Positions 1-64,000 of a stretch of DNA of 64,000 nt are shown one piece after another. Each line of letters opens with the position of its first letter. Position 1 is the first letter of the stretch. The notes beneath the pieces are model-generated. The model was not told where the DNA came from. It did not search any database and worked only from the letters and a program-made list of their open reading frames with translations. A program made the translations under genes and the position numbers. The stretch spans positions 186,001 through 250,000 of the forward strand of contig NZ_JANHAV010000002.1 in assembly GCF_024464655.1 (NCBI RefSeq), in the 5' to 3' direction. The DNA is from Halobellus inordinatus. Lineage in GTDB: Archaea; Halobacteriota; Halobacteria; Halobacteriales; Haloferacaceae.

Positions 1-612
1 GTCCTCGCCGGCGACGTAGCTCGTCTCGTTGGCGACGAGCCCGGAGCCGACGAGCGGTGCGCCGTAGTTGACGGTCCCGATGTCCGCGCGAACGTCGAGG
101 TGCGCTTCGAGCGCTTCGAGTTCGGGCTCGCGGGATTTCGGGTGACACAGCGCGCCCTCGTTGGTCGCGACGGCGGCCGTCCCGACGGTCTGGACGTCCG
201 CGAGGTCGCCGCGCTCGGCGGGGACGCCGAGCGCGGATTCGACGGCGTCGACGGCCTCCTCGGTGAGGTCGGGGTGGACGTACGCCCCGTAGTCGTTCGC
301 GAGAACGACGTTCCCGGCGGCGTTGATGTGGCCGGGAAGTTCTGTGACGGGGACGCCCGCGGTGGATTCGATGGCCTCCTTCTCGCGCTCGGTCGCCTGG
401 CTCGTCACCAGGATCCCGTTCTCGTTGCCGGTCGCGAGCGCGCCGACGGTTCCGGAGCCGCCGACGGTCGTCGTCACGGCCGGAACGTCGAGTTCGTCGG
501 CCATCGCGTCGACGACGTCGTCTTCGGCGTCCGAGCGAACGATGAGTACGTCGTCCGTCGCACGGGCGAACACGCCGACGTAGGGCGACCCGGCGAAGGA
601 GGCGCGGAGCAC
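1..612 (-). CDS. eif6: Translation initiation factor aIF6, C-terminus cut by window edge
   Basis: This is archaeal aIF6, the anti-association factor that binds the large ribosomal subunit and blocks premature joining with the small one. The 204 visible codons are open and show the repeated aIF6 fold, with motifs such as [14 protein letters not shown] near the N-terminus, [12 protein letters not shown] in the middle and [15 protein letters not shown] near the end. Roughly 15-20 residues should lie beyond position 1, judging by the usual length near 220. I chose the GTG at 612 because it begins one base after the L31e stop, which suggests translational coupling, and because the product then starts LRASFAGS as expected. 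Operon order L39e-L31e-aIF6 is conserved in archaea. Confidence 0.95.
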
Positions 613-613
613 G

Positions 614-892
614 TTATTCTGCCGGCTCCGCTTCGACGATGGACTCGCCGTCCTCGTCGAATCGGGCGGCGCGGACGCGGAGCTTGCTCGGGGGCTTCTG
701 CTTGCCGCGTGCCCACACCGTCTCGTTGAGCGAGGGGTCCAGACGGACGTCGTCTTCCTCGACCGAGAAGTGCTTCGCGAGGTGCTCTCGGATCAGAGAC
801 ATCGCTCGACCCGCGCGCTCGTGGGCGGGGACGACGCTGACGTCTCGGAGCGGTACCGTGATGACGCGCTCTTCGAAGTCGCTGGCGCTCAT
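614..892 (-). CDS. rpl31e: Ribosomal protein L31e (eL31)
   Basis: Large-subunit ribosomal protein eL31, 92 residues, a normal length for haloarchaea. The product has the family core [20 protein letters not shown], then the helix [13 protein letters not shown] and the segment [20 protein letters not shown], which is typical of the rRNA-binding surface. An acidic tail ending EAEPAE fits salt-in adaptation. The gene starts two bases after the L39e stop and ends one base before the aIF6 GTG, so the three genes are almost certainly one transcript read leftward. Confidence 0.97.
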
Positions 893-894
893 TC

Positions 895-1047
895 TTACTC
901 GTCCGTGTCACTCCGCCGCCAGTTGCGACGCTTGGGGTTTCGCGTGACTTCCATGTCCGTCTTCATCATCACCCAGGCCGGAACGCGCGTGTTCTGGCGT
1001 TCCAGTTTGGCCAGACGCTTCTTCTTGGCCTTCGACTTCTTGCTCAT
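895..1047 (-). CDS. rpl39e: Ribosomal protein L39e (eL39)
   Basis: A 50-residue, very basic protein starting [19 protein letters not shown] and ending RRSDTDE. This is eL39, the small protein that lines the exit tunnel of archaeal and eukaryotic large subunits; 50 residues is its standard length. It is the first gene of the operon with L31e and aIF6. The stretch just upstream (1050-1090 on this strand) is AT-richer than its surroundings and probably carries the operon promoter. Confidence 0.97.
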
Positions 1048-1220
1048 AGTGCTCGTCTGTTTCCCCGGATCGCATAAAATCTTGTTCCTTCGACGCCGCT
1101 CGCGTGCGAGCGCCTCACTGCCCCGAACGATGCTGTTTCACTCTGATCTGCCCCGTGCCGAGCTGTCGCCGCCGCGCCGTTTCGAGATATTCAACACCGC
1201 CCGTGTCGTCTCTCACGTCA

Positions 1221-2156
1221 ATGCGTAATCTGACTGCCTTCGTCTTTCTGCTCGCGGCCGCCATCTGGGGCACCGCGTTTATGGTGACGAAGGCCGGCCT
1301 CGCGTGGATCCCGCCCGCTCTCTTTGCTGCGCTTCGCTTCGACCTGGCTGCGATCGTGCTCTTCGCGCTCGCGACGTGGCGCGGCGATCGGATCCGTCCC
1401 CACGGTGCGGAGTGGCGGCCGATTCTGACCGGCGGCGTTCTCCTCATCGGAATCCACCACGCGTTCTTGTTCTCCGGACAGGTGTACGTCGCGAGCGCTG
1501 TCGCAGCCGTCCTGCTCGGTCTCATCCCCGTCATCACGCCGACGCTGACGCGGCTGTCGTCGACGCGAGAGCGACTCACGCCGATCGGCGTTGTCGGGGT
1601 CGCGCTCGGCTTCATCGGCGTCGTCACCATCGCGAATCCGGATCCGGCCAACCTCGTCGGTGCGGACCTCCTCGGAGTGGTACTCGTGCTCGGTTCGGCG
1701 GTCACCTTCGCCGTCGGCGCAGTGCTCACGCACGACGCCGCCGACACGATGCCGATGCTGGCCGAACAGGCGTGGATGATGTTCGTCGGCGCGGTCGTCC
1801 TCCACGTGACGAGCGTCGTGCTGCCGTGGGAGTCGGCGGCCGACGTCGTCTGGTCGCTCGAAGCGGTCGTCTCGCTCGGCTACCTCGCCGTCGTCGCGGG
1901 CGCGGGCGGATTCGGCCTGTACTTCTGGCTGCTTCGTCGCGTCGGCCCCGTGGAGGTCAGTCTCTTAGAGTACGTCATTCCGATCTTCGCCGCCATCTCG
2001 GGGTGGATCGCGCTCGAGGAGCGACTCGCGCCGACGACCGTGCTGGGCTTTGCGATCATCTTCGTCGGGTTCGTACTCGTCAAGCGGACGACGATCCGGA
2101 ACGAACTCCGGCGGTGGCGAGACGGGACGACGCCGCAGGCGCAGCAGGCCGATTGA
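1221..2156 (+). CDS. EamA/DMT-family transporter
   Basis: An integral membrane protein of 311 residues with about ten hydrophobic segments arranged as two EamA repeats, the pattern of the drug/metabolite transporter superfamily. The first segment is LTAFVFLLAAAIWGTAFMVTK and a late loop carries EYVIPIFAAISGWIALEE, which resembles the second EamA signature. Substrate cannot be told from sequence; family members export amino acids, nucleotides or drugs. I start at the ATG at 1221 because upstream in-frame sequence is arginine-rich and non-membrane, unlike a real N-terminus. The neighbour downstream is convergent thpR. Confidence 0.88.
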   Translation: MRNLTAFVFLLAAAIWGTAFMVTKAGLAWIPPALFAALRFDLAAIVLFALATWRGDRIRPHGAEWRPILTGGVLLIGIHHAFLFSGQVYVASAVAAVLLGLIPVITPTLTRLSSTRERLTPIGVVGVALGFIGVVTIANPDPANLVGADLLGVVLVLGSAVTFAVGAVLTHDAADTMPMLAEQAWMMFVGAVVLHVTSVVLPWESAADVVWSLEAVVSLGYLAVVAGAGGFGLYFWLLRRVGPVEVSLLEYVIPIFAAISGWIALEERLAPTTVLGFAIIFVGFVLVKRTTIRNELRRWRDGTTPQAQQAD

Positions 2157-2159
2157 GCG

Positions 2160-2220
2160 CCGGTGATCGCCCAGCCCAGCAGCCGTGATTGTCCAGCCCA
2201 GCAGCCGGTGATCGCCCGGC
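2160..2220. repeat. Short imperfect tandem repeat of about 22 bp
   Basis: Two and a half copies of a 22-23 bp unit lie between the convergent EamA and thpR genes. Units begin at about 2160, 2183 and 2205 and share the core CCAGCCCAGCAGCC. The third copy is partial. It sits in the shared 3' region and may be simple slippage, with no clear stem-loop. Confidence 0.7.
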
Positions 2221-2237
2221 TGCGCAACGCCTCTCCC

Positions 2238-2798
2238 TCACAACGGGAATGCTTCGACCGTCTCGTACACCGGACCGTCGGAGCGCAGCGTGCTCTCTTT
2301 CAATCTGATCTCGTCGACGCGGAACGAGCCGATGTCCGGGTCCGTCTCGCGGACGACCCGCTGCACGAGGTCTTTCCCGCGCGCGTCGTCCATCCGCGCG
2401 ATGGTGATGTGCGGCGTGAAGTCGTGATCGTCCCCCTCGAACCCGAGCTCGGCCAGTTCGCGCTCGACGGCGCTCTGGAGTCGTCTCGTCTCCGCACCGC
2501 CGACACCCTCGCGGACGCCCGCCCAGACCACGCTGATGTAACTCTGTGACGGAAAGACGCCGAAGCCGCCGACCCGAAACTCGAAGGGGTCGACGTCGGC
2601 GTCGGCGACCGCGCGCTCCAGTGCTGCTTCGATCTCCTCGATGCGATCCGGGTCCGTCTCGCCGAGGAACTGGAGCGTCAGGTGGGCCTGCTCGGGGTCG
2701 ACGAAGCGGAGCCCCTCGGCGTCTGCGAACCGCTCTTGTGCGTCCGCGACGGCCGCCGCGAGCCGATCGGGAAGGTCGATGCTGACGAAGAGGCGCAT
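2238..2798 (-). CDS. thpR: RNA 2',3'-cyclic phosphodiesterase (2'-5' RNA ligase family)
   Basis: A 186-residue member of the 2H phosphoesterase superfamily. The two catalytic HxTx motifs are plain: HLTL at residues 39-42 and HITI at 130-133. The N-terminus MRLFVSIDLPD is the usual LigT/ThpR start. Characterised homologues open 2',3'-cyclic phosphates on RNA and can reversibly join tRNA half-molecules with a 2'-5' bond. It is cytosolic and has no obvious operon partner, being convergent with the EamA gene and divergent from acs1. Confidence 0.93.
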   Translation of the reverse strand: MRLFVSIDLPDRLAAAVADAQERFADAEGLRFVDPEQAHLTLQFLGETDPDRIEEIEAALERAVADADVDPFEFRVGGFGVFPSQSYISVVWAGVREGVGGAETRRLQSAVERELAELGFEGDDHDFTPHITIARMDDARGKDLVQRVVRETDPDIGSFRVDEIRLKESTLRSDGPVYETVEAFPL

Positions 2799-2961
2799 AC
2801 CTCGGCGTACGCGCTCGGCGATGAAAACGCTCCGCCCGCGAGTGAGATCACAGTGCTCCCGTTCGATTTTTGTTCAGATCGCGGACCGGATCGCGAATTT
2901 CGCCCGCTTCGACCGCCGCGAGCGGGAAACTTATGCCCGTACCGCCATCGAGAGAGACACG

Positions 2962-4890
<1,929 letters not shown>

Positions 4891-5042
4891 CGTTTCGATT
4901 ACTCGAATAAAGACGAAAACAGATTTTTTCGACGCTATCTACCCAGTAGGGACAGATAGAACATTTAGATCCCGCGACGTCCGAGGTTCTGTCTCGAAAA
5001 TCCACATCTTTATTTCGCTTTCTTTGAATACGTCGAAACAGA

Positions 5043-6710
5043 ATGTCGCCCCTCGACGCCCGCGAGTACGAGCGCCTCCGTCGGGCCACCCGAACGCATC
5101 GCGAGGATCTCGTGCTTCGACTCGGTGGCGAGGTCGGTCTCCGTCCGACGGAGATGACCCAGGTCCGCCTGGGAGACGTCGAATCGCAGGACGGCCACCA
5201 CTTTCTCGCGGTGCGAAACGGGGACGGAATCACACGCGAGGCGTACCTCCCGACGGACGTCGAGCACGACCTCCGCAAGTACGCTGGCAGCGTCGGCGTC
5301 GGCGACGACGACCCTCTGCTGACGGTCTCGCCGCGACGACTCCAGATGCTCGTCGGCGAAGTCTCCGCGCGCGTCGAAGGGGTCGACGTCTCCTCGCGGG
5401 ACCTCCGCTGGCACTTCGCGGCCGACCTGCTCGACGCCGGCGTGCCACCGCACGTCGTCTGCGCAATCGGGGGCTGGGACCGCTTGGACAGCCTCGAACC
5501 GCTGCTCACAGACCCCGACCGCGAGGACGTCGCGGCCGCGTTGGTCGACGACGACGGGTCCGACGTCTCGGCGGAACTCCGCCAGGATGTCGAACTCGCG
5601 GCCGACCTCGGAACCGCACTGGTCGGCGCCGCGACGGGGAGAGAAGTCGCCCAGACGGCGTGTGAGCGTCTGGCGGCGGCCGAGGGCATCCGATTCGCGT
5701 GGCTCGCCGAACGGACGGGAAACGGGTTCACGTTTCGCGGAGCCGGCGGCATCGACGAGGCCGCTGTCGAGCACGCGCTCGACGAGCACGAAGCGGCCGC
5801 CATCGACGCCGTCGAGACGCCGACAGTCGGGGTCGAACAGACCGCGGACGGGCCGCTCGCACTCGTTCCAGTCGTGCGCGAGGGGGCCGCGGCGGGTGTG
5901 CTCGCGGTCGGGACCACCGACGCGGTGCGCGAGGACCGTCGGGACGCGCTGGCAGTCCTCGGAACCCAGGTCGGCCACGCCCTCGCGGCCGTCGAGCGAA
6001 AGCGCCTCCTGCTCGCAGACACCGTCGTCGAACTCGATTTCCGGTGTCCGACCGAGTCGTCGTTCGTCGCCGACCTCTCGGGGACACTCGAGTGCCACGT
6101 GGAACTCTCCGGGATGGTCCCCGTCGGCGGCGGGTCGCTCCTGTACTACCTCGTCGTCGAGGGCGCGGGCGCGGATCCGGTGCTCTCGCACGCTTCGGCG
6201 GCCGACGCCGTCGCCGACGCGCGCCTCATCGAGGACTACGGCGACGGAGCCTCCGTCGAGGTCGTCGTGGACGCCTCACCCGCTCTCGCGGCCGTCGAGA
6301 GCGGGGCCCGCGTTCGATCGTTGCGCGCCGACGGCGGCGATGCGACGGTTACGGTCGAACTGCCCGGTGAGGCCGACGTCCGCGCGGTCGTCGACGCTGT
6401 CACCGACGCGCACCCCTCGGTGTCGCTGGCGGCGAAACAGCAGGCCGACCGCTCTGTCGAGACCGACCAGGGATTCCGCGAGCGCCTGGCTGATCGGCTC
6501 TCGGATCGCCAGGCGACGGTTCTCCGGGCGGCGTACCACAGCGGCTACTTCGAGTGGCCTCGCGGCTCGACCGCCGAGGAACTGGCTGATTCGCTCGACG
6601 TCTCCTCACCGACGCTTCACAACCACCTCAGAAAGGCCCAGCAGAAGCTTTTGACGGCCTTCTTCGACGAGACGCCGGCCTCTCCGTCGACCGCCGACCG
6701 TCGCCGCTGA
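5043..6710 (+). CDS. Bat-like HTH_10 regulator with degenerate integrase-like N-terminal domain
   Basis: A 555-residue cytosolic regulator. Residues 1-160 resemble the catalytic domain of tyrosine recombinases: GLRPTE (Arg34) looks like box I and DLRWHFAADLLDAGVPPHVV (Arg122) like box II. The His usually three residues before the box II Arg is Arg119, and no Tyr follows GGW at 143-145, so cleavage activity looks lost. Residues about 185-320 look like a GAF sensor. Then comes the bacterio-opsin-activator domain, and residues about 495-548 form the HTH_10 DNA-binding end (LSDRQATVLRAAYHSGYFEW). It lies between two acs genes, so control of acetate activation is the likely role (inference). A TATA-like CTTTATTTCG lies about 30 bp before the ATG. 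Confidence 0.88.
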   Translation: MSPLDAREYERLRRATRTHREDLVLRLGGEVGLRPTEMTQVRLGDVESQDGHHFLAVRNGDGITREAYLPTDVEHDLRKYAGSVGVGDDDPLLTVSPRRLQMLVGEVSARVEGVDVSSRDLRWHFAADLLDAGVPPHVVCAIGGWDRLDSLEPLLTDPDREDVAAALVDDDGSDVSAELRQDVELAADLGTALVGAATGREVAQTACERLAAAEGIRFAWLAERTGNGFTFRGAGGIDEAAVEHALDEHEAAAIDAVETPTVGVEQTADGPLALVPVVREGAAAGVLAVGTTDAVREDRRDALAVLGTQVGHALAAVERKRLLLADTVVELDFRCPTESSFVADLSGTLECHVELSGMVPVGGGSLLYYLVVEGAGADPVLSHASAADAVADARLIEDYGDGASVEVVVDASPALAAVESGARVRSLRADGGDATVTVELPGEADVRAVVDAVTDAHPSVSLAAKQQADRSVETDQGFRERLADRLSDRQATVLRAAYHSGYFEWPRGSTAEELADSLDVSSPTLHNHLRKAQQKLLTAFFDETPASPSTADRRR

Positions 6711-6809
6711 GTGACGTGTGTTCGTGGCAGCAGACTGACTCTAACAGTAATAATTGGTATAATTAGAGCCTCCGCTTATGTAGGGGTGACCGATTGTGAG
6801 TGATAGACT

Positions 6810-8804
6810 ATGGGAAATGATGACGTAGAACTCGAAGCGCGGCTGGCCGAACAGGACGTCTTCGAGCCACCGGCGGAGTTCACCGGTCAGGCCAACGTCT
6901 CCGACGAGGGCATCTACGAGGAGTTCGAGGAGAACTGGCCCGAGTGCTGGGAAACTGCGGCGGATCTGCTCGAGTGGGAGACCGGGTACGACACCGTCTT
7001 AGACGATTCGACCCCGCCGTTCTACGAGTGGTTCACCGGCGGCGAACTCAACGCCTCGGCGAACTGTCTCGATCGGCACCTCGCAGACCGCGGTGACGAG
7101 GCCGCCATCGAGTGGGTGGGCGAACCCGTCGACGAGGAGAATCGCACCTACACCTACGAGGAACTCCACCGGGAGGTCAACGAGTTCGCGGCTTCCCTCC
7201 GCGACCTCGGCGTCGGCGAGGACGACGTCGTCACGATGTACATGCCGATGGTGCCGGAGCTGCCGATCGCGATGCTGGCGTGTGCGCGGATCGGCGCGCC
7301 GCACTCGGTCGTCTTCGCCGGTTTCTCGGCGGACGCGCTCGCGACCCGGATGAACGCCGCGGACTCGGAGTATCTGGTCACCTGCGACGGCTACTACCGC
7401 CGCGGCGACCCCCTCGACCACCTCCAGAAAGCCAATCAGGGCCTCGGTTCGGTCGAACATCCGGTCTCGGACGTCGTGGTCGTCGACCGTCTCGGCCCGA
7501 ACGGCGACGACTTCGGTCACGACCTCGCAGACAACCAGCACGACTACGACGACCTCGTCGCCGCCCACGAGGGGGCAGCGGTCGATCCCGTCGCCCGCGA
7601 CGCCGAGGATATGCTGTTCCTGATGTACACCTCGGGAACGACCGGCCAGCCGAAAGGCGTCAAGCACACGACCGGCGGCTACCTCGCGTGGTCGGCCTGG
7701 ACCTCGCAGGCCGTCCTCGACATCGAACCGGATGACACCTACTTCTGCTCGGCCGACATCGGCTGGATCACGGGTCACTCCTACATCGTCTACGGGCCGC
7801 TCGCGCTCGGCACCACGACGATGATGTACGAGGGGACGCCGGACCACCCCGAGCGCGACCGCCTGTGGCAGATCATCGAGGACTACGAGGCGACGCAACT
7901 GTACACTGCGCCGACGGCGATTCGCGCGTTTATGAAGTGGGGCACGGAGTACCCCGACCGCCACGACCTGTCGAGTCTGCGTCTCCTGGGGACGGTCGGC
8001 GAGCCGATCAACCCCCGCGCCTGGAAGTGGTACTACCAACATATCGGCGACGGCGAGTGCCCCGTCGTCGACACGTGGTGGCAGACCGAAACCGGCGGGA
8101 TGATGGTCACGACCCTACCCGGCATCAAGGATATGAAACCCGGTTCTGCGGGGCCGCCGCTGCCGGGACTCGACGTACAGATCGTCGATACCAACGGCGA
8201 CGAGATCGACGCGGGCCGCGCGGGCTACCTGACGGTGCAGAAACCGTGGCCCGGGATGCTTCGGACCCTGTATAAGAACGACGAGCGATACATCGAGGAG
8301 TACTGGGCAGAGTACTCCGACACCGACAGCGACGACCCCGACGACTGGGTGTACTTCCCGGAGGACGGCGCGAAGATCGACGAGGACGGCTACATCACCG
8401 TTCTGGGCCGCGTCGACGACGTGATCAACGTCTCCGGCCATCGGCTCGGAACGATGGAGATCGAATCCGCCATCGTCGGCGTCGAGGGCGTCGCCGAGGC
8501 CGCGGTCGTCGGCGGCGACCACGAGGTGAAAGGCGAAGCCGTCTACGCCTACGTCATCACCGAGGAGAGCCACGAGGGCGATGCGGACCTGCGCGAGCGG
8601 ATCATCGCTGGCGTCGAAGACGCAATCGGACCGATCGCGCGCCCCGAAGAAGTGATTTTCACGCCCGAACTCCCGAAGACTCGCTCGGGGAAGATTATGC
8701 GGCGACTGCTGGAAGACATCGCCAACGGTGCGGAACTCGGCGACACCTCGACCCTTCGGAACCCCGAGATCGTCGAGGAGATTCGCGCGAGCGTCCAGGA
8801 CTGA
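6810..8804 (+). CDS. acs: Acetate-CoA ligase (acetyl-CoA synthetase), paralogue 2
   Basis: A 664-residue AMP-forming acetyl-CoA synthetase making acetyl-CoA from acetate, ATP and CoA. All canonical motifs are present: YTSGTTGQPKGVKHT, DTWWQTETGG, the hinge RVDDVINVSGHRLGTMEIES and the acetylatable lysine in LPKTRSGKIMRR. It keeps the consensus A8 motif that the 2962 paralogue lacks, making this the better candidate for the main acetate enzyme. The upstream gap is AT-rich (TAATAATTGGTATAATTAG at about 6750-6768), a probable promoter region. DUF4212 and symporter genes follow in the same direction, consistent with acetate uptake plus activation. Confidence 0.96.
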   Translation: MGNDDVELEARLAEQDVFEPPAEFTGQANVSDEGIYEEFEENWPECWETAADLLEWETGYDTVLDDSTPPFYEWFTGGELNASANCLDRHLADRGDEAAIEWVGEPVDEENRTYTYEELHREVNEFAASLRDLGVGEDDVVTMYMPMVPELPIAMLACARIGAPHSVVFAGFSADALATRMNAADSEYLVTCDGYYRRGDPLDHLQKANQGLGSVEHPVSDVVVVDRLGPNGDDFGHDLADNQHDYDDLVAAHEGAAVDPVARDAEDMLFLMYTSGTTGQPKGVKHTTGGYLAWSAWTSQAVLDIEPDDTYFCSADIGWITGHSYIVYGPLALGTTTMMYEGTPDHPERDRLWQIIEDYEATQLYTAPTAIRAFMKWGTEYPDRHDLSSLRLLGTVGEPINPRAWKWYYQHIGDGECPVVDTWWQTETGGMMVTTLPGIKDMKPGSAGPPLPGLDVQIVDTNGDEIDAGRAGYLTVQKPWPGMLRTLYKNDERYIEEYWAEYSDTDSDDPDDWVYFPEDGAKIDEDGYITVLGRVDDVINVSGHRLGTMEIESAIVGVEGVAEAAVVGGDHEVKGEAVYAYVITEESHEGDADLRERIIAGVEDAIGPIARPEEVIFTPELPKTRSGKIMRRLLEDIANGAELGDTSTLRNPEIVEEIRASVQD

Positions 8805-8838
8805 GCACGATGAGCCACGATATATTTCGAAGCCAATT

Positions 8839-9297
8839 ATGATAGATAATCCCGGACACGAACAGGACGAGACCCGATCCGACGACGCGGACGGACGCAT
8901 CGCAACTGACGGCGGGGTCGACACCGACGCCGACGTCGACTATCTGGAGGCCGAAGTCAACCTCCTGAAGCCGAGCACGCCCTTTATGCGCGACCACCTC
9001 AAGCAGGTCTGGGCGGGCTTCATCGCCTGGGTGATCCTCACCTGGGGGCCGGTGACGGCGACGTATCTGGCGCCCGAAGTGATGACTCAGCCGATTCCGG
9101 TCCTCAACTTCCCGGCGCACTACTTCTCGGTGGCGTTCCTCGCGCCGACGAGTTCGCTGGTGCTCGCGTACCTCTACTCCCGGAGCCGGGACAAACTCGA
9201 CGAGAAGTACGGTATCGACCACTCCACCGCGGCGGTCGAGTCACAGGACGACGTCGACGCCGACGCGGCGGCGACCGACGGAGGTGAACCCCGATGA
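8839..9297 (+). CDS. DUF4212 small subunit of sodium:solute symporter
   Basis: A 152-residue protein with an acidic N-terminal third, then two membrane segments (about residues 52-72 and 90-108). The motif HYFSVAFLAPTSSLVLAYLY and the flanking NLLKPSTPFMRDHLKQVW match the DUF4212 family, described as the small partner of VC_2705-type sodium/substrate symporters. Its TGA overlaps the ATG of the symporter by four bases (ATGA at 9294), which indicates coupled translation. I chose ATG 8839 because the earlier frame overlaps acs2. The acidic tails at both ends are typical of haloarchaea. Confidence 0.9.
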   Translation: MIDNPGHEQDETRSDDADGRIATDGGVDTDADVDYLEAEVNLLKPSTPFMRDHLKQVWAGFIAWVILTWGPVTATYLAPEVMTQPIPVLNFPAHYFSVAFLAPTSSLVLAYLYSRSRDKLDEKYGIDHSTAAVESQDDVDADAAATDGGEPR

Positions 9298-10946
9298 GTT
9301 CGCTTCTGGGACTCGCGCTGCAGTCGGGCGATCTGCTTCCCGAGGCGCTCGACATCTCGTTCAAGCCGATTCCGGCCGTGATGGTCGTCGCGATGCTTGC
9401 GCTGTTCCTCGTGGTCGGCTACCTGTTCAAGGTCGCCGACACCGAGGGTATGTGGGTCGCCGGCCGCTCGATCGGGAACATCGAGAACGGGATGGCGATC
9501 GGCGCGAACTGGATGTCCGCGGCGTCGTTCCTCGGCTTAGCCGGGTTGGTGGCGCTGTCGGGCTTCTACGGCCTCGCGTTCATCATCGGCTGGACGGCGG
9601 GCTACTTCGTGCTCCTCATCTTCCTCGCGGCGCAGATGCGTCGCTTCGGGAAGTACACCGCGCCCGACTTCGTCGGCGACCGCTTCAACTCCGACACCGC
9701 ACGCGCCCTCGGCGCGGCGACGACGATCCTCATCGGCTTCGTCTACTCGGTCGGTCAGGCGCGCGGGATGGGCCTCGTCGGCCTCTACGTCTTCGGGACC
9801 GACTACGTGACGATGGTCGTCGTGATGATGGGCATCACGGTCGCGTACCTGACCCTCTCGGGGATGATGGGCGCGACGAAGAATATGGCCGTCCAGTACG
9901 TCATCCTCATCGTCGCGTTCCTCGTGGCGGTCTACGTCGTCGGCATCGTCAACGGCTACTCGACGTTCCTGCCGCAGATCGAGTACGGGGCGCTCATCAA
10001 CGACCTCAACACCGAGTTCTCCGAGCCCTTCGTGAACGCCTCGTTCTTCCTGTGGATCGCGACCGCGTTCTCGCTGGTCTTCGGGACCTGCGGCTTGCCA
10101 CACGTCCTCGTTCGCTTCTACACGGTCGAAAACGAGCGGACCGCTCGCCACTCCACCGTCTGGGGACTGTTCTTCATTATGCTGCTGTACTGGGGCGCGC
10201 CGGCGCTTGCGGCCTTCGGCGTCGACCTCTACGACGCCTCCCAGTACGGCCCGACGTACGCCGCTTCGGGCGGAATGTCCGGCGGCGAGGGTGACCTCAT
10301 CGTCGTGCTCGCGGCGCAGCTCTCGAACCTCCCGACCTGGTTCGTCGGCCTCGTCGCCGCCGGCGGCATCGCCGCCGCAATCGCGACGACCGCCGGACTG
10401 TTCATCACGGCGTCCTCTGCGGTTTCACACGACATCTACACCAACATCATCAACCCCGACGCGACCCAGCGCGAGCAGGTGCTGGTCGGCCGCGGCACGA
10501 TCGTGCTCCTCGGTATCATCGTCACGATCACGGCGCTGGACCCGCCGGCGCTCATCGGCCAGCTCGTCGCGCTGGCGTTCTCGCTCGCGGCGATCGTTCT
10601 CTTCCCGATGTTCTTCCTCGGGCTCTGGTGGGAGAACACCAACCGCGCGGGCGCGCTCGCCGGGATGAGCTTCGGCCTGCTACTGTGGATCGCGGCCGTC
10701 GTCAACGACCTCATCCTCCCCTTCAGCCAGGCCTTCGGCGACGTCGTCCCCGCGATCGGCGCGGCGCTGGTCGGCACGCCGCTGGTCTTCGCGATCACGA
10801 TCGTGGTCTCGCTCCTCACCGAGGAGCCGCCGGAGTCCACGAAGCGGCTGGTCCGGCAGTGTCACAGCCCGAAACCGATGTCTCGCACCGAGAGCGCAGA
10901 AGACGTTGCGGCGACCGACGGGGGCCAGACCCCCGCTGATGACTGA
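9294..10946 (+). CDS. Sodium:solute symporter, probable acetate/short-acid permease
   Basis: A 550-residue membrane protein of the SSS family with about 13 hydrophobic segments. The opening region (FKVADTEGMWVAGRSIGNIENGMAIGANWMSAASFLG) and the segment GTCGLPHVLVRFYTV are typical of the VC_2705/ActP-like branch, which often moves acetate or similar monocarboxylates with sodium. Substrate is inferred from the DUF4212 partner and from the two acs genes upstream. The stop codon overlaps the start of the UspA gene by one base (TGATG). Confidence 0.93.
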   Translation: MSSLLGLALQSGDLLPEALDISFKPIPAVMVVAMLALFLVVGYLFKVADTEGMWVAGRSIGNIENGMAIGANWMSAASFLGLAGLVALSGFYGLAFIIGWTAGYFVLLIFLAAQMRRFGKYTAPDFVGDRFNSDTARALGAATTILIGFVYSVGQARGMGLVGLYVFGTDYVTMVVVMMGITVAYLTLSGMMGATKNMAVQYVILIVAFLVAVYVVGIVNGYSTFLPQIEYGALINDLNTEFSEPFVNASFFLWIATAFSLVFGTCGLPHVLVRFYTVENERTARHSTVWGLFFIMLLYWGAPALAAFGVDLYDASQYGPTYAASGGMSGGEGDLIVVLAAQLSNLPTWFVGLVAAGGIAAAIATTAGLFITASSAVSHDIYTNIINPDATQREQVLVGRGTIVLLGIIVTITALDPPALIGQLVALAFSLAAIVLFPMFFLGLWWENTNRAGALAGMSFGLLLWIAAVVNDLILPFSQAFGDVVPAIGAALVGTPLVFAITIVVSLLTEEPPESTKRLVRQCHSPKPMSRTESAEDVAATDGGQTPADD

Positions 10947-11407
10947 TGTACGACAACATTCTCGTTCCGACCGACGGAAGCGACACCTCCGAGGTCGCGG
11001 TCGCCCACGCGATCGACCTCGCTGAGAAGTACGACGCCACGCTGCACGCGCTCTACGTCATCGACGTCGACGCCACGAGCTACTCGCTGGGGACCGAACA
11101 GGTCGACCGGCTCCGCCAGGGCCACCTCGACGAGATGCCGGAAGTGAAAGCGAGCGCCGACGCCGCGACCGGCCACGTCGCTGAGATGGCCGCCGAACGC
11201 GGGCTCACCGTCGAGGAACACGTCCGGGCCGGCCAGCCCGCTCGGGCGATCCGAAAGTTCGTCGACGAGAACGAGATCGGCCTCGTCGTGATGGGCTCGC
11301 ACGGCCGCTCGGGCCTCTCGCGGGCGCTGCTCGGCAGCGTCGCCGAGAAGGTCCTGCGTGAGACGCAGGTCCCCGTGTTAGTCGTCGACGAGCACGGCGA
11401 GGACTGA
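10946..11407 (+). CDS. Universal stress protein (UspA family)
   Basis: A single-domain UspA protein of 153 residues. The N-terminus YDNILVPTDGSDTSEVAVAHAIDLA and the ATP-loop signature GSHGRSGLSRALLGSVAEKVL are intact, so nucleotide binding is plausible. It is translationally coupled to the symporter gene; transporter-UspA pairs are common in haloarchaea, and the UspA may adjust transport to energy state (inference). Cytosolic, no signal peptide. Confidence 0.94.
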   Translation: MYDNILVPTDGSDTSEVAVAHAIDLAEKYDATLHALYVIDVDATSYSLGTEQVDRLRQGHLDEMPEVKASADAATGHVAEMAAERGLTVEEHVRAGQPARAIRKFVDENEIGLVVMGSHGRSGLSRALLGSVAEKVLRETQVPVLVVDEHGED

Positions 11408-11546
11408 GCGGCAGCCTCACGCGCGACGCCGTTCTTCCTCGTCCGTCCACCTACTGTTCGTCCTCTCACTGACTCCGGGTGCGCATCGCTCCCCACCGCA
11501 ACCCCGTGACGCAGTCCTTAACCGTCCTGACCGCAAATTAGGCGGT

Positions 11547-12299
11547 ATGACAAACGGCGAGCGAGACGACCACGAGTTCTCCTCGGGCCAGGGGTTCGAC
11601 GAGGACTACGAGGAGTTCACCCTCGACCCGCCGGAGCTGAAGGTCGATCCGACGAAGGTCGATCCCGTGGACAGCCGCGTCGTCACGGACGAACTCGACC
11701 GGCGAAACATCGCCTCAGATCAGGTCGACGTCGAACAGCTCGTCGACGTCGGGCTCTCGTATATGCAGATCAACCGCTTCGAGGAGGCGACCGAGACGTT
11801 CGAGCGCGCGGCGCGCTTCGCCGACGAGGACTCCCTCGAAGCCCAGGAGGCGTGGGTTAACAAGGGCGCAGCGCACGCCGAATTGGAGGAGTGGGACGAA
11901 GCCATCGGCTCCTACCGCGAGGCGCTCCGCATCGACGACGACTCCGAACACGCGGCCTCCGCCGAGACGAACCTCGCGTACGCGCTCTGGAACGCCGGCG
12001 AGATCGAAGAGGCACTGCGCCACGCCGAGCGCGCGGTCGAGATCGACCCGCGCTTCCCGCAGGCGTGGTACAACCGCGGCTTCTTCCTCCGCGAACGCGG
12101 CCTGAACGAGGAGGCCGTCAACGCCTTCGACAACGCGATCCGACTGGGAATGCGCACTGCCGACGTGCTCGAAGAGAAGGCGGCCGCGCTCGAAGAACTC
12201 GGGCAGGACGAAGAGGCCGAACAGGCCCAACAGCAGGCCGACGAACTGCGGCAGGAACGCGAACAAGAGATGCTGCAACAGCAACAACAGAACCGGTGA
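11547..12299 (+). CDS. Tetratricopeptide-repeat protein
   Basis: A 250-residue soluble protein. After an acidic linker (residues 1-65) come four to five TPR units, for example LVDVGLSYMQINRFEEATETFERA, WVNKGAAHAELEEWDEAIGSYREAL and AWYNRGFFLRERGLNEEAVNAFDNAI. The tail is a charged, glutamine-rich helix ending QEMLQQQQQNR that could form a coiled coil. TPRs mediate protein contacts; the partner is unknown. TATA-like CCTTAACCG lies about 30 bp before the ATG. The stop overlaps the DUF424 ATG by one base, so the two are probably co-expressed. Confidence 0.9.
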   Translation: MTNGERDDHEFSSGQGFDEDYEEFTLDPPELKVDPTKVDPVDSRVVTDELDRRNIASDQVDVEQLVDVGLSYMQINRFEEATETFERAARFADEDSLEAQEAWVNKGAAHAELEEWDEAIGSYREALRIDDDSEHAASAETNLAYALWNAGEIEEALRHAERAVEIDPRFPQAWYNRGFFLRERGLNEEAVNAFDNAIRLGMRTADVLEEKAAALEELGQDEEAEQAQQQADELRQEREQEMLQQQQQNR

Positions 12300-12598
12300 T
12301 GCTCCTTCGCGAACGACAGACACCGGAAGGACTGCTCGTCTCCGTTTGCGACCCGGAGTGTCTGGGCGAGACCTACACCGAAGGCGACATCTCTCTGGAG
12401 GTAACGGAGGCGTTCTACGGCGGCGACGAGGCCGCCGAGGCCGACGAAGCCACTGTCGTCGATAGTCTCACGCGGGCCAGCGTGGCCAACATCGTCGGCG
12501 AGCGCGCGGTCTCCGTCGCTGTCGACGCCGGTATCGTCGACGAGGAGCGCGTACTCGACGTCGACGGGACGCTTCACGCGCAACTCCTCTGGATGTGA
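12299..12598 (+). CDS. DUF424 family protein
   Basis: A 99-residue protein matching the archaeal DUF424 family. Recognisable blocks are LVSVCDPECLGETYTEGDISLEV, a variable acidic loop, VDSLTRASVANIVGERAV and the end GTLHAQLLWM. The family is widespread in archaea but has no firmly established role. It is coupled to the TPR gene by a TGATG overlap and faces the histidine kinase gene in a convergent arrangement with only five bases between stops. Confidence 0.88.
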   Translation: MLLRERQTPEGLLVSVCDPECLGETYTEGDISLEVTEAFYGGDEAAEADEATVVDSLTRASVANIVGERAVSVAVDAGIVDEERVLDVDGTLHAQLLWM

Positions 12599-12603
12599 CG
12601 CGG

Positions 12604-14706
12604 CTAGCCCGCCGTTCCTGGCCGGGGGAACGCTATCGTGACGACGCTGCCTCTCGGCTCGTTCTCCTCGAAGCGGAGCGTTCCGTCGGCGCGCCCGACG
12701 ATGAGTTTCACGAGCCACAGCCCGAGGCCGCTGCCGTGGAGTAGTGGTTCGATCTCCGACTCGCCGGTCAGGACCGCGCGCTCCATCTCCGGAATACCCG
12801 GGCCGTCGTCGGCCACTTGCACCTGAACCGTGTCCGGGAGGTTCCGGACCCGGACCTCGATAGCCGGCCTCTCCCGGTCGGAGTGGGTCACTGCGTTCTG
12901 TAATAGCTCTTTGAGCGCACGCCCCACCGCACCGACGACGACCTCCACGCGCTGTTCTGGTAACTCGGTCGTGATAGTTGCCGCCGGATGCGACTTCCGC
13001 ACCGACGACGTGATCTGCTGTGCAACTGTGGCGAGGTCGACCGCTTCCATCGCGGGCGGGTCCGAAAGCACCTTGGTGATCGCCCGTTCTTTCGACGCCA
13101 TCTGCGTCAACTGATCGCTGTTCGCGCGGATCTTGGCCGCCGACTCCTGGATAAAGGGATCTGTCGTCCGATCCTGGATCGACTCGGCGTACCCGCTGAC
13201 AATGTTCATTTTGTTGTTGAGGTTGTGTCTGAGGACCCGATCGAGCACCTGTAACTGCTGTTCTCGATCTTTCAGCTCGCTTATGTCCCGGATCAACGCG
13301 ACAACGCCGATGACCGTTCCGTCGTCGTCTTCGAGCGGGAAGACGACGCTCCGAACCGGGCGTCGTTCCCCGTCGGAAGTCGTCTGATGCTCGAATTCGA
13401 CTCGCTCGCCGGCGAGCGCTCGCTCCATCTGCGGGGCGATTTCCGTCGCCACGGACTCCTCGAGCGCCTCCGAGAGCGGCGCTCCGCGTGCGTCGCCGTC
13501 GAGGCCGTGAAACGATCGAAACCCGCTGTTCGCGAAGAGGACTCGGTGGTCCGTGTCGACGGCGACGATCCAGTCCGTCGAACTCTCGACCGCGTATTCG
13601 TACTGCTTGAGCTTCCGGCGCCGCTCCTTGCGCTCGGTGATGTCGCGCATCGTCGCCACGATACCGACGACCTCGCCGTAGTCGGACCTGAGTGGATAAT
13701 ACCGGATGTCGAAGTGGTGGTCGTCGCCATCGGGATCCTGGCGGACCATCTCGTACTGGTGCGTCTCGCCCTCGAATACGGCGTCGAGTCGCGGGTCGAT
13801 CTCCGCGAACTGTTCGGGTCCGAGAACTTCTTCCAGCGTGGTGGTGCCGATATCGTCGTCGCTGAGGCCGTGAAACTCGCGGTAGCGCTTGTTCGCGAAG
13901 AGGAGTCGGTGTTCTGTGTCCGCCGCGGCCAGGAGGTCCGTCGCCTGTTCGACGGCGCGCTCGTACTGTTTGAGCGTCCGCTCTCGCTCCTTGCGTTCGG
14001 TGATGTCACGCTGATTGACAATGACCCCCTCGACGTTGGGGTCGGCGAGGCGGTTCGTCCCGTAGCTTTCGATCCATACCCACTCCCCGTCGGCGTCCCG
14101 TATCCGGAACTCGGCGCGTGGCCCTCTCCCCGTCGTCGTCAGTACCGTCTGGAGTTGATCGGCAACGCGTTCGCGGTCCCGCGGATGAATGTACTCGAGT
14201 GGATTTTCACCGATCAGTTCGTCCTGACTGTATCCGAGAATGTCTTCCACTGCCGGGCTGTTGTACTGGATCCGCCCGTTTTCGTCGAGGAGGGTGATGA
14301 GGTCGGAGGACTGCTCGGTGAACGCTTTGAACCGTTCGAGCTCCCGTTCGTACCGCTTCTTCTCGCTGACGTCTTGGACGTACGCGACGAACCGGTCGTC
14401 GCCGAGCGACATCGTATCGAGGAGGACGTCGATCCTCCGCCCGTCCGCGTGCACCAACTGATGCTCGCCCCGGGCGTGCCCCGTTTCTTTGACCTTCGCG
14501 AACGACGAGGGGATCGCGGCCCCTTCGGGAAGGTCAGTAACGTCTTCGATCGATAGCGAGAGCAGTTCTTCCCGTTCGCGTCCCACCATCTCGCAGGCCA
14601 CTGGGTTGGCGTCGACGAACTCACCGGCGGCGTCGGTCACGAACACTCCGATCGGGGACTCCTCGAAGTAGGCTCGGTACGGCTCTCCCTCCCCGTCGGT
14701 GTTCAT
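12604..14706 (-). CDS. Multi-PAS sensor histidine kinase, soluble
   Basis: A 700-residue sensor kinase with no membrane segment. Four PAS domains span about residues 8-118, 122-238, 245-358 and 366-478, each followed by a short helix. The dimerisation/phosphoacceptor helix LDRVLRHNLNNKM contains His494, in the form usual for haloarchaea. The ATPase domain has the N box ELLQNAVTHSD (Asn604), DDGPGIP (633-639) and GSGLGLWLVKLIV (from 658). It probably senses an internal cue such as redox state or light, but no cofactor-binding residue could be identified. No response regulator is adjacent. The start at 14706 gives a PAS domain immediately at the N-terminus. Confidence 0.95.
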   Translation of the reverse strand: MNTDGEGEPYRAYFEESPIGVFVTDAAGEFVDANPVACEMVGREREELLSLSIEDVTDLPEGAAIPSSFAKVKETGHARGEHQLVHADGRRIDVLLDTMSLGDDRFVAYVQDVSEKKRYERELERFKAFTEQSSDLITLLDENGRIQYNSPAVEDILGYSQDELIGENPLEYIHPRDRERVADQLQTVLTTTGRGPRAEFRIRDADGEWVWIESYGTNRLADPNVEGVIVNQRDITERKERERTLKQYERAVEQATDLLAAADTEHRLLFANKRYREFHGLSDDDIGTTTLEEVLGPEQFAEIDPRLDAVFEGETHQYEMVRQDPDGDDHHFDIRYYPLRSDYGEVVGIVATMRDITERKERRRKLKQYEYAVESSTDWIVAVDTDHRVLFANSGFRSFHGLDGDARGAPLSEALEESVATEIAPQMERALAGERVEFEHQTTSDGERRPVRSVVFPLEDDDGTVIGVVALIRDISELKDREQQLQVLDRVLRHNLNNKMNIVSGYAESIQDRTTDPFIQESAAKIRANSDQLTQMASKERAITKVLSDPPAMEAVDLATVAQQITSSVRKSHPAATITTELPEQRVEVVVGAVGRALKELLQNAVTHSDRERPAIEVRVRNLPDTVQVQVADDGPGIPEMERAVLTGESEIEPLLHGSGLGLWLVKLIVGRADGTLRFEENEPRGSVVTIAFPRPGTAG

Positions 14707-14922
14707 ATCCCGTCTTTCATCTGTGCGTATAAATTAAATTGGCCCTGTTCCCCAGAAAATTACCGGTTCGCCCGGTGGTGTGGCCGAATGCAACCCCTCC
14801 CGAAATCGCGTTCGATGTATCGACACGTCTTGTCGAGGGTACCGTCCTTGTCGTGGGAGATTGGTCCCAGATCGTGATAGCCGAAGTATCAATTAATTAA
14901 CCGTGATACCGTATCGGTTCGT

Positions 14923-15366
14923 ATGAGCGAAACAACAGAAACCGAGGTTCACGACATTCTCGTCCCGACCGACGGGAGCAAGGCGGCGATGGAGGCCGCG
15001 AGGCAAGCGATCGACCTGGCGAAAAAGAACGACGCAGCGGTCCACGCGATGTACGTGATGGATATGGGCGACGCCGCCTTCGTGGCGGTCCCGAGCGACA
15101 TCGCGCAAACGCGGAAGCGACTGGAAAAGAAGGGACGAGGCTTCACGGACGACATCTCGGAGCTGGCCGCCGAGGCGGGCGTCGACTGCGTCACCGTCGT
15201 GAAGTCGGGCATTCCGGAGGAAGAGATCATCGAGTACGCCGAAGACGAGGGCGTCGACCTCATCGTCATCGGAAAGCGCGGTCGCTCGGACCCGGACAAG
15301 CCCCTCATCGGGTCGACGACGAACCGCGTTCTGGGCCGGACGGAGGTCCCCGTCCGCGTCGTCTAA
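14923..15366 (+). CDS. Universal stress protein (UspA family)
   Basis: A 147-residue UspA protein with the start VHDILVPTDGSKAAMEAARQAIDLA. The usual ATP-binding G-2x-G-9x-G loop appears as GKRGRSDPDKPLIGSTTNRVL, close to canonical. A serine/aspartate insertion makes ATP binding likely but not certain. It is divergent from the PAS kinase gene, and AATTAATTAA at about 14890-14900 is a probable TATA region 25-30 bp before the ATG, consistent with a short or absent leader. Confidence 0.93.
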   Translation: MSETTETEVHDILVPTDGSKAAMEAARQAIDLAKKNDAAVHAMYVMDMGDAAFVAVPSDIAQTRKRLEKKGRGFTDDISELAAEAGVDCVTVVKSGIPEEEIIEYAEDEGVDLIVIGKRGRSDPDKPLIGSTTNRVLGRTEVPVRVV

Positions 15367-15396
15367 CCGAGCCGCGGGCAGCGAGCCGTCGACTCA

Positions 15397-15533
15397 TTTA
15401 TTTAAACACACAGAACCGCTACTTGCGTTCTCAACAAGGCCATTAGATTGGTTCTTCGCCCACTTGCGACGGTTGTAACCCGGCTTACGACCCCGGCGGG
15501 CGGACATTCACGCTAGGTGGCACCGACTCGGAG
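15397..15533 (+). ncRNA. Candidate small RNA behind an orphan TATA-like box
   Basis: Between the stops of the convergent UspA and small-protein genes is a strong TATA-like TTTATTTAAA (15397-15406) reading rightward. About 25 bp later begins roughly 105 bp of GC-rich sequence with no ATG and short self-complementary stretches, such as GGTTGTAACC. A small RNA is possible. The T-rich box could instead be the terminator of the UspA gene. Confidence 0.3.
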
Positions 15534-15737
15534 TCACTGGAGATAGCCGAGGTCGCTGAGCCGCTCTTCGAGGTCGTCGTCGCCCTCGGCGGCGTCTTGC
15601 AGCTGATCGATGTCGTTCTTGTACACGTCGAGCAACTGTAGCGCCGTTCGGAGCTTGTAGTGCACTTCGGTGTCGTCAGTGTTCTCCAACGCTCCGCGGA
15701 GAAGCGTCCGGACGGTCTCGATCGTTTCGTCGGTCAT
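15534..15737 (-). CDS. Small haloarchaeal protein of unknown function
   Basis: A 67-residue acidic protein, MTDETIETVRTLLRGALE and so on, predicted almost wholly helical and ending EERLSDLGYLQ. I do not recognise a named family. The codon use (GC-rich third positions) and a good promoter support it as real: the palindrome ATAATAAGTATTAT lies about 30 bp upstream of the ATG. The helix pattern NTDDTEVHYKLRTALQLLDVY could form a small helical bundle or bind a partner. Confidence 0.8.
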   Translation of the reverse strand: MTDETIETVRTLLRGALENTDDTEVHYKLRTALQLLDVYKNDIDQLQDAAEGDDDLEERLSDLGYLQ

Positions 15738-15760
15738 CGTGCAGAACCGACGAACACACG

Positions 15761-15774
15761 ATAATAAGTATTAT
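15761..15774 (-). promoter_or_regulatory. Palindromic TATA region of the 67-aa protein gene
   Basis: ATAATAAGTATTAT is a 6-bp perfect inverted repeat with two central bases, placed 24-37 bp upstream of the ATG at 15737. The position suits a TATA box for a leaderless transcript. The symmetry could also make it a regulator binding site. Confidence 0.5.
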
Positions 15775-15921
15775 CTTTTTGAGCTATTCGCCCGATGTCT
15801 AGACGCCCACGCACCGCAGTTTCTGAATATCCCACAGAGCAGAACGCAAACACCTATTTTGTGGTCGAACGTTTATTCTAGTACACGTCCGAAAACGAAT
15901 CTTCTGCCGCATCGCCCGCAA

Positions 15922-16006
15922 CTATATAGCGTTTGCACGTCTTCACGCACCTAATCGCACGCAGTCGTGCGATTGGCTGTGTAGTCAGTTGCAAACGCTA
16001 CTATAG
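15922..16006 (+). repeat. Palindromic element family A, copy 1
   Basis: An imperfect hairpin of about 85 bp in the 355-bp intergenic region 15738-16092. Outer stem GCGTTTGCA (from 15930) pairs with TGCAAACGC (ending 15999), and an inner stem uses AATCGCACG and CGTGCGATT. Between the stems the left strand carries GTCTTCACGCACC and the right GTAGTCAG. The same asymmetric layout appears at 41859 and 45174. It lies 86 bp before sufS and is oriented toward it. The rest of the gap shows only AT-rich promoter-like sequence. Confidence 0.85.
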
Positions 16007-16092
16007 TGGAGCGAATCGTCTCCGAACGCATCTCGTGGCAGCGACCGCCCGGACCGAAGCCGTGTTAGTGCTGGGACGCTAACGGGTCTTCA

Positions 16093-17370
16093 ATGGGAAC
16101 GCAGGAAACGTATCCAGTCGACGTCGCGTTGATTCGCGAGGACTTCCCCATCCTCGATCGGAAGGTCGGCGGCGACATCGAGACGCCGGGTGAGGGCCCG
16201 GACGACACCCGTCCGCTCGTCTACCTCGACAACGCGGCGACGAGTCAGACGCCGAAATCCGTCGTCGAGAGCATCGTCGATTACTACTACGGCTACAACT
16301 CGAACGTCCATCGCGGGATTCACCACCTGAGTCAGGAGGCCTCGGTGGCCTACGAGAACGCTCACGACCGCGTCGCGGAGTTCATCGGCGCCGCGGGACG
16401 AGAAGAGATCGTTTTCACGAAGAACACCACCGAATCGATGAACCTCGTCGCCTACGCGTGGGGACTCGCCGAACTCGGGCCGGGCGACACGGTCGTCCTG
16501 ACCGAGATGGAACATCACGCCTCGCTCGTCACCTGGCAACAGATCGCCAAGAAGACGGGCGCGAGCGTCGAGTACATCCGCGTCGACGACGCCGGTCGAT
16601 TGGATATGGACCACGCGGCCGAACTGATCGACGACTCGACCGCGATGGTCTCCGTCGTGCACGTCTCGAACACGCTCGGGACGGTCACGCCGGTCGCCGA
16701 ACTGGCCGATCTGGCCCACGACCACGGCGCGTACATCTTCGTCGACGGCGCGCAGTCCGTCCCGACGCGACCAGTCGACGTCGGAGATATCGACGCCGAC
16801 TTCTTCGCCTTCTCGGGGCACAAGATGCTCGGGCCGACAGGGATCGGCGTCCTATACGGGAAAGAACACATCCTCGAAGAGATGCAGCCGTACCTCTACG
16901 GCGGCGAGATGATCCGAAGCGTCACCTACGAGGACTCGACGTGGGAGGACCTCCCCTGGAAGTTCGAGGCGGGCACACCCGTCATCGCACAGGGCATCGG
17001 CCTCCACGCCGCGATCGACTACCTCGACGACATCGGAATGGAACGCGTCCAGGCCCACGAGGAACTGCTCGCGGAGTACGCCTACGACGAACTGTCGGCG
17101 TTCGACGACGTCGAGATATACGGCCCGCCGGGCGACGAGCGCGGTGGTCTCGTCGCGTTCAACCTCGAGAACGTCCACGCACACGACCTCTCTAGCATCC
17201 TCAACGACCACGGCGTCGCGATCCGCGCCGGCGACCACTGTACCCAGCCGCTGCACGACAAACTCGGCGTTCCGGCCTCGACCCGCGCGTCTTTCTACAT
17301 CTACAACACGAAAGAAGAGATCGACGCGCTCGTCGACGCCGTCGACGACGCCCGACAGCTCTTCGCCTGA
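16093..17370 (+). CDS. sufS: Cysteine desulfurase, SufS type
   Basis: A 425-residue PLP enzyme that removes sulfur from cysteine for Fe-S cluster assembly. The PLP lysine is Lys244 in SGHKMLGPTG and the persulfide cysteine is Cys383 in RAGDHCTQPLH; both match group II (SufS/Csd) enzymes. Other seen motifs are YLDNAATSQ and HHASLVTWQQIA. Length is slightly above bacterial SufS because of an acidic N-terminal insertion (about residues 25-40). The scaffold gene at 19707 probably supplies its partner. The family A hairpin lies immediately upstream. Confidence 0.96.
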   Translation: MGTQETYPVDVALIREDFPILDRKVGGDIETPGEGPDDTRPLVYLDNAATSQTPKSVVESIVDYYYGYNSNVHRGIHHLSQEASVAYENAHDRVAEFIGAAGREEIVFTKNTTESMNLVAYAWGLAELGPGDTVVLTEMEHHASLVTWQQIAKKTGASVEYIRVDDAGRLDMDHAAELIDDSTAMVSVVHVSNTLGTVTPVAELADLAHDHGAYIFVDGAQSVPTRPVDVGDIDADFFAFSGHKMLGPTGIGVLYGKEHILEEMQPYLYGGEMIRSVTYEDSTWEDLPWKFEAGTPVIAQGIGLHAAIDYLDDIGMERVQAHEELLAEYAYDELSAFDDVEIYGPPGDERGGLVAFNLENVHAHDLSSILNDHGVAIRAGDHCTQPLHDKLGVPASTRASFYIYNTKEEIDALVDAVDDARQLFA

Positions 17371-17499
17371 CCTCGCGTTACGTCTGCTCTCTCCCCGCTC
17401 GCTTCTCCCGTGCTCCGTATTCCGCTCGAACTCGCTGTCTCAGCTCGAATCTACCTCTCCAGAAGCACTTTGTGACTGAGTGTCAATTCACCGGCACCG

Positions 17500-18060
17500 A
17501 TGTCCACAGTCGCCCGATTCCTCGTCGACACGATCCGGCAGACGCTCTTCGAGTTCGCCGACGGACTTCGGCAGGCCGCGCCGACGATCCTGACGGGGCT
17601 CGTCTTCCTCGCGATCGCGTACGTCGGGATCCGGGTTCTCACCGGCGTCCTCCGCCGCACGCTCGACGCCGTCTATCCGGACGACCAGCGCCTCGTCGTC
17701 GACCTCGGCGTGACCATCGTGAGCGTGTTCCTGTGGTTCGGAGCGGCGCTGACGCTGCTGAAGATCTTCGGGATGGGCGAGATCGCCGCGAGTCTCGGCA
17801 CTGCCGCCGGCTTCGTCGCACTTGGCGTCTCCTACGCGCTCTCGAATATGATCGCCGACACCGTCGCCGGCGTCTATCTCCTCAGAGATCCGGACTTCAA
17901 CCCCGGTGACGAAGTGAAGTCAGATCCCGTTACGGGGACGGTGGAAGCCATCGAACTGCGGAAGACCCGGTTCCGGAACGGCGACGGCGACACCATCGTC
18001 GTGGCGAACCGGGACGTCGAAAAGAAGTGGACGCGCCTCATCGCTTCTGCGGACGAGTGA
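17500..18060 (+). CDS. Small mechanosensitive channel (MscS family)
   Basis: A 186-residue protein with three membrane segments (about residues 28-48, 66-88 and 93-115) followed by a short beta domain. The third segment, LGTAAGFVALGVSYALSNMIADTVAG, is the pore-lining MscS helix with small residues, and FNPGDEV plus RKTRFRNGDGDTIVVANRD match the following beta domain. The large C-terminal cage of E. coli MscS is mostly missing, so this is a minimal form. It may serve as an osmotic safety valve. It appears monocistronic. Confidence 0.87.
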   Translation: MSTVARFLVDTIRQTLFEFADGLRQAAPTILTGLVFLAIAYVGIRVLTGVLRRTLDAVYPDDQRLVVDLGVTIVSVFLWFGAALTLLKIFGMGEIAASLGTAAGFVALGVSYALSNMIADTVAGVYLLRDPDFNPGDEVKSDPVTGTVEAIELRKTRFRNGDGDTIVVANRDVEKKWTRLIASADE

Positions 18061-18096
18061 TGCGCTCGCGACCGACTGCGGCTGCACGTCCTCGCG

Positions 18097-18402
18097 CTAC
18101 AACAGCGCCCGCAACGCGACTACGGTGACCATTCCCACCCCGAGGGCCGCGAGCGCGCCGTCGTTTCGCCAGGCGACCACGAGGACTGCAGTGGCCGCGA
18201 TCCAGCCTGCCGGACCGAGCTTCGTCAGCTCCGGCGCGAGGAGTGAGACGACGATCGCGCCCGGAAGCGCGTCGAGGCCCCGTTCGATGCGTGGCGACAG
18301 CTCGATTCGGCTGAGGAGCCAGAATCCGCCTGCCTTCGTCGCGTACGTCGTGAGGCTCATCGCCAGGATGGTGACGACGACGACGGGATCGAACTCAGCC
18401 AT
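18097..18402 (-). CDS. azlD: AzlD-family branched-chain amino acid exporter subunit
   Basis: A 101-residue membrane protein with about four hydrophobic segments. The N-terminal part has MSLTTYATKAGGFWLLSRIELSPRIERGLDALPGAIVVSLLAPEL, typical of AzlD. With AzlC it forms a small exporter of branched-chain amino acids or analogues. ATG 18402 is chosen because it overlaps the AzlC stop by eight bases and leaves a complete first membrane helix; the longer frame is an arginine-rich read-through. Confidence 0.9.
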   Translation of the reverse strand: MAEFDPVVVVTILAMSLTTYATKAGGFWLLSRIELSPRIERGLDALPGAIVVSLLAPELTKLGPAGWIAATAVLVVAWRNDGALAALGVGMVTVVALRALL

Positions 18403-19126
18403 CGTACTGCCACACCTCCACGAGGCTCCCCGCGACGCCGCCACACACGAGATACCAGTATCCGGGCAGATAGCCGGCGGCGAGCACTGCCACGACCGCG
18501 GCGCTTACCCACGTACGGAGCCGCGAGTCCTCGTCCCACAGGTCGACTGCGAGCGTCAGGAAGACCGCCGTCAGGACGAAGTCTAATCCGACCTGCGCTG
18601 GCTCTTCGATCACGTCGCCGACGGTGACGCCGACGACCGTCGCGAGGACCCAGAACGTCCAGATGGCGAGTCCGCTCCCGAGGAGGAACGCGCCGCGTCG
18701 ACTCCCCGAGCGCAGTTCGCCGATCGTGAGCGCCCAGTTCTCGTCGGCGGTGAAAAAGAGGCTCGCGTACGTCTGTCTCGGGGAGAGCTGCTCGAACCAG
18801 GGTCGGAGCGCCGCACCCATCAGGAGGTAGCGCAGATTCACCACGAGCGTCGTCGCGATTACCGCGGCGATCGGAACCGGCTCTCGCCAGAGTTCCATCA
18901 CGATCAGCTGTGCGGCACCTGCGAGCACCGTCCCGCTCATCAGCGCGGCCTCCCCCACGCTCAACCCCGCCTGACCAGCGAGGACGCCGAACACGACGCC
19001 GTAGCCGCCGACACCGGCCGCGACCGGCATACACTGGAGGAAGCCCGCGCGAATTCCTTCTCGAGAGAACGAAATTGTCTCCGGCTGCACTGCGGCGTGC
19101 TCTTCGTGGTTCCGACGCATCGACAC
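18395..19126 (-). CDS. azlC: AzlC-family branched-chain amino acid exporter subunit
   Basis: A 243-residue membrane protein with about seven to eight hydrophobic segments. Family marks include IRAGFLQCMPVAAGVGGYGVVFGVLAGQAGLS near the N-terminus and NLRYLLMGAALRPWFEQL. Known AzlC proteins pair with AzlD for export of branched-chain amino acids. The gene is first of the azlCD pair, overlapping azlD. A regulator gene ends about 60 bp upstream in the same direction, which may or may not control it. Confidence 0.93.
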   Translation of the reverse strand: MSMRRNHEEHAAVQPETISFSREGIRAGFLQCMPVAAGVGGYGVVFGVLAGQAGLSVGEAALMSGTVLAGAAQLIVMELWREPVPIAAVIATTLVVNLRYLLMGAALRPWFEQLSPRQTYASLFFTADENWALTIGELRSGSRRGAFLLGSGLAIWTFWVLATVVGVTVGDVIEEPAQVGLDFVLTAVFLTLAVDLWDEDSRLRTWVSAAVVAVLAAGYLPGYWYLVCGGVAGSLVEVWQYDG

Positions 19127-19185
19127 ACGTCTTCGACGTGTTCCCCCCTAAGTTCTCGGAGAAGCGCGTTTCTCCTCGCAGCTGT

Positions 19186-19515
19186 CTAGGGGGACTCCCG
19201 AATTGCCTCGTCGGTCACCTGCTTGAGGAGGCGCTCGCCTCGCACGCTGAGCGCGTACTGCTCGTCCTCTCGTTCGATGAGGCCCTCGAGCTGCCGGAGG
19301 TGATAGTTGAGCTTCCCGTTGTCGCGAACCGAGATCGCGGCCCGCAGATCGGTGTACGACATCGGCGCCTCACCGCGACCGAGTGTCACGAGGATTTCGA
19401 GCCGAAGTGGGTTCGATACGACCCCGAGTGTCTCCGAGACGTCCTGTATCTCCTCGTTCGTCAACGACGATCTGCCGAACGCTTCGCGATCGCTCACCCA
19501 AGTCGGAATCGCCAT
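19186..19515 (-). CDS. Winged-helix transcriptional regulator (ArsR-like)
   Basis: A 109-residue DNA-binding protein. The winged helix is clear: ETLGVVSNPLRLEILVTLGRGEAPMSYTDLRAAI is the helix-turn-helix core and GKLNYHLRQLEGLIEREDEQYALSVRGERLL the recognition helix and wing. Start at 19515 gives MAIPTWVSDREAFG; a TATA-like ACAAAT lies about 27 bp upstream, suggesting a leaderless message. No metal-binding cysteine pair is present, so a metal-sensing ArsR role is unlikely. Upstream of azlC in the same direction, so it might regulate the exporter. Confidence 0.87.
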   Translation of the reverse strand: MAIPTWVSDREAFGRSSLTNEEIQDVSETLGVVSNPLRLEILVTLGRGEAPMSYTDLRAAISVRDNGKLNYHLRQLEGLIEREDEQYALSVRGERLLKQVTDEAIRESP

Positions 19516-19706
19516 TGATCGCTCTTGAGGCCTCCAGATTTGTAGATGTATCCAAAAACGGCTGACATATCCTCGTCGGCAACGCGATCGAATCGACGTC
19601 CCTCTTCCGAACGTGGGACACGAATATTGCGACGGCAGCGACGGGCGGCGAGACATTCGTCCCCGGCGGAACCCTTTTGCGCTGCACCACCTTACAGCCG
19701 CCAACA

Positions 19707-20129
19707 ATGGGAATGGGCTCGGATATGTATCGGCAGCAGATTCTGGATCACTACAAGAACCCCCGGAACAAGGGCGAGATGTCCGATCCGGACTTCTCTC
19801 ACACCGGAGAAAATCCCTCCTGCGGCGATACGATCACGATGAACGTCAGACTCGAAGACGACGGCGAGACCATCGAGTACGTGTCGTTCACCGGGAACGG
19901 CTGTGCGATCAGCCAGGCCTCCGCGAGTATGCTCTCGGAGAAGCTCCGCGGGATGACGCTCGAGGAACTCGAAGCGATGGGCACCGACGACGTCACCGAT
20001 ATGCTCGGCGTCGACATCTCGCCGATGCGGATCAAGTGCGCTGTCCTCGCGCGACAGGTGGCCCAAGACGGGGCTGCCATCCACGAAGGCGACGTCGACA
20101 TCGAGGAGACGACAACCGAGGACGACTAA
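19707..20129 (+). CDS. sufU: Fe-S cluster scaffold, SufU/IscU type
   Basis: A 140-residue scaffold protein that receives sulfur from cysteine desulfurase and builds Fe-S clusters. The three conserved cysteines are Cys39 (NPSCGD), Cys66 (GNGCAIS) and Cys111 (RIKCAVLA), and YRQQILDHYKNPRNKG is the classic N-terminus. An internal Met at residue 3 or 7 could also start it. The region between Cys66 and Cys111 is compact with little insertion, intermediate between IscU and SufU, so the symbol is tentative. It lies 2.3 kb from sufS and shares its direction. Confidence 0.92.
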   Translation: MGMGSDMYRQQILDHYKNPRNKGEMSDPDFSHTGENPSCGDTITMNVRLEDDGETIEYVSFTGNGCAISQASASMLSEKLRGMTLEELEAMGTDDVTDMLGVDISPMRIKCAVLARQVAQDGAAIHEGDVDIEETTTEDD

Positions 20130-20193
20130 CCACCTTTTTGCTGACTCGGGTGCGCGAATCGCACCGCTTCGTTGTTAAAAGAGCTGGGTCGTT

Positions 20194-21225
20194 TTATTCG
20201 GGCTTGAGACCGCCGTCTTGGACGCGCATCACGGCCTCGCCGTCGGCGAGGTTCGGCGCGTCGACGAGGCGGACGATACGCTTGTCGCCCTTCGATTTCC
20301 GGAGGTAGATACGGAACGTCGAGGTGTGGCCGAGGATGTTGCCCCCGATCGGCTGGGTCGGGTCGCCGAAGTACGAGTCGGGGTTCGAGGCGACCTGGTT
20401 CGTCACCAGCACGGACGTGTTGTAGAGGTCGCCGATGCGCATCAGGTCGTGCAGGTGCTTGTTGAGTTTCTGCTGTCGCTCGGCGAGTTCGCCACGACCG
20501 ACGTACTCCGCGCGGAAGTGCGCAGTGAGCGAGTCGACACAGAGCAGGCGGACGGGGAACTCCGCTTCCTCGTTGTCGCGGGCGAGCTCCTTGGCTTTCT
20601 CCGCCAGGAGGATCTGGTGGTTGGAGTTGAACGCCTTCGCGACGTGGATGTGATCGAGGAAGCTATCGAGCAGGTCCGCCATCGTCTCGTCGTCGCCGGG
20701 CGAGCCCTCGATCTCGCGCCGTTCGAGGAGGTCGGCGATGATCTCGTCGTCGAGGCCGCGAACCATATCGTCGATCCGCTCGGGACGGAACGTGTCCTCG
20801 GAGTCGATGAATATGCACGACCCGCCGAGGCCGCCGTGCTCGGGCGGCAGTTGGACGTTGACGGCCATCTGGTGGGTCACCTGCGACTTCCCGGCCCCGA
20901 ACTCGCCGTACACTTCTGTAATGGACTGCGTTTCGATCCCGCCGCCGAGGAGCTCGTCGACCTCGGGGATCCCCCACGAGAGCTTCCCGATCTGCTCGCG
21001 CCGTTCGAGCACAGCCGCTCCCGTCTCGAAGCCACCGATGTCGGCGGCCTCGCGGGCCGCGTTGATGATGTCGGCCGCGGTCGATTCGCCAACGTCGGCC
21101 GTGTTAGACATCTCGCCCGGACTCGCGACGGCGATCGCCTGATAGCTCTCGAATCCCGCTTCAGTCAGTTTGTCTGCCGTCGCCGGCCCCACTCCAGGAA
21201 GGCTCTCGAGATCGTCTTCTGGCAT
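20194..21225 (-). CDS. radA: DNA repair and recombination protein RadA
   Basis: The archaeal RecA/Rad51 recombinase, 343 residues, the standard haloarchaeal length. It has an N-terminal helix-hairpin-helix domain ([15 protein letters not shown]), Walker A GEFGAGKS (107-114), Walker B-like LLCVDSL and the L2-region [20 protein letters not shown]. It forms filaments on single-stranded DNA for strand exchange. I start at 21225 (MPEDDLES) rather than at 21255 because it aligns with other haloarchaeal RadA starts; a GTTTATG TATA-like box lies about 30 bp upstream of it. Confidence 0.97.
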
Positions 21226-21399
21226 CGTATCCGGTTCTGGGTCCCACTTGCACATAAACCCTCGTTAACACCAAAGTGAAAGTAAAAACGCCGCACTGAA
21301 GCGACTCCCGGTGCTCGCGTGGGAGCGGATTCATACCGGATGAACGGGATTCGTGACGATTTGGGGCTCGTAACGAGTTCGGCTGTGTCGTCGCCCCGC

Positions 21400-22746
21400 C
21401 TACGACTCCCGAAGCACAGCCGCCACGTCAGCGCTCGCCGACGGCAGCGCGCGGCAGAGTTCGGCGACGACGACGTAGTCGACGGCGTCGTACGTCACCG
21501 ACTCCGCAGAGACCGATCCAGAGAGGTCCGCAAACCGCTCGTCGGCCCAGCGGATCTCGTTGGCGAACCGCGGCAGTGTGGCGCGCACGAGCAACTGTCC
21601 GTGTTCGGCCTCGCGTGCCCCCTCGATGGCCGCGACGGCGTCCGAGCGAAGCGCCCTCACGTCTTCTGCGTCGTCGATCGCGACGTCGTCGCCGTTCTCG
21701 ATCCGCTCGCGGAGGGACTGGTATGCCTCCAGGTGCGCGAGCGCACGCGACGCGAGCAGGAGTTCGATCGCGAGCCGTGGGCCGTCGTCACTGCCGTCCG
21801 TATCGTCGACACGTCTTCGCGCGTCCCGAGCGAGTTCCGCGAGCGCCCGGATGCCGGCCGTCTCGTCGACGTCGCGGTCGACGAACTCGGTCGGGTCGTC
21901 GATGTCTTCGCGCGGGAGCGACCCGGCCTCCTGCTGGAGACGTTCTCGAAGTTTCCGTCGTGCACGCTCGAAGCGGGACTCCTGATCCACCTGCTCTCCG
22001 AGATCTCCCCGGAAACGATCGAAGAAGTACGACGCCACCGCGACGCTGACACGTGCCTGTTCCAGGTCGGACGCCACTTGGCCGAGTTCGAGCGGCCGCC
22101 CCTCGATACGCGCGAACTCTTCCGGCCGGATCGTCAGCCAATTCCGCGCGCCGCGGATCTCGCCTTCGATTTCGGCGTGGACGACCGCAGCGCGAACCGG
22201 ATCGTTGCCGACGTAGGACCATCCGGAGACGAACGCGTCAAGGTCGTCTTCGATCTGCGGTACCTCCGCTTCGAGATCTGACCGGGTCAGATCGGACTCG
22301 ATGGCGCCCCAGGCGGCCTGGAGTTGACGGCTGGTCGCTCGCGCGCGAGTCGTGTGCTCGAGTCGGGAGTACGGCGTCTGCGCGGCGTCGGCTTGCTGGA
22401 GCGACTCTCTCGCGTAGTCGTAGTCGTCGTTGAGGCGCTCTCGGATCACGCCGTTCGGAATCTCCTCCTCGTCGAACGGCGCGGGAATCGCGTCGAGCTT
22501 CGACTGCGCCGCTGTGCGATGCTGTTCGATGAAGGACGCCTCGATGTCGACGGGGAACGTCTCGGGAACTGTCGGCGGCTCCTCGTCGGCAATCGCGCTG
22601 AGGGCGTCGCCGTCGAGCATCTGTCGGCTGTCGCCGATGACCGGAATCCGATCCGTACACCCGGCGAGCAGCGCGAGACCAGTGGCACTCGAGGCCACGA
22701 GAAAGCGCCGCCGGTCGAGGCGGCGTCCGCGTGAGGAACGGGTCAT
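21400..22746 (-). CDS. Tat-exported lipoprotein, helical, unknown function
   Basis: A 448-residue protein with a Tat signal (RRLDRRRFLVASS) and lipobox LALLAGC, so it is likely a lipid-anchored extracytoplasmic protein. The mature part is acidic and almost fully helical, with long heptad-rich stretches. No catalytic motif is seen and I do not recognise a family. The ATG at 22746 overlaps the stop of the upstream lipoprotein by four bases, so the two are co-translated and probably act together at the cell surface. Confidence 0.86.
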   Translation of the reverse strand: MTRSSRGRRLDRRRFLVASSATGLALLAGCTDRIPVIGDSRQMLDGDALSAIADEEPPTVPETFPVDIEASFIEQHRTAAQSKLDAIPAPFDEEEIPNGVIRERLNDDYDYARESLQQADAAQTPYSRLEHTTRARATSRQLQAAWGAIESDLTRSDLEAEVPQIEDDLDAFVSGWSYVGNDPVRAAVVHAEIEGEIRGARNWLTIRPEEFARIEGRPLELGQVASDLEQARVSVAVASYFFDRFRGDLGEQVDQESRFERARRKLRERLQQEAGSLPREDIDDPTEFVDRDVDETAGIRALAELARDARRRVDDTDGSDDGPRLAIELLLASRALAHLEAYQSLRERIENGDDVAIDDAEDVRALRSDAVAAIEGAREAEHGQLLVRATLPRFANEIRWADERFADLSGSVSAESVTYDAVDYVVVAELCRALPSASADVAAVLRES

Positions 22747-23390
22747 CGTTTCACCTCCCCGTCCGTGGGCGTCCGACAGGGGCCGCTCCCGCTTCCCGAA
22801 CTGTAGCTGTTCACCTGCTCTGGGTCCAATGCGACTGGAATCCGGATCAGGTAGGTCACGACGTCTCGGGCGTCGGCTTCGCAGGCCACGTCGGCGTCGC
22901 GGAGGATCCGTGCGTAGTCGGTTTCGATTTCGTGCTCGGTCCAGCGGACCCAACAGAGCCGCCGCTCGTAACACTCGCCGATCGCGTGTCGTTCGACGTA
23001 CACCGACTGCGACTCGAAATCTGTCTCTTCGAGGAGCGCTTTCGCTTCGTCGGCGCCGTCGACGTCGGCGAACGAGAGCGACGCTGCGGTTTCGGCGTCG
23101 CCGACGAGGGTGTGCCGCCAGTCGTCGATGGGCGTCTCGGTCTGGTCGTCAGACTTCGTCGTTGTTTCCGTCCCGGTCGACACGACCGGTTTCAGCTCCG
23201 GGTTCCGGAGTTTCACGGCGGTCGGATCGACAAGCGCATCTGCGGGCGGTTCGGCACCGGGACCACTGACGCTGCTGGACCCCGACGCACCGGAGTGACC
23301 CCCGCATCCGGCGAGGGCACCCGCTCCGAGGAGGGCGGCCGTCGATCGAAGGAGGCGTCGCCTGGTCGGCGAACTCGTACTGGAGGGCAT
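22743..23390 (-). CDS. Tat-exported lipoprotein, unknown function
   Basis: A 215-residue lipoprotein. Twin arginines (TRRRLLRSTAAL) and lipobox GALAGC at the end of the signal indicate Tat export and lipid anchoring. A serine/glycine-rich linker follows. The folded part has four or five cysteines, including ECYERRLCW and ACEAD, which could form disulfides outside the cell. No named family is recognised. It is coupled to the downstream 21400-22746 gene by an ATGA overlap. Confidence 0.86.
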   Translation of the reverse strand: MPSSTSSPTRRRLLRSTAALLGAGALAGCGGHSGASGSSSVSGPGAEPPADALVDPTAVKLRNPELKPVVSTGTETTTKSDDQTETPIDDWRHTLVGDAETAASLSFADVDGADEAKALLEETDFESQSVYVERHAIGECYERRLCWVRWTEHEIETDYARILRDADVACEADARDVVTYLIRIPVALDPEQVNSYSSGSGSGPCRTPTDGEVKR

Positions 23391-23453
23391 CAGAGTAGTG
23401 TTACAGGAGACGGTGTCAAATAGCCCCGGGGAACCCCGCGGGCGGGGGCATCG

Positions 23454-24068
23454 TCACTCCCAGGGGTGGCCGCCGTCGCGGTCGGGCCACATCGGATACC
23501 AGTAGGACTCGTCGTCTTCGATCTCCAATTCGCCGTCGAGGACCGAGTCCAGTTTGAACTCCAGGCGTTGCTCGCGTTCTTTCCCGCGCCGAGGGGCGAA
23601 GGGGTAGTACGACCCCCGCCGGAACGAGTAGATCCAGTAGGCGCGCTCGCCGTTCCCGCCGCCGCGTTCGAACCCGAAGACGGCGGCGAGAAGCCGCGAG
23701 CCGTAGCCGCGTTCGACGAACTCGTCGGCGGCGAAGTGGACGCTCGTTACGAGATCCTCGGGGTCGTCGTCGCGGAGGACGACCCACTCCCAGCCGTGGC
23801 TGTCCTCGCGGACATCGAAGGTCGTCCCGGTCTCTTCCTCGCCCGCGCGAAGGATCGCCTCGACCTCGTCGACCGCCGCCTCGAAGTCCGTGCTATCGAC
23901 GCCGGAGAAACAGAGAGCGGCGGCACCGACCGAGCGGAAGCCGAGGTCGGCCTCCATCGTCACGTAGGCGGTGCTCATCCCGAAGAGGTCCTCGGGATCG
24001 GCGTCGCGGGTCGCGTCCGCCTCGGCGTTCGTCCCGAGCACCGTGCGGATCGTATCGAACAGGCCCAT
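23454..24068 (-). CDS. pspAB: PspA-associated protein PspAB
   Basis: A 204-residue protein matching PspAB, a factor linked to phage-shock protein A membrane stress systems in actinobacteria and archaea. Seen marks are the start MGLFDTIRTVLGT, DLFGMSTAYVTMEADLGFRSVGAAALCF, and the end region SYYPFAPRRGKEREQRLEFKL plus YWYPMWPD. It precedes nothing else in its operon but sits just downstream of htpX, a pairing I know from other genomes and which supports a membrane quality-control role. Cytosolic, no signal peptide. Confidence 0.87.
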   Translation of the reverse strand: MGLFDTIRTVLGTNAEADATRDADPEDLFGMSTAYVTMEADLGFRSVGAAALCFSGVDSTDFEAAVDEVEAILRAGEEETGTTFDVREDSHGWEWVVLRDDDPEDLVTSVHFAADEFVERGYGSRLLAAVFGFERGGGNGERAYWIYSFRRGSYYPFAPRRGKEREQRLEFKLDSVLDGELEIEDDESYWYPMWPDRDGGHPWE

Positions 24069-24119
24069 CAGCTGATCCCTCCGTTCTCCGCCCCACCGAG
24101 CCTCTCTGTCCGGGTCATC

Positions 24120-24992
24120 TTACCGCGTCTCCAGTTCGCGTTCGAGGTCGCGGAGGCGGTCGACGCGCTTCTCCGTCGCGGGGTGGGTGCTGAACAGTTT
24201 GCCGATGACGTCGCTCTTCAGCGGGACGATGAAGAACGCGTTCATCTCCGATTGCTCGCGGAGGTCCTCCTTCGGGACCTTGTCCATCCGACCGTCGATC
24301 TTCAGCAGCGCCGACGCGAGCGCCGAGGGCTTCCCGGTGATGAGCGCCCCGCCGCGGTCGGCGGCGAACTCGCGGTAGCGCGAGAGCGCGCGGATCAGGA
24401 CGAACGAGACGATCCAGACGACGAGCGATGCGACGATCGCGACGAGGAAGCCGCCACCCCCGCCCTGGCGGTCCCGGCCGCCGCCGAACCAAAAGCCCAT
24501 CCGGACGATCATGAACGCGACCGTCGAGAGGAACGACGCGATGGTCATCACCATCACGTCGCGGTTCTTCACGTGCGCGAGCTCGTGCGCGATCACGCCC
24601 TCCAGTTCGTCGCGGTCGAGCGTCCGGAGGAGCCCGGTCGTCACGCACACCGTCGATTTCTTCTGCGAGCGACCGGCGGCGAAGGCGTTCGGGACGCGCG
24701 AGTCGGCGACGGCGACTGCGGGTTTTGGGAGGTCAGCCTGCTGGCTGAGGCGTGAGACCGTCGCGTGCAGTTCGGGGTACTCCTCCTCTGAGACTTTCTT
24801 TGCGCCCATACTGTAGAGTGCGAGCTTGTCGCTGAAGAAGAACTGCGCGAGGACGAACGCGCCCATCAACGGGAGATAGAAGAACGAGTCCGTCCACCAC
24901 AGCGCACCCACGAAGACGAGATAGAGGGCGAAGAGCAGGAACATCGTCAGGACCATACGGCCCCGGAGTCCCCAGTCGGGTTTCCAGTCCAT
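24120..24992 (-). CDS. htpX: Membrane zinc metalloprotease HtpX
   Basis: A 290-residue M48-family membrane protease that degrades damaged membrane proteins. The zinc motif is HELAH (His136-His140) in EGVIAHELAHVKNRD, and the third ligand is likely in FAADRGGALITG. Membrane segments lie at about residues 15-35, 40-55, 150-170 and 185-205, so the active site faces the cytosol. Length matches the family. pspAB follows 51 bp downstream in the same direction; joint action in envelope stress is the natural reading. Confidence 0.95.
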   Translation of the reverse strand: MDWKPDWGLRGRMVLTMFLLFALYLVFVGALWWTDSFFYLPLMGAFVLAQFFFSDKLALYSMGAKKVSEEEYPELHATVSRLSQQADLPKPAVAVADSRVPNAFAAGRSQKKSTVCVTTGLLRTLDRDELEGVIAHELAHVKNRDVMVMTIASFLSTVAFMIVRMGFWFGGGRDRQGGGGGFLVAIVASLVVWIVSFVLIRALSRYREFAADRGGALITGKPSALASALLKIDGRMDKVPKEDLREQSEMNAFFIVPLKSDVIGKLFSTHPATEKRVDRLRDLERELETR

Positions 24993-25135
24993 ACCCCGAC
25001 TATGCCTTCAGCGTAATAAACGGTGTTGGGGGCTGGGTGGGTCCGACGCCCAGTGCGGTCGCCTCTCGCGCTCTCGCATCTTCGAACGCTCGCCTATTCG
25101 TCGCGCTTAACCGCCTCCGTCGTCTACGGTGGCTG

Positions 25136-26257
25136 ATGAGTTCGGGAGACTTCTGCCCGCGGTGTGGGGACCCGGTATCGGAGCGATCAGAACCCCTCCC
25201 CGGGGAACCCCGAGAGCGCGACGCCGTCCTCTGTGACGACTGTTACTTCGAGGACTTCGACCTCGTCGACGCCCCCGAGCGGATCGAGGTCCGCGTCTGC
25301 TCGCAGTGCGGCGCAGTCTACGAGGGGAACCGCTGGGTCGACGTCGGCGCGCGCGATTACACCGACGTGGCCGTCGAACAGGTCTCGGAGGCGCTCGGCG
25401 TCCACCTGAAGGCCGGAGACGTCCGCTGGGGCGTCGAACCCGAGCAGGTCGACGAGAACACGATCCGGATGCACTGCACCTTCAGCGGCATCGTCCGCGG
25501 CACCTACCGCGAGGAGAGCGTAACCGTGCCGGTCCTCATCTCGCGACAGACGTGTGACCGCTGCGGGCGGATCGCCGGCGGCTACTACGCCAGCATCGTA
25601 CAGGTCAGAGCCGACGATCGGACGCCCACTGCCGAGGAGGAGGCACGGGCGGTCGAGATCGCCGAGTCGTACGTCCAAGAGCGCGAAGACACTGGCGACC
25701 GAAACGCGTTCATCTCGGAGACGAAAGAGACCGACGACGGCACCGACATCAAGATCTCGACGAATCAGTTGGGCGGCGGCGTCGCAAAGCGGATCGTCAG
25801 AGAACTCGGCGGGCACGTCAAGGAGTACCCGACGCTCGTGACCGAGGACAGCGACGGCAACGAGGTCTATCGGGTGACCTACGCCGTCCGCCTCCCGAAG
25901 TTCACGCCCGGCGACGTCCTCGACCCAAAAGACGACGACGGGCCGGTGCTGGTCCGGAGCGTCCGCGGGAATCTCAAGGGCGTTCGACTCACGACCGGCG
26001 ACCAGTACGAGGCCTCCTTCGAGGAGGGCGAGACGCCCGACGCGCGACAACTCGGGACCGTCGACGACGCGGACGAGACGACCGTCGTCGCCGTCGAGGA
26101 CGAGTACGCGATTCAGGTGCTCGATCCCGACACCTACGAGTCGAAGACGATTGCCCGCCCGTCGTACGTCGACGCCGACGCGGATGCCGTGCCGGTACTG
26201 AAAAGTCGCGCCGGACTGCACGTGCTCCCCGAGGACGCGGTCGACAGCGACGAATAA
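25136..26257 (+). CDS. NMD3-like zinc-ribbon protein
   Basis: A 373-residue archaeal homologue of the N-terminal part of Nmd3, the adaptor for large-subunit export in eukaryotes; in archaea it probably binds 50S particles. The N-terminus is a set of zinc ribbons: CPRCGDPV with CDDC, CSQCGAVYEGNRWVD and CDRCGRIAGGYY. A KH-like and an OB-like region follow (KRIVRELGGHVKEYPTL; KFTPGDVL). ATG 25136 was chosen because it places the first zinc ribbon at the N-terminus; the longer frame starts with unrelated arginine-rich sequence. The gene faces away from htpX. Confidence 0.92.
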   Translation: MSSGDFCPRCGDPVSERSEPLPGEPRERDAVLCDDCYFEDFDLVDAPERIEVRVCSQCGAVYEGNRWVDVGARDYTDVAVEQVSEALGVHLKAGDVRWGVEPEQVDENTIRMHCTFSGIVRGTYREESVTVPVLISRQTCDRCGRIAGGYYASIVQVRADDRTPTAEEEARAVEIAESYVQEREDTGDRNAFISETKETDDGTDIKISTNQLGGGVAKRIVRELGGHVKEYPTLVTEDSDGNEVYRVTYAVRLPKFTPGDVLDPKDDDGPVLVRSVRGNLKGVRLTTGDQYEASFEEGETPDARQLGTVDDADETTVVAVEDEYAIQVLDPDTYESKTIARPSYVDADADAVPVLKSRAGLHVLPEDAVDSDE

Positions 26258-26299
26258 CGTCGGTAGCGGCGACGCGGACGGTGGCGACGACAAATTCTG

Positions 26300-26380
26300 A
26301 TACTGTCGGACAGAAGTTCGTGAATCATGTTGGCACCTACGGGGTGCCGATGATTTTCACATAGCCCTGTCCGACAGTAT
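26300..26380. repeat. MITE-like palindromic element family B, copy 1
   Basis: An 81-bp element bounded by a perfect 13-bp inverted repeat, ATACTGTCGGACA and TGTCCGACAGTAT. Inside are a second pair, GTGAATCAT and ATGATTTTCAC, and a central GGCACC/GGTGCC. The copy at 50519 has the same length and near-identical sequence. TGA flanks both ends in both copies, possibly a target duplication. It has no coding capacity and lies 42 bp after the Nmd3-like gene. Confidence 0.88.
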
Positions 26381-26545
26381 GAACGGCGACGATACCGAGC
26401 GCCGGCGAAAATACCGACACTTCCGAGCGACTACGGAACGAGGAATCACGGGGACTTCTGAGTGACTACGACCCGGTCGACGGACCACGAGCAGGCCGAC
26501 GTGCTGGAGACGGCGCTGCGGCTCTCACCCTCGCTAGATCAGTAG
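26379..26545 (+). other. Two overlapping mini-ORFs, possible gene remnants
   Basis: Directly after element B1 are a 28-codon frame (MNGDDTERRRKYRHFRATT and so on, starting in the element end) and a 27-codon GTG frame overlapping its stop (VTTTRSTDHEQADVLETALR). Codon use is GC3-rich like real genes, but no family is recognised. They may be scraps of a gene broken by insertion, or chance. The rest of 26258-26557 holds nothing else clear. Confidence 0.25.
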
Positions 26546-26557
26546 AAACTCTTTATG

Positions 26558-26746
26558 CTAGTCTGCGCTCGCAGACGCGTCCGCTGCTCCGGGCCGCGCC
26601 TGATTCTCTCGCACCGAGATGCCGTGCCGCACGAGTGCCGTCTCGAACGCGTCCTTCGAGCGGCCCGCCCGCGACGCCGCCTGCGACAGTGTCAGTGTTC
26701 CGTTCCGGTACAGGGTCATCGCCGTGTTCAGCCCGTGGGTATACAT
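26558..26746 (-). CDS. Small HTH protein resembling UPF0175 antitoxins
   Basis: A 62-residue protein. The core LYRNGTLTLSQAASRAGRSKDAFETALVRHGISVRE follows the UPF0175-like helical DNA-binding pattern (growth of helices LTLSQAA, then GRSKDAF). The tail is alanine/serine-rich. In other archaea such proteins occur with or without toxin partners; no toxin gene is adjacent, so this may be a solitary regulator. A TGATAATTG TATA-like box lies about 20 bp upstream. The nearest gene in the same direction is the helicase, beyond a small opposite-strand ORF. Confidence 0.72.
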   Translation of the reverse strand: MYTHGLNTAMTLYRNGTLTLSQAASRAGRSKDAFETALVRHGISVRENQARPGAADASASAD

Positions 26747-27035
26747 TGCCGGACAATTATCACCACGCTACTGAGGATGTTAAGTATTCTGTGAGATACT
26801 GTCTCAAACAATCACAGAAACGTGTTAATACAAAACAAATGTATTCTTCGTCTCTGTATCGGGGCTCTATCTTAAACCCAAATTAACGTTCATTACGTAT
26901 TCGTTTCGGTATCGCGTGGATTCTCTGTGTAGTCACACAATGTGTCGCGTCGATCTCCACTCTCTATGTATCCTGCCGCCGAGGCGAGCGACCGGACAGC
27001 GAAAGAATTGAATTAGATGCGAGCGTACTCCCACT

Positions 27036-27122
27036 ATGGATCGACAGCAGGTGCTCGCGCTCATTCTCGTTCTCTTGATGGTCGGCTCGTCGTTCGCCTA
27101 CGGGGCGTCCTTACTCCTCTAA
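27036..27122 (+). CDS. 28-aa single-pass membrane micropeptide
   Basis: MDRQQVLALILVLLMVGSSF followed by a short hydrophobic end, then TAA. It is one hydrophobic helix with a charged N-terminus. I recall near-identical short peptides starting MDR-QQVLA in other haloarchaeal annotations, which suggests conservation. AT-rich AAAGAATTGAATT lies about 27 bp upstream, a fitting leaderless promoter. The AT-rich 290 bp between it and the 26746 gene contains no other evident gene. Role unknown. Confidence 0.62.
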   Translation: MDRQQVLALILVLLMVGSSFAYGASLLL

Positions 27123-27146
27123 CGACCGTCAGATCTACGCTGCCGA

Positions 27147-28997
27147 CTACGTATCGCCCCACACGTCCGACAGCGGGTGGTCCGACTGTTCGTCGTCAGA
27201 CTCGGACGTGCCCCGGTTACTCCCCGAGCGCGTGGTTCCGCTCGACTGATTCGACCCACCCGACGAGGAGCGACTCTCAGTGCGGGTCGCCGTCCGATCG
27301 CGCGCCGACGATCGACGTCCGCCCGAGGTTCGTCGGGATCCTGACTGTCCGCCCGCCGCCACCTGATCGAACTCGGGGAGATCCGGCGTCGACAACCGGT
27401 CCACCTGGTCGCGGAACCACGAGGGCATATCGCTTCGCGTACGCTCGAACAGGTCCAGTAGCGACGAATCCGCGAGATACGTCGCGCCGTAGTCGTCGGG
27501 GGCGCGAACGACCCGCCCACAGGCCTGAATGACCGTTCGGAGTGCCGCCCGGCGGTACCACGACCACTGGCCGTCGTCGAGGCGGCGGGCGACGCGGGAG
27601 TCGTTCGTGTTGAGATACGGGGCCTTACAGACGACTTGCCAGCGGCACAGATCCCCGGAGAGATCGAGCGCCTCCTCCATCTTCACCGAGAGGAAGACGT
27701 CGGGATCGTCGGTCGCCTTCCACGACTCTAAGGCGGCGTCGCGGTCCTCCCGGTCGTGCGCCCGAACGCGACTCCCGAGCCCGAGCTGTGCGAGTCGTCG
27801 TCGGAGCTCCGACTGGATCGCATACGAGTGACAGTGCACGAGTCCCTTCTCGTCCCGGTGCTTCGCCATAATCCGCACGAGCGTCCGCGCCACTTTCGGG
27901 AGCGTCTCGTCACGCCGGTCGTAGGTCATCTTCCCCTGCGTGACGTCGTACAGCGGCCGGTTCTCCACCGGGAACGTGTGCTCGACGTCGACGAGCGCGA
28001 CGTTCGAGGGATCGAGGCCGACCCCCCGACAGAACGCCGCCTTGTTCAGGATCGTCGCCGAGAGGAGCGCGAACTTGTTGCCGCGGTCCCAGACCGTGTG
28101 GTGCAGATACCTGGCGGGATCGAGCGGTTTGATCGTGACCGGACTCCCCTCGCCGTCGGGCTGGTCGACGACCCACGTCGTCGGGCTCTCGGGATTTCGG
28201 TAGTCGTCGACGAACCAGGTGAGCTCCGACCGGAGCTCCTGGAGGCGGTCGCGCCGCGCCGCTTCCTCCGGCGTCAAATCGGGCTTCCGCAGCAACTCGT
28301 CTTTCGCGCGCTCGCAGACGCCCGCGAGCGTCTCAGCGAACCGCACGGTCCGCTCGACGGGGTCGCCGGCGGCCGTGACGTCGGGAATCCCGACGTCGTC
28401 CCAGACGGGGACCGTCCGGGGGTTCAGATCGACTGTCGCGTACATCTCCGCCCACTCGGCGAGTCCGTGCGCCTCGTCGATCACGACGACGTCGCGCTTG
28501 CGGAACACGTCCGAGCCCGCGGTCTGCATAAAGTACGCCAGCGTCATCGCCGCGATGCGACGGTTCGAGGCGATCGCCCGATCGGAGAAGTACGGACAGC
28601 GGTGTCGGACCGAGCAGTCGAAGCCCGCCTGTCGGACGCAGGGCGCGCGGTCGACCGGCGTGTCGGTTTCGCCGTTCAGAATACAGGTGTAGTTCGACTT
28701 GCCTCTGATTACGTTCAGGTCGTCCAACAGCGGATCCTCTGCGACGTCGTCGAGTTGGGACACCTGCGGCGTCGTGTAGTAGGCGTCAGTCGCCTTCGCG
28801 GGCGCGACTTCGTCGGTGGTCGCCGCCGCGCCCGCGATCGACCGCGCGAGGAGGGACTTGCCGCTGCCGGTCGGCGCGCGGACGAGGACGACGTCGTTGC
28901 CGGCCGCGAACGCGTCTCGGATGTCCGAGAGCGCCTGCTCTTGTGCGCCGCGGAAGCTCGGGGCCGGAAACGACGGGGGGATCCGATCGGGGTCCAC
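27147..28997 (-). CDS. XPD/Rad3-like Fe-S DNA helicase
   Basis: A 616-residue superfamily 2 helicase. Walker A is APTGSGKS (Lys47), the DEAH box is VIDEAHG (174-177). Four cysteines between them, Cys105, Cys120, Cys128 and Cys134, match the 4Fe-4S domain of XPD/DinG helicases that melt DNA 5'-to-3'. Motif VI-like QACGRVVRAPDDYGATYL is near the end. A serine/arginine/glycine-rich tail of about 60 residues is probably disordered. A role in DNA repair is the general expectation for the family. Confidence 0.92.
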   Translation of the reverse strand: MDPDRIPPSFPAPSFRGAQEQALSDIRDAFAAGNDVVLVRAPTGSGKSLLARSIAGAAATTDEVAPAKATDAYYTTPQVSQLDDVAEDPLLDDLNVIRGKSNYTCILNGETDTPVDRAPCVRQAGFDCSVRHRCPYFSDRAIASNRRIAAMTLAYFMQTAGSDVFRKRDVVVIDEAHGLAEWAEMYATVDLNPRTVPVWDDVGIPDVTAAGDPVERTVRFAETLAGVCERAKDELLRKPDLTPEEAARRDRLQELRSELTWFVDDYRNPESPTTWVVDQPDGEGSPVTIKPLDPARYLHHTVWDRGNKFALLSATILNKAAFCRGVGLDPSNVALVDVEHTFPVENRPLYDVTQGKMTYDRRDETLPKVARTLVRIMAKHRDEKGLVHCHSYAIQSELRRRLAQLGLGSRVRAHDREDRDAALESWKATDDPDVFLSVKMEEALDLSGDLCRWQVVCKAPYLNTNDSRVARRLDDGQWSWYRRAALRTVIQACGRVVRAPDDYGATYLADSSLLDLFERTRSDMPSWFRDQVDRLSTPDLPEFDQVAAGGQSGSRRTSGGRRSSARDRTATRTESRSSSGGSNQSSGTTRSGSNRGTSESDDEQSDHPLSDVWGDT

Positions 28998-29215
28998 ACC
29001 CGACCCTGTGCCGCTCTCGGATAAAAACCTTCAGACGGGACCCGACACAGCACCACCTGTACTGGAGACGCCGTCCCGCATCGCGTCTGCTGTTCTGCAC
29101 TCCCACTCTTCACTCCAACAGTATTGTACAAAAAAACACAATAGTTTTCATTATTTGAGAATGATATGTCCTTCTTTTCTGCTTCCCGAGTCGTGTATAC
29201 GATGGTGTTCGACCG

Positions 29216-29638
29216 ATGACCGTCTCCGACATAATGCGCCACGAAGTCGTAACCGCCTCCCCTGAAACACCCGTCCACGAAGTGGCGACCACGATGCGCG
29301 ATGAGAACGTCGGCAGCGTCGTCGTCGTCGAGGGTGACGAGCCCGTCGGTCTCATTACCGACCGCGACATCGCGATCCGAATTGCAGCCGACCAGCTCGA
29401 TGCCGAGGAGATGGACGCCGAGCGGATGATGAGCACGGACCCGGTGACCGTTGAAGCCGACACCGGCCTGTTCGAGCTTTCGACGCAACTGTGCAACGAG
29501 GGCGTCCGGCGGATGCCGGTCGTCGACGAGGACGGTGACCTCGCCGGTATCGTCACTCTCGACGACCTCGCGGTCCTCCTGACCGGCGAACTCGGGAATC
29601 TCGCCGGCGTCATCGACGCGGAATCGCCGCCGTACTGA
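29216..29638 (+). CDS. Two-CBS-domain protein
   Basis: A 140-residue protein made of a CBS pair: TVSDIMRHEVVTASPETPVHEVATTMRDENVGSVVVV and the second module MSTDPVTVEADTGLFELSTQLCNEGVRRMPVVDED. CBS pairs bind adenine nucleotides and act as energy sensors or regulators. No other domain is fused. The 218 bp upstream, shared with the divergent helicase gene, hold an AT-rich block (about 29120-29165) as promoter. Target unknown. Confidence 0.93.
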   Translation: MTVSDIMRHEVVTASPETPVHEVATTMRDENVGSVVVVEGDEPVGLITDRDIAIRIAADQLDAEEMDAERMMSTDPVTVEADTGLFELSTQLCNEGVRRMPVVDEDGDLAGIVTLDDLAVLLTGELGNLAGVIDAESPPY

Positions 29639-29646
29639 TCGAGGTG

Positions 29647-29708
29647 ATCGTACCTGTTCCGAGATTCTCGCCGGCCGATACGGCGAGATCTCTATGAGGA
29701 CGTACGAT
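29647..29708. terminator. Nested hairpin between convergent genes
   Basis: ATCGTAC (29647-29653) pairs with GTACGAT (29702-29708), enclosing GAGATTCTCGCCG (29661-29673) pairing with CGGCGAGATCTC (29681-29692) with one bulge. It lies between the stops of the CBS and zinc-ribbon genes and could stop transcription both ways. Confidence 0.5.
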
Positions 29709-29767
29709 ACCCCTATGAACCGACGAACTCCTCCGTTCTGCCGATCTGGTCCGCAAGGAGCCGTTTT

Positions 29768-29971
29768 TCAGAGGGATTCGACGTCCTCGCTCGTCACGAC
29801 CCGGTCGTCAGGCAGGCGCGCGATGCAGTCGTGACACAGGAAGTACTCGCCGCCGTCGTCGAGTTCGAGGGTCATCCCGCCCGTGGACTCGGTCTCGAAC
29901 GACCAGAAGTCGCCGATTCCACCGGCGATCCGCACCGACCGACCGCACGCGTCGCAAGGCTCGCTCGTCAT
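29768..29971 (-). CDS. Small zinc-ribbon protein
   Basis: A 67-residue protein with two CxxC pairs, CDACG near the N-terminus and CHDCIARL near residue 47, which can hold one zinc ion. The stretch between is a beta-rich acidic segment containing IGDFWSFETESTGGMTLEL. Small zinc-ribbon proteins of this sort are common in haloarchaea and are mostly uncharacterised. It stands alone, convergent with the CBS gene. Confidence 0.85.
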   Translation of the reverse strand: MTSEPCDACGRSVRIAGGIGDFWSFETESTGGMTLELDDGGEYFLCHDCIARLPDDRVVTSEDVESL

Positions 29972-30116
29972 AGGGGAGCGACGTGGCCGACGGCTATACG
30001 TCCTGCGGCGAGCGTGGCGTCGGGTTGACGCTCGCCGCGTGCCGTCTCCGGATTACAGTCACTAATGTGATATATCCGAGGCTTCTACTGTTCATCCGTC
30101 GAACAGTTGGTGTGAA

Positions 30117-31553
30117 ATGAGCGATTACGACGGCGCGTCGGCCACCGCCAGCGACACGCACGCCGGCGAGACGCCACCGGTGATAACGCCGCCTGCTGAC
30201 GACGAGGAGGCGACTGTCACCGAAGCGGGGACGGAACTGGAGCGCACGATCGGGCTCTCGGGAGGGATCTCGATCGGGGTGGGAACGATGATCGGCGCGG
30301 GCATCTTCGTCTTCCCCGGACTCGCCGCCGGCGGTGCCGGTCCGGCCGCAGCGGCCTCCTTCGGCATCGGCGCGGTCATCGCGCTGCTCGTGGCGCTCCC
30401 GACTTCCGAACTGGCGACGGCGATGCCGAAATCCGGTGGCGGCTACTACTTCATCTCCCGGGCGCTCGGCGCGCTCCCCGGCGCTGTCGTCGGTCTCAGC
30501 ATCTGGCTCGGACTCGTCTTCGCGACGGCGTTCTACCTCGTCGGTTTCGGGAGTTACGTCGCGGCGGTCCTCGCGGAGGCCGGCGTCGCCGTCGGCAACG
30601 TCCCGATCGTCATCCCGTTCGCGCTCCTGTTCGGCGTATTCCTGACCGCGCTGAACCTCTTTGGCACGGAGAACGCCGCTGCGCTGCAGAACTACGTCGT
30701 CGGGCTGCTGTTGACGATTCTGGTGTTCTTTCTGGGATACGGTGGGCTGGACGCCCTCGGCGTGTTCGGGCGCGCGAGCACGCCGGAGACGTTCGCGCCG
30801 TTCGGCCCGCTGCCGGTGTTCACGACCGCGGCGCTCGTGTTCACCTCGTATCTCGGGTTCGCGCAGGTGGCCACTGTCGCTGGCGACATCAAGCGCCCGG
30901 GACGGAATCTCCCGCTGGCGATGGTCGCGTCGGTGGTGATCGTCGGCATCCTCTACGTCGCGACGATCTTCGTCGCCACCAGCGCTTTCGGGAGCGAGAC
31001 GCTCGCCTCGTTCGGCGAGACCGCCATCGTCGAGGTCGCGCGCAGTTTCGTCGGCTCGACCGGTGCGATCGCGATCCTCATCGCGGGGCTGCTCGCGACG
31101 ATTTCGAGTGCGAACGCCTCGATCCTCTCGACGTCGCGGGCGGTGTTCGCGGTGAGCAAAGACGAGATCATCCCCCGGTTCGCGAGTCGGATGAATCTCC
31201 GCTACGGGACGCCACACGTCGCGCTGACGATGGCCGGCGGACCAGTGCTGGTATTGGTCGCATTCGGCGAGGTGGAGGTGCTCGCCGAGGTCGCCTCGTT
31301 CCTCCACCTCGTGATGTACTGCCTGATGTGCGTCGCGCTCATCGTGATGCGTCGCGACGAGCCCGAGTGGTACGATCCGGCGTTCCGCGTGCCCGCTCAC
31401 CGCGTCGTCGCGGGACTCGGCGCCGTCGCGAGCGCGGGGTTGATCCTGTTTATGCAGCCGACCTCACAGATCGTCGGCGTCGCGATTATGCTCGTATCCG
31501 CCGGATGGTACAAGTACTACGCCAGCGACGTCCAACTCAAGGGGGTGCTGTAG
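30117..31553 (+). CDS. APC-family amino acid permease
   Basis: A 478-residue transporter with about 12 membrane segments. The first helix [23 protein letters not shown] carries the APC substrate-binding glycine pattern, and later motifs include [25 protein letters not shown] and [19 protein letters not shown]. The 45-residue acidic N-terminus is a haloarchaeal trait. It probably imports amino acids by cation coupling. The UspA-like gene begins directly after its stop, matching the known permease-plus-UspA arrangement in which the soluble part may regulate transport. Confidence 0.94.
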
Positions 31554-32447
31554 ATGTGGGGTGATCTTCCGGGTGAGGACCTGATTGACGCCGACCTCGT
31601 GATCCGTGAACCGCCGGTGATCCTCCTCCCGGTCGAGGTGTTGGAGGGACAGACGATCCCGGATACGGTCGTCGAGTTCCTCGCGCCGGCGGACGTGATC
31701 GTCCTCGGCTACCACGTCCTGCCGGAGCAGACGCCGACAGAGCAGGCGAGTATGCAGTTCGAAGACCGGGCGCAGGAGGCCGTCGACGACATCGCGCAGT
31801 CGTTCATCGACGCCGGCGGCGACCCGGAGACGCGCGTCGTGTTCACCCACGACCGCGAGCAGACGATCGACCGCGTCGCGGCCGAACTGGGCGCGACAGC
31901 GATCCTCCTGTCGAATCCGACCGGCGAAATCTCGGAGGTGCTCGTGCCGATCCGCGGCGCGATCGACGTCGGCCGGCTCGCAGATCTCGTCGCGACGCTG
32001 CTCGCCGGCGGTGCGGGCCACGTGACGCTCTGGGGAATCGCGGCAGGCGAGGGCTCGGAGTTCGACGCCGAGAGTGCCGTCGACACCGCAGCCGAGCGAC
32101 TCCGCGGACGGGGTCTTCCCGCCGAGCAGATCACCACGGAGACGACGACCGCGATGCTGCAAATTCACGACATCGTCGATCGCTCGGACGAGGCCGATAT
32201 CATCGTGATGGGTGAGGGCCGCGAGTCGCTGCTCGCCGTGCTGCTCGGTGAGGACGCCGAGCGCGTCGCCGAGGGGGCGGTTGCGCCCGTGCTCGTCGTC
32301 CGCGACCGCGACCCGGACGCGGCGGCCGCGGATTCGGACGGCGAAACTGCAGACGCGAAATCGGCGACGACCGAAGACGAGACCGCCGGGGGATCGGCCC
32401 CGGAGCCACAGCCCGATCAGGACCTCGACGCTGACGACCCGGAGTGA
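31554..32447 (+). CDS. Tandem UspA-domain protein partnering the permease
   Basis: A 297-residue soluble protein with two UspA-like halves (about residues 20-150 and 155-265). The first half, IVLGYHVLPEQTPTEQA and so on, lacks a clear ATP loop. The second ends GEGRESLLAVLLGEDAERVAEGAVAPVLVV, a degenerate form of the ATP-binding loop. The tail is acidic and low-complexity. Its ATG follows the permease TAG without a gap, so expression is coupled. It looks like the cytosolic regulatory tail seen fused to APC permeases in other archaea. Confidence 0.88.
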   Translation: MWGDLPGEDLIDADLVIREPPVILLPVEVLEGQTIPDTVVEFLAPADVIVLGYHVLPEQTPTEQASMQFEDRAQEAVDDIAQSFIDAGGDPETRVVFTHDREQTIDRVAAELGATAILLSNPTGEISEVLVPIRGAIDVGRLADLVATLLAGGAGHVTLWGIAAGEGSEFDAESAVDTAAERLRGRGLPAEQITTETTTAMLQIHDIVDRSDEADIIVMGEGRESLLAVLLGEDAERVAEGAVAPVLVVRDRDPDAAAADSDGETADAKSATTEDETAGGSAPEPQPDQDLDADDPE

Positions 32448-32453
32448 TGGACG

Positions 32454-33335
32454 ATGGAACTGAACTGTGAGAACTGCGCCGGCTGCTGTCTCGACTGGCG
32501 ACCGATCGCCGACTCGCCGTCCGATCACGAGCGGCGCGGTCCCGGCGAACCGCTCGACGACGCGTACAACCTCGTACCCCTGACGCGCGACGAGGTCGCA
32601 CGGTTCGTCGAGCGGGGACTCGGCGACGTTCTGACACCGCGGCTCTGGCGCGTCGACGGGGAGACGCCCGGCGTCGTCGTCGACGGCGTTCGGCTCGCCG
32701 CCATCGACGGACGTCCGGCGTTCTTCGTCGGCCTGCGAAAACCACCGAAGCCCGTCGCCCCGTTCGGGACCGAACCGCGGTGGCTGTCCGCCTGTGCGTT
32801 CTTAGACCCCGAAACGCTCCAGTGTCGAATCCACGATGGCGACCTCTACCCCGAGGAGTGTTCGGCGTATCCGAGTCACAACCTCGACCTCGGCGTCGAA
32901 ACCGAGTGCGAACGCGTCGAAGCCGAGCACGACGGGAAACGGCTGCTCGACGACGCCCCTGGCGAGTACAGCGGCCTGCTGCTCGGGCCGCAGGCGATTG
33001 GCGCGAAGGTGTTCGGCTACCCCGACCCCGACGACCTCGACGGCGTCGTCGACCGGATGCAGCGGGGCGAACTCACCGACACGGACCGCGCGGCGTTCGT
33101 CGGGGCCGCCGCGGGGTCCCATCCCGGGTCGCTCTCCGTCGACGACGGGCGCGCCGCGGCCGCGACCGCGGACGTACTCGACGCCGACTCGTGGGCCGGA
33201 CAAGCGATTCGTGAGTGGACGGAGGCCGCCGGAGCCCCCGGTGAACGGGTGAGTGACCCGCCGTCCGGCGACGACGTCGAGGCGTCACGCGGCGCGCCGC
33301 AGACGCCGGGCTGGGACGCAATCGACGACGCGTAG
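32454..33335 (+). CDS. YkgJ-family cysteine-cluster protein
   Basis: A 293-residue protein. The N-terminal CENCAGCC is the hallmark CxxCxxCC of the YkgJ family, and later cysteines in LSACAFLDPETLQCRIHDGDLYPEECSAYP complete the likely metal or Fe-S site. The family is widespread but its reaction is unknown. An acidic, low-complexity tail of about 80 residues follows. Six bases separate it from the UspA-like gene, so it may belong to the same transcript. Confidence 0.88.
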   Translation: MELNCENCAGCCLDWRPIADSPSDHERRGPGEPLDDAYNLVPLTRDEVARFVERGLGDVLTPRLWRVDGETPGVVVDGVRLAAIDGRPAFFVGLRKPPKPVAPFGTEPRWLSACAFLDPETLQCRIHDGDLYPEECSAYPSHNLDLGVETECERVEAEHDGKRLLDDAPGEYSGLLLGPQAIGAKVFGYPDPDDLDGVVDRMQRGELTDTDRAAFVGAAAGSHPGSLSVDDGRAAAATADVLDADSWAGQAIREWTEAAGAPGERVSDPPSGDDVEASRGAPQTPGWDAIDDA

Positions 33336-33407
33336 CCGTCTCTTGTTTTCCGCAGTCGTCCGACGAGCGGCGAGAACTGTTAACAAGCTACGGATCCATT
33401 CATCGGT

Positions 33408-34400
33408 ATGAGAGTTCTCGTAACGGGTGCGACCGGGTTCGTCGGTGGTCGTCTCGTTCCCGCCCTTCTCGACGCCGGTCACGACGTGACGGTGCTCGTT
33501 CGGGACGCACCGCGGTACGACGCGCCGCCGGAGGTCCGCGTCGTCGAGGGCGACCTCCTCGAGCCCGGAAGCTTCGAGTCGGCGCTCGACGTCGACGCCG
33601 CCTACTACCTCGTCCACTCGATGCGCTCGGGCGCCGACTTCGAGGAACGCGACCGGCGGGCCGCGCGGAGTTTCGCCGACGCCGCCTCCGAACACGGCGT
33701 CGAGCGCGTCGTCTACCTCGGCGGCCTCGGCGAGGAACGGGACCGACTCTCCGAGCACCTCCGCTCGCGCCGGGAAGTCGAGAACATCCTCGGCGAGGGC
33801 GAGTACGCGCTCACGACGCTGCGGGCCGCGATCCTGATCGGCGCGGGCTCTGCGAGCTTCGATATGATCAAACAGTTGGCCTCGCGCCTCCCGGTGATGG
33901 TGACGCCGCGCTGGGTCGAGACGAAGTGTCAACCAATCTTCGTCGACGACGCCATCGCGTACCTCGTGGGCGTTCTCGACGTGCCCGAGACAGCGGGTGA
34001 AACCTACGAGATCGGCGGCCCGGACGTGTTGACCTACCGGGAGATCCTGATCCGGGTCGGTCGTCAGCGCGGGCGCGCTCCCACGATCGTTCCGGTGCCG
34101 ATCCTCTCCCCGAAACTCTCTTCGCTGTGGATCGGGCTGGTCACGGACGTTCCGGCACCGGTCGCCCGTCCTCTGATCGAGGGGCTGAAGAACCCCGTCG
34201 TCGTGCGCGATCACCGGATCGAGTCGCTCGTCGACGTCGATCTGACACCGTTCGACGAAGCCATCAGAAAAGCGCTTCAGGCCGAAGCGACGACCCGTGA
34301 GGGACGTGGCGGCGCGGCGGCCGCCGGAGACGAGGGCGAAACGCCGACGGCCGACGGCGGGACCGTCTCCGAACCGACCGTTCGGCCGCTCGATCGGTGA
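33408..34400 (+). CDS. NAD(P)-binding atypical SDR (NmrA/NDUFA9-like)
   Basis: A 330-residue Rossmann-fold protein. The nucleotide motif is VTGATGFVGGRLVPALLDAG at residues 4-23, followed by LVRDAPRY and the YYLVHSMRSG region. The active-site YxxxK of classical SDRs is absent, fitting atypical SDRs related to the NDUFA9 subunit, which bind NADPH without obvious catalysis. A disordered acidic tail ends the protein. Its stop overlaps the following membrane protein gene by one base. Confidence 0.9.
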   Translation: MRVLVTGATGFVGGRLVPALLDAGHDVTVLVRDAPRYDAPPEVRVVEGDLLEPGSFESALDVDAAYYLVHSMRSGADFEERDRRAARSFADAASEHGVERVVYLGGLGEERDRLSEHLRSRREVENILGEGEYALTTLRAAILIGAGSASFDMIKQLASRLPVMVTPRWVETKCQPIFVDDAIAYLVGVLDVPETAGETYEIGGPDVLTYREILIRVGRQRGRAPTIVPVPILSPKLSSLWIGLVTDVPAPVARPLIEGLKNPVVVRDHRIESLVDVDLTPFDEAIRKALQAEATTREGRGGAAAAGDEGETPTADGGTVSEPTVRPLDR

Positions 34401-35140
34401 TGGCCCGGCCGAATCCGCGCTACGAGAGCGGCGTCGAGCGGTACGGCGACACCTGGGTCTACGAGAGCATCGTCGGTGCCGTCCCCGGGATCGACCTCTC
34501 GGACCTGCAGGCCATCGCGATCCAGTTGGCGATCTTTCAGACCGGCGTGCTCGTCCTCGCGTGGTACTACGACCTCTGGACGGCCGTCCTGCCGGGAACG
34601 GTCGCCGTCGCCGTCGCCGCGGTCGGCAGCGGCGTGATGCGGCAGTTCGGGCGACGGACGCGCCGCCTCGACCTCCCGGAACCGTATCGTCGTCTGCTGT
34701 TCGGGTCGAGTATCGAGGTCGTACTCGGGATTCTCGCGTTCGTCGCACTCGTGACGCATCTGTTCGTTTTCGACCCGCGGACCGCCGATCCGACGCTCTT
34801 CGAGTGGCTGTTCGGTCCCGACCCGCCGATCCCGGTCGTGTATCTCACGCTCTTGATCCTCTGGGACCTCTGTTACCGCATCGGCACCTCGTGGTGGGCC
34901 GCCGTCGTCGCGCTGTGGCGCTCGTGGCGCTACTCGTTCGACGCCGAGACGGCGCACCGACTCCGTCGTCTCGACGCGCTCAACGTCGTCTTCGGCCTGA
35001 CGCAACTCGCGATGGTCCCGTTCGTCCTCGATAGGCCAGTGTTGCTACTGGCCGTCGGCGGCCACATCGTCGCAGTCACCGTCGTCTCTCTGGCGGCGAT
35101 GGCGACGCTTCGCGTGACGGCCGCTCCGCTCGAAGGGTAA
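34400..35140 (+). CDS. Six-helix membrane protein, haloarchaeal
   Basis: A 246-residue membrane protein with about six hydrophobic segments (starting near residues 38, 62, 100, 142, 185 and 215). No motif I can name is present; similar proteins are known in haloarchaea as uncharacterised. The ATG at 34400 overlaps the TGA of the SDR gene; a GTG one codon earlier is an alternative. Coupling to a NAD-binding protein hints at a membrane redox or lipid role, which is only a guess. Confidence 0.84.
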   Translation: MARPNPRYESGVERYGDTWVYESIVGAVPGIDLSDLQAIAIQLAIFQTGVLVLAWYYDLWTAVLPGTVAVAVAAVGSGVMRQFGRRTRRLDLPEPYRRLLFGSSIEVVLGILAFVALVTHLFVFDPRTADPTLFEWLFGPDPPIPVVYLTLLILWDLCYRIGTSWWAAVVALWRSWRYSFDAETAHRLRRLDALNVVFGLTQLAMVPFVLDRPVLLLAVGGHIVAVTVVSLAAMATLRVTAAPLEG

Positions 35141-35204
35141 TGTCAACTCCTCTCGGCAGAACGGAGGAGTGGCGTCGGCGACGCTCACCCCGCGTCGCCC
35201 GGCC

Positions 35205-35378
35205 TCACTCGCCCTGCAACTGTTTGAACTGGTCGAGGAGCGCTTCCGTCGAGTCGCCGGAGACGTACTCTACGGACCCTCGATACACTGTCCGGTCGTC
35301 GGAGAAGTCCGTATCGACTGCACCGTTCTTCCGCTCACGACGCTCGTGTTCGTCGTCGTCGTATGCGCCCATCGACAT
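35205..35378 (-). CDS. DUF5786 family protein
   Basis: A 57-residue acidic protein starting MSMGAYDDDEHERRER and ending with a conserved VEYVSGDSTEALLDQFKQLQ helix. This matches the DUF5786 family, found in nearly all haloarchaea, without known function. A second Met at residue 3 is an alternative start. TATA-like ATACATATATG lies about 35 bp upstream on this strand, so the gene is probably transcribed alone. Confidence 0.85.
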   Translation of the reverse strand: MSMGAYDDDEHERRERKNGAVDTDFSDDRTVYRGSVEYVSGDSTEALLDQFKQLQGE

Positions 35379-35485
35379 GGTACATCATACCGTGAGAGTG
35401 TCACCCACATATATGTATCGCCGTCTGGGGGTTTCTCTTCGTGGTTTCGACGCCGTGACAACTCTCGGCCGCTCCGAGGCGACAG

Positions 35486-35491
35486 TATAAA
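35486..35491 (+). promoter_or_regulatory. TATA box of the DUF5784 gene
   Basis: TATAAA at 25-30 bp before the GTG at 35516, the spacing for a leaderless haloarchaeal transcript. It supports that GTG as the true start. Confidence 0.72.
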
Positions 35492-35515
35492 CCGATTGAA
35501 CCGCTACTGTACAGT

Positions 35516-36505
35516 GTGGCACGCCCACTACGCTTTCGACACGCCCCCAGCCGCTGGACGGAGGGCCGGGTGGTCGGACAAATTTATCGCGATCTAGATC
35601 GGAATCTCGGTGCGACCCGTCGCAGTCCGTGGTTCAAACAGCCCGCCCGATATTCGGGCGAGCGATTCGAGATGGACAACGGCGACATCGCGCTGTTTCT
35701 GTGGAACGACGACGAGGCCTACTGGCTCGGGAACACCGAGACGCCGGAGGCGCTCTGGCGCACGGAGAAGTACAGTTTCGAGGCGATCCCCGACGACGTC
35801 TCACGGTGGGCCACGCGAGAGCTCACCGCACAACTGCACGAGGAGAGCCCGTGGCTCGAACCGTACCCGCACCTCTCGTGGTTCTTCCTGCCGGTCTTCC
35901 TCTCGAAAGACGGCCGCGAGACGACCCGCGAGTTCTTCGACGAACACGCCGCTGGCTTCCCCGACGTCACTCGTGAGGAGGCCCTCGAATTCTACGAGTC
36001 GTTCCTCCGTACGCGCGTCTTAGACGACTGGCGGGAGGTGATGGCCGGCAAACTCGGCACCTCCGAGTACCTCGATCTCACGCGGATGACGGCCGCGATG
36101 GGGGAGTTCAACGCTGGTCACCTCCTCGTCGACGACGGCTACGACATCGAACCGGAGATCGAAGTGTCGACGGGGCACGCTATCGACTACCGGGCCGAAA
36201 GCGACGACGAGTCCGTCCTCGTCGAAGTGACGCGGCCGACGCCGACGGGACAGCGTCGCGCGGGCACGCCGATCGCGGCCGTCCGCGACACGGCAGCGAC
36301 GAAGTCCGATGGGCAACTGGAAAAACACGGCGGCGGCGTCGTCCTCTTCGTCGACTGCTCGTCGTTCCCAGACGACGAGTGGCAGTCGATACTCGCCGAG
36401 CGGCCGGACGTGCACCACCGGCCGGCCGTGGTCTTCCGGCTCAGGCCGTCCGGTCGCGTCGAAGGCTACACGAAGGGGAACGTCCCGCTCGACGTGCCTG
36501 TGTGA
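35516..36505 (+). CDS. DUF5784 family protein
   Basis: A 329-residue soluble protein with the DUF5784 pattern, LRFRHAPSRWTEGRV near the start and FEMDNGDIALFLWNDDEAYWLG in the middle. The last third, with EPEIEVSTGHAIDYRAE then VLVEVTRP and VVLFVDCSSF, looks like a restriction-endonuclease-type alpha/beta fold with possible acidic and EVTRP residues, but I cannot establish catalysis. GTG start at 35516 is fixed by a TATA box 25-30 bp upstream. A notable three-armed palindrome starts five bases after the stop. Confidence 0.86.
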   Translation: MARPLRFRHAPSRWTEGRVVGQIYRDLDRNLGATRRSPWFKQPARYSGERFEMDNGDIALFLWNDDEAYWLGNTETPEALWRTEKYSFEAIPDDVSRWATRELTAQLHEESPWLEPYPHLSWFFLPVFLSKDGRETTREFFDEHAAGFPDVTREEALEFYESFLRTRVLDDWREVMAGKLGTSEYLDLTRMTAAMGEFNAGHLLVDDGYDIEPEIEVSTGHAIDYRAESDDESVLVEVTRPTPTGQRRAGTPIAAVRDTAATKSDGQLEKHGGGVVLFVDCSSFPDDEWQSILAERPDVHHRPAVVFRLRPSGRVEGYTKGNVPLDVPV

Positions 36506-36509
36506 ACCG

Positions 36510-36584
36510 CCTCGGGGTCAAGTGGTTCGAGAATCTCCGATTCTCGTCATCACGGAAATCGAATATTTCCGTATGACCCCGAGG
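36510..36584. repeat. Three-way-junction palindrome after the DUF5784 gene
   Basis: An 11-bp outer stem, CCTCGGGGTCA (36510-36520) with TGACCCCGAGG (36574-36584), encloses two perfect hairpins. The first is CGAGAATC (36528-36535) with GATTCTCG (36539-36546), 3-nt loop. The second is ACGGAAAT (36552-36559) with ATTTCCGT (36565-36572), 5-nt loop. The shape is a T or three-way junction in DNA or RNA. Only one copy was seen here. No coding gene overlaps it. Confidence 0.85.
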
Positions 36585-36648
36585 CACTCGGCCTGCTCAG
36601 CCTGTAGAATACCTCGAAAAAAGTCGTCTGTCGCGCTACGTCTCTATC

Positions 36649-36933
36649 TCAGAAGGACACCTGTTGAGGACCTTCCTCGCCCGTCGCGTAGGCGTCTCGA
36701 TCGCTGTAGTACCGGCGACCGATGGCCTCGTGACCGAGGCCACAGAGGAGCGCCGAGTGGGCGTCGTCGGCGCTGGTGTAGGTCTCAGAGCCCGCACGAG
36801 CGAGTACGTCTCCGAGGCGCGCGGTCCCGTTGGGGAGTTCGATAGTCTGGTCGCCGTACGCCTCGATGAGGTCCTCGGTCGTGGCCGGGAACTCGTGACC
36901 GCCGATGAGATCGCCGGTGCGGTTCAAGCGCAT
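36649..36933 (-). CDS. DUF5789 family protein
   Basis: A 94-residue protein with the pattern LIGGHEFPATTEDLIEAYGD, LPNGTARLGDVL and SADDAHSALLCGLGHEAIGRRYYSDRD. This fits the haloarchaeal DUF5789 family, a small protein of unknown role. CATTAAGAATA about 33 bp upstream is the likely TATA. The gene reads toward the palindrome at 36510. Confidence 0.8.
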   Translation of the reverse strand: MRLNRTGDLIGGHEFPATTEDLIEAYGDQTIELPNGTARLGDVLARAGSETYTSADDAHSALLCGLGHEAIGRRYYSDRDAYATGEEGPQQVSF

Positions 36934-37119
36934 TACACTCTACTCTGAGTGCTGGGTATTCTTAATGGTTTTCTATGATGGAATATGAGGTCTCTAAATT
37001 CCTTAATCATCTTTAATCGTGGATGGCTCTCACGGGGACTCTTGTCACGGATAGTTTTATCGCGGGTACACTTCACACGGGGCGCAAGGGCTTTGAAACG
37101 GCACCGCCGACTCTCCGAC

Positions 37120-37956
37120 GTGACACGGGAACGCGACGACGCGACCTCGGCGGCCGACATTTCACCGGCGGCGGACCTCCACGTTCACACCACTGCGTCC
37201 GATGGGACGCTAACGGTCCCCGAGCTCCCAGCGGTCGCCCGCGACGGCGGCGTCGACGTCGTCGCCGTGACGGACCACGACCGGATCCACCCGGAACTGG
37301 ACGCACCAGTGACGACGCGCGACGGCGTCACCATCGTTCGCGGGATCGAACTCCGCGTCGACGCCGGCGACCAGCGGCTCGACCTCCTGGGGTACGGCGT
37401 CGAAGCAACCGAGTCGATCCTGTCGGTGACCAGACGCATCCAGGAGAACCGGAAGCGCCGCGGCGCGGAGATCGTCGCGCGCGCCGAGGAGCGTCTCGGC
37501 GTCGACCTCGACGTGGAACTGCGCGATGGCATCGGACGACCGAACATCGCCCGCGCGATCGACGAGAGCGACGCTCCCTACGACTACGACGGCGCGTTCG
37601 AACACCTGATCGGCAACGACGGCCCCTGCTACGTCGAGCGATACGTTCCCTCCTTCTCGGCGGGAGTCGACGCCCTGCGGGACTCCTGTGCGGTCGTCGG
37701 ACTCGCACACCCGTTCCGCTATCCCGACCCCGAGAGTGCCTTAGCGCGCGCCCGCGAACTCGACGCCGTCGAGCGCTACTACCCCTACAGCGACTCTAGT
37801 GCCGACCGCGAAGACGGTGCGCTCGTCGACGAAGTCGCCCAGGACGCAGCGCTCCTTCGACTCGGGGGCTCGGACGCCCACGACCGGACGCTGGGCGTGA
37901 CCGGACCGCCACGGTCGGCGTTCGAGCCGTTCGCCGCCCGTCTGTCGGGCGTCTGA
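37120..37956 (+). CDS. PHP-domain phosphoesterase
   Basis: A 278-residue metal-dependent hydrolase of the PHP family. Metal ligands are visible in ADLHVHTTASDGTLTVPEL, VVAVTDHDRI, the GIELRV segment, GLAHPFRY and GGSDAHDR, in the usual order. Family members hydrolyse phosphate esters such as 3'-phosphoadenosine or 5' ends of RNA. GTG at 37120 is preferred because the upstream in-frame segment is basic and unlike the domain, and because a TTTGAAA box lies about 28 bp before it. Confidence 0.88.
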   Translation: MTRERDDATSAADISPAADLHVHTTASDGTLTVPELPAVARDGGVDVVAVTDHDRIHPELDAPVTTRDGVTIVRGIELRVDAGDQRLDLLGYGVEATESILSVTRRIQENRKRRGAEIVARAEERLGVDLDVELRDGIGRPNIARAIDESDAPYDYDGAFEHLIGNDGPCYVERYVPSFSAGVDALRDSCAVVGLAHPFRYPDPESALARARELDAVERYYPYSDSSADREDGALVDEVAQDAALLRLGGSDAHDRTLGVTGPPRSAFEPFAARLSGV

Positions 37957-38021
37957 CGCCGTTCTCGGTGTAGATAGCCGGGAGCATAGAGTTAAACCCC
38001 GAGCGGCACCAAAGAGTGTGT

Positions 38022-38186
38022 ATGAAGTGCCACTACTGCGACCGGGACGCCGCGTACGCCGCGGAGAAGGACGGAATCAAGGTCGGGCTCTGTGAGCGGC
38101 ACTTCCGGACGCAGGTCGAAGCGTTAGCCGACTCCGAAGAACTGGCCGCCATCCGCGAACAGATCGACATCGACCGGACCGAGTGA
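38022..38186 (+). CDS. DUF6757 small zinc-binding protein
   Basis: A 54-residue protein starting MKCHYCDRDAAYAAEKDGIK, then VGLCERHF. Cysteines at 3, 6 and 24 and His27 can make a Cys3His zinc site. It matches the haloarchaeal DUF6757 family of unknown function. GTTAAAC at about 37991-37997 is a likely TATA about 27 bp upstream, so the message is probably leaderless. Confidence 0.83.
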   Translation: MKCHYCDRDAAYAAEKDGIKVGLCERHFRTQVEALADSEELAAIREQIDIDRTE

Positions 38187-38202
38187 GGACCGACGCGGTC
38201 CG

Positions 38203-38316
38203 TCACGCCCTCCGGATCTCTATTCGCTGCCCGCACTCCGGACACTCCTCGTCGACGATCGTCACCTGCGCGTCGCACACTGGACACGCCGCTCTGTAGC
38301 AGGCCGGATCGCCCAT
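38203..38316 (-). CDS. Small CPxCG-type zinc-finger protein
   Basis: A 37-residue protein with CPVCDAQVTIVDEECPECGQR, the CPxC...CPxCG pattern of the many tiny zinc-finger proteins of haloarchaea, some of which affect motility or biofilms. The Met at 38316 is one option; a longer frame to 38394 is basic and less likely. It is convergent with the DUF6757 gene, 16 bp apart. Confidence 0.7.
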   Translation of the reverse strand: MGDPACYRAACPVCDAQVTIVDEECPECGQRIEIRRA

Positions 38317-38481
38317 CGGCCGATCATTCACGCCCGACCGACAAAGCCTTTCTGCGCCGCTATCGCAGCGTCGCTCGTCGTATCGCGGTCGCAATAAAAG
38401 AAGTCAGTGCCTGCGGACGTTCGGCGCGCGGTTCGGGCAGAGGGTCGCGGGTGTGGTGTAGGCGTTTTCCTGAGAGGACGC

Positions 38482-40161
38482 TTACATTGCGCCGCCCATA
38501 CCGCCCATGCCGCCCATACCGCCCATGCCGCCGGCGCCGCCGGGTGCGCCGCCTTCGTCGCCGCCGTCGTCGCTGCTGCCGCCCTTGAGGTCGCCAGCGG
38601 CGATGACGTCGTCGATGCGGAGGATCATCACGGCCGCCTCGGTGGCGGACTCGATGGCCTGCGTCTTGACGCGGAGGGGTTCGACGACGCCGTCGTCCTC
38701 CATGTTGACGATGTCACCGGTGTAGGCGTCGAGACCGGCAGCGAAGTCGCCGTCGGAGTGCTCCTTGCGGAGGTTGACGAGCGACTCGATGGGGTCGAGG
38801 CCGGCGTTCTCAGCGAGGGTGCGCGGGATGACGTCCAGCGCTTCGGTGAAGGCCTCGATCGCGAGCTGCTCGCGGCCGCCGACGGAGCTGGCGAACTCGC
38901 CGAGCTCCATCGAGAGTTCGGTCTCGGAGGCGCCGCCGCCGGGCAGGACCTGGCCGTCTTCGAGCGTCGTCTTCACGACGCCGAGGGAGTCCTCGATGGC
39001 GCGCTCGAGTTCGTCGACGACGTGCTCGGTGCCGCCGCGGAGGATGAGCGTGACGGACTTGGCGTCCTCGACGTCCTCGACGAAGATGCGCTCATCGCCG
39101 CCGATGTCCTTCTGGGCGACGGAGCCGGCGAAGCCGAGGTCGTCGGCTTCGATGTCGTCGAGCGAGCCGACGACGTTGCCGCCGGTCGCGCGGGCCAGCC
39201 GCTTCAGGTCGGAGGACTTCGCGCGGCGGACCGCGAGGATGCCCTCCTTCGCGAGGTAGTGCTGGGCCATATCGTCGATACCGTCGCCGACGAAGACTAC
39301 GTCAGCGCCGACGTCGACGAGCTGATCGACCATCTCTTTCAGCTGTTCTTCTTCCTGATCGAGGAACTGCTGAAGCTGGTCGGGGTCGGTGACGTTGACT
39401 TCGGCGTCGATCTCGGTCTCGCGAACTTCGAGGGCACCGTCGAACAGCGCGACGTTGGCGTCCTCGACGCCGTACGGCATATTCTCGTGGACGCGCTCTT
39501 TGTCCACGATGACGCCCTCGACGAGCTCGGAGTTGTCGATCGAGCCGCCGACGACCTTCTCGACGGAGACGTTGTCCGTGTCGATGCTCTCCTCGTCGGC
39601 GACCGCGACCACGGCGTCGACGACGAGTTCGGCCAGCAGGTCCTTCGAGGATTCGGCGCCCTTGCCGGTCATCGCCGTCTCGGCGATCTTGACGAGGGTG
39701 TCGCGGTCCTCCTCGGAGACCTCGATGGCGTTCTCCTCGAGAATCTCCTTGGCCTTCTCTGCGGCCTGGCGGTACCCCTGTGCGATGGTGGTGGCGTGGA
39801 CGTCCTGCTCGATGAGCTCCTCGGCCTGATCGAGGAGTTCACCAGCGACGACGACAGCCGTCGTGGTCCCGTCGCCGACCTCGTCTTCCTGGGTCTCGGA
39901 GACCTCGACGATCATATTCGCCGCGGGGTGGTCGATGTCCATCTCCTTGAGGATCGTTACGCCGTCGTTCGTGACGACGACAGACCCGCCGGAGTCGACG
40001 AGCATCTTGTCCATCCCTTTCGGACCCAGCGTGGTCCGGACGGACTCGGCGACCGCCTTCCCTGCCGAGATGTTCATCGACTGCGCGTCCTTCCCCTGTG
40101 TGCGCTGGGAGTCTTCGCCCAGGATGATCATGGGCTGACCCTGCTGCATTCGCTGAGACAT
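38482..40161 (-). CDS. Thermosome subunit (group II chaperonin)
   Basis: A 559-residue subunit of the archaeal group II chaperonin that folds proteins in an ATP-driven double ring. Seen: the start [46 protein letters not shown] for ATP, and late [14 protein letters not shown]. The C-terminus is a Gly-Met rich tail (GGMGGMGGM) typical of haloarchaeal thermosomes. I use Met at 40161; another Met two codons earlier is possible. A 15-bp palindrome lies between the TATA box and the start. Confidence 0.97.
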
Positions 40162-40197
40162 AATCAACCGTTGATTGTTTGTGATTCTATAAAAAAG
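40162..40197 (-). promoter_or_regulatory. Thermosome promoter with palindrome at the start site
   Basis: The TATA box CTTTTTTATAG (40187-40197) is about 30 bp before the thermosome ATG. AATCAAC-C-GTTGATT (40162-40176), a perfect 7-bp inverted repeat, covers the expected transcription start. This is where a repressor or heat-shock regulator could bind. Confidence 0.6.
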
Positions 40198-40335
40198 TAA
40201 CGCTACCGGCTCCAGAAACCCCGACTGCGGACGACGAAAGCCGTGGTAAAGGTTGACATAATGGTGTTTTTATATTCTCACTTCGGTCACGCCTATGCAA
40301 AGCCCTATTATCCGAACTCGCCTTACGAACGTTCG

Positions 40336-41109
40336 ATGACGCTCCGGGAGTTCATCGACGAATTTGCGGACGGCGGCCACACCGCGTCCCTCTCTATAGT
40401 CAACAGCGACCAGCCGCCGATGGTCGCACAAATGCTGGAGTCGCTCTTCGATGAGCAGCCCGTTTCCGTTTCGGAGGTCAGCCGCGTTCTGTCCGATTCG
40501 AACGTCGTCCAGTTGCGCCGCGACGGCAGCGTCGTCGCCGAGTCGGCGTTCAGCGACGTTCGCGACTCGATTCTCGCGGTCAACTCGGACATCTACATCA
40601 CGGGTACGCGTCCGCTCTCGGAAGTCGAGACTCCCGAAGTCGTCCGCAACCTGGAAGGCACCCGCTTCCGCGTCCGCGGCTACCCGGCCGGCACGAAAGG
40701 CAAACTGCTCCTCATCGAAATCTCCCGGTACATCGAGGCGATGGCGCTGCAGCACGGGGTGGGCGAACTTCACACTGGCTTTCAGCGACTCTCGCGGATC
40801 ACCGACGAGCGGGGCACCGCACGTGCGTACGAACAGCTATCGCAGACCGATCTCGACCTGCACGTCTACGGAATCGGCGATCCGCGTCCGTTCGATACGT
40901 GGTCTGTGGCCGTCCACAACGACGACGTCCCGGAGATCCGAAACGGCTGGTTCGTCGTCTTCGCACCGCCTCCGGATAGCGACGCCGAGGGTGCTGCCCT
41001 CGTCGCAATCACCGAAGACGACGAGGTGTGGGACGGCGTCTGGGTACTCGACGCCGACGCCGCGCGGCAAGTCGCGTCGTATCTCTGCGACGAACACGGC
41101 GCGGCGTAG
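40336..41109 (+). CDS. DICT-domain sensory protein
   Basis: A 257-residue protein matching the DICT sensory domain found alongside diguanylate cyclases and two-component systems in bacteria, here stand-alone as common in haloarchaea. Start MTLREFIDEFADGGHTASLSIVNSD and the run EISRYIEAMALQHGVGELHTGFQRLSRITDE support it. Length matches other haloarchaeal members. The ATG at 40336 follows TATA TTTTTATATT (about 40266-40275) by 60 bp. Upstream ATGs exist in frame, so the start is less certain. Ligand unknown. Divergent from the thermosome gene. Confidence 0.84.
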   Translation: MTLREFIDEFADGGHTASLSIVNSDQPPMVAQMLESLFDEQPVSVSEVSRVLSDSNVVQLRRDGSVVAESAFSDVRDSILAVNSDIYITGTRPLSEVETPEVVRNLEGTRFRVRGYPAGTKGKLLLIEISRYIEAMALQHGVGELHTGFQRLSRITDERGTARAYEQLSQTDLDLHVYGIGDPRPFDTWSVAVHNDDVPEIRNGWFVVFAPPPDSDAEGAALVAITEDDEVWDGVWVLDADAARQVASYLCDEHGAA

Positions 41110-41252
41110 CACCGACCTTCCGAGCGGCTATCCCTTTGATACCACGACGTATACTGCGGCTTGCCGTTCCGCCGTCGCAGACGCGGCCGCGTCGCTGGAA
41201 TCGAATAGCCTGATAGTCGAAAAACGAGCGCCTCGCCGATCCAGAGACCGAC

Positions 41253-41795
41253 TCAGCCCGACTGTCGGACGTCGAAGCCCTGCGTCAGTTCGTTGTGTTT
41301 CCGTTCGAGGAACGAGTAGACCGCACCGTGGGGAGCCCCGTCGAGGATCATCCCGACGGCCCGGCGGACGGCGTCGACTTCTTCGGGCTGACCGATGACG
41401 CCCAGGGTCGTACCCTTGATGACGACTTCGGCACCGGTGAGTTCCTCCATCAGTTCCCGAGTCCGGCCGTTCTCGCCGATGAGGCGGCCTTTCTGTCGCT
41501 GGAGGTCGTTCTTGTTTCGCGTGTGCGATTCGAGGTCGACGAGTTCGAACGTCCGGAGCTCGTCGTCGAGGATCGACAGCGCCGCCTCGGGCGTGAATCC
41601 GCGCCCGATCGCCCGAACCACGTCGGGGGCGAGCATTCCGCTCACGGGATCGCCGACGTCGTCGATGGCGACCGCCCCGCTCTCGGAGTCGATGTCGAGA
41701 CGTACTTCGGCCCGGCGTTCGATCTCGCGCATCGTCTCACCACCCTCGCCGATGAGGACGCCGATGCGGTCCTGCGGGACCTTTACGTGTTTCAT
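41253..41795 (-). CDS. pno1: KH-domain ribosome biogenesis protein Pno1 (Rrp20/Dim2-like)
   Basis: A 180-residue RNA-binding protein with two KH domains. KH1 is VPQDRIGVLIGEGGETMREIERR and KH2 includes NDLQRQKGRLIGENGRTRELMEELTG, each with the GxxG loop. Archaeal Pno1/Dim2 homologues act with Nob1 and the small subunit in 3' end maturation of 16S rRNA. It is the last of three genes with rio1 and eif1a, all read leftward. CTTAAA at about -25 to the ATG may give it its own promoter, and family A element 2 lies just upstream of that. Confidence 0.93.
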   Translation of the reverse strand: MKHVKVPQDRIGVLIGEGGETMREIERRAEVRLDIDSESGAVAIDDVGDPVSGMLAPDVVRAIGRGFTPEAALSILDDELRTFELVDLESHTRNKNDLQRQKGRLIGENGRTRELMEELTGAEVVIKGTTLGVIGQPEEVDAVRRAVGMILDGAPHGAVYSFLERKHNELTQGFDVRQSG

Positions 41796-41858
41796 ACACC
41801 CCGCTACCCGGCGGAACGGTTTAAGAGTTTGTTCGAGAATGTACCGCGGTCACATGCC

Positions 41859-41945
41859 CTGTAGTAGCGTTTGCACCTGATTGCACAGCCGATCGCACGG
41901 CTGCGTGCGAGTCGGTGCGTGAAGACTTGCAAACGCTACTGTAGC
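41859..41945 (-). repeat. Palindromic element family A, copy 2
   Basis: Same family as 15922 and 45174, here in reverse, oriented toward pno1. Outer stem on the minus strand is GCGTTTGCA with TGCAAACGC, and inner CTCGCACG pairs with CGTGCGA. Both loop segments, AAGTCTTCACGCACC and GCAATCAG, are conserved. It lies between the rio1 stop and the pno1 TATA region, about 64 bp from the pno1 ATG. Confidence 0.85.
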
Positions 41946-41953
41946 AACCCCAT

Positions 41954-42862
41954 TCAGGAGCCAGCGTCGTCCGGATTCTCGGGTGTCCCGGACGGCTCCG
42001 GCTCGACTTCGGTGACGAAGTCGTAGAGGTCCGTCCCGCTCACCTCGATGCCCTGTCGACTGAAGAACGCGGCCACGTTGCGGCAGTCCCGGCGGAGGAA
42101 CTCGTCGGCGTTCGGGTGATGGATCGTCACCGCCTGTCCGAGGTCGATCACGACGAGTTCGCCGTCGTGGATGATCATATTGTACTCCGAGAGGTCGCCG
42201 TGGACGAGCCCCGCCGAGTAGAGCCGCCGCATATATTCGCGCACGACTTCGTAGGCCGTCTCGGGGTTCTCCACGTCGACTTCGGCCAGTCGCCGGGCGC
42301 GGTCTTCGACGAGCCCGACGAGTTCCATCACGAGGACGTTGCGTTCGACGGCGATCGGTTCGGGGACGCGAACGCCTGCTTCTCGCGCCCGTTTGAGATT
42401 CGCGAACTCCTTGCGGGTCCACGCGAGCACGATCTGCTTTTTGTCGTTGCCGAGCCCCTCGAACCGGGGGTCCCCTTCCAGGTACTCGCGCATCTGCCGG
42501 AAGTTCGAGGCGTTGATGCGGTAGATCTTGACGGCGACGTCGCGCTCCTCGTCGTCTTTCCTCCCGAGTGCTTCGTAGACGTTCGCCTCTTTGCCGGTCG
42601 AGATCGGTCCGCCGAAGGCGTCGACGTAGCCGTCCTGGACGAGTTTGTAGATCGCCGCGAACGTGGCGTCGTCGAAGACCGACTGCTCGACTTTGAACTG
42701 ATCGGCGTCCTTCAGGCGCTTGCGGAACTCGTCGAACTCGCGGTCCCGACGCCGGGCGATCCGATCGGCCTCGGTGTCGGTGACGTCGATCTCTTCCCAC
42801 TCGTCGCCCACACCCTCGGCCTCCTCGGGCTCCAGAAATCCGTACTCGTCTGGATCACTCAT
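41954..42862 (-). CDS. rio1: RIO-type serine/threonine kinase Rio1
   Basis: A 302-residue atypical protein kinase involved in 40S/30S ribosomal subunit maturation. It has the RIO phosphate loop ISTGKEANVYEA (Lys91 region), the catalytic HGDLSEYNMII (Asp223, Asn228) and the metal-binding VIDLGQAV (Asp240). An acidic N-terminal segment precedes it. Neighbours aIF1A upstream and Pno1 downstream strengthen a ribosome-biogenesis context; this gene order is familiar in archaea. Confidence 0.96.
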   Translation of the reverse strand: MSDPDEYGFLEPEEAEGVGDEWEEIDVTDTEADRIARRRDREFDEFRKRLKDADQFKVEQSVFDDATFAAIYKLVQDGYVDAFGGPISTGKEANVYEALGRKDDEERDVAVKIYRINASNFRQMREYLEGDPRFEGLGNDKKQIVLAWTRKEFANLKRAREAGVRVPEPIAVERNVLVMELVGLVEDRARRLAEVDVENPETAYEVVREYMRRLYSAGLVHGDLSEYNMIIHDGELVVIDLGQAVTIHHPNADEFLRRDCRNVAAFFSRQGIEVSGTDLYDFVTEVEPEPSGTPENPDDAGS

Positions 42863-42982
42863 CGGTGTGGGTTGGGGGCTCGGTCTGAATCGCTGTACGA
42901 AAAGACGGCGTCGGCGTCGATCCCGGCCACGGACTCCACTCCGTCGAGAACGCCCCGCGTCGGGTCCACGCCGACACTCGGA

Positions 42983-43273
42983 TCACTGGATGTGTCCTTC
43001 CTCGCGGAGCTGGTCGGCCTCGGACTTCTCGTAGCGCCAGGTGATGTCCCCTTTTTCGTCCTGCCAGTCCCACGGTTCGACGAGGACGACGTCGTCCTCG
43101 CGGATCCAGATGCGCTTTTGCATCCGGCCGGGGATTCGTGCGGTGCGCTCGACGCCGTCGGCACACCGGACTTTCACGCGGTTCGCCCCGAGCATATTCG
43201 TGACGACGGCGAACACCTCGTCGTCGTCGGGCATCCGGAGGTCACGTCGCCCCCCGTTCTCGTCGTCGCTCAT
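42983..43273 (-). CDS. eif1A: Translation initiation factor aIF1A
   Basis: A 96-residue OB-fold factor that binds the decoding site of the small subunit during initiation. Seen: [45 protein letters not shown], the canonical aIF1A core, and [14 protein letters not shown]. Met at 43273 was chosen because the extended frame is arginine-rich and not conserved. The rio1 gene begins 120 bp downstream in the same direction. Confidence 0.96.
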
Positions 43274-43460
43274 ACGCGGGCGTTCGTCGCGCCCCGGTTT
43301 AAGTTCTGCGAGAGGCGTCGTAACCGACGCTCCAGAACGATTTCGTCTATGCGCTCCTGGTCGGTCGTGTCCCCGAACGGCCTCAGGCGACGGTTGGCCA
43401 GCCGTTTCCGAACGAAACCCAGACGACAGTGTCATACGCGCGCCGTCGGTACCGGCGTGT

Positions 43461-44768
43461 ATGGATTCCGATACGCTCCTCGTCGCCGGTGGCCGGGTGC
43501 TCCGCCCCGACGGCGACGTCGTGGACGCAGACGTGCTGATCGACCGCACGGCCGGCCGGATCGAGGCCGTCGGCTCGAAGCTGGCGACCGAACACGACGC
43601 CGACGAGACGCTCGACGCCTCGGGCGGACTCGTGATGCCCGGGTTAGTCAACGCACACACCCACGTCGCGATGACGCTTCTCCGGGGCTACGCCGACGAC
43701 AAGCCGCTCGACGCGTGGCTCCGCGAGGACATCTGGCCCGCAGAGGCAGCGCTCACTGCCGAGGACGTCCGCGCCGGCACCGAACTCGGCCTCGTCGAGA
43801 TGATTCGCTCGGGGACGACGACGTTCGCGGATATGTACTTCCACGTCCCCGAGATCGTCGAGGCCGTCGACGAGGCGGGAATGCGCGCCCGCGTCGGTCA
43901 CGGCGTCGTTACCGTCGGAAAGGACGAGGCGGAGGCCCGCGCAGACGTTCAGGAGAGCCTCGACGTCGCTCGCGAGTACGACGGCGCCGCCGACGGTCGG
44001 ATCCGAACGGCCGTGATGCCGCACTCGCTGACGACCGTCGACGAGGACCTCCTACGGGAGGCCGTCACCGACGCGCACGACGCCGGCATCCCGATCCACA
44101 CACACGCCAACGAGACTCGGGACGAAGTCGAGCCGATCGTCGCCGAGCGCGACGAGCGTCCCCTCGCGTACGCCGACGACGTCGGTCTCCTCTCGGATTC
44201 GGACTTCCTCGCGCACGGCGTCCACGTCGACGAGAGCGAGATCGACCTGCTGGCCGAGCGTGGCACGGCGGTCGTCCACTGCCCGGCGTCGAATATGAAA
44301 CTCGCCTCCGGGATTGCACCGGTGCAGAAACTGCTCGACGCGGGCGTGACGGTCGGTCTCGGCACCGACGGCGCCGCCTCGAACAACGACCTCGACCTCT
44401 TCGACGAACTCCGCGACGCCGCGATGATCGGCAAACTCGGGGCCGACGATGCCTCGGCCGTCCCCGCGGAAGCGGCCGTACAGATGGCGACGCAGGGCGG
44501 CGCCGAGGCGCTTTCGCTCCCTGGTGGCCGCGTGGAGGCCGGCGCCGCCGCGGATCTCGCGATTATCGACCTCGACGCGCCGCACCTCGCGCCCGCGCAC
44601 GATCTCGTGAGCCATCTGGCGTACGCCGTCCGCGGATCAGACGTCCGCCATACGGTCTGTGACGGACAGATCCTGATGCAGGATCGCGAACTCACGACCC
44701 TCGACGAAAAGCAGGTCGTCGAGACGGCGCGACGACGCGCGGTCGACCTCGTCGCGCGCGCGGAGTGA
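43461..44768 (+). CDS. mtaD: Amidohydrolase: S-adenosylhomocysteine/MTA/5'-deoxyadenosine deaminase
   Basis: A 435-residue metal-dependent amidohydrolase of the ATZ/TRZ group. Zinc ligands appear in [18 protein letters not shown], later [18 protein letters not shown] and [14 protein letters not shown]. This is the deaminase that converts SAH, MTA or 5'-deoxyadenosine to inosyl forms in archaea. The S-adenosylhomocysteine hydrolase gene lies 580 bp away in the same direction, which supports action on by-products of SAM. It faces the HTH gene with no intervening base. Confidence 0.9.
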
Positions 44769-45104
44769 TCACTCGGAGACGACGTCGACGCCGTCGTCCG
44801 TGACCGAGACGGTCAGCGATTCGATCGACCGCTCGTAGACGCTCGCGTGCCGCCCGTTCTCGACGTCCACGCGGACGGTCTCTTCCAGTAACCCCGCGTC
44901 GACGAGTTTGCTGGTCTCCCGATACACCGTCGACAGCGGTACGCCGGACCGATCGCTGAGTTCGCAGGCCGTGGCTGGCCGCCCTGCCGCTCGGAGGAGA
45001 GCGACGCCGGTATCGCTCGCCAAAAGCGTGAGCGCCTTCGACCGCGGTAGCGTGGTTTCAGCGCCGCCCTCGCCACGACGCTGCTCACCATCAGGTGCAG
45101 ACAT
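44769..45104 (-). CDS. Small winged-helix regulator
   Basis: A 111-residue DNA-binding protein. ALTLLASDTGVALLRAAGRPATACELSDRSGVPLSTVYRETSKLVDAGLLEETVRVD is a clear winged helix, with recognition helix STVYRETSKL. No sensor domain follows beyond a short beta segment. It lies between mtaD and ahcY, so control of the SAM-salvage genes is a reasonable inference. Its stop abuts that of mtaD. Divergent from ahcY across family A element 3. Confidence 0.88.
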   Translation of the reverse strand: MSAPDGEQRRGEGGAETTLPRSKALTLLASDTGVALLRAAGRPATACELSDRSGVPLSTVYRETSKLVDAGLLEETVRVDVENGRHASVYERSIESLTVSVTDDGVDVVSE

Positions 45105-45173
45105 CTACAACGACTATTGTGGGCCACGAGTCTTGAAAGATTCTGCCGCGCGCTGTCGAATCGACTGCTGATA

Positions 45174-45255
45174 TCGTAGCATTTGCAAGTCTTCACGCAC
45201 CCGAGCAGACGCTGCGTGCGCTCGGGTGCGCAATCAGTTGCAAATGCGACTGTAG
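45174..45255 (+). repeat. Palindromic element family A, copy 3
   Basis: Same layout as copies 1 and 2, oriented toward ahcY, about 97 bp before its ATG. Here the outer stem is GCATTTGCA with TGCAAATGC: both strands changed relative to copies 1 and 2, keeping pairing. The inner stem is rewritten as CGCACCCGAGC with GCTCGGGTGCG. Conserved strands are AAGTCTTCACGCACC and GCAATCAGTTG. Confidence 0.85.
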
Positions 45256-45351
45256 GTCCGGTTTTGGCCGGCGCTTGTCGTGGCCGACCGCTTCCACGCA
45301 ACAAAATAGGGGTTCGGTAGCGTTTTGCCGCACCTGACCGAACGCCGGGGT

Positions 45352-46635
45352 ATGAGTACGTACCCGCCTATCGGAGAGCAACTCGACGACTTCGAGTCCG
45401 CTCGCGAAGAGGGCCGTCGGAAGATGGACTGGGCGCTCCAGCATATGCCCATCCTCCGGGAACTGCGCGAGCAGTTCCGAGAGTCGAAACCGCTCGCCGG
45501 GCAGACGATCGGGATGGCGATGCACGTCGAGGCCAAAACCGCGAACCTCGTCGAACTCCTCGCGCTCGGCGGCGCCGAGGTCGCCATCACCGGCTGTAAT
45601 CCCCTCTCGACGCACGACGACGTGAGCGCGGCGCTCGACGCCAACGACGACATCACCTCCTACGCCAAGCGCGGCGTCGGCGAGGACGACTATTACGCCG
45701 CCATCGAGTCGGTCGTCGACCACGAGCCGACGATCACCGTCGACGACGGGATGGATATGGTCTACGCCATCCACGAGGACTACCCCGAACTCATCGACAC
45801 GATCGTCGGCGGGGCCGAGGAGACGACGACCGGCGTCCACCGACTGCGCGCGATGGACGACGACGGCGAACTCCGCTATCCGGTCTTCGCCGTCAACGAC
45901 ACGCCGATGAAGCGCCTCTTCGACAACGTCCACGGCACCGGCGAGTCCTCGCTCGCGACGATCGCGATGACGACGAACCTCTCCTACGCCGGCAAGAACG
46001 TCGTCGTCGCCGGCTACGGCTACTGCGGGAAGGGCGTCGCGAAGAAGGCCGCCGGCCAGAACGCGAACGTCATCGTCACCGAGGTCGAACCGCGCCGCGC
46101 GCTGGAAGCGCATATGGAAGGCTACGACGTGATGCCGATGAACGAGGCCGCCGAGATCGGCGACGTGTTCGTCACGACGACCGGCAACCGCGACGTCATC
46201 ACCCGCGAAGACTTCGAGGTGATGGACGACGGCGTCCTGCTCGCGAACGCCGGCCACTTCGACGTCGAGATCGACCTCGACGCGCTCTCGGACCTCGCGG
46301 TCGACGAGTACGAGGCTCGCGACGGCGTCCGCGCCTACGAGATGGCCGACGGCCGCCGTCTCAACGTCATCGCCGAGGGCCGTCTGGTCAACCTCGCCTC
46401 TCCGATCGCGCTCGGCCATCCCGTGGAGGTGATGGACCAGTCGTTCGGTATTCAGGCGGTCTGTGTCCGCGAACTCGTCGAACACGGCGAGGAGTACGAC
46501 GCCGGCGTCCACGACGTCCCCGACGACCTCGACCGGGAGGTCGCAGAGATCAAACTCGACGCCGAGGGCGTCGACATCGACTCGCTGACGGAGACGCAGG
46601 CGGAGTATATGGATAGCTGGAGTCACGGCACATAG
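45352..46635 (+). CDS. ahcY: Adenosylhomocysteinase (S-adenosyl-L-homocysteine hydrolase)
   Basis: A 427-residue NAD-dependent hydrolase that splits SAH into adenosine and homocysteine. Seen: GMAMHVEAKTANLVELLALGGAEV near the N-terminus, NDTPMKRLFDNVHGTGES with the active-site region, and the NAD-binding VVVAGYGYCGKGVAKKAAG. The C-terminal tail ends MDSWSHGT, of the shortened archaeal type. ATG 45352 is chosen because MSTYPPIGEQLDDFESAREEG is a natural N-terminus. Confidence 0.97.
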   Translation: MSTYPPIGEQLDDFESAREEGRRKMDWALQHMPILRELREQFRESKPLAGQTIGMAMHVEAKTANLVELLALGGAEVAITGCNPLSTHDDVSAALDANDDITSYAKRGVGEDDYYAAIESVVDHEPTITVDDGMDMVYAIHEDYPELIDTIVGGAEETTTGVHRLRAMDDDGELRYPVFAVNDTPMKRLFDNVHGTGESSLATIAMTTNLSYAGKNVVVAGYGYCGKGVAKKAAGQNANVIVTEVEPRRALEAHMEGYDVMPMNEAAEIGDVFVTTTGNRDVITREDFEVMDDGVLLANAGHFDVEIDLDALSDLAVDEYEARDGVRAYEMADGRRLNVIAEGRLVNLASPIALGHPVEVMDQSFGIQAVCVRELVEHGEEYDAGVHDVPDDLDREVAEIKLDAEGVDIDSLTETQAEYMDSWSHGT

Positions 46636-46674
46636 CCGTCTCGCCGACCGCGCGGGCTGCCCCGCACTCGATTG

Positions 46675-47100
46675 CTACTGACCCCACGTCCACTTCGCGT
46701 CGAGAACGTAGCGATAGATCCCGCTCATCAGGATCGCGGCGCCGTTCGCGACCAGATACGGGATGGCTCGCCACTCGACGAGCAGATACAGCACCGCGAG
46801 TTGGATCGGAATCGCCGTCCCGCGGACGACGTTCGTCTTGAGGAGTCCGAACAGATACTCCGCAGTCCCGGTGTTCTGGGTCGCCTGAAACGTCCAGGCG
46901 TTGTTGAGGACGTACGAGAGCACGATCGTGATCTCGATCGCGATCACCGCGCCGACGAGGTAGTACAGGCCGACAGTGTCGACGAACAGCCACAGCAGCA
47001 GCATCTGAATCCCGGCGGTGACGGCTCCGACGATGACGAATCGCCGGAGCTGCAGCGCGAGCGGACCGCTATGGAGATTGCGTAAGAAGCTCCGGATCAT
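46675..47100 (-). CDS. GtrA-family membrane protein
   Basis: A 141-residue protein with four membrane segments. The family pattern LRRFVIVGAVTAGIQMLLLWLFVD, then SYVLNNAWTFQATQNTGTAEY, and the end DAKWTWG is plain GtrA, a group thought to move lipid-linked sugars across membranes for surface polysaccharides. The ATG at 47100 follows the sulfatase stop by one base, so the two are expressed together. Confidence 0.9.
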   Translation of the reverse strand: MIRSFLRNLHSGPLALQLRRFVIVGAVTAGIQMLLLWLFVDTVGLYYLVGAVIAIEITIVLSYVLNNAWTFQATQNTGTAEYLFGLLKTNVVRGTAIPIQLAVLYLLVEWRAIPYLVANGAAILMSGIYRYVLDAKWTWGQ

Positions 47101-47101
47101 C

Positions 47102-48586
47102 TTATCGGTAGCCGAGCGCCTCCAATCGGGCTTCGAGATTTTCGTCGACCGCGTCGGTCTCTTCGCCGGTTGCGTTCGCCTCGCCCTCGCGGAGCAGTTC
47201 GACGTGGGCGTCGACGAGCGGTCGGAAGCGGTCGACGACGCGCCGTGCCTCGCTCCCGTCGACAGCGTCGTCGTCACCCGCGTCGTCCCCCGCGTCGCCA
47301 TCGATGCCGGCCGCGAGGTCCGTCTGCTGATCGGGATCGTCGGGGCGGTAGTACAGTTCGTGGGTGTCCGCGTCGACGTTTCGGATGTAGGTCCACTCCC
47401 GGTCGCGGACGCTCACCAGCAGATCACCGTCCGCGAGCGATCGCGGGATCGGCTGGGCCGTCACCTCCTCGTCGCGAACGGTGACCGAGACGACCGGCTC
47501 GTCTGCCGGCGGGTCGCCGTCGAGTACAGACGAGGTGAGCGACGTGCCGCTCCAGCTGTCGGGGGCGTCGACGCCCAACAACTCCGTCACGGTCGGCGGG
47601 ATGGCGTCGAGACCGACCTGACGGTCGATCCGTCGCCCCGCTGCGCCCGGCACGTCGACGATGAGCGGGACGTTGATCAGCTCGTCGTACAGCTTCGGGT
47701 AGTGCGCGAGGTGGCCGTGTTCCTGGAACTCCTCGCCGTGGTCGCCCGCGACGATGATCGCCGTCTCGTCGTCGAGGCCGTTCGCGGCGAGTTCGTCCAG
47801 CAGTCGCCCGACGCTGGCGTCGACCTGCCGCGCGGCCGCCTGATAGAGCGTCCGCAGTTCGGCGAGGGTTCGTTCCCCGACCTCCCAGCCGAGGCCGGTC
47901 CGCGTGTGTGCGTGTAGCATTCGATGGGTGCCGAGCAGGCCCGAGGAGACCTCTCGGATGTACCGCGGCGCCGGGACGTACGGCGTGTGGGTGTCCATAT
48001 AGTGAATCCAGAGGAAGAACGGCTCGGAGGCGTCTTCGAGAAAGTCGCTCGCGGCGTGTTCGACGTCGAACATCCGCGAGGTGTCGAGGAAGGGTCGGTC
48101 GTCGACGTTGCCGGCGAGTCGCGATTTGATCCGTCTGATCGGTGAGGCGGCGAACTGGAGCCACGCTTCGACCGTCGGATGTGTGGCGAGATACCGACTG
48201 TAGAGGCTGGACCCGACGCTCGCGACGAACGGCTCGAACTCGTCGAATCCGTCGTCGTAGCCCCAAAACGACGTGAGAAAGCCGTTGGCGGCGTTGAAGC
48301 CGCCGGTCGCGACACCCGAATCAGACAGCGCCCGTGCGAGCGTCGGCACGTCTTCGACGCCGATATCGCCCGAATCGGCGAACACCGGACGAGACGCCAG
48401 AATCGACGGAAAGGAGAACGGCGTCCAGTTCCCGGTCGCGAAAGCCCGCTCGAAGACCGTGCCGCGTTCGGCGAGGCCGTCGATCACGGGCGTGTGTCGG
48501 CTCGAATCGTACGTCCCGAGAGCGTCCGCTCGGAGGGAATCGACGGTGACGAGTACGACGTTCGAGACCGAAGTGTCTGCGTCCAT
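47102..48586 (-). CDS. Sulfatase-like alkaline-phosphatase superfamily hydrolase
   Basis: A 494-residue protein of the sulfatase/alkaline phosphatase superfamily. Metal-binding VLVTVDSLRADALG at the N-terminus and VAGDHGEEFQEHGH later are clear. Where true sulfatases have a Cys-x-Pro-x-Arg for formylglycine, this one reads TPFSFPSILASR without a Cys, so it may be a phosphoglycerol or ethanolamine-phosphate transferase-like enzyme or act with another nucleophile. No signal peptide or N-terminal membrane helix is seen. With GtrA it suggests cell-surface glycan modification. Confidence 0.88.
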   Translation of the reverse strand: MDADTSVSNVVLVTVDSLRADALGTYDSSRHTPVIDGLAERGTVFERAFATGNWTPFSFPSILASRPVFADSGDIGVEDVPTLARALSDSGVATGGFNAANGFLTSFWGYDDGFDEFEPFVASVGSSLYSRYLATHPTVEAWLQFAASPIRRIKSRLAGNVDDRPFLDTSRMFDVEHAASDFLEDASEPFFLWIHYMDTHTPYVPAPRYIREVSSGLLGTHRMLHAHTRTGLGWEVGERTLAELRTLYQAAARQVDASVGRLLDELAANGLDDETAIIVAGDHGEEFQEHGHLAHYPKLYDELINVPLIVDVPGAAGRRIDRQVGLDAIPPTVTELLGVDAPDSWSGTSLTSSVLDGDPPADEPVVSVTVRDEEVTAQPIPRSLADGDLLVSVRDREWTYIRNVDADTHELYYRPDDPDQQTDLAAGIDGDAGDDAGDDDAVDGSEARRVVDRFRPLVDAHVELLREGEANATGEETDAVDENLEARLEALGYR

Positions 48587-48794
48587 ATGTGAGTCGCTGA
48601 TGGTACTCCGACGGCTGATCGCCCGCCGGCGGATACGCGTATTAGTGGATTGATGGTATGTTAAACATATATACCCGCGGATTTCTCGCGGCGGTGCTCG
48701 AAGGAGTCGCCCGTATGTCAGACGTTCCCGACGAATCCGCAGCGGGGCGGTCCGGTGTCGTCCGGTTTAAGGCCCTCTCTCCCCGAGTGAGCGT

Positions 48795-49268
48795 ATGTCT
48801 TCGAACCGGAAGGGCGACCGCCGCGAACGCGAACTCGTCAACCGTCTCGACGAGGCCGGCTTCGCGGTGATGCGCGCCCCCGCCTCGGGATCGGCGACCG
48901 ACCGGGAACTCCCGGACGTACTCGCCGGCGACGGCGACGTCTTCTACGCCATCGAGGCCAAATCCAGTTCCGGCCGTCCGATCTACCTCTCAGGCGAGGA
49001 GGTCGAAGCCCTCATCTACTTCGCCCAAAACTTCGGTGCGAAAGCGCGGATCGGCGTTCGATTCGACCGCGAATCGTGGTACTTCTTCCACCCCGGTGAT
49101 CTCCACGTGACCGACGGCGGTAACTACCGCGTCAAGAAAGAGACCGCGCTCGCAGAGGGCGAATCGTTCGAGTCGTTCGTCGGCGGTCCCGCGCAGGCAC
49201 GGCTGACCGACGTCGACGAATCGACAGCGGACGCGACGGCGGATGGGGGCGACAGCGACGACGCCTGA
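48795..49268 (+). CDS. hjc: Holliday junction resolvase Hjc
   Basis: A 157-residue nuclease. The N-terminus [30 protein letters not shown] carries the first acid, and [22 protein letters not shown] the metal-binding Asp41, Glu54 and Lys56 of the restriction-like fold. It cuts four-way junctions during recombination. The acidic tail of about 25 residues is beyond the conserved core. A TTTAAGG box lies about 20 bp before the ATG. Its TGA stop lies inside the left end of palindromic element C1. Confidence 0.95.
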
Positions 49269-49353
49269 TAATGATCACTCTCGTCTCTTACCGCCGACCA
49301 TCGCCACCGGGAGTGGCGCTCGGCGGTACACAGTGAGAGTAATCACTATGAGA
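49265..49353. repeat. MITE-like palindromic element family C, copy 1
   Basis: An 89-bp element with an 18-bp imperfect terminal inverted repeat; the left end CTGATAATGATCACTCTC corresponds to the right end read in reverse, CTCATAGTGATTACTCTC. Inside are TACCGCCGA with TCGGCGGTA and a core hairpin GCCACCGGGAGTGGC. The 61906 copy differs at only about four positions. The hjc stop codon falls inside the left repeat. Convergent SWIM gene ends 26 bp away. Confidence 0.86.
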
Positions 49354-49378
49354 ACGCGATAAGCGCCCTAGCGACGCT

Positions 49379-50185
49379 TCACGCCCGCTGTGTCTCGGCT
49401 CCAGTCGTCCCCGACGTTCGCCCGGAGTACGGACCTGCGTCCGCTTCTCCCGACTTACCACCCTCCTCGTCGCCTGCCCGGAGTTCGACGCGCGTGAGTC
49501 GCGAGGCCGGAAACAGGTACCGTCGGCTGTCTCTGAGTGCGTCGACCCACGTCCCGAAGTCGTCGACGGCGTCGCCCGCCGGCAGCGACTCGACGTACAC
49601 GACCGCGAACACCGGTTCGTGGTCGCCGTACGCCGCGTTCGTCTCGTACTCTGAGACGAGGCGCCCCTCGCCGGTTCGGACTTCGTCGGCGCGGTCGCCG
49701 ATCCGGTCGACGACGACGAGCAGTGCGCCAGTCTCGCGGTCGCGGACGAGGTCGCCGGGGTCGTGGTCGTGGCGGTCACACAGCGCGGGGCCGTCTTGGT
49801 CGACTGGCGCGAACATCAGGCCACCGCAGACGGCACAGACGCGCTCGCGTTCGTCGGGGGCCGGAACGAGGCCCGACTCGATTTCGATTGCGACGCGCCG
49901 GATGTGTTTGCAGCGCGCCCCGCGGATGGCGCTGTCCGGGCACGTGCAGGTCTCGCGTTCGGCGTCGACGACGTACGTGCCGCCCTCGCTCTCGACGACG
50001 TAGCGGCCGTCGCGGAGGGGCCGCACGGTCATCGGCTCGGCGCGGGCGCGGTAGGCGCGTCCCTCGTACCCTTCCGCGGGAAAGGTTCGCTGTCGACGGA
50101 CGCGGGGCTGTCGGAGGTGGGGACGTCCGGCCCTCGTGTCCGCTGGGGGGGCTTCTGACGCGGGTGTGTTTCGTGTGTGCGTCAT
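49379..50185 (-). CDS. SWIM zinc-finger protein
   Basis: A 268-residue protein. After a basic, proline-rich N-terminal 50 residues comes a SWIM zinc finger: YVVDAERETCTCPDSAIRGARCKHI, the CxC...CxH form. A second zinc site CAVCGGLMF with CDRHDH follows. SWIM domains bind DNA or proteins; in archaea one class helps Rad51-type recombination, but no such link can be shown here. The protein stands alone between hjc and priL. Confidence 0.87.
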   Translation of the reverse strand: MTHTRNTPASEAPPADTRAGRPHLRQPRVRRQRTFPAEGYEGRAYRARAEPMTVRPLRDGRYVVESEGGTYVVDAERETCTCPDSAIRGARCKHIRRVAIEIESGLVPAPDERERVCAVCGGLMFAPVDQDGPALCDRHDHDPGDLVRDRETGALLVVVDRIGDRADEVRTGEGRLVSEYETNAAYGDHEPVFAVVYVESLPAGDAVDDFGTWVDALRDSRRYLFPASRLTRVELRAGDEEGGKSGEADAGPYSGRTSGTTGAETQRA

Positions 50186-50324
50186 CTCTGATGCTCCCGA
50201 GAGATCTGCTCTCTCGCTAGTTACACGTACGTTCCGGACGAACCTAAACCCTCGTTTCAAGTGGAGCTCACCGCCGGAAAACCGCATCGAAGCCCTTTTA
50301 GAATGGCCACCGGAAGGCGGACGT

Positions 50325-50519
50325 ATGGATATCGATGCGGAGATGCGCCGGAAGATCGTCGTCTCTATCGTCTCTGTCGGCGCTTTCTTCGCCCTCTTCG
50401 TCGGGATCGGCGTCACGTACGGCCCCGACCTCGGCGACACGGGCGGACTCGCTCTCGTCGGCGCGATCGCGCTGTTCGTCCTCGTGATGGCCGGCGTCGG
50501 CGTGTATCTGCAGGACTGA
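50325..50519 (+). CDS. Small two-helix membrane protein
   Basis: A 64-residue protein with two hydrophobic segments (about residues 10-29 and 41-60) joined by a short polar loop YGPDLGDTGG. The N-terminus MDIDAEMRRK is charged. Similar small membrane proteins are common in haloarchaea without known role. TATA-like CTTTTAGAA lies about 27 bp upstream, so it is leaderless. Its TGA ends exactly where palindromic element B2 begins. Confidence 0.78.
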   Translation: MDIDAEMRRKIVVSIVSVGAFFALFVGIGVTYGPDLGDTGGLALVGAIALFVLVMAGVGVYLQD

Positions 50520-50599
50520 TACTGTCGGACAGCAGTTCGTGAATCATTTTGGGACCCACGGGGAGCCGATGATTTTCACATCGGTCTGTCCGACAGTAT
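50519..50599. repeat. MITE-like palindromic element family B, copy 2
   Basis: An 81-bp copy of the element at 26300 with the same perfect ends ATACTGTCGGACA and TGTCCGACAGTAT, flanked by TGA on both sides. The inner segments GTGAATCAT and ATGATTTTCAC are unchanged; most differences lie in the centre and next to the right end. It abuts the stop codon of the 50325 gene (shared base 50519). Confidence 0.88.
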
Positions 50600-50675
50600 G
50601 ACTCGCCGGTAGGACTCCCTTACCGACTCACCGGCGACGACGGTTCGTCACGCGCAGCACACGACGGCTGTTCTG

Positions 50676-51836
50676 TTACTCACCGGTCGTGGTTTCCCGC
50701 CAGTCGCGAACGTCGCCAGCGTCCCGTACCGCGTCCGTGTAGTACGACAGTGGATGTGAAATCGTCTCACAGCGCTCGTCGGGGTCGACGCAGTCGCCGT
50801 AGGACTGCATCGTCGTACACGACGGCGGGGGATACTGTGTTCCGTCGGCGTTCGCCAGGTACTCGACGCGCGTCTCGATGCGCTCTGCCGTGTCGCCGTC
50901 GACGTCGAGAAGCGTCGTCACGTCGTCGGCGTCCATCCCGAACGCGACGAGGAACGAGACGAGTGAGAACTCCGCGTGCCCGGGGAGTGCCTCGTCGCCG
51001 CGGGCACGGCGGACCAGCGCTTTCATACACGGTGGGAACAGCGCGGGGACGACGGCGTCGACCGTCGTTCGCCCCGCGTCGTGGTCGTTCAGCAGGGAAC
51101 GGAGGTCGGCGACGGCTGTCGAGACCGCCTCCGCGATCGCGTCGCCGCCGTCGGTGCCGCGCACCTCGAACGGGAGTCCGGTCGCGACGCGGCGCTCGAC
51201 GGCCGCTTCGAGTATCCGAGACAGTTCCTCGGCCGCGACACGGACCTCGCCGGCGGCGACCTCGCGGTTGACGAGTCGCCACCGACTGCCCCACTCGGCG
51301 TCCGCGAGGTCGAGGTACGATCCCAGTTCGACCCAGTAGTGCGACGGGGCTCGGCTGCCGGCGCTTGCTCCACCGCCTCGGCGGGCACCGGGGCGGGCCG
51401 TGCTTCCAGTCCCGCCCGCCTGCTCGGGGCGCACGGCGTCTGCGAGATCGAACTCTCGGAGCACCTCCTCCAGCGACGCACGGGTGCGGCCACCGCTCTG
51501 GAGGTCGTCGTCGGCCGCGAAGTCCGTTTGAAACCGCTCGCGCGCGGTCGCCGCCTCGGCTTTGGCGTACTTCTCGACTGCTGCGGGCGTCTCGATCAGC
51601 GAGACGAGGATCCGCGCGATCGGATACGAGAGTAGTTCCTCTCTGGTGTCCCACCGACGCGGGTCCTCGGCGGCGACGTTGCCCTCCATCAGGGCGCGCT
51701 CGACCCGCTCTTTGCCCCGCTCGACGGCGGGTGCGTCCTCGGCGATGAGCGCCGCCGGCGAGATTTCGGCCTCGCGGACGGCCTCGCGGGCCCCCTCGAA
51801 GAAGGGATAGCGCGCGTAGAGCGGGTCCATCGGCAT
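50676..51836 (-). CDS. priL: DNA primase large subunit PriL
   Basis: A 386-residue archaeal primase large subunit, the Fe-S partner of PriS for primer synthesis. The N-terminus MDPLYARYPFFEGAREAVRE is typical. Four cysteines near the C-terminus (LFPPCMKALV, PPPSCTTMQSYGDC and DERCETISHPL) match the 4Fe-4S domain. A low-complexity glycine/serine-rich insert sits at about residues 165-185, as in other haloarchaea. The start at 51836 is supported by TTTATT about 26-30 bp upstream. The primase small subunit is not in the window. Confidence 0.94.
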   Translation of the reverse strand: MPMDPLYARYPFFEGAREAVREAEISPAALIAEDAPAVERGKERVERALMEGNVAAEDPRRWDTREELLSYPIARILVSLIETPAAVEKYAKAEAATARERFQTDFAADDDLQSGGRTRASLEEVLREFDLADAVRPEQAGGTGSTARPGARRGGGASAGSRAPSHYWVELGSYLDLADAEWGSRWRLVNREVAAGEVRVAAEELSRILEAAVERRVATGLPFEVRGTDGGDAIAEAVSTAVADLRSLLNDHDAGRTTVDAVVPALFPPCMKALVRRARGDEALPGHAEFSLVSFLVAFGMDADDVTTLLDVDGDTAERIETRVEYLANADGTQYPPPSCTTMQSYGDCVDPDERCETISHPLSYYTDAVRDAGDVRDWRETTTGE

Positions 51837-52000
51837 CGCACGAGCGTTGCGCCCGCCGCCGAATAAACACGACGATCGGTGAAGACCCGATCTGGCAGAA
51901 CCGACGATCGACCGCGTCGACGACTGACGGCGCGTCCCGAACGCCACGGTCGGCGATCCACACCGTATCATCTAAGACGACACGTGCCCACTCTCTCTGC

Positions 52001-52591
52001 GTGCCGCAGTTCGACTACCCGTGTCCCGACTGCCGGGCCACGAACAGCCTTCACGACGCCGACTGTGAGTTCGAGGGAACGCCCTGGCCCGACGTCGAGA
52101 AGGCCTACATCGACATCGTCTCGCGTCTCACGGCCGCGCCGACCGAGGAGGCGGACCTGTATGACGCGGTCGACGGCGAGTGGGACGGCCTCCACCGCGC
52201 CGCGCTCGAACGCCTGAAGCGCGACGAGCGCGTCACAGAGGGTAACGACGTCCTGAGGCTCCTCACCGCCGCGGAGTTCCGCGAGCAGGTGTCCGAGCCG
52301 ACGCGCGAGCCGATGCGGACGCTCTACCGCCACGGGAGCGTTCCCGGCTGTCACGACAACGCGGTCTTCGCGATGATCGCGTGGTACGAGATGGTCGGGC
52401 TCTCGTGGTCGGAGACCCGCGAGAACGTCGTCGAGTGGCTGCGAGAGAGCGGTGCGTGGGCTCGTGGGGGATTCGAGGAAACCTCGCCCGAAGCGTTGGT
52501 CGACTCCAAGCGCCACGTCTACGAGGCGGGGTACGGCTGGAAGGAGAAGGCCCAGGCGGCAAAGCGCGTCATCGATCGCCACCGCGGGTGA
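52001..52591 (+). CDS. Hypothetical protein between priL and pcn
   Basis: A 196-residue soluble protein. The first 25 residues hold CPDCRATNSLHDADC, which could be a zinc ribbon together with CHDN further on, and the rest is mainly helical (LYDAVDGEWDGLHRAALERLKRDERV). I do not recognise a family. GTG 52001 is the most likely start because there is little room upstream and it gives the zinc ribbon at the N-terminus. It lies between two replication genes, but the link is unproven. Confidence 0.78.
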   Translation: MPQFDYPCPDCRATNSLHDADCEFEGTPWPDVEKAYIDIVSRLTAAPTEEADLYDAVDGEWDGLHRAALERLKRDERVTEGNDVLRLLTAAEFREQVSEPTREPMRTLYRHGSVPGCHDNAVFAMIAWYEMVGLSWSETRENVVEWLRESGAWARGGFEETSPEALVDSKRHVYEAGYGWKEKAQAAKRVIDRHRG

Positions 52592-52636
52592 TTTTCCGCC
52601 CGTTCGACGGCCTCGTTTGGCCGCGGCTCCGCGTCT

Positions 52637-53380
52637 TCAGTCGCTCTGGATGCGCGGCGCGAGCATATACGTAACGTTGCCCTGTCCTTCGGCGACCGCG
52701 TAGTGGATCTTCACCGGGAATTCCTCGCCGAGTTCGACGGTGACCTCCGCGTCCTTCGGGATCGCCTTGTTCATATCCTTCAGGTAGTCCAGCGAGAACA
52801 GCGAGTCGGCCGAGCCGGCCGTGAGCGCGATGAGATCGTCGGTGTCGAGTTCGAAGTCGACGTCGTCGGTGTCGCCCTCGGCTTCGATGTGGAACGCCTC
52901 GTCGGTCGCGTCGACGCGGAGCCGCACGTGATCGGAGACCATATCGGCGGCCTTGATCCCGCGATCGAGCTGTGCGCCCTCGAGTACGATCTCCGCGGCG
53001 AGATCCAGGTCGGGGATGTCGGGCTCTTGGCGGATCGAGTCGGGGTCGATGAGCGCGAGCGTCGAGGAGAGGCCGTCCATCCGAATGTTGAGCTTCCGGG
53101 TCTCCTCGTCGAGTTCGAGTTCGACGAGCTGGTCGCCGCTCGCCATCCCGACGAAGTCTTCGAGCTTCGCGAGGTTGACGCCGATGACGCCTCCGTCGGC
53201 CTCGTAGGACTCGAAAGCGGCGGCGTCGAGCGAGAGATCCACCATTCCGACGTTCGCGGGATCGACGGCGCGAATCGACAACTCGTCTTCGTTCAGCCGG
53301 ATCTTGCACTCGTCCACCAACACGCTCACCGAGTCGAGCGCATCTTGGAGCGTAGACGCGCTCACGATGGCCTTGAACAT
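52637..53380 (-). CDS. pcn: DNA polymerase sliding clamp PCNA
   Basis: A 247-residue PCNA with the usual two-domain clamp fold. Seen: [29 protein letters not shown], the connecting region and the C-terminal [24 protein letters not shown]. It encircles DNA as a trimer and tethers polymerase, ligase and flap nuclease. The strongly acidic surface is haloarchaeal. It stands with its own promoter; AAAAATACTCC about 25-30 bp upstream is a plausible TATA region. Confidence 0.97.
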
Positions 53381-53529
53381 ATGGGCGGGGCTACGACAGC
53401 GGGCTTAAAAATACTCCTGATTTTTGTTCGCGCGCGCGACGACGAATAAGGTGATGTCAGTCGTGGACGGCAGCCGTCAGTCGTAGATGCCGCCGTCCGT
53501 CGTCGCTCTCGCAGAGCCTACGTGCTGGA

Positions 53530-54792
53530 TCAGTCTTCGCCGGTATTTGACAGCCCAGCGTCGGCGACGCGGTACGCGCCGAGTCCGACGATCACTGTCC
53601 CGAAGATCCCGCCGAGAATCGGTATGCCGGGGAACGACGGGATCGATCCGCTCTCCGAAGAGGACGTCTCGACCGCCGAGGACGACGCGCCGGCGCTGGA
53701 TCCGGAGTCGGACGTGGCGCCCGCTCCCGCCGCCGACGCCTCCATCTGCGCTCCCGAGACGTCGACGCTTATCGTCTCACCCGCGTCGAGCGACTCGGTC
53801 GTCGTGAGAAGCGAAATCGGCGAGGAGCCGACCCGGAGGTTCTCCGAGTGGCTCACCTTCGAGGTGTTGTAGCCCTGCAGGACGACCGCGAGCGACGACG
53901 TGTTGCGGACGACCTGCTTTTCGAACTGCCGTCCGGTGAGGTCGTAGGCCGCGCCGATCTGCGTGGTGCCGTTCGCCGGCACGCTGACGTTCAACTGGAC
54001 GCCGGAATCGGTGCGTCTGTACTGCGCCTGCTCGCCGCCGACCATCGCGGCGTACGGCGACGCGTCGGCCGGGAGCCCGATGGTCACCGTACCGACGAAC
54101 GGCCGGTCGGTCGGATTCTCGAAGGCGACCGTCTCTACGACGCTCGGGTTCGTCGAGGCGTTCTGCGCCGGAAGCATCTGCACGACGTGGCCCGTCGGTG
54201 AGCGGTTCGCGACGTTCAATATCGAGGTGTCGCTCGTCGGCGGCTGCGCCGTGATCGTCACGCTGTCGGTCGTCGACGGGTCCACCGTGCGTCGGTACTC
54301 GGCATCGCCGACGGCCGCCCGAATCTCGTAGGTCTCGTCCGATTCGAGCGGTCCGAACGCGAACGAACCGGTCGCGTTCGTCCGGTAGGTGTCGACGACG
54401 AACTCGTCTTCGTCGACGACTTCGATGACCGCTCCCTCGGTGCCGCTTCCGTCAGGATTGCGGATCGTTCCAGACACGCGCTCTGTGAGGTCCATCGACA
54501 CCTGCGTCTGATTCTGTAGTATCTCGTAGTGCGTCGCGCCGCCGTGGCTGACGCGAACGGCGTAACTCGGCGCGTCCGGTGCGTCGACGCTGAACGACGA
54601 GCCGTCGATGGTCGTCGTGACCGAGCCGTCGGCGCGTTGTTGCTGCTGCGTGAGCGGGACGACTTCGACGCGAGCGCCGTCCGTATTTCCGTCCTCGGCG
54701 GTGACCGTTCCGCTGACCGTCGTCGTCGCGGAGGCCACGGGAACGAACGCCAGACAACTGACGACGACGAGGAGCGCGATGAGACGCCGCAT
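53530..54792 (-). CDS. Secreted, membrane-anchored protein with carboxypeptidase-regulatory-like domains
   Basis: A 420-residue protein with a cleavable Sec-type signal (LIALLVVVSCLAFVPVASA) and a C-terminal membrane helix (IPILGGIFGTVIVGLGAYRVA). Two beta domains, TVSGTVTAEDGNTDGARVEV and RVSGTIRNPDGSGTEGAVIEV, resemble carboxypeptidase regulatory domains. A large extracellular beta region follows, then a serine-rich spacer. It overlaps ccmF by one base (TGATG) and is the last gene of the trx-ccmF transcript, so an exported role in cytochrome c maturation or electron transfer is possible. Confidence 0.85.
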   Translation of the reverse strand: MRRLIALLVVVSCLAFVPVASATTTVSGTVTAEDGNTDGARVEVVPLTQQQQRADGSVTTTIDGSSFSVDAPDAPSYAVRVSHGGATHYEILQNQTQVSMDLTERVSGTIRNPDGSGTEGAVIEVVDEDEFVVDTYRTNATGSFAFGPLESDETYEIRAAVGDAEYRRTVDPSTTDSVTITAQPPTSDTSILNVANRSPTGHVVQMLPAQNASTNPSVVETVAFENPTDRPFVGTVTIGLPADASPYAAMVGGEQAQYRRTDSGVQLNVSVPANGTTQIGAAYDLTGRQFEKQVVRNTSSLAVVLQGYNTSKVSHSENLRVGSSPISLLTTTESLDAGETISVDVSGAQMEASAAGAGATSDSGSSAGASSSAVETSSSESGSIPSFPGIPILGGIFGTVIVGLGAYRVADAGLSNTGED

Positions 54793-57239
54793 CAGTCGCT
54801 CACCTCCTGGACGGCACCGGCGTCACTGCCCGTCTGCTGCGCCGATCTCCGATCGCTCGTTCCTGCGCTCGCGCTCGTCCGCACGCCGTGTCGCGGATCG
54901 AAGAACAACACGAGTAACATTCCGACGAGCAGCGCGAGGATGCTCACGCGCATCAGCGTGACGAACGGCACGCGCTTGACCGAGATCGAGGCGGTTCCGT
55001 CGCTGACGCCCGCGATGACGTAGGTGTCGACGAGCGGGCCGCGGTCGATCAGCACGTCTCTGACCTGGAGGCCGCCCTGCTGGGGATACTCGCGCTGGCC
55101 GGCGACGCCGGAGACGACGATGCCGTCCTCGTCGTAGACGGCGAGTGAGACGCCGTTAGCGACGACGCGCGTCGGGACAACCGACTCGGGCGGGTCGTCA
55201 GCCGGACCGATCGTCTGCGGGCCGGCGAGGACGATCGCGTCGGCGGTCGGGACGAACTCCCACATCACCTGGCCGCGCGCGACGACCTCCTGGCCGGTTT
55301 CGATGCCGACGGACCCGTTCCCGGCGACGCCGACCCAGACCTGGGAGTTGTCGAGTTGCACCACCGTCGCCTGTGGTCCCTCACGTATCGCCGTCACCGT
55401 CCCGTGGACGGCCTGTACCGAGGTGTTCAACGACTGCCCGCGGGTGAGGACCTGCGAGGACGACAGCGCGTACGTCTCGGGTTCGGGGTTGTTGGGGAAC
55501 TCGTTCTGTTCGTAGCCCAGCACGCGGACGTCGTAGGGGGAGTCCCCGACGTCGCGCTGGGAAGTGTCGACCGCACCGCTGGCGACGCCCGTGGCCATCA
55601 CCGATGCCTGACCGGCGAACAGGTACATAAACGGCAGCGAGAGCACGAGAAGCGCGGCGCCGACGTGAATGAGCGTGATCCCGCTTTCTTTCAGTTTCGC
55701 GTCTCGGCTCGTCGTCGCCGCGATCCGACTGCCCGTGCGCTTCACGGTCCCGAAGATGGCGTACGCCACCGGCGGCAGCACCGACAGCGCGCTCGCGTTG
55801 CCGACGAGCTGGTAGACGAAGGCGTCGCTCGGGCGAACGGACGCCAGCCGCCAGGTCTCGGAGGGCGCGACGGCAGCTCCGACGACCGTCGCGAGGCCGA
55901 ACACGCCGAGGCTGATGAGACTCCGGCGCAGGCCGTCCCGCTCGTAGTCCATATAGAAGCCCAAGAGGAGAAGCACCGCGAGCACGAGCGGGAAACTCCA
56001 GAGGTTGTAGTAGCGCGACTCGACGGACACTTCGAGCCCGGTCATCGCGCTCCGCAGGACGGGGAAGGAGAGACCCCACAACGAGACGAACGTGAGGAGG
56101 CCGAACAGCAGGACGGCGAGGTGCAGCAGATTCGAGCGGTTGATCCAGCCAGCGAGGCCGGATTCGCCCGCCGCCGCTTCGGCGTCGTCGTCAGAGTCGT
56201 CGTTCTGCAACAGCCAGTAGGCGAACGGAGCGACCACGCCCAGTAGGGTCGTGATGCCCATCAGTATGAGGAAGGACGCGCCGATGCCGCCGTCGGCGAA
56301 GGAGTGGATGCTCCTGAAGACGCCGCTCCGAACGACCGAGGTCGTGTACACGGCGAGCGCGAAGACGCTCGCGGTCATCGCCGGCGCAAGGATCCGATAG
56401 CGGCCGCCGGGCCGGTAGTTCGTGACGGCGTGTAGCGTCGCGGTCAGGAACAGCCACGGGACCAAGATTGCCGTCTCGACAGGGTCCCACGCCCAGATGC
56501 CACCCCAGCCGAGGACCGTGTACGACCAGAGGCCGCCGAGCGCGACGGCGGCGGTGAGGAAGAGCCAGCTAAGCCGGAGCCAGCGCGTGACACTTCCGAT
56601 CCACGCCGAGAAGAGGCCGTCGTCGCCGCGGAACAGCGCGATGAAGTGCGCCGCTCCGATGGCGAACGGCATCGTCAGCAGGGCGTAGGAGATGAACATC
56701 ACCGGCGGGTGGATCGCCATATACGGATCGACGAGGAGCGGGTTCAGGCCCTGCCCGCTCGTCGGCACGAACCCGGGCGGCGCGTTGGGGAACTCCGTTC
56801 GCACCGAGGCGAACGGGCTCTGCAGCAGCAACATCGCCGTGAAGTAGGTCACGAGGCCGACGGTGAACGCGTGGATGAGCTTCCCGCGCCGGGTCGGGAA
56901 CCCGCGTGAGAGGCTCGCGACTAGCGCGACGACGGCGACGATCGCCGCCCACAGGAGCACCGATCCCTCGTTGGCAGCGTATACGCCGGTCACCCGGTAG
57001 AGAAGCGAGAGGTACGAGGCCGTGTTCTCCCACACGTACGCGTTCGTGTAGTCCTGGTTGATGAACTGGTACGTGAGGTGTGCGAGTGCGGCAACTAGAA
57101 GCACCGCCGTCCCCGCGGTCAGTTTCGGGACGTACGAGAGGTACGCGTCGTCGTCGCGGAGGTACGACCGCGCGAGAATCGCCGTCCCCGACAGTCCCGA
57201 GAGGAACGCCAGCGCGAGCAGGATCGTTCCGGGATTCAT
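54792..57239 (-). CDS. ccmF: Cytochrome c maturation protein CcmF
   Basis: An 815-residue membrane protein with about 15 hydrophobic segments, part of the haem lyase that attaches haem to apocytochrome c. The tryptophan-rich haem-handling motif is GWGGIWAWDPVETA, and NPLLVDPYMAIHPPVMFISY is the conserved preceding loop with candidate haem histidine ligands. The C-terminal extracytoplasmic part is larger than in bacteria (about 650 residues typical). Overlaps with both neighbours (four bases with trx, one base with the 53530 gene) show one operon. Confidence 0.95.
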   Translation of the reverse strand: MNPGTILLALAFLSGLSGTAILARSYLRDDDAYLSYVPKLTAGTAVLLVAALAHLTYQFINQDYTNAYVWENTASYLSLLYRVTGVYAANEGSVLLWAAIVAVVALVASLSRGFPTRRGKLIHAFTVGLVTYFTAMLLLQSPFASVRTEFPNAPPGFVPTSGQGLNPLLVDPYMAIHPPVMFISYALLTMPFAIGAAHFIALFRGDDGLFSAWIGSVTRWLRLSWLFLTAAVALGGLWSYTVLGWGGIWAWDPVETAILVPWLFLTATLHAVTNYRPGGRYRILAPAMTASVFALAVYTTSVVRSGVFRSIHSFADGGIGASFLILMGITTLLGVVAPFAYWLLQNDDSDDDAEAAAGESGLAGWINRSNLLHLAVLLFGLLTFVSLWGLSFPVLRSAMTGLEVSVESRYYNLWSFPLVLAVLLLLGFYMDYERDGLRRSLISLGVFGLATVVGAAVAPSETWRLASVRPSDAFVYQLVGNASALSVLPPVAYAIFGTVKRTGSRIAATTSRDAKLKESGITLIHVGAALLVLSLPFMYLFAGQASVMATGVASGAVDTSQRDVGDSPYDVRVLGYEQNEFPNNPEPETYALSSSQVLTRGQSLNTSVQAVHGTVTAIREGPQATVVQLDNSQVWVGVAGNGSVGIETGQEVVARGQVMWEFVPTADAIVLAGPQTIGPADDPPESVVPTRVVANGVSLAVYDEDGIVVSGVAGQREYPQQGGLQVRDVLIDRGPLVDTYVIAGVSDGTASISVKRVPFVTLMRVSILALLVGMLLVLFFDPRHGVRTSASAGTSDRRSAQQTGSDAGAVQEVSD

Positions 57240-57775
57240 ACTGCGGCCTCCGTCAACCGGCCGGCCGTGTTCTCTGTGCTCTGCGACGTTCCGTTTGCTG
57301 TCTGTCCGGCCTGGTAGCGCTGCTTGGCTGTCTCCAGATACGAGCGGAAGTCGTCTTTCGCCGCGTAGCCAGGAATTCGGGTGAGTACCTCGCCCTCAGG
57401 CGTCACGATGACGTGCTGGGGCGGGTAGTTGATGTTGTACCGCTGTTGTAGCCGGGTCGCGCTCTCGGAGTCGCTGTCGAGGTTCACTGCGACTTTGGTG
57501 AACTCGTCGAGTTCCGATTGCACTGCCGGGTCGCTGTAGACGTTCCGGTTGTAGTCCTCGCAGTAGGTACACCAGGTCGTCCAGTAGTAGATTACGACCG
57601 GCTCGTCTTCCGCGGCGGCCGTCTCCACCGCGCTCGAATAGTTCGTCTGCCATTTGACCTCGCCGTGATACGAGTAGCCTTCGTCTGACAGGACCGGAGC
57701 TGCGTTCATAGAGAGGTACCCGATCCCGAGCAAGAGGGCGAAGAAGGCGATCGTCATCGCCTTTCGTGGGTTCAT
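57236..57775 (-). CDS. Thioredoxin-like protein for cytochrome c maturation (CcmG/DsbE-like)
   Basis: A 179-residue protein with a membrane-spanning N-terminus (residues 7-25) and a thioredoxin fold. The active site is WCTYC (Cys69, Cys72), and the cis-proline region is NYPPQHVIVTPEG. Topology places the fold outside the cell. It likely reduces the CxxCH cysteines of apocytochrome c, taking electrons from CcdA, whose gene lies in the divergent operon. It is first in the operon and overlaps ccmF by four bases. Confidence 0.9.
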   Translation of the reverse strand: MNPRKAMTIAFFALLLGIGYLSMNAAPVLSDEGYSYHGEVKWQTNYSSAVETAAAEDEPVVIYYWTTWCTYCEDYNRNVYSDPAVQSELDEFTKVAVNLDSDSESATRLQQRYNINYPPQHVIVTPEGEVLTRIPGYAAKDDFRSYLETAKQRYQAGQTANGTSQSTENTAGRLTEAAV

Positions 57776-57997
57776 CGGTGTAGCCGCTTGTAGATTCCCG
57801 CAGTAAAATGTACCGTCGTAGACTTCTCTAGTCTAGCTGGGAAGTGGCAATATTCCGCACGTTTATGTCTTCTCAGTAACTCGATTTTCGCTGAGAGCCG
57901 GCGAGAAGTTGTGCAGAAGGGAATCTTTATTACTCGGCTATATTCATACGCAGATACCGTCGTAACTGAGGAATATACGAAATGATTGTAGAAAGTA

Positions 57998-58012
57998 CGG
58001 TCACGGTGACCG
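57998..58012. promoter_or_regulatory. Palindrome at the expected transcription start of the TsdA-like operon
   Basis: CGGTCAC-G-GTGACCG is a perfect 7-bp inverted repeat ending four bases before the ATG at 58017. TATA-like AATATAC (about 57972-57978) lies about 25 bp upstream of it, so the repeat covers the start site, where a repressor would block transcription. Confidence 0.6.
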
Positions 58013-58016
58013 AGCG

Positions 58017-59381
58017 ATGAGTCAAGGAGATTCCACCCTCCTGCTCAAACCCGTCCTGCTCGTCTTCGGGACGGTTCTCGCGGCGATCCTCGTCGTGTTC
58101 GCCGTCAACGGCGCTATCGCCTTTATGGGTGGTCCGTCGGACGCGCCGGCGGCCGCCAGCGGTGGCGGCGGCGAGGTGCGAGAACTCCCCGGGACGTGGA
58201 ACGGGAGCAAGTGGTACAGCGAGGAGCTTCGCGAACAGGAGTTCCAGTACAAGAACGCAACGGCGGGCGAAGAAGTGAACTTCGTCCCCAAGGAGATGAA
58301 CAACTCGACGCTTCCGGAGAACGAAAACCGGCGCGAACTCATCCGTGAGGGTCGTGCCATCTTCGCGAACACGTCGAACGAGATGCCCGAACACGTCGGG
58401 AACGACCTCTCCTGTGCGAACTGTCACGGCGGAGGCGATCTCCCGACGACGACCGGAATGGTCGGGCAGGACATCGATATGATTCCGCTCGTCGGGACCG
58501 CGGCCGGCTACCCCGAGTGGACCGGCCGGACCCAGCGGATGCGAGATATGCGGCAGCGCATTATGGGCTGCTTCCTCCGCAGTATGAACGCGCCGGGCTC
58601 CGAAGAGGGCGTCCCGGCCTACGACAGCCGTGAGATCCAGGCGATGGAGTCCTATATGGTCTGGCTCAACAAGGGGACGCCGAGCGAAACCGTCCCGTAC
58701 TGGCGGCACATCGAGAAGCCGGAGGGCGACGAGAAGGTGCCCGTCTCCGAGGTCAACCCGGTCCGCGGGGCCGAGCTGTACCTCGAAAACTGCGCATCCT
58801 GTCACGGTGCTGACGGACAGGGCGTCGAAGGACAGTACCCGCCGCTGTGGGGTGAAGACTCCTTCAACGACGGTGCCGGAATGGGCCGTATCTACACCTC
58901 CGCAGGGTTCATCCGCGAATCGATGCCCTACGGCGCTGGCCACACGTTCTCCAACTGGGAGGACGTCCAGGACGTCGCCGGATATATGAACGCGCACAAG
59001 CGGCCGCACCTCCCGCGACAGCCCAAAGACTGGGCGGTCGCCGGTGCGCCCGACGAAGCGGTCTACTACAACCGCACGCAGCAGCGCTTGGGCTACGATA
59101 TGAATCCGATGACGAAGAAGCTCATGCTCGCGGGGATCCCGGTCGACGACACCCCGCTCGAGGAGGGTATGATCCCGGACGACGTCGAGCGGTACGAACA
59201 GCCGCTCAAGAACGAGTCGGTCGACGGCTCGTGGGAGACGACGTGGATCCGGACCTACGAGGACGTCGGTAACTCGACGGCCGACAACTCCACAGAGCAG
59301 TCGTCGATGTCGGCGCAAGACGCAGTCACGACCGCCTTCGAGGGCGAATCGTCCGCAGCGTCCGGCGAGACGGCGAGCTAA
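58017..59381 (+). CDS. TsdA-like di-haem cytochrome c
   Basis: A 454-residue protein with one N-terminal membrane anchor (residues 11-37) and two class I cytochrome c domains outside the cell. Haem sites are CANCH (133-137) and CASCH (259-263). The sequence between and after resembles thiosulfate dehydrogenase/tetrathionate reductase TsdA: VGTAAGYPEW, RIMGCFLRSMN with Cys185, and PPLWGEDSFNDGAGMGRIYTSAGFI with Met289. In characterised TsdA a conserved Cys ligates haem 1; Cys185 fits that place. Function is inferred. It heads the operon with ccdA, ccmC, ccmD and halocyanin. Confidence 0.9.
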   Translation: MSQGDSTLLLKPVLLVFGTVLAAILVVFAVNGAIAFMGGPSDAPAAASGGGGEVRELPGTWNGSKWYSEELREQEFQYKNATAGEEVNFVPKEMNNSTLPENENRRELIREGRAIFANTSNEMPEHVGNDLSCANCHGGGDLPTTTGMVGQDIDMIPLVGTAAGYPEWTGRTQRMRDMRQRIMGCFLRSMNAPGSEEGVPAYDSREIQAMESYMVWLNKGTPSETVPYWRHIEKPEGDEKVPVSEVNPVRGAELYLENCASCHGADGQGVEGQYPPLWGEDSFNDGAGMGRIYTSAGFIRESMPYGAGHTFSNWEDVQDVAGYMNAHKRPHLPRQPKDWAVAGAPDEAVYYNRTQQRLGYDMNPMTKKLMLAGIPVDDTPLEEGMIPDDVERYEQPLKNESVDGSWETTWIRTYEDVGNSTADNSTEQSSMSAQDAVTTAFEGESSAASGETAS

Positions 59382-59405
59382 CGGATTCATCACGACTAGC
59401 ATCGA

Positions 59406-60098
59406 ATGATGGACAATCCGACGACCGCCGCGGTGTTTTTCGCGGGGGTTTTGACCATCCTGACGCCGTGCTGTCTCCCGATGATCCCCGTTTTAGTCGT
59501 CGGAGCGAACGGACACGTGCTGCGACCGATCGTCATCGTGATCGGGAGCACATTGACGTTCACCGCACTCGGGGTCGCGACCGGGATGATCGGTTCGGTG
59601 ACCCCCGACTCAGTCCGTGCGCCGTTCGCGGTGCTGATGCTCGGTTTCGGGATCGTGATGGCCGACGACGACGTGAACGACCTGTACTCGCGGTACGCCT
59701 CACGGCTCGCGGGACGGGCGTCGCGGCTCACGGGCCGGGTCGACGAGCGCGAGCACCCGCTCGCGAACGCCTTCGTGGTCGGGTTGCTGCTGGGCGTCAT
59801 CTGGCTCCCCTGCGTCGGCCCGGTGCTCGGCGGCGTCTTAGCGTACGTCGGGACGGCCTCGGACGTGGTCGGCAGCGCCCGTCTCCTGGCGATCTACGGG
59901 GCGGGCTTTTCGATCCCGCTTCTCGGGGTCGCCTACGTCGGGCAGGCCGGGAGCCGGCGGCTCCTCGATTCGGTCACGAACGGCGAATCGACCGAGCTGT
60001 TCCGGACAGCGACCGGATACGCGCTCATCGCGTTGGGAATCGCTGTCCTCTTTGGGCTCGACAAACTTGCTCTTGCATCGGTAACGAACTGGCTATAA
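59406..60098 (+). CDS. ccdA: Disulfide-electron carrier CcdA
   Basis: A 230-residue membrane protein of the CcdA/DsbD family with six hydrophobic segments. The paired cysteine motifs are in ILTPCCLPMIPVL (Cys22, Cys23) and WLPCVGPVLGG (Cys136), as required to pass reducing power from cytosolic thioredoxin to the outside. Its probable partner is the thioredoxin-like protein at 57236. An internal ATG one codon later is an alternative start. It lies 24 bp after the TsdA-like gene. Confidence 0.94.
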   Translation: MMDNPTTAAVFFAGVLTILTPCCLPMIPVLVVGANGHVLRPIVIVIGSTLTFTALGVATGMIGSVTPDSVRAPFAVLMLGFGIVMADDDVNDLYSRYASRLAGRASRLTGRVDEREHPLANAFVVGLLLGVIWLPCVGPVLGGVLAYVGTASDVVGSARLLAIYGAGFSIPLLGVAYVGQAGSRRLLDSVTNGESTELFRTATGYALIALGIAVLFGLDKLALASVTNWL

Positions 60099-60101
60099 CG
60101 T

Positions 60102-60875
60102 ATGATCGGTAGTTCATCCACGGACGGCGACGGCACGCGCAACCGCACGAGCATTCGGTTCGCCCGTATTTTGGGCACCGTCACGGCGTTTCTCCACCGC
60201 CTGACGCGGAGCCGGCTCGTCTCGTGGGGGGCGTTCGGATTCGGCCTCCTGTCGATGGTGCTGATCTTCGGCTACGCCTCGGATACGATGTACGGCATCG
60301 AACACGGGGCGAATCTACTCGCGTACTGGCACATCTCGCTCGCGTGGGTCGCCGCGGCTGCGCTCGGCTCGACGTTCATCGGGAGCGCGCTGTATCTGCG
60401 CTACCGCGGCCCCTTCTGGAGCCGGCTGGCCCACAGTTCCGGTGAACTCGGATTCCTCTTCGCGACGCTGACGCTGTTGCTCGGTAGCGCGTGGGGGCGA
60501 GTCATCTGGAACTCCTGGTGGGAGTGGACCGACGTCAGGCTCGTGACGTTCCTGATCGTGTGGTTCATCTATGCCGGCTACCTGGTCGTTCACTCGGCCA
60601 CGGAGGACCAGACGGGCGATCGATACGCGGCCGTCTACGGGGTCGTCGGATTCGTGACGGTCCCGCTGTCGTACGCGTCGACGCGGCTGTGGACGCCGAC
60701 GTTCCACGAGACGACGATCGGTAACAGCGGCGTCAGCGCGAACATCGATCCGCTCACGCTCGTCGTGACGCTCGTCGCGGCGACGTTCCTGTATCTCTAT
60801 CTCCTCGGGATCCGGATCCACCTTCACGAACTCGAACAGCAAGTACGCAGACTGCACTCAGCACGGAGGCGATAA
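60102..60875 (+). CDS. ccmC: Haem exporter component CcmC
   Basis: A 257-residue membrane protein with six hydrophobic segments. The tryptophan-rich haem motif is WGRVIWNSWWEWTDVRL (131-147), and His77 in LAYWHISLAW is a candidate haem ligand. CcmC delivers haem to CcmE in System I maturation. The N-terminal 35 residues are a polar extension. It starts three bases after the ccdA stop and is followed two bases later by the CcmD-like peptide. Confidence 0.94.
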   Translation: MIGSSSTDGDGTRNRTSIRFARILGTVTAFLHRLTRSRLVSWGAFGFGLLSMVLIFGYASDTMYGIEHGANLLAYWHISLAWVAAAALGSTFIGSALYLRYRGPFWSRLAHSSGELGFLFATLTLLLGSAWGRVIWNSWWEWTDVRLVTFLIVWFIYAGYLVVHSATEDQTGDRYAAVYGVVGFVTVPLSYASTRLWTPTFHETTIGNSGVSANIDPLTLVVTLVAATFLYLYLLGIRIHLHELEQQVRRLHSARRR

Positions 60876-60877
60876 CG

Positions 60878-60997
60878 ATGGAACCACTACTCTTGGCCGG
60901 ATACACCGCGCTCTTCGTCGCGTTCTTCGGATACGTGACGTACTTACAGCGCCGGATGTCGCGGCTGGAACGACGACTCGAAGACGCACAGACGTAA
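60878..60997 (+). CDS. ccmD: CcmD-like 39-aa membrane peptide
   Basis: A 39-residue peptide with one membrane helix (PLLLAGYTALFVAFFGYVTYL) and a charged tail RRMSRLERRLEDAQT. This is the size, topology and place (directly after ccmC) of CcmD, which holds CcmE and CcmC together. Short, so the call rests on context. Two bases separate it from ccmC. Confidence 0.85.
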   Translation: MEPLLLAGYTALFVAFFGYVTYLQRRMSRLERRLEDAQT

Positions 60998-61060
60998 CGA
61001 CGCGTAGTATTGGACAGCAAACCAGAACGCACACAAAACCTCAACGACGATTCAACGACA

Positions 61061-61807
61061 ATGGACGACACGACTGACACATCGACTGATCGACGAGCGT
61101 TCCTGCGCCGCACGGCGACGGGCGTCGGCGCAGCAGCGACCTTCGCACTCTCGGCGGACACCGCGGCCGCCCAGTCGGAACCCGACTACGGCGGCTGGTT
61201 CGACGGTGTGGGTAACTTCGAGGGCACGTACGACTTCACCGGCCAGTCCGAAGTGACGATTTCGGTCGGATCTGAGGCAAACGGCGGCTACTACGGCTTC
61301 AACCCCGCGGCGATCCGCGTCGACCCCGGCACGACCGTCATCTGGCAGTGGACCGGGAAAGGCAACAGCCACAACGTCATCGCCGAGGACGGTACCTTCG
61401 AGAGCGAGATGTACTCCGCTGCCGGCGAGACGTTCGAGTACACCTTCGAGAGCGAAGGGATGTACAAGTACTTCTGTCAGCCCCACCGCGCGCTCGGAAT
61501 GCTCGGCGCGGTCGTCGTCGGCGGCAGCGGCGGGATGGACTCGAGTCAGGTCTCCCAGCCGCTGCTCGAATCCGGAGGCGACGGTGGCGGCGGTGGCGGT
61601 AGTGGCGGCGAAAGCGGTGGCAGTGGCGGCGGCGAAAGCGGCGGCGAAGGCAGCGGCCTCTCCGGTGCCTCCGGGCCGATCTCCTTCGAGGGTGCGACGT
61701 TCGTCACGACGCTCGTGCTCGGCCTGCTCTCGCCGATCTTCTTCGCCGTCTTCCTGCTGCTCAAGCAGAGCGACGAAAGCGGCGGCCCGCCCGCGAACAC
61801 TAACTGA
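61061..61807 (+). CDS. hcp: Membrane-anchored halocyanin (blue copper protein)
   Basis: A 248-residue Tat-exported copper protein. Twin arginine DRRAFLRR at 11-17 with a signal to about residue 37 precedes the cupredoxin domain. Copper ligands are His104 (GNSHNV), Cys139, His142 and Met147 in YFCQPHRALGM. A glycine/serine-rich linker (170-205) leads to a C-terminal membrane helix (215-235), so the copper domain is tethered outside. It probably accepts electrons from the cytochrome c of this operon and delivers them to an oxidase (inference). ATG 61061 was chosen over a TTG at 61010. Confidence 0.94.
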   Translation: MDDTTDTSTDRRAFLRRTATGVGAAATFALSADTAAAQSEPDYGGWFDGVGNFEGTYDFTGQSEVTISVGSEANGGYYGFNPAAIRVDPGTTVIWQWTGKGNSHNVIAEDGTFESEMYSAAGETFEYTFESEGMYKYFCQPHRALGMLGAVVVGGSGGMDSSQVSQPLLESGGDGGGGGGSGGESGGSGGGESGGEGSGLSGASGPISFEGATFVTTLVLGLLSPIFFAVFLLLKQSDESGGPPANTN

Positions 61808-61905
61808 GGATTCGCGCCGCTGGCGACTGTTTTTGTACTGCCGACGCGACCGTAGCCGACGGTTCTGACCCGTCGAAACTGTAGAGGCTGTTTCTAGCAC
61901 GTCGA

Positions 61906-61994
61906 CTGATACTGATTACTCTCGTCTCTTACCGCCGATCATCGCCACCGGGAGTGGCGCTCGGCGGTACACAGTGAGAGTAATCACTATGAGA
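61906..61994. repeat. MITE-like palindromic element family C, copy 2
   Basis: Nearly identical to 49265: same 89-bp length and the same core with TACCGCCGA/TCGGCGGTA and GCCACCGGGAGTGGC. Only four or so positions differ. It lies in the 243-bp gap between the convergent halocyanin and ccmB genes, in the same + orientation as copy 1. No gene overlaps. Confidence 0.86.
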
Positions 61995-62050
61995 GTCGTT
62001 CACGACACCGTTGAGCTCCTGCGACGGCGTTTCATCGAGTTGTCGCTCTC

Positions 62051-62725
62051 TCACTCCTCGACGACGTACTCGAACGTCGCGACGCCGGCGAGCAGCACGA
62101 TGCCGGCGTACAGCGTGAGGAGGCGGAGCCAGCCACCGAGGGGCGCGCCGCTTTCGAGCGCGGTCGTGAGTTCGACCCCCGCGAGCAAGAGCGGGACGAC
62201 GAGCGGCACCAGGAGGACGGGTAAGGCGAGTTCGTCCAGCCCCGAGCGGAACGTCAGGATCGAGACCACGACGCCGATGGCGGAGAAACCGACGGCCGAC
62301 ACGAGGAGGACGCCGACGATCGCGGCCGCGGTCGACATCGAGGGACTGTAGCCGAGGAAGACCGACGTCGCGCCCAGCGTCAACAGACTCACCGCGAAGA
62401 TGAACACGGTGGTGCTGAGGACCTTCCCGAGGTAGATCGCCGAGCGGTCGATCGGGGCGATGAGCAGGCCGTCGAGCGCGCCGTTCCGATCTTCCAGTTC
62501 GATCGTCTTCGTGACGCCGAACGTGCCGGAGAACACGAACGCGACCCACAGCGCGCCGCGTCCGAGCAGCGCGGCGCTCTGGAGCGTCTGGACGAAACTG
62601 AACGCGAACGTGAGCACGACGAGCAGCGCGAAGACCGCAACCGTGGTCGTCACCTGCTTCGTCCGGCGCTCGATCTGGAGGTCCTTCTTGAGCACCCGAT
62701 AGATCGCGCCGAGGAACGAACTCAT
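62051..62725 (-). CDS. ccmB: Haem exporter permease CcmB
   Basis: A 224-residue membrane protein with six hydrophobic segments. The N-terminus AIYRVLKKDLQIERRTKQ and the loop SGTFGVTKTIELEDRNGALDGLLIAPIDRSAIYLGK match CcmB. It pairs with CcmA in an ABC complex needed to release holo-CcmE. The ATG at 62725 overlaps the ccmA stop by four bases. It is the last gene of the leftward ccmEAB unit and converges on the halocyanin gene. Confidence 0.94.
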   Translation of the reverse strand: MSSFLGAIYRVLKKDLQIERRTKQVTTTVAVFALLVVLTFAFSFVQTLQSAALLGRGALWVAFVFSGTFGVTKTIELEDRNGALDGLLIAPIDRSAIYLGKVLSTTVFIFAVSLLTLGATSVFLGYSPSMSTAAAIVGVLLVSAVGFSAIGVVVSILTFRSGLDELALPVLLVPLVVPLLLAGVELTTALESGAPLGGWLRLLTLYAGIVLLAGVATFEYVVEE

Positions 62726-63489
62726 CGCACTGCTTCGCTCGTCTCTGGTTCGGCGACGCCGATCGCCCGCCGATACGTCGATTCGAACGACGCCGCGCCC
62801 GATTCGTCGAGGTCGACGTCGGCTTCGATCCGTCCGCGGTCGACGACGAGCGCACGCGAGCACCGCTCGACGCCTCGCTCGAGGTCGTGGGTCGTCAACA
62901 CCACCGTCCGGTCGTCGAAGCCGTCGAGGACGGTTTCGAGGTCAGCGACCGACCGCTGATCGAGTCCGGTGTATGGCTCGTCGAGGAGCAACACTTCGGG
63001 GTCGTGCAACAGCGCCCGCGCGAGTGAGAGCCGCTTTCGGAGGCCGTGGGAGAACTCGCCCGGGCGGTCGCTACCGCGGTGACTCAGGCCGACGGTTTCG
63101 AGCACCGACTCACACCGCGCCGCCGGGTCGTCGACGCCGTGGAGGCCGGCGTGAAACCGGAGGTTCTCCCGTGCGGTGAGTTCGTCGTACACCATCGTCT
63201 CGTGGGTGACGACGCCAACAGTTCGATAGGTGGTGTAATCGTCCGGTGCTAACGCGACGCCGTCGACCGAGATCGTCCCCTCAGTCGGCCGCGTGAGTCC
63301 GGCGAGCATTCGGAGGAGCGTCGTCTTCCCGGCTCCGTTCGGGCCGAACAACCCGAGCGTCGATCCGCGTTCGACCGTGAACGACAGCCGTTCGACGGCC
63401 GTGAAGTGTCCGTAGGATTTCGTCACGTCCGCGACCTCGATTGCAGGCGGGACCGCGTCAGCTTTGACCGGATCGTCTCCCGACCTCAT
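62722..63489 (-). CDS. ccmA: Haem exporter ATPase CcmA
   Basis: A 255-residue ABC ATPase. Walker A is GPNGAGKTT, the signature is EFSHGLRKRLSLARALL (a variant, no canonical LSGGQ) and Walker B is VLLLDEPYTGLDQ, with the His in VLTTHDLE. It pairs with CcmB. Variant signature (FSHGLRKR) is usual for CcmA-type enzymes. Overlaps ccmE by four bases and ccmB by four, so the three form one operon. Confidence 0.94.
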   Translation of the reverse strand: MRSGDDPVKADAVPPAIEVADVTKSYGHFTAVERLSFTVERGSTLGLFGPNGAGKTTLLRMLAGLTRPTEGTISVDGVALAPDDYTTYRTVGVVTHETMVYDELTARENLRFHAGLHGVDDPAARCESVLETVGLSHRGSDRPGEFSHGLRKRLSLARALLHDPEVLLLDEPYTGLDQRSVADLETVLDGFDDRTVVLTTHDLERGVERCSRALVVDRGRIEADVDLDESGAASFESTYRRAIGVAEPETSEAVR

Positions 63490-63866
63490 CGAGCGCTTTC
63501 GGGCCGTTCTTCGCCCTCGTGTGCACGAACCGAGAGCTTGTTCGCGACGAGTTCGCCGCCGTCGTATCGCCCTTTCGCGACGACGACACGGCCGTCCTGA
63601 AGCGTATCGGGAACAGTCCCTTCGTAGACGACCGGGACGGTGTGGTTACCGTCCGTCACTGCGAAGGTGATCGCCTGGCCCTCGGTGTCGAGGTCCGTTG
63701 CGACTCCTTCCAGATTCACCCAGTCGTCCTGATACGTTCCCTCGTTCTCGGAGATCTGCGTCGGCGAAACGAACGCGGCCGAGGCGTTCATACTCGTCAC
63801 GCCGAGCGTGGCGAGTAGCACGAGAATCCCGACCGTCGTGACGAGGAGTTTGTTCTTCCGGCGCAC
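63486..63866 (-). CDS. ccmE: Haem chaperone CcmE with atypical haem site
   Basis: A 126-residue protein: N-terminal membrane anchor (residues 7-25) then an OB-fold domain with VNLEGVATDLD and GRVVVAKGRYDGGELVANKLSVRAHEG. In bacteria the haem binds covalently to His in HxxxY; in many archaea to Cys in CxxxY. Here the candidate is His116 in RAHEGEERPES, but no Tyr follows four residues later (Glu120). It is coupled to ccmA. The gene begins the ccmEAB unit. Confidence 0.87.
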   Translation of the reverse strand: MRRKNKLLVTTVGILVLLATLGVTSMNASAAFVSPTQISENEGTYQDDWVNLEGVATDLDTEGQAITFAVTDGNHTVPVVYEGTVPDTLQDGRVVVAKGRYDGGELVANKLSVRAHEGEERPESAR

Positions 63867-63947
63867 TACCGGAGGGAGTGGCTGGGTACTCTTGATTGTA
63901 CCGAATCGCCACGACTTGGGCCGCTTCTGCCCACGCCTCCCTCCTCG

Positions 63948-64000
63948 CTAGACAACCTCGATAGTAGTTCCGCGGTCGTCTGTGGCCCCTGCCGCGTCGA
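63948..64000 (-). CDS. C-terminal end of an unidentified gene at the window edge
   Basis: The minus strand carries a short in-frame end, DAAGATDDRGTTIEVV then TAG at 63948. It has acidic haloarchaeal composition and probably belongs to a gene lying beyond position 64000, read leftward like ccmE. Too little remains to name it. Confidence 0.4.
   Translation of the reverse strand, partial: DAAGATDDRGTTIEVV

Follow-up and report, generated by a model that had tools for sequence, protein, structure and literature searches.

A palindromic repeat family with co-varying stems in Halobellus inordinatus and other haloarchaea is very probably a non-autonomous IS630-type MITE

Three structured palindromes in a 64,000-nucleotide stretch of the Halobellus inordinatus genome (the window) are very probably copies of a non-autonomous MITE of the IS630 (Tc1/mariner-related) family, here called family A. 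The element is 84 bp long and carries no gene, it is dispersed over 40 places in the genome, and it has terminal inverted repeats and a TA target duplication with a corresponding empty site. We assign it to the IS630 type because of its TATAGTA ends, the single TA of the empty site, a C-TA-G target and matches to IS630 ends over 29 bp. An earlier note on this DNA had left a structured RNA, a nucleoid or regulator site and a mobile palindrome side by side as possible identities; it is the last of these that is borne out, by dispersed near-identical copies, the TA target duplication and the IS630-like ends.

When the three sites of the earlier note were re-read and aligned, they proved to be copies of one 84-bp near-palindrome. 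A covariance model run on the window recovered exactly these three copies and no further one, and provided corrected bounds for each. At 83 bp, copies 1 and 3 are somewhat decayed forms of the 84-bp unit, and copy 2 lies on the minus strand. The three copies, and the parts of copy 1, are as follows.

15923 to 16005, plus strand: family A copy 1, 83 bp; the left TATAGTAG has lost one base
15923 to 15938, plus strand: left terminal inverted repeat and outer stem arm of copy 1, TATATAGCGTTTGCAC (from sequence, with pairing by folding)
15939 to 15951, plus strand: A-end subterminal block of copy 1, GTCTTCACGCACC, at the offset of the IS630 left-end CTTTYTACTCAG; putative transposase-binding site
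15953 to 15974, plus strand: inner hairpin of copy 1, AATCGCACG-CAGT-CGTGCGATT (from sequence and folding)
15975 to 15988, plus strand: B-end subterminal block of copy 1, reverse complement CTGACTACACAGCC, counterpart of the IS630 right-end RTARTTGCTCAC; candidate transposase-binding site
15989 to 16005, plus strand: right terminal inverted repeat and outer stem arm of copy 1, TTGCAAACGCTACTATA (from sequence)
41860 to 41943, minus strand: family A copy 2, 84 bp; its neighbours, a KH-domain gene and a gene for a RIO1 kinase, are also on the minus strand
45172 to 45254, plus strand: family A copy 3, 83 bp; GCATTTGCA stem subtype with a decayed left end

The neighbours of copy 1 are a universal stress protein and a class-V aminotransferase, and those of copy 3 are a helix-turn-helix gene (minus strand) and an S-adenosylhomocysteine hydrolase gene (plus strand). 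All three copies beat shuffled sequence in folding, whichever strand is folded (z about -5.5 to -7.8, with 0 of 200 shuffles as good). The stems and constant strands are also as they had been described. Copies 1 and 2 have the outer arms GCGTTTGCA/TGCAAACGC, for which copy 3 has GCATTTGCA/TGCAAATGC, both strands having changed; GTCTTCACGCACC is the same in all three copies, reverse-complemented in copy 2, and the strand facing it is near-constant, reading GTAGTCAG or GCAATCAG.

Across the family, the 84-bp unit includes the TA at both ends and has the layout TATAGTAGCGTTTGCAA - GTCTTCACTCAC - inner hairpin TCGCACG/CGTGCGA - reverse complement of CTGATTGCGCAC - TTGCAAACGCTACTATA. Each end occupies about 29 bp and consists of TATAGTA, a variable stretch, T-N-N-A-A and a subterminal block, which is not the same at the A end as at the B end. 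The terminal inverted repeats form 17-bp arms, and 95.1% of outer-stem cells pair. In a second type, which occurs for example in Natrinema and Halomontanus, the arms read TATAGTAGCCACTGAAA or TATAGTAGCAACTGAAA and the subterminal blocks are GTCATTGCACAC and CGATTTACACAC. This type too is 84 bp long, with the inner hairpin shifted by one base; mismatches in the inner stem of this type are only apparent and reflect that displacement. The model does not create the constant length: 84 bp was also the result when 400 kb of each of two genomes were scanned for TATAGTA-type ends paired at distances of 36-1500 bp. This was the spacing of 12 of the 18 pairs in H. inordinatus, where the others were neighbouring, nested or decayed copies, and of all seven pairs in the other genome. 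A length of 84 bp is close to eight turns of B-DNA, which is a matter of arithmetic and no evidence of mechanism. Two variants of other lengths were observed. One is a 217-bp version with both ends intact (L094, about 1483-1699; L259, 12982-13198), in which an insert of about 130 bp with short inverted ends of its own (GAGTGAT...) sits at the hairpin tip; the other is a 54-bp mini version (L099, 809-862) with both arms (TACAGTAGCGTTTGCAAGCG...) and almost no interior.

The searches that the earlier note had called for, within the genome and across genomes, both returned many copies. Copy 1 matches 40 distinct places in the 3.4-Mb H. inordinatus genome, and the three window copies are therefore not a product of chance; 22 of the 40 are 90-100% identical, with flanks that are all different. 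Family A is present in 15 of the 40 nearest relatives. Across the order, a model based on 45 copies detected it in 89 of the 243 genomes sampled and in 33 of the 74 genera; a genome with the element often had at least 18 scored candidates. It is also found on plasmids, with 28 places on pHME505 of Haloferax mediterranei and further plasmid records in Halobellus, Halorubrum, Haloplanus, Natrinema, Haloarcula and others. The copies are dispersed and their positions are not conserved.

The clearest view of an insertion is provided by copy L009, which sits within a repeat of a different family. In this genome the host repeat also exists without the insertion (L197, L201 and L202), reading CCTCATA/GATTTC with a single TA, and the occupied junctions of L009 are TA on the left and TG, one change from TA, on the right. 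As the empty copies show one TA, the L009 site gained the element together with one TA and later underwent one change. This repeat-in-repeat insertion is the single clean case; when joined flanks were compared to relatives, most intergenic flanks were too diverged at the junction. Where TA is present on both sides of a copy, the base before it is C in 57 of 78 and the base after it is G in 56 of 78, and haloarchaeal IS630 elements likewise have C before the TA (56 of 69 and 63 of 76 ends). The host of L009 is a second small palindromic repeat of H. inordinatus, TAGGGATTATCGTAAGTCCTCATAGATTTCTCGCCGGACGGTACGGCGAGAATCTCCGAACAGTTACGATAATCCCTA (L009, L024, L026, L027, L098, L196, L197, L201 and L202), which is itself found inserted in family A copies, at L098 with what looks like a duplication of 3 bp (TGA).

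These junctions bear on two other readings of the family. Conserved blocks, and copies that are nearly all intergenic by a rough gene caller, could be expected if selection, and not transposition, had spread a fixed site for a regulator, for the nucleoid or for replication. However, near-identical copies occur in unrelated places and nested in another repeat, with a TA duplication, aligned sites of relatives lack the element, and the copies decay evenly (see below). Such a site is extremely unlikely, and the regulator or nucleoid option of the earlier note is contradicted by the occupied and empty sites. Being short, palindromic and mostly intergenic, with GTAG near the hairpin foot, family A also resembles the REP-like or PATE-like palindromes moved by a single-strand Y1/TnpA (IS200/IS605) transposase. 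We regard this origin as highly improbable, because true terminal inverted repeats, flanking TAs and a single-TA empty site are not of the IS605 type, and PATEs are described without inverted terminal repeats or target duplications (PMC3119063), both of which family A has.

Further support for the IS630 assignment is provided by the ends themselves. In a comparison set of 80 loci from haloarchaeal genomes, IS630 ends consist of TATAGTA, 4-5 variable bases, TTAGAA and a subterminal block that reads CTTTYTACTCAG at left ends and RTARTTGCTCAC at right ends, and both family A subterminal blocks (GTCTTCAC... and CTGATTGC...) share their offset with the IS630 subterminal blocks. All 18 family A ends tested match some IS630 end better than their own shuffles do over positions 8-29 (p <0.0002 to 0.027). 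The best match, in the closest type, extends to 17 of 22 positions beyond TATAGTA, or 24 of 29 overall, and the Halobaculum-type ends show a moderate similarity of 13-14 of 22. A position-specific score was restricted to positions 18-29, which had played no part in choosing the IS ends; Halobaculum-type ends scored against the IS630 right-end profile at p about 0.001-0.003, and the A end of the second type at p about 0.0001. Since they match the IS630 subterminal ends in both position and sequence, the strands GTCTTCAC and CTGATTGC, which the earlier note had read as the fixed loops of a structure, are probably transposase-binding sites.

The haloarchaeal IS630 elements (about 1059 bp, with a two-frame transposase; L104-L183) resemble family A in their TATAGTA ends, their C-TA-G target and their subterminal blocks, which differ between left and right and have the same offsets as in family A. 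They differ in that family A has no gene and reads TGCAA or TGAAA where IS630 has TAGAA (positions 14-15), and in that family A has arms complementary over some 17 bp, while the two IS630 ends differ from each other at positions 8-12. The two frames of the IS630 transposase meet at an A-rich stretch, KKSGG / KKRREMDATVV (L069, L070 and L080), an arrangement that suggests programmed frameshifting.

No intact IS630 element with the exact family A repeats was found in the H. inordinatus genome and its genus (DDE_3 search) or among the 80 IS630 loci, and 800 kb scanned without similarity bias contained no full-length autonomous element with these repeats. Candidates for such a parent in the H. inordinatus genome, from an inverted-repeat search and from lone ends, turned out to be truncated, nested and neighbouring copies. 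The IS630 content of this genome comprises one 3' fragment of the matching end type (L081) and a different IS630 clade. Across the sampled genomes, a close IS630 is absent from 62 of the 89 that bear the element; the association is modest, with a close IS630 in 27 of 89 element-bearing genomes vs 23 of 154 others (Fisher p = 0.005, no phylogenetic correction). In Haloquadratum walsbyi, some MITEs move without an intact partner transposase in the genome (PMC3119063). Two other IS630 contexts were observed along the way. In Natrarchaeobius chitinivorans an IS630 adjoins remnants resembling related elements, including TATAGTAGCCACTGGAAGTCAATGCACACCTAATCGCACG (L146, 1029-1190). At L090 a CRISPR-like array whose repeat contains TTTCAGACGGACCCCTTGTGGGGTCGAAG (1-2100) is directly followed by a different-clade IS630 (2117-3138), about 44% identical to the element-type transposase and with other ends.

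We then consider the pairing of the arms. A covariation check of the kind proposed in the earlier note, run on 45 sequences, gave 45 double-changed cells compared with 15.9 +/- 3.2 in shuffles. Overall 90.9% of cells pair, and the covariation score is 0.167, against 0.107 +/- 0.006 for shuffles and at most 0.061 for slid versions. Several arm types differ by single compensated changes (CGTTTGC/CATTTGC, CGTTTGC/CGTCTGC and CGTTTGC/CGCTTGC; CCACTGA/CAACTGA, CCACTGA/CCGCTGA and CCACTGA/CCATTGA), indicating that the covariation is not one inherited event, and compensatory stem changes recur across lineages. Nor can recognition by a transposase alone explain the complementary arms, as the left and right ends within single IS630 elements agree in 37, 18, 60, 43 and 72% at positions 8-12. 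Pairing is not absolute, since some lineages with the mismatched outer arms GCCACTGCAA/ACAACTGCAA still spread. The earlier note had seen in this pattern selection on a structure; the covariation is upheld, but the idea that an RNA is selected for at every site finds no support.

The evidence on this last point comes from 20 recently dispersed copies, in which the number of new variants per site is 0.27 for outer and inner stem alike and 0.38 for the subterminal blocks. The 12 outer-stem changes in these copies are all one-sided and none is compensated, although the numbers are small. Wobble pairs in the outer stem comprise 24 G-U and 21 A-C cells, indicating that neither strand is favoured there. 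On the A-to-B strand of the main-type inner stem there are 58 G-U vs 13 A-C cells, and 34 of the 58 fall in columns 30 and 31. As evidence for RNA we set this strand-specific G-U excess aside, since the outer stem has none and the inner excess lies mostly in two columns that look inherited. Orientation shows no bias relative to tandem genes (the same in 15 of 33 copies), and neither does gene context: by a rough GC3-based gene caller, one of 77 copies lies in a predicted gene and the others in 32 tandem, 22 convergent, 19 divergent and three unresolved gaps. Even decay, the lack of bias in orientation and context, and the absence of a G-U preference in the outer stem argue against a functional RNA at each locus, and selection on RNA at each site is not borne out. 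A structured RNA family whose copies are transcribed, with the hairpin acting in the cell, for example as small RNA, as stabiliser of an mRNA or as processing site, would draw on the strong fold, on covariation in excess of shuffles and slid controls, on the inner-stem G-U excess and on window copy 2, which might be co-transcribed with its two neighbours, both genes on the same strand. Against the findings above, the dispersed and non-conserved positions of the copies and the lack of an Rfam match in the window, we consider it improbable.

In the mechanism that we propose for family A as an IS630-type MITE, a putative IS630-type transposase, present or past, would act in trans and bind the terminal repeat and subterminal block of each end, cut the element out and join it to a TA, preferably within C-TA-G. 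An inserted copy would then decay like neutral DNA, and arm pairing and the 84-bp length would be properties of the lineages that keep jumping. Pairing may have either of two causes, correction of one arm from the other at replication or a structural requirement of transposition. We slightly favour arm-from-arm correction (hairpin template switching) together with a constraint that DNA geometry places on synapsis of ends just 84 bp apart, and consider selection on an RNA hairpin less likely as the cause. That family A is an IS630-type element cut down to some eight helical turns, whose arm complementarity and 84-bp spacing are needed for mobility, through phasing of the ends or through a hairpin or cruciform intermediate, is a tentative suggestion on our part.

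A related possibility is a MITE in which the hairpin is itself selected in the jumping lineage, for RNA cleavage or as a DNA cruciform, so that a Correia-like element has an added structural function. Consistent with this, the arms have stayed complementary through at least six single-pair changes, though IS630 ends need not match there, the inner hairpin of the second type has been re-registered by one base with the total still at 84, and RNase III acts on those Correia elements whose ends are symmetrical (PMC2649163). Yet lineages with mismatched arms spread, arm-to-arm correction would yield the same pattern without selection, and the stem is not kept in recent copies. A selected hairpin is conceivable, but we think it rather unlikely.

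Palindromic MITEs with TATAG ends and a target duplication are already known. The Correia repeat enclosed elements of Neisseria are, like family A, small multicopy palindromic MITEs with a TATAG start, a target duplication and a hairpin (PMC2649163); beyond TATAG the sequences are unrelated, and Correia elements are most commonly 104-108 or 153-157 bp long vs a nearly constant 84 bp for family A. ISY100, an IS630/Tc1-mariner element of Synechocystis, has 24-bp imperfect repeats that are bound along their whole length, and about 24-30 bp of each end suffices for its transposition (PMC2170065). It shares the TA target duplication, and its need for about 30 bp of end fits the 29 bp per end of family A, although ISY100 is autonomous and bacterial and has other end sequences. 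The MITEs, PATEs and SMRs of Haloquadratum walsbyi are likewise small transposase-free mobile elements of a haloarchaeon (PMC3119063). The main text of that study makes no mention of IS630, and as the comparison is by description, one of these elements may be identical in sequence to family A. We found no description of family A in the open-access literature; a prior name is possible, as that search covered open-access papers.

Overall these results indicate that strong stem covariation, often taken as evidence of a functional RNA, can arise in dispersed mobile DNA with individual copies that seem free to decay. This calls for caution in RNA discovery based on covariation. If arm complementarity and spacing are indeed needed for mobility, family A would be a structure-dependent MITE in dozens of haloarchaeal genera, and transposition, not the host, would select its co-varying stems. 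Family A is present in roughly a third of the sampled haloarchaeal genomes, including that of the cultured Haloferax mediterranei, and the copies in this species make the role of the 84-bp length and paired arms testable.
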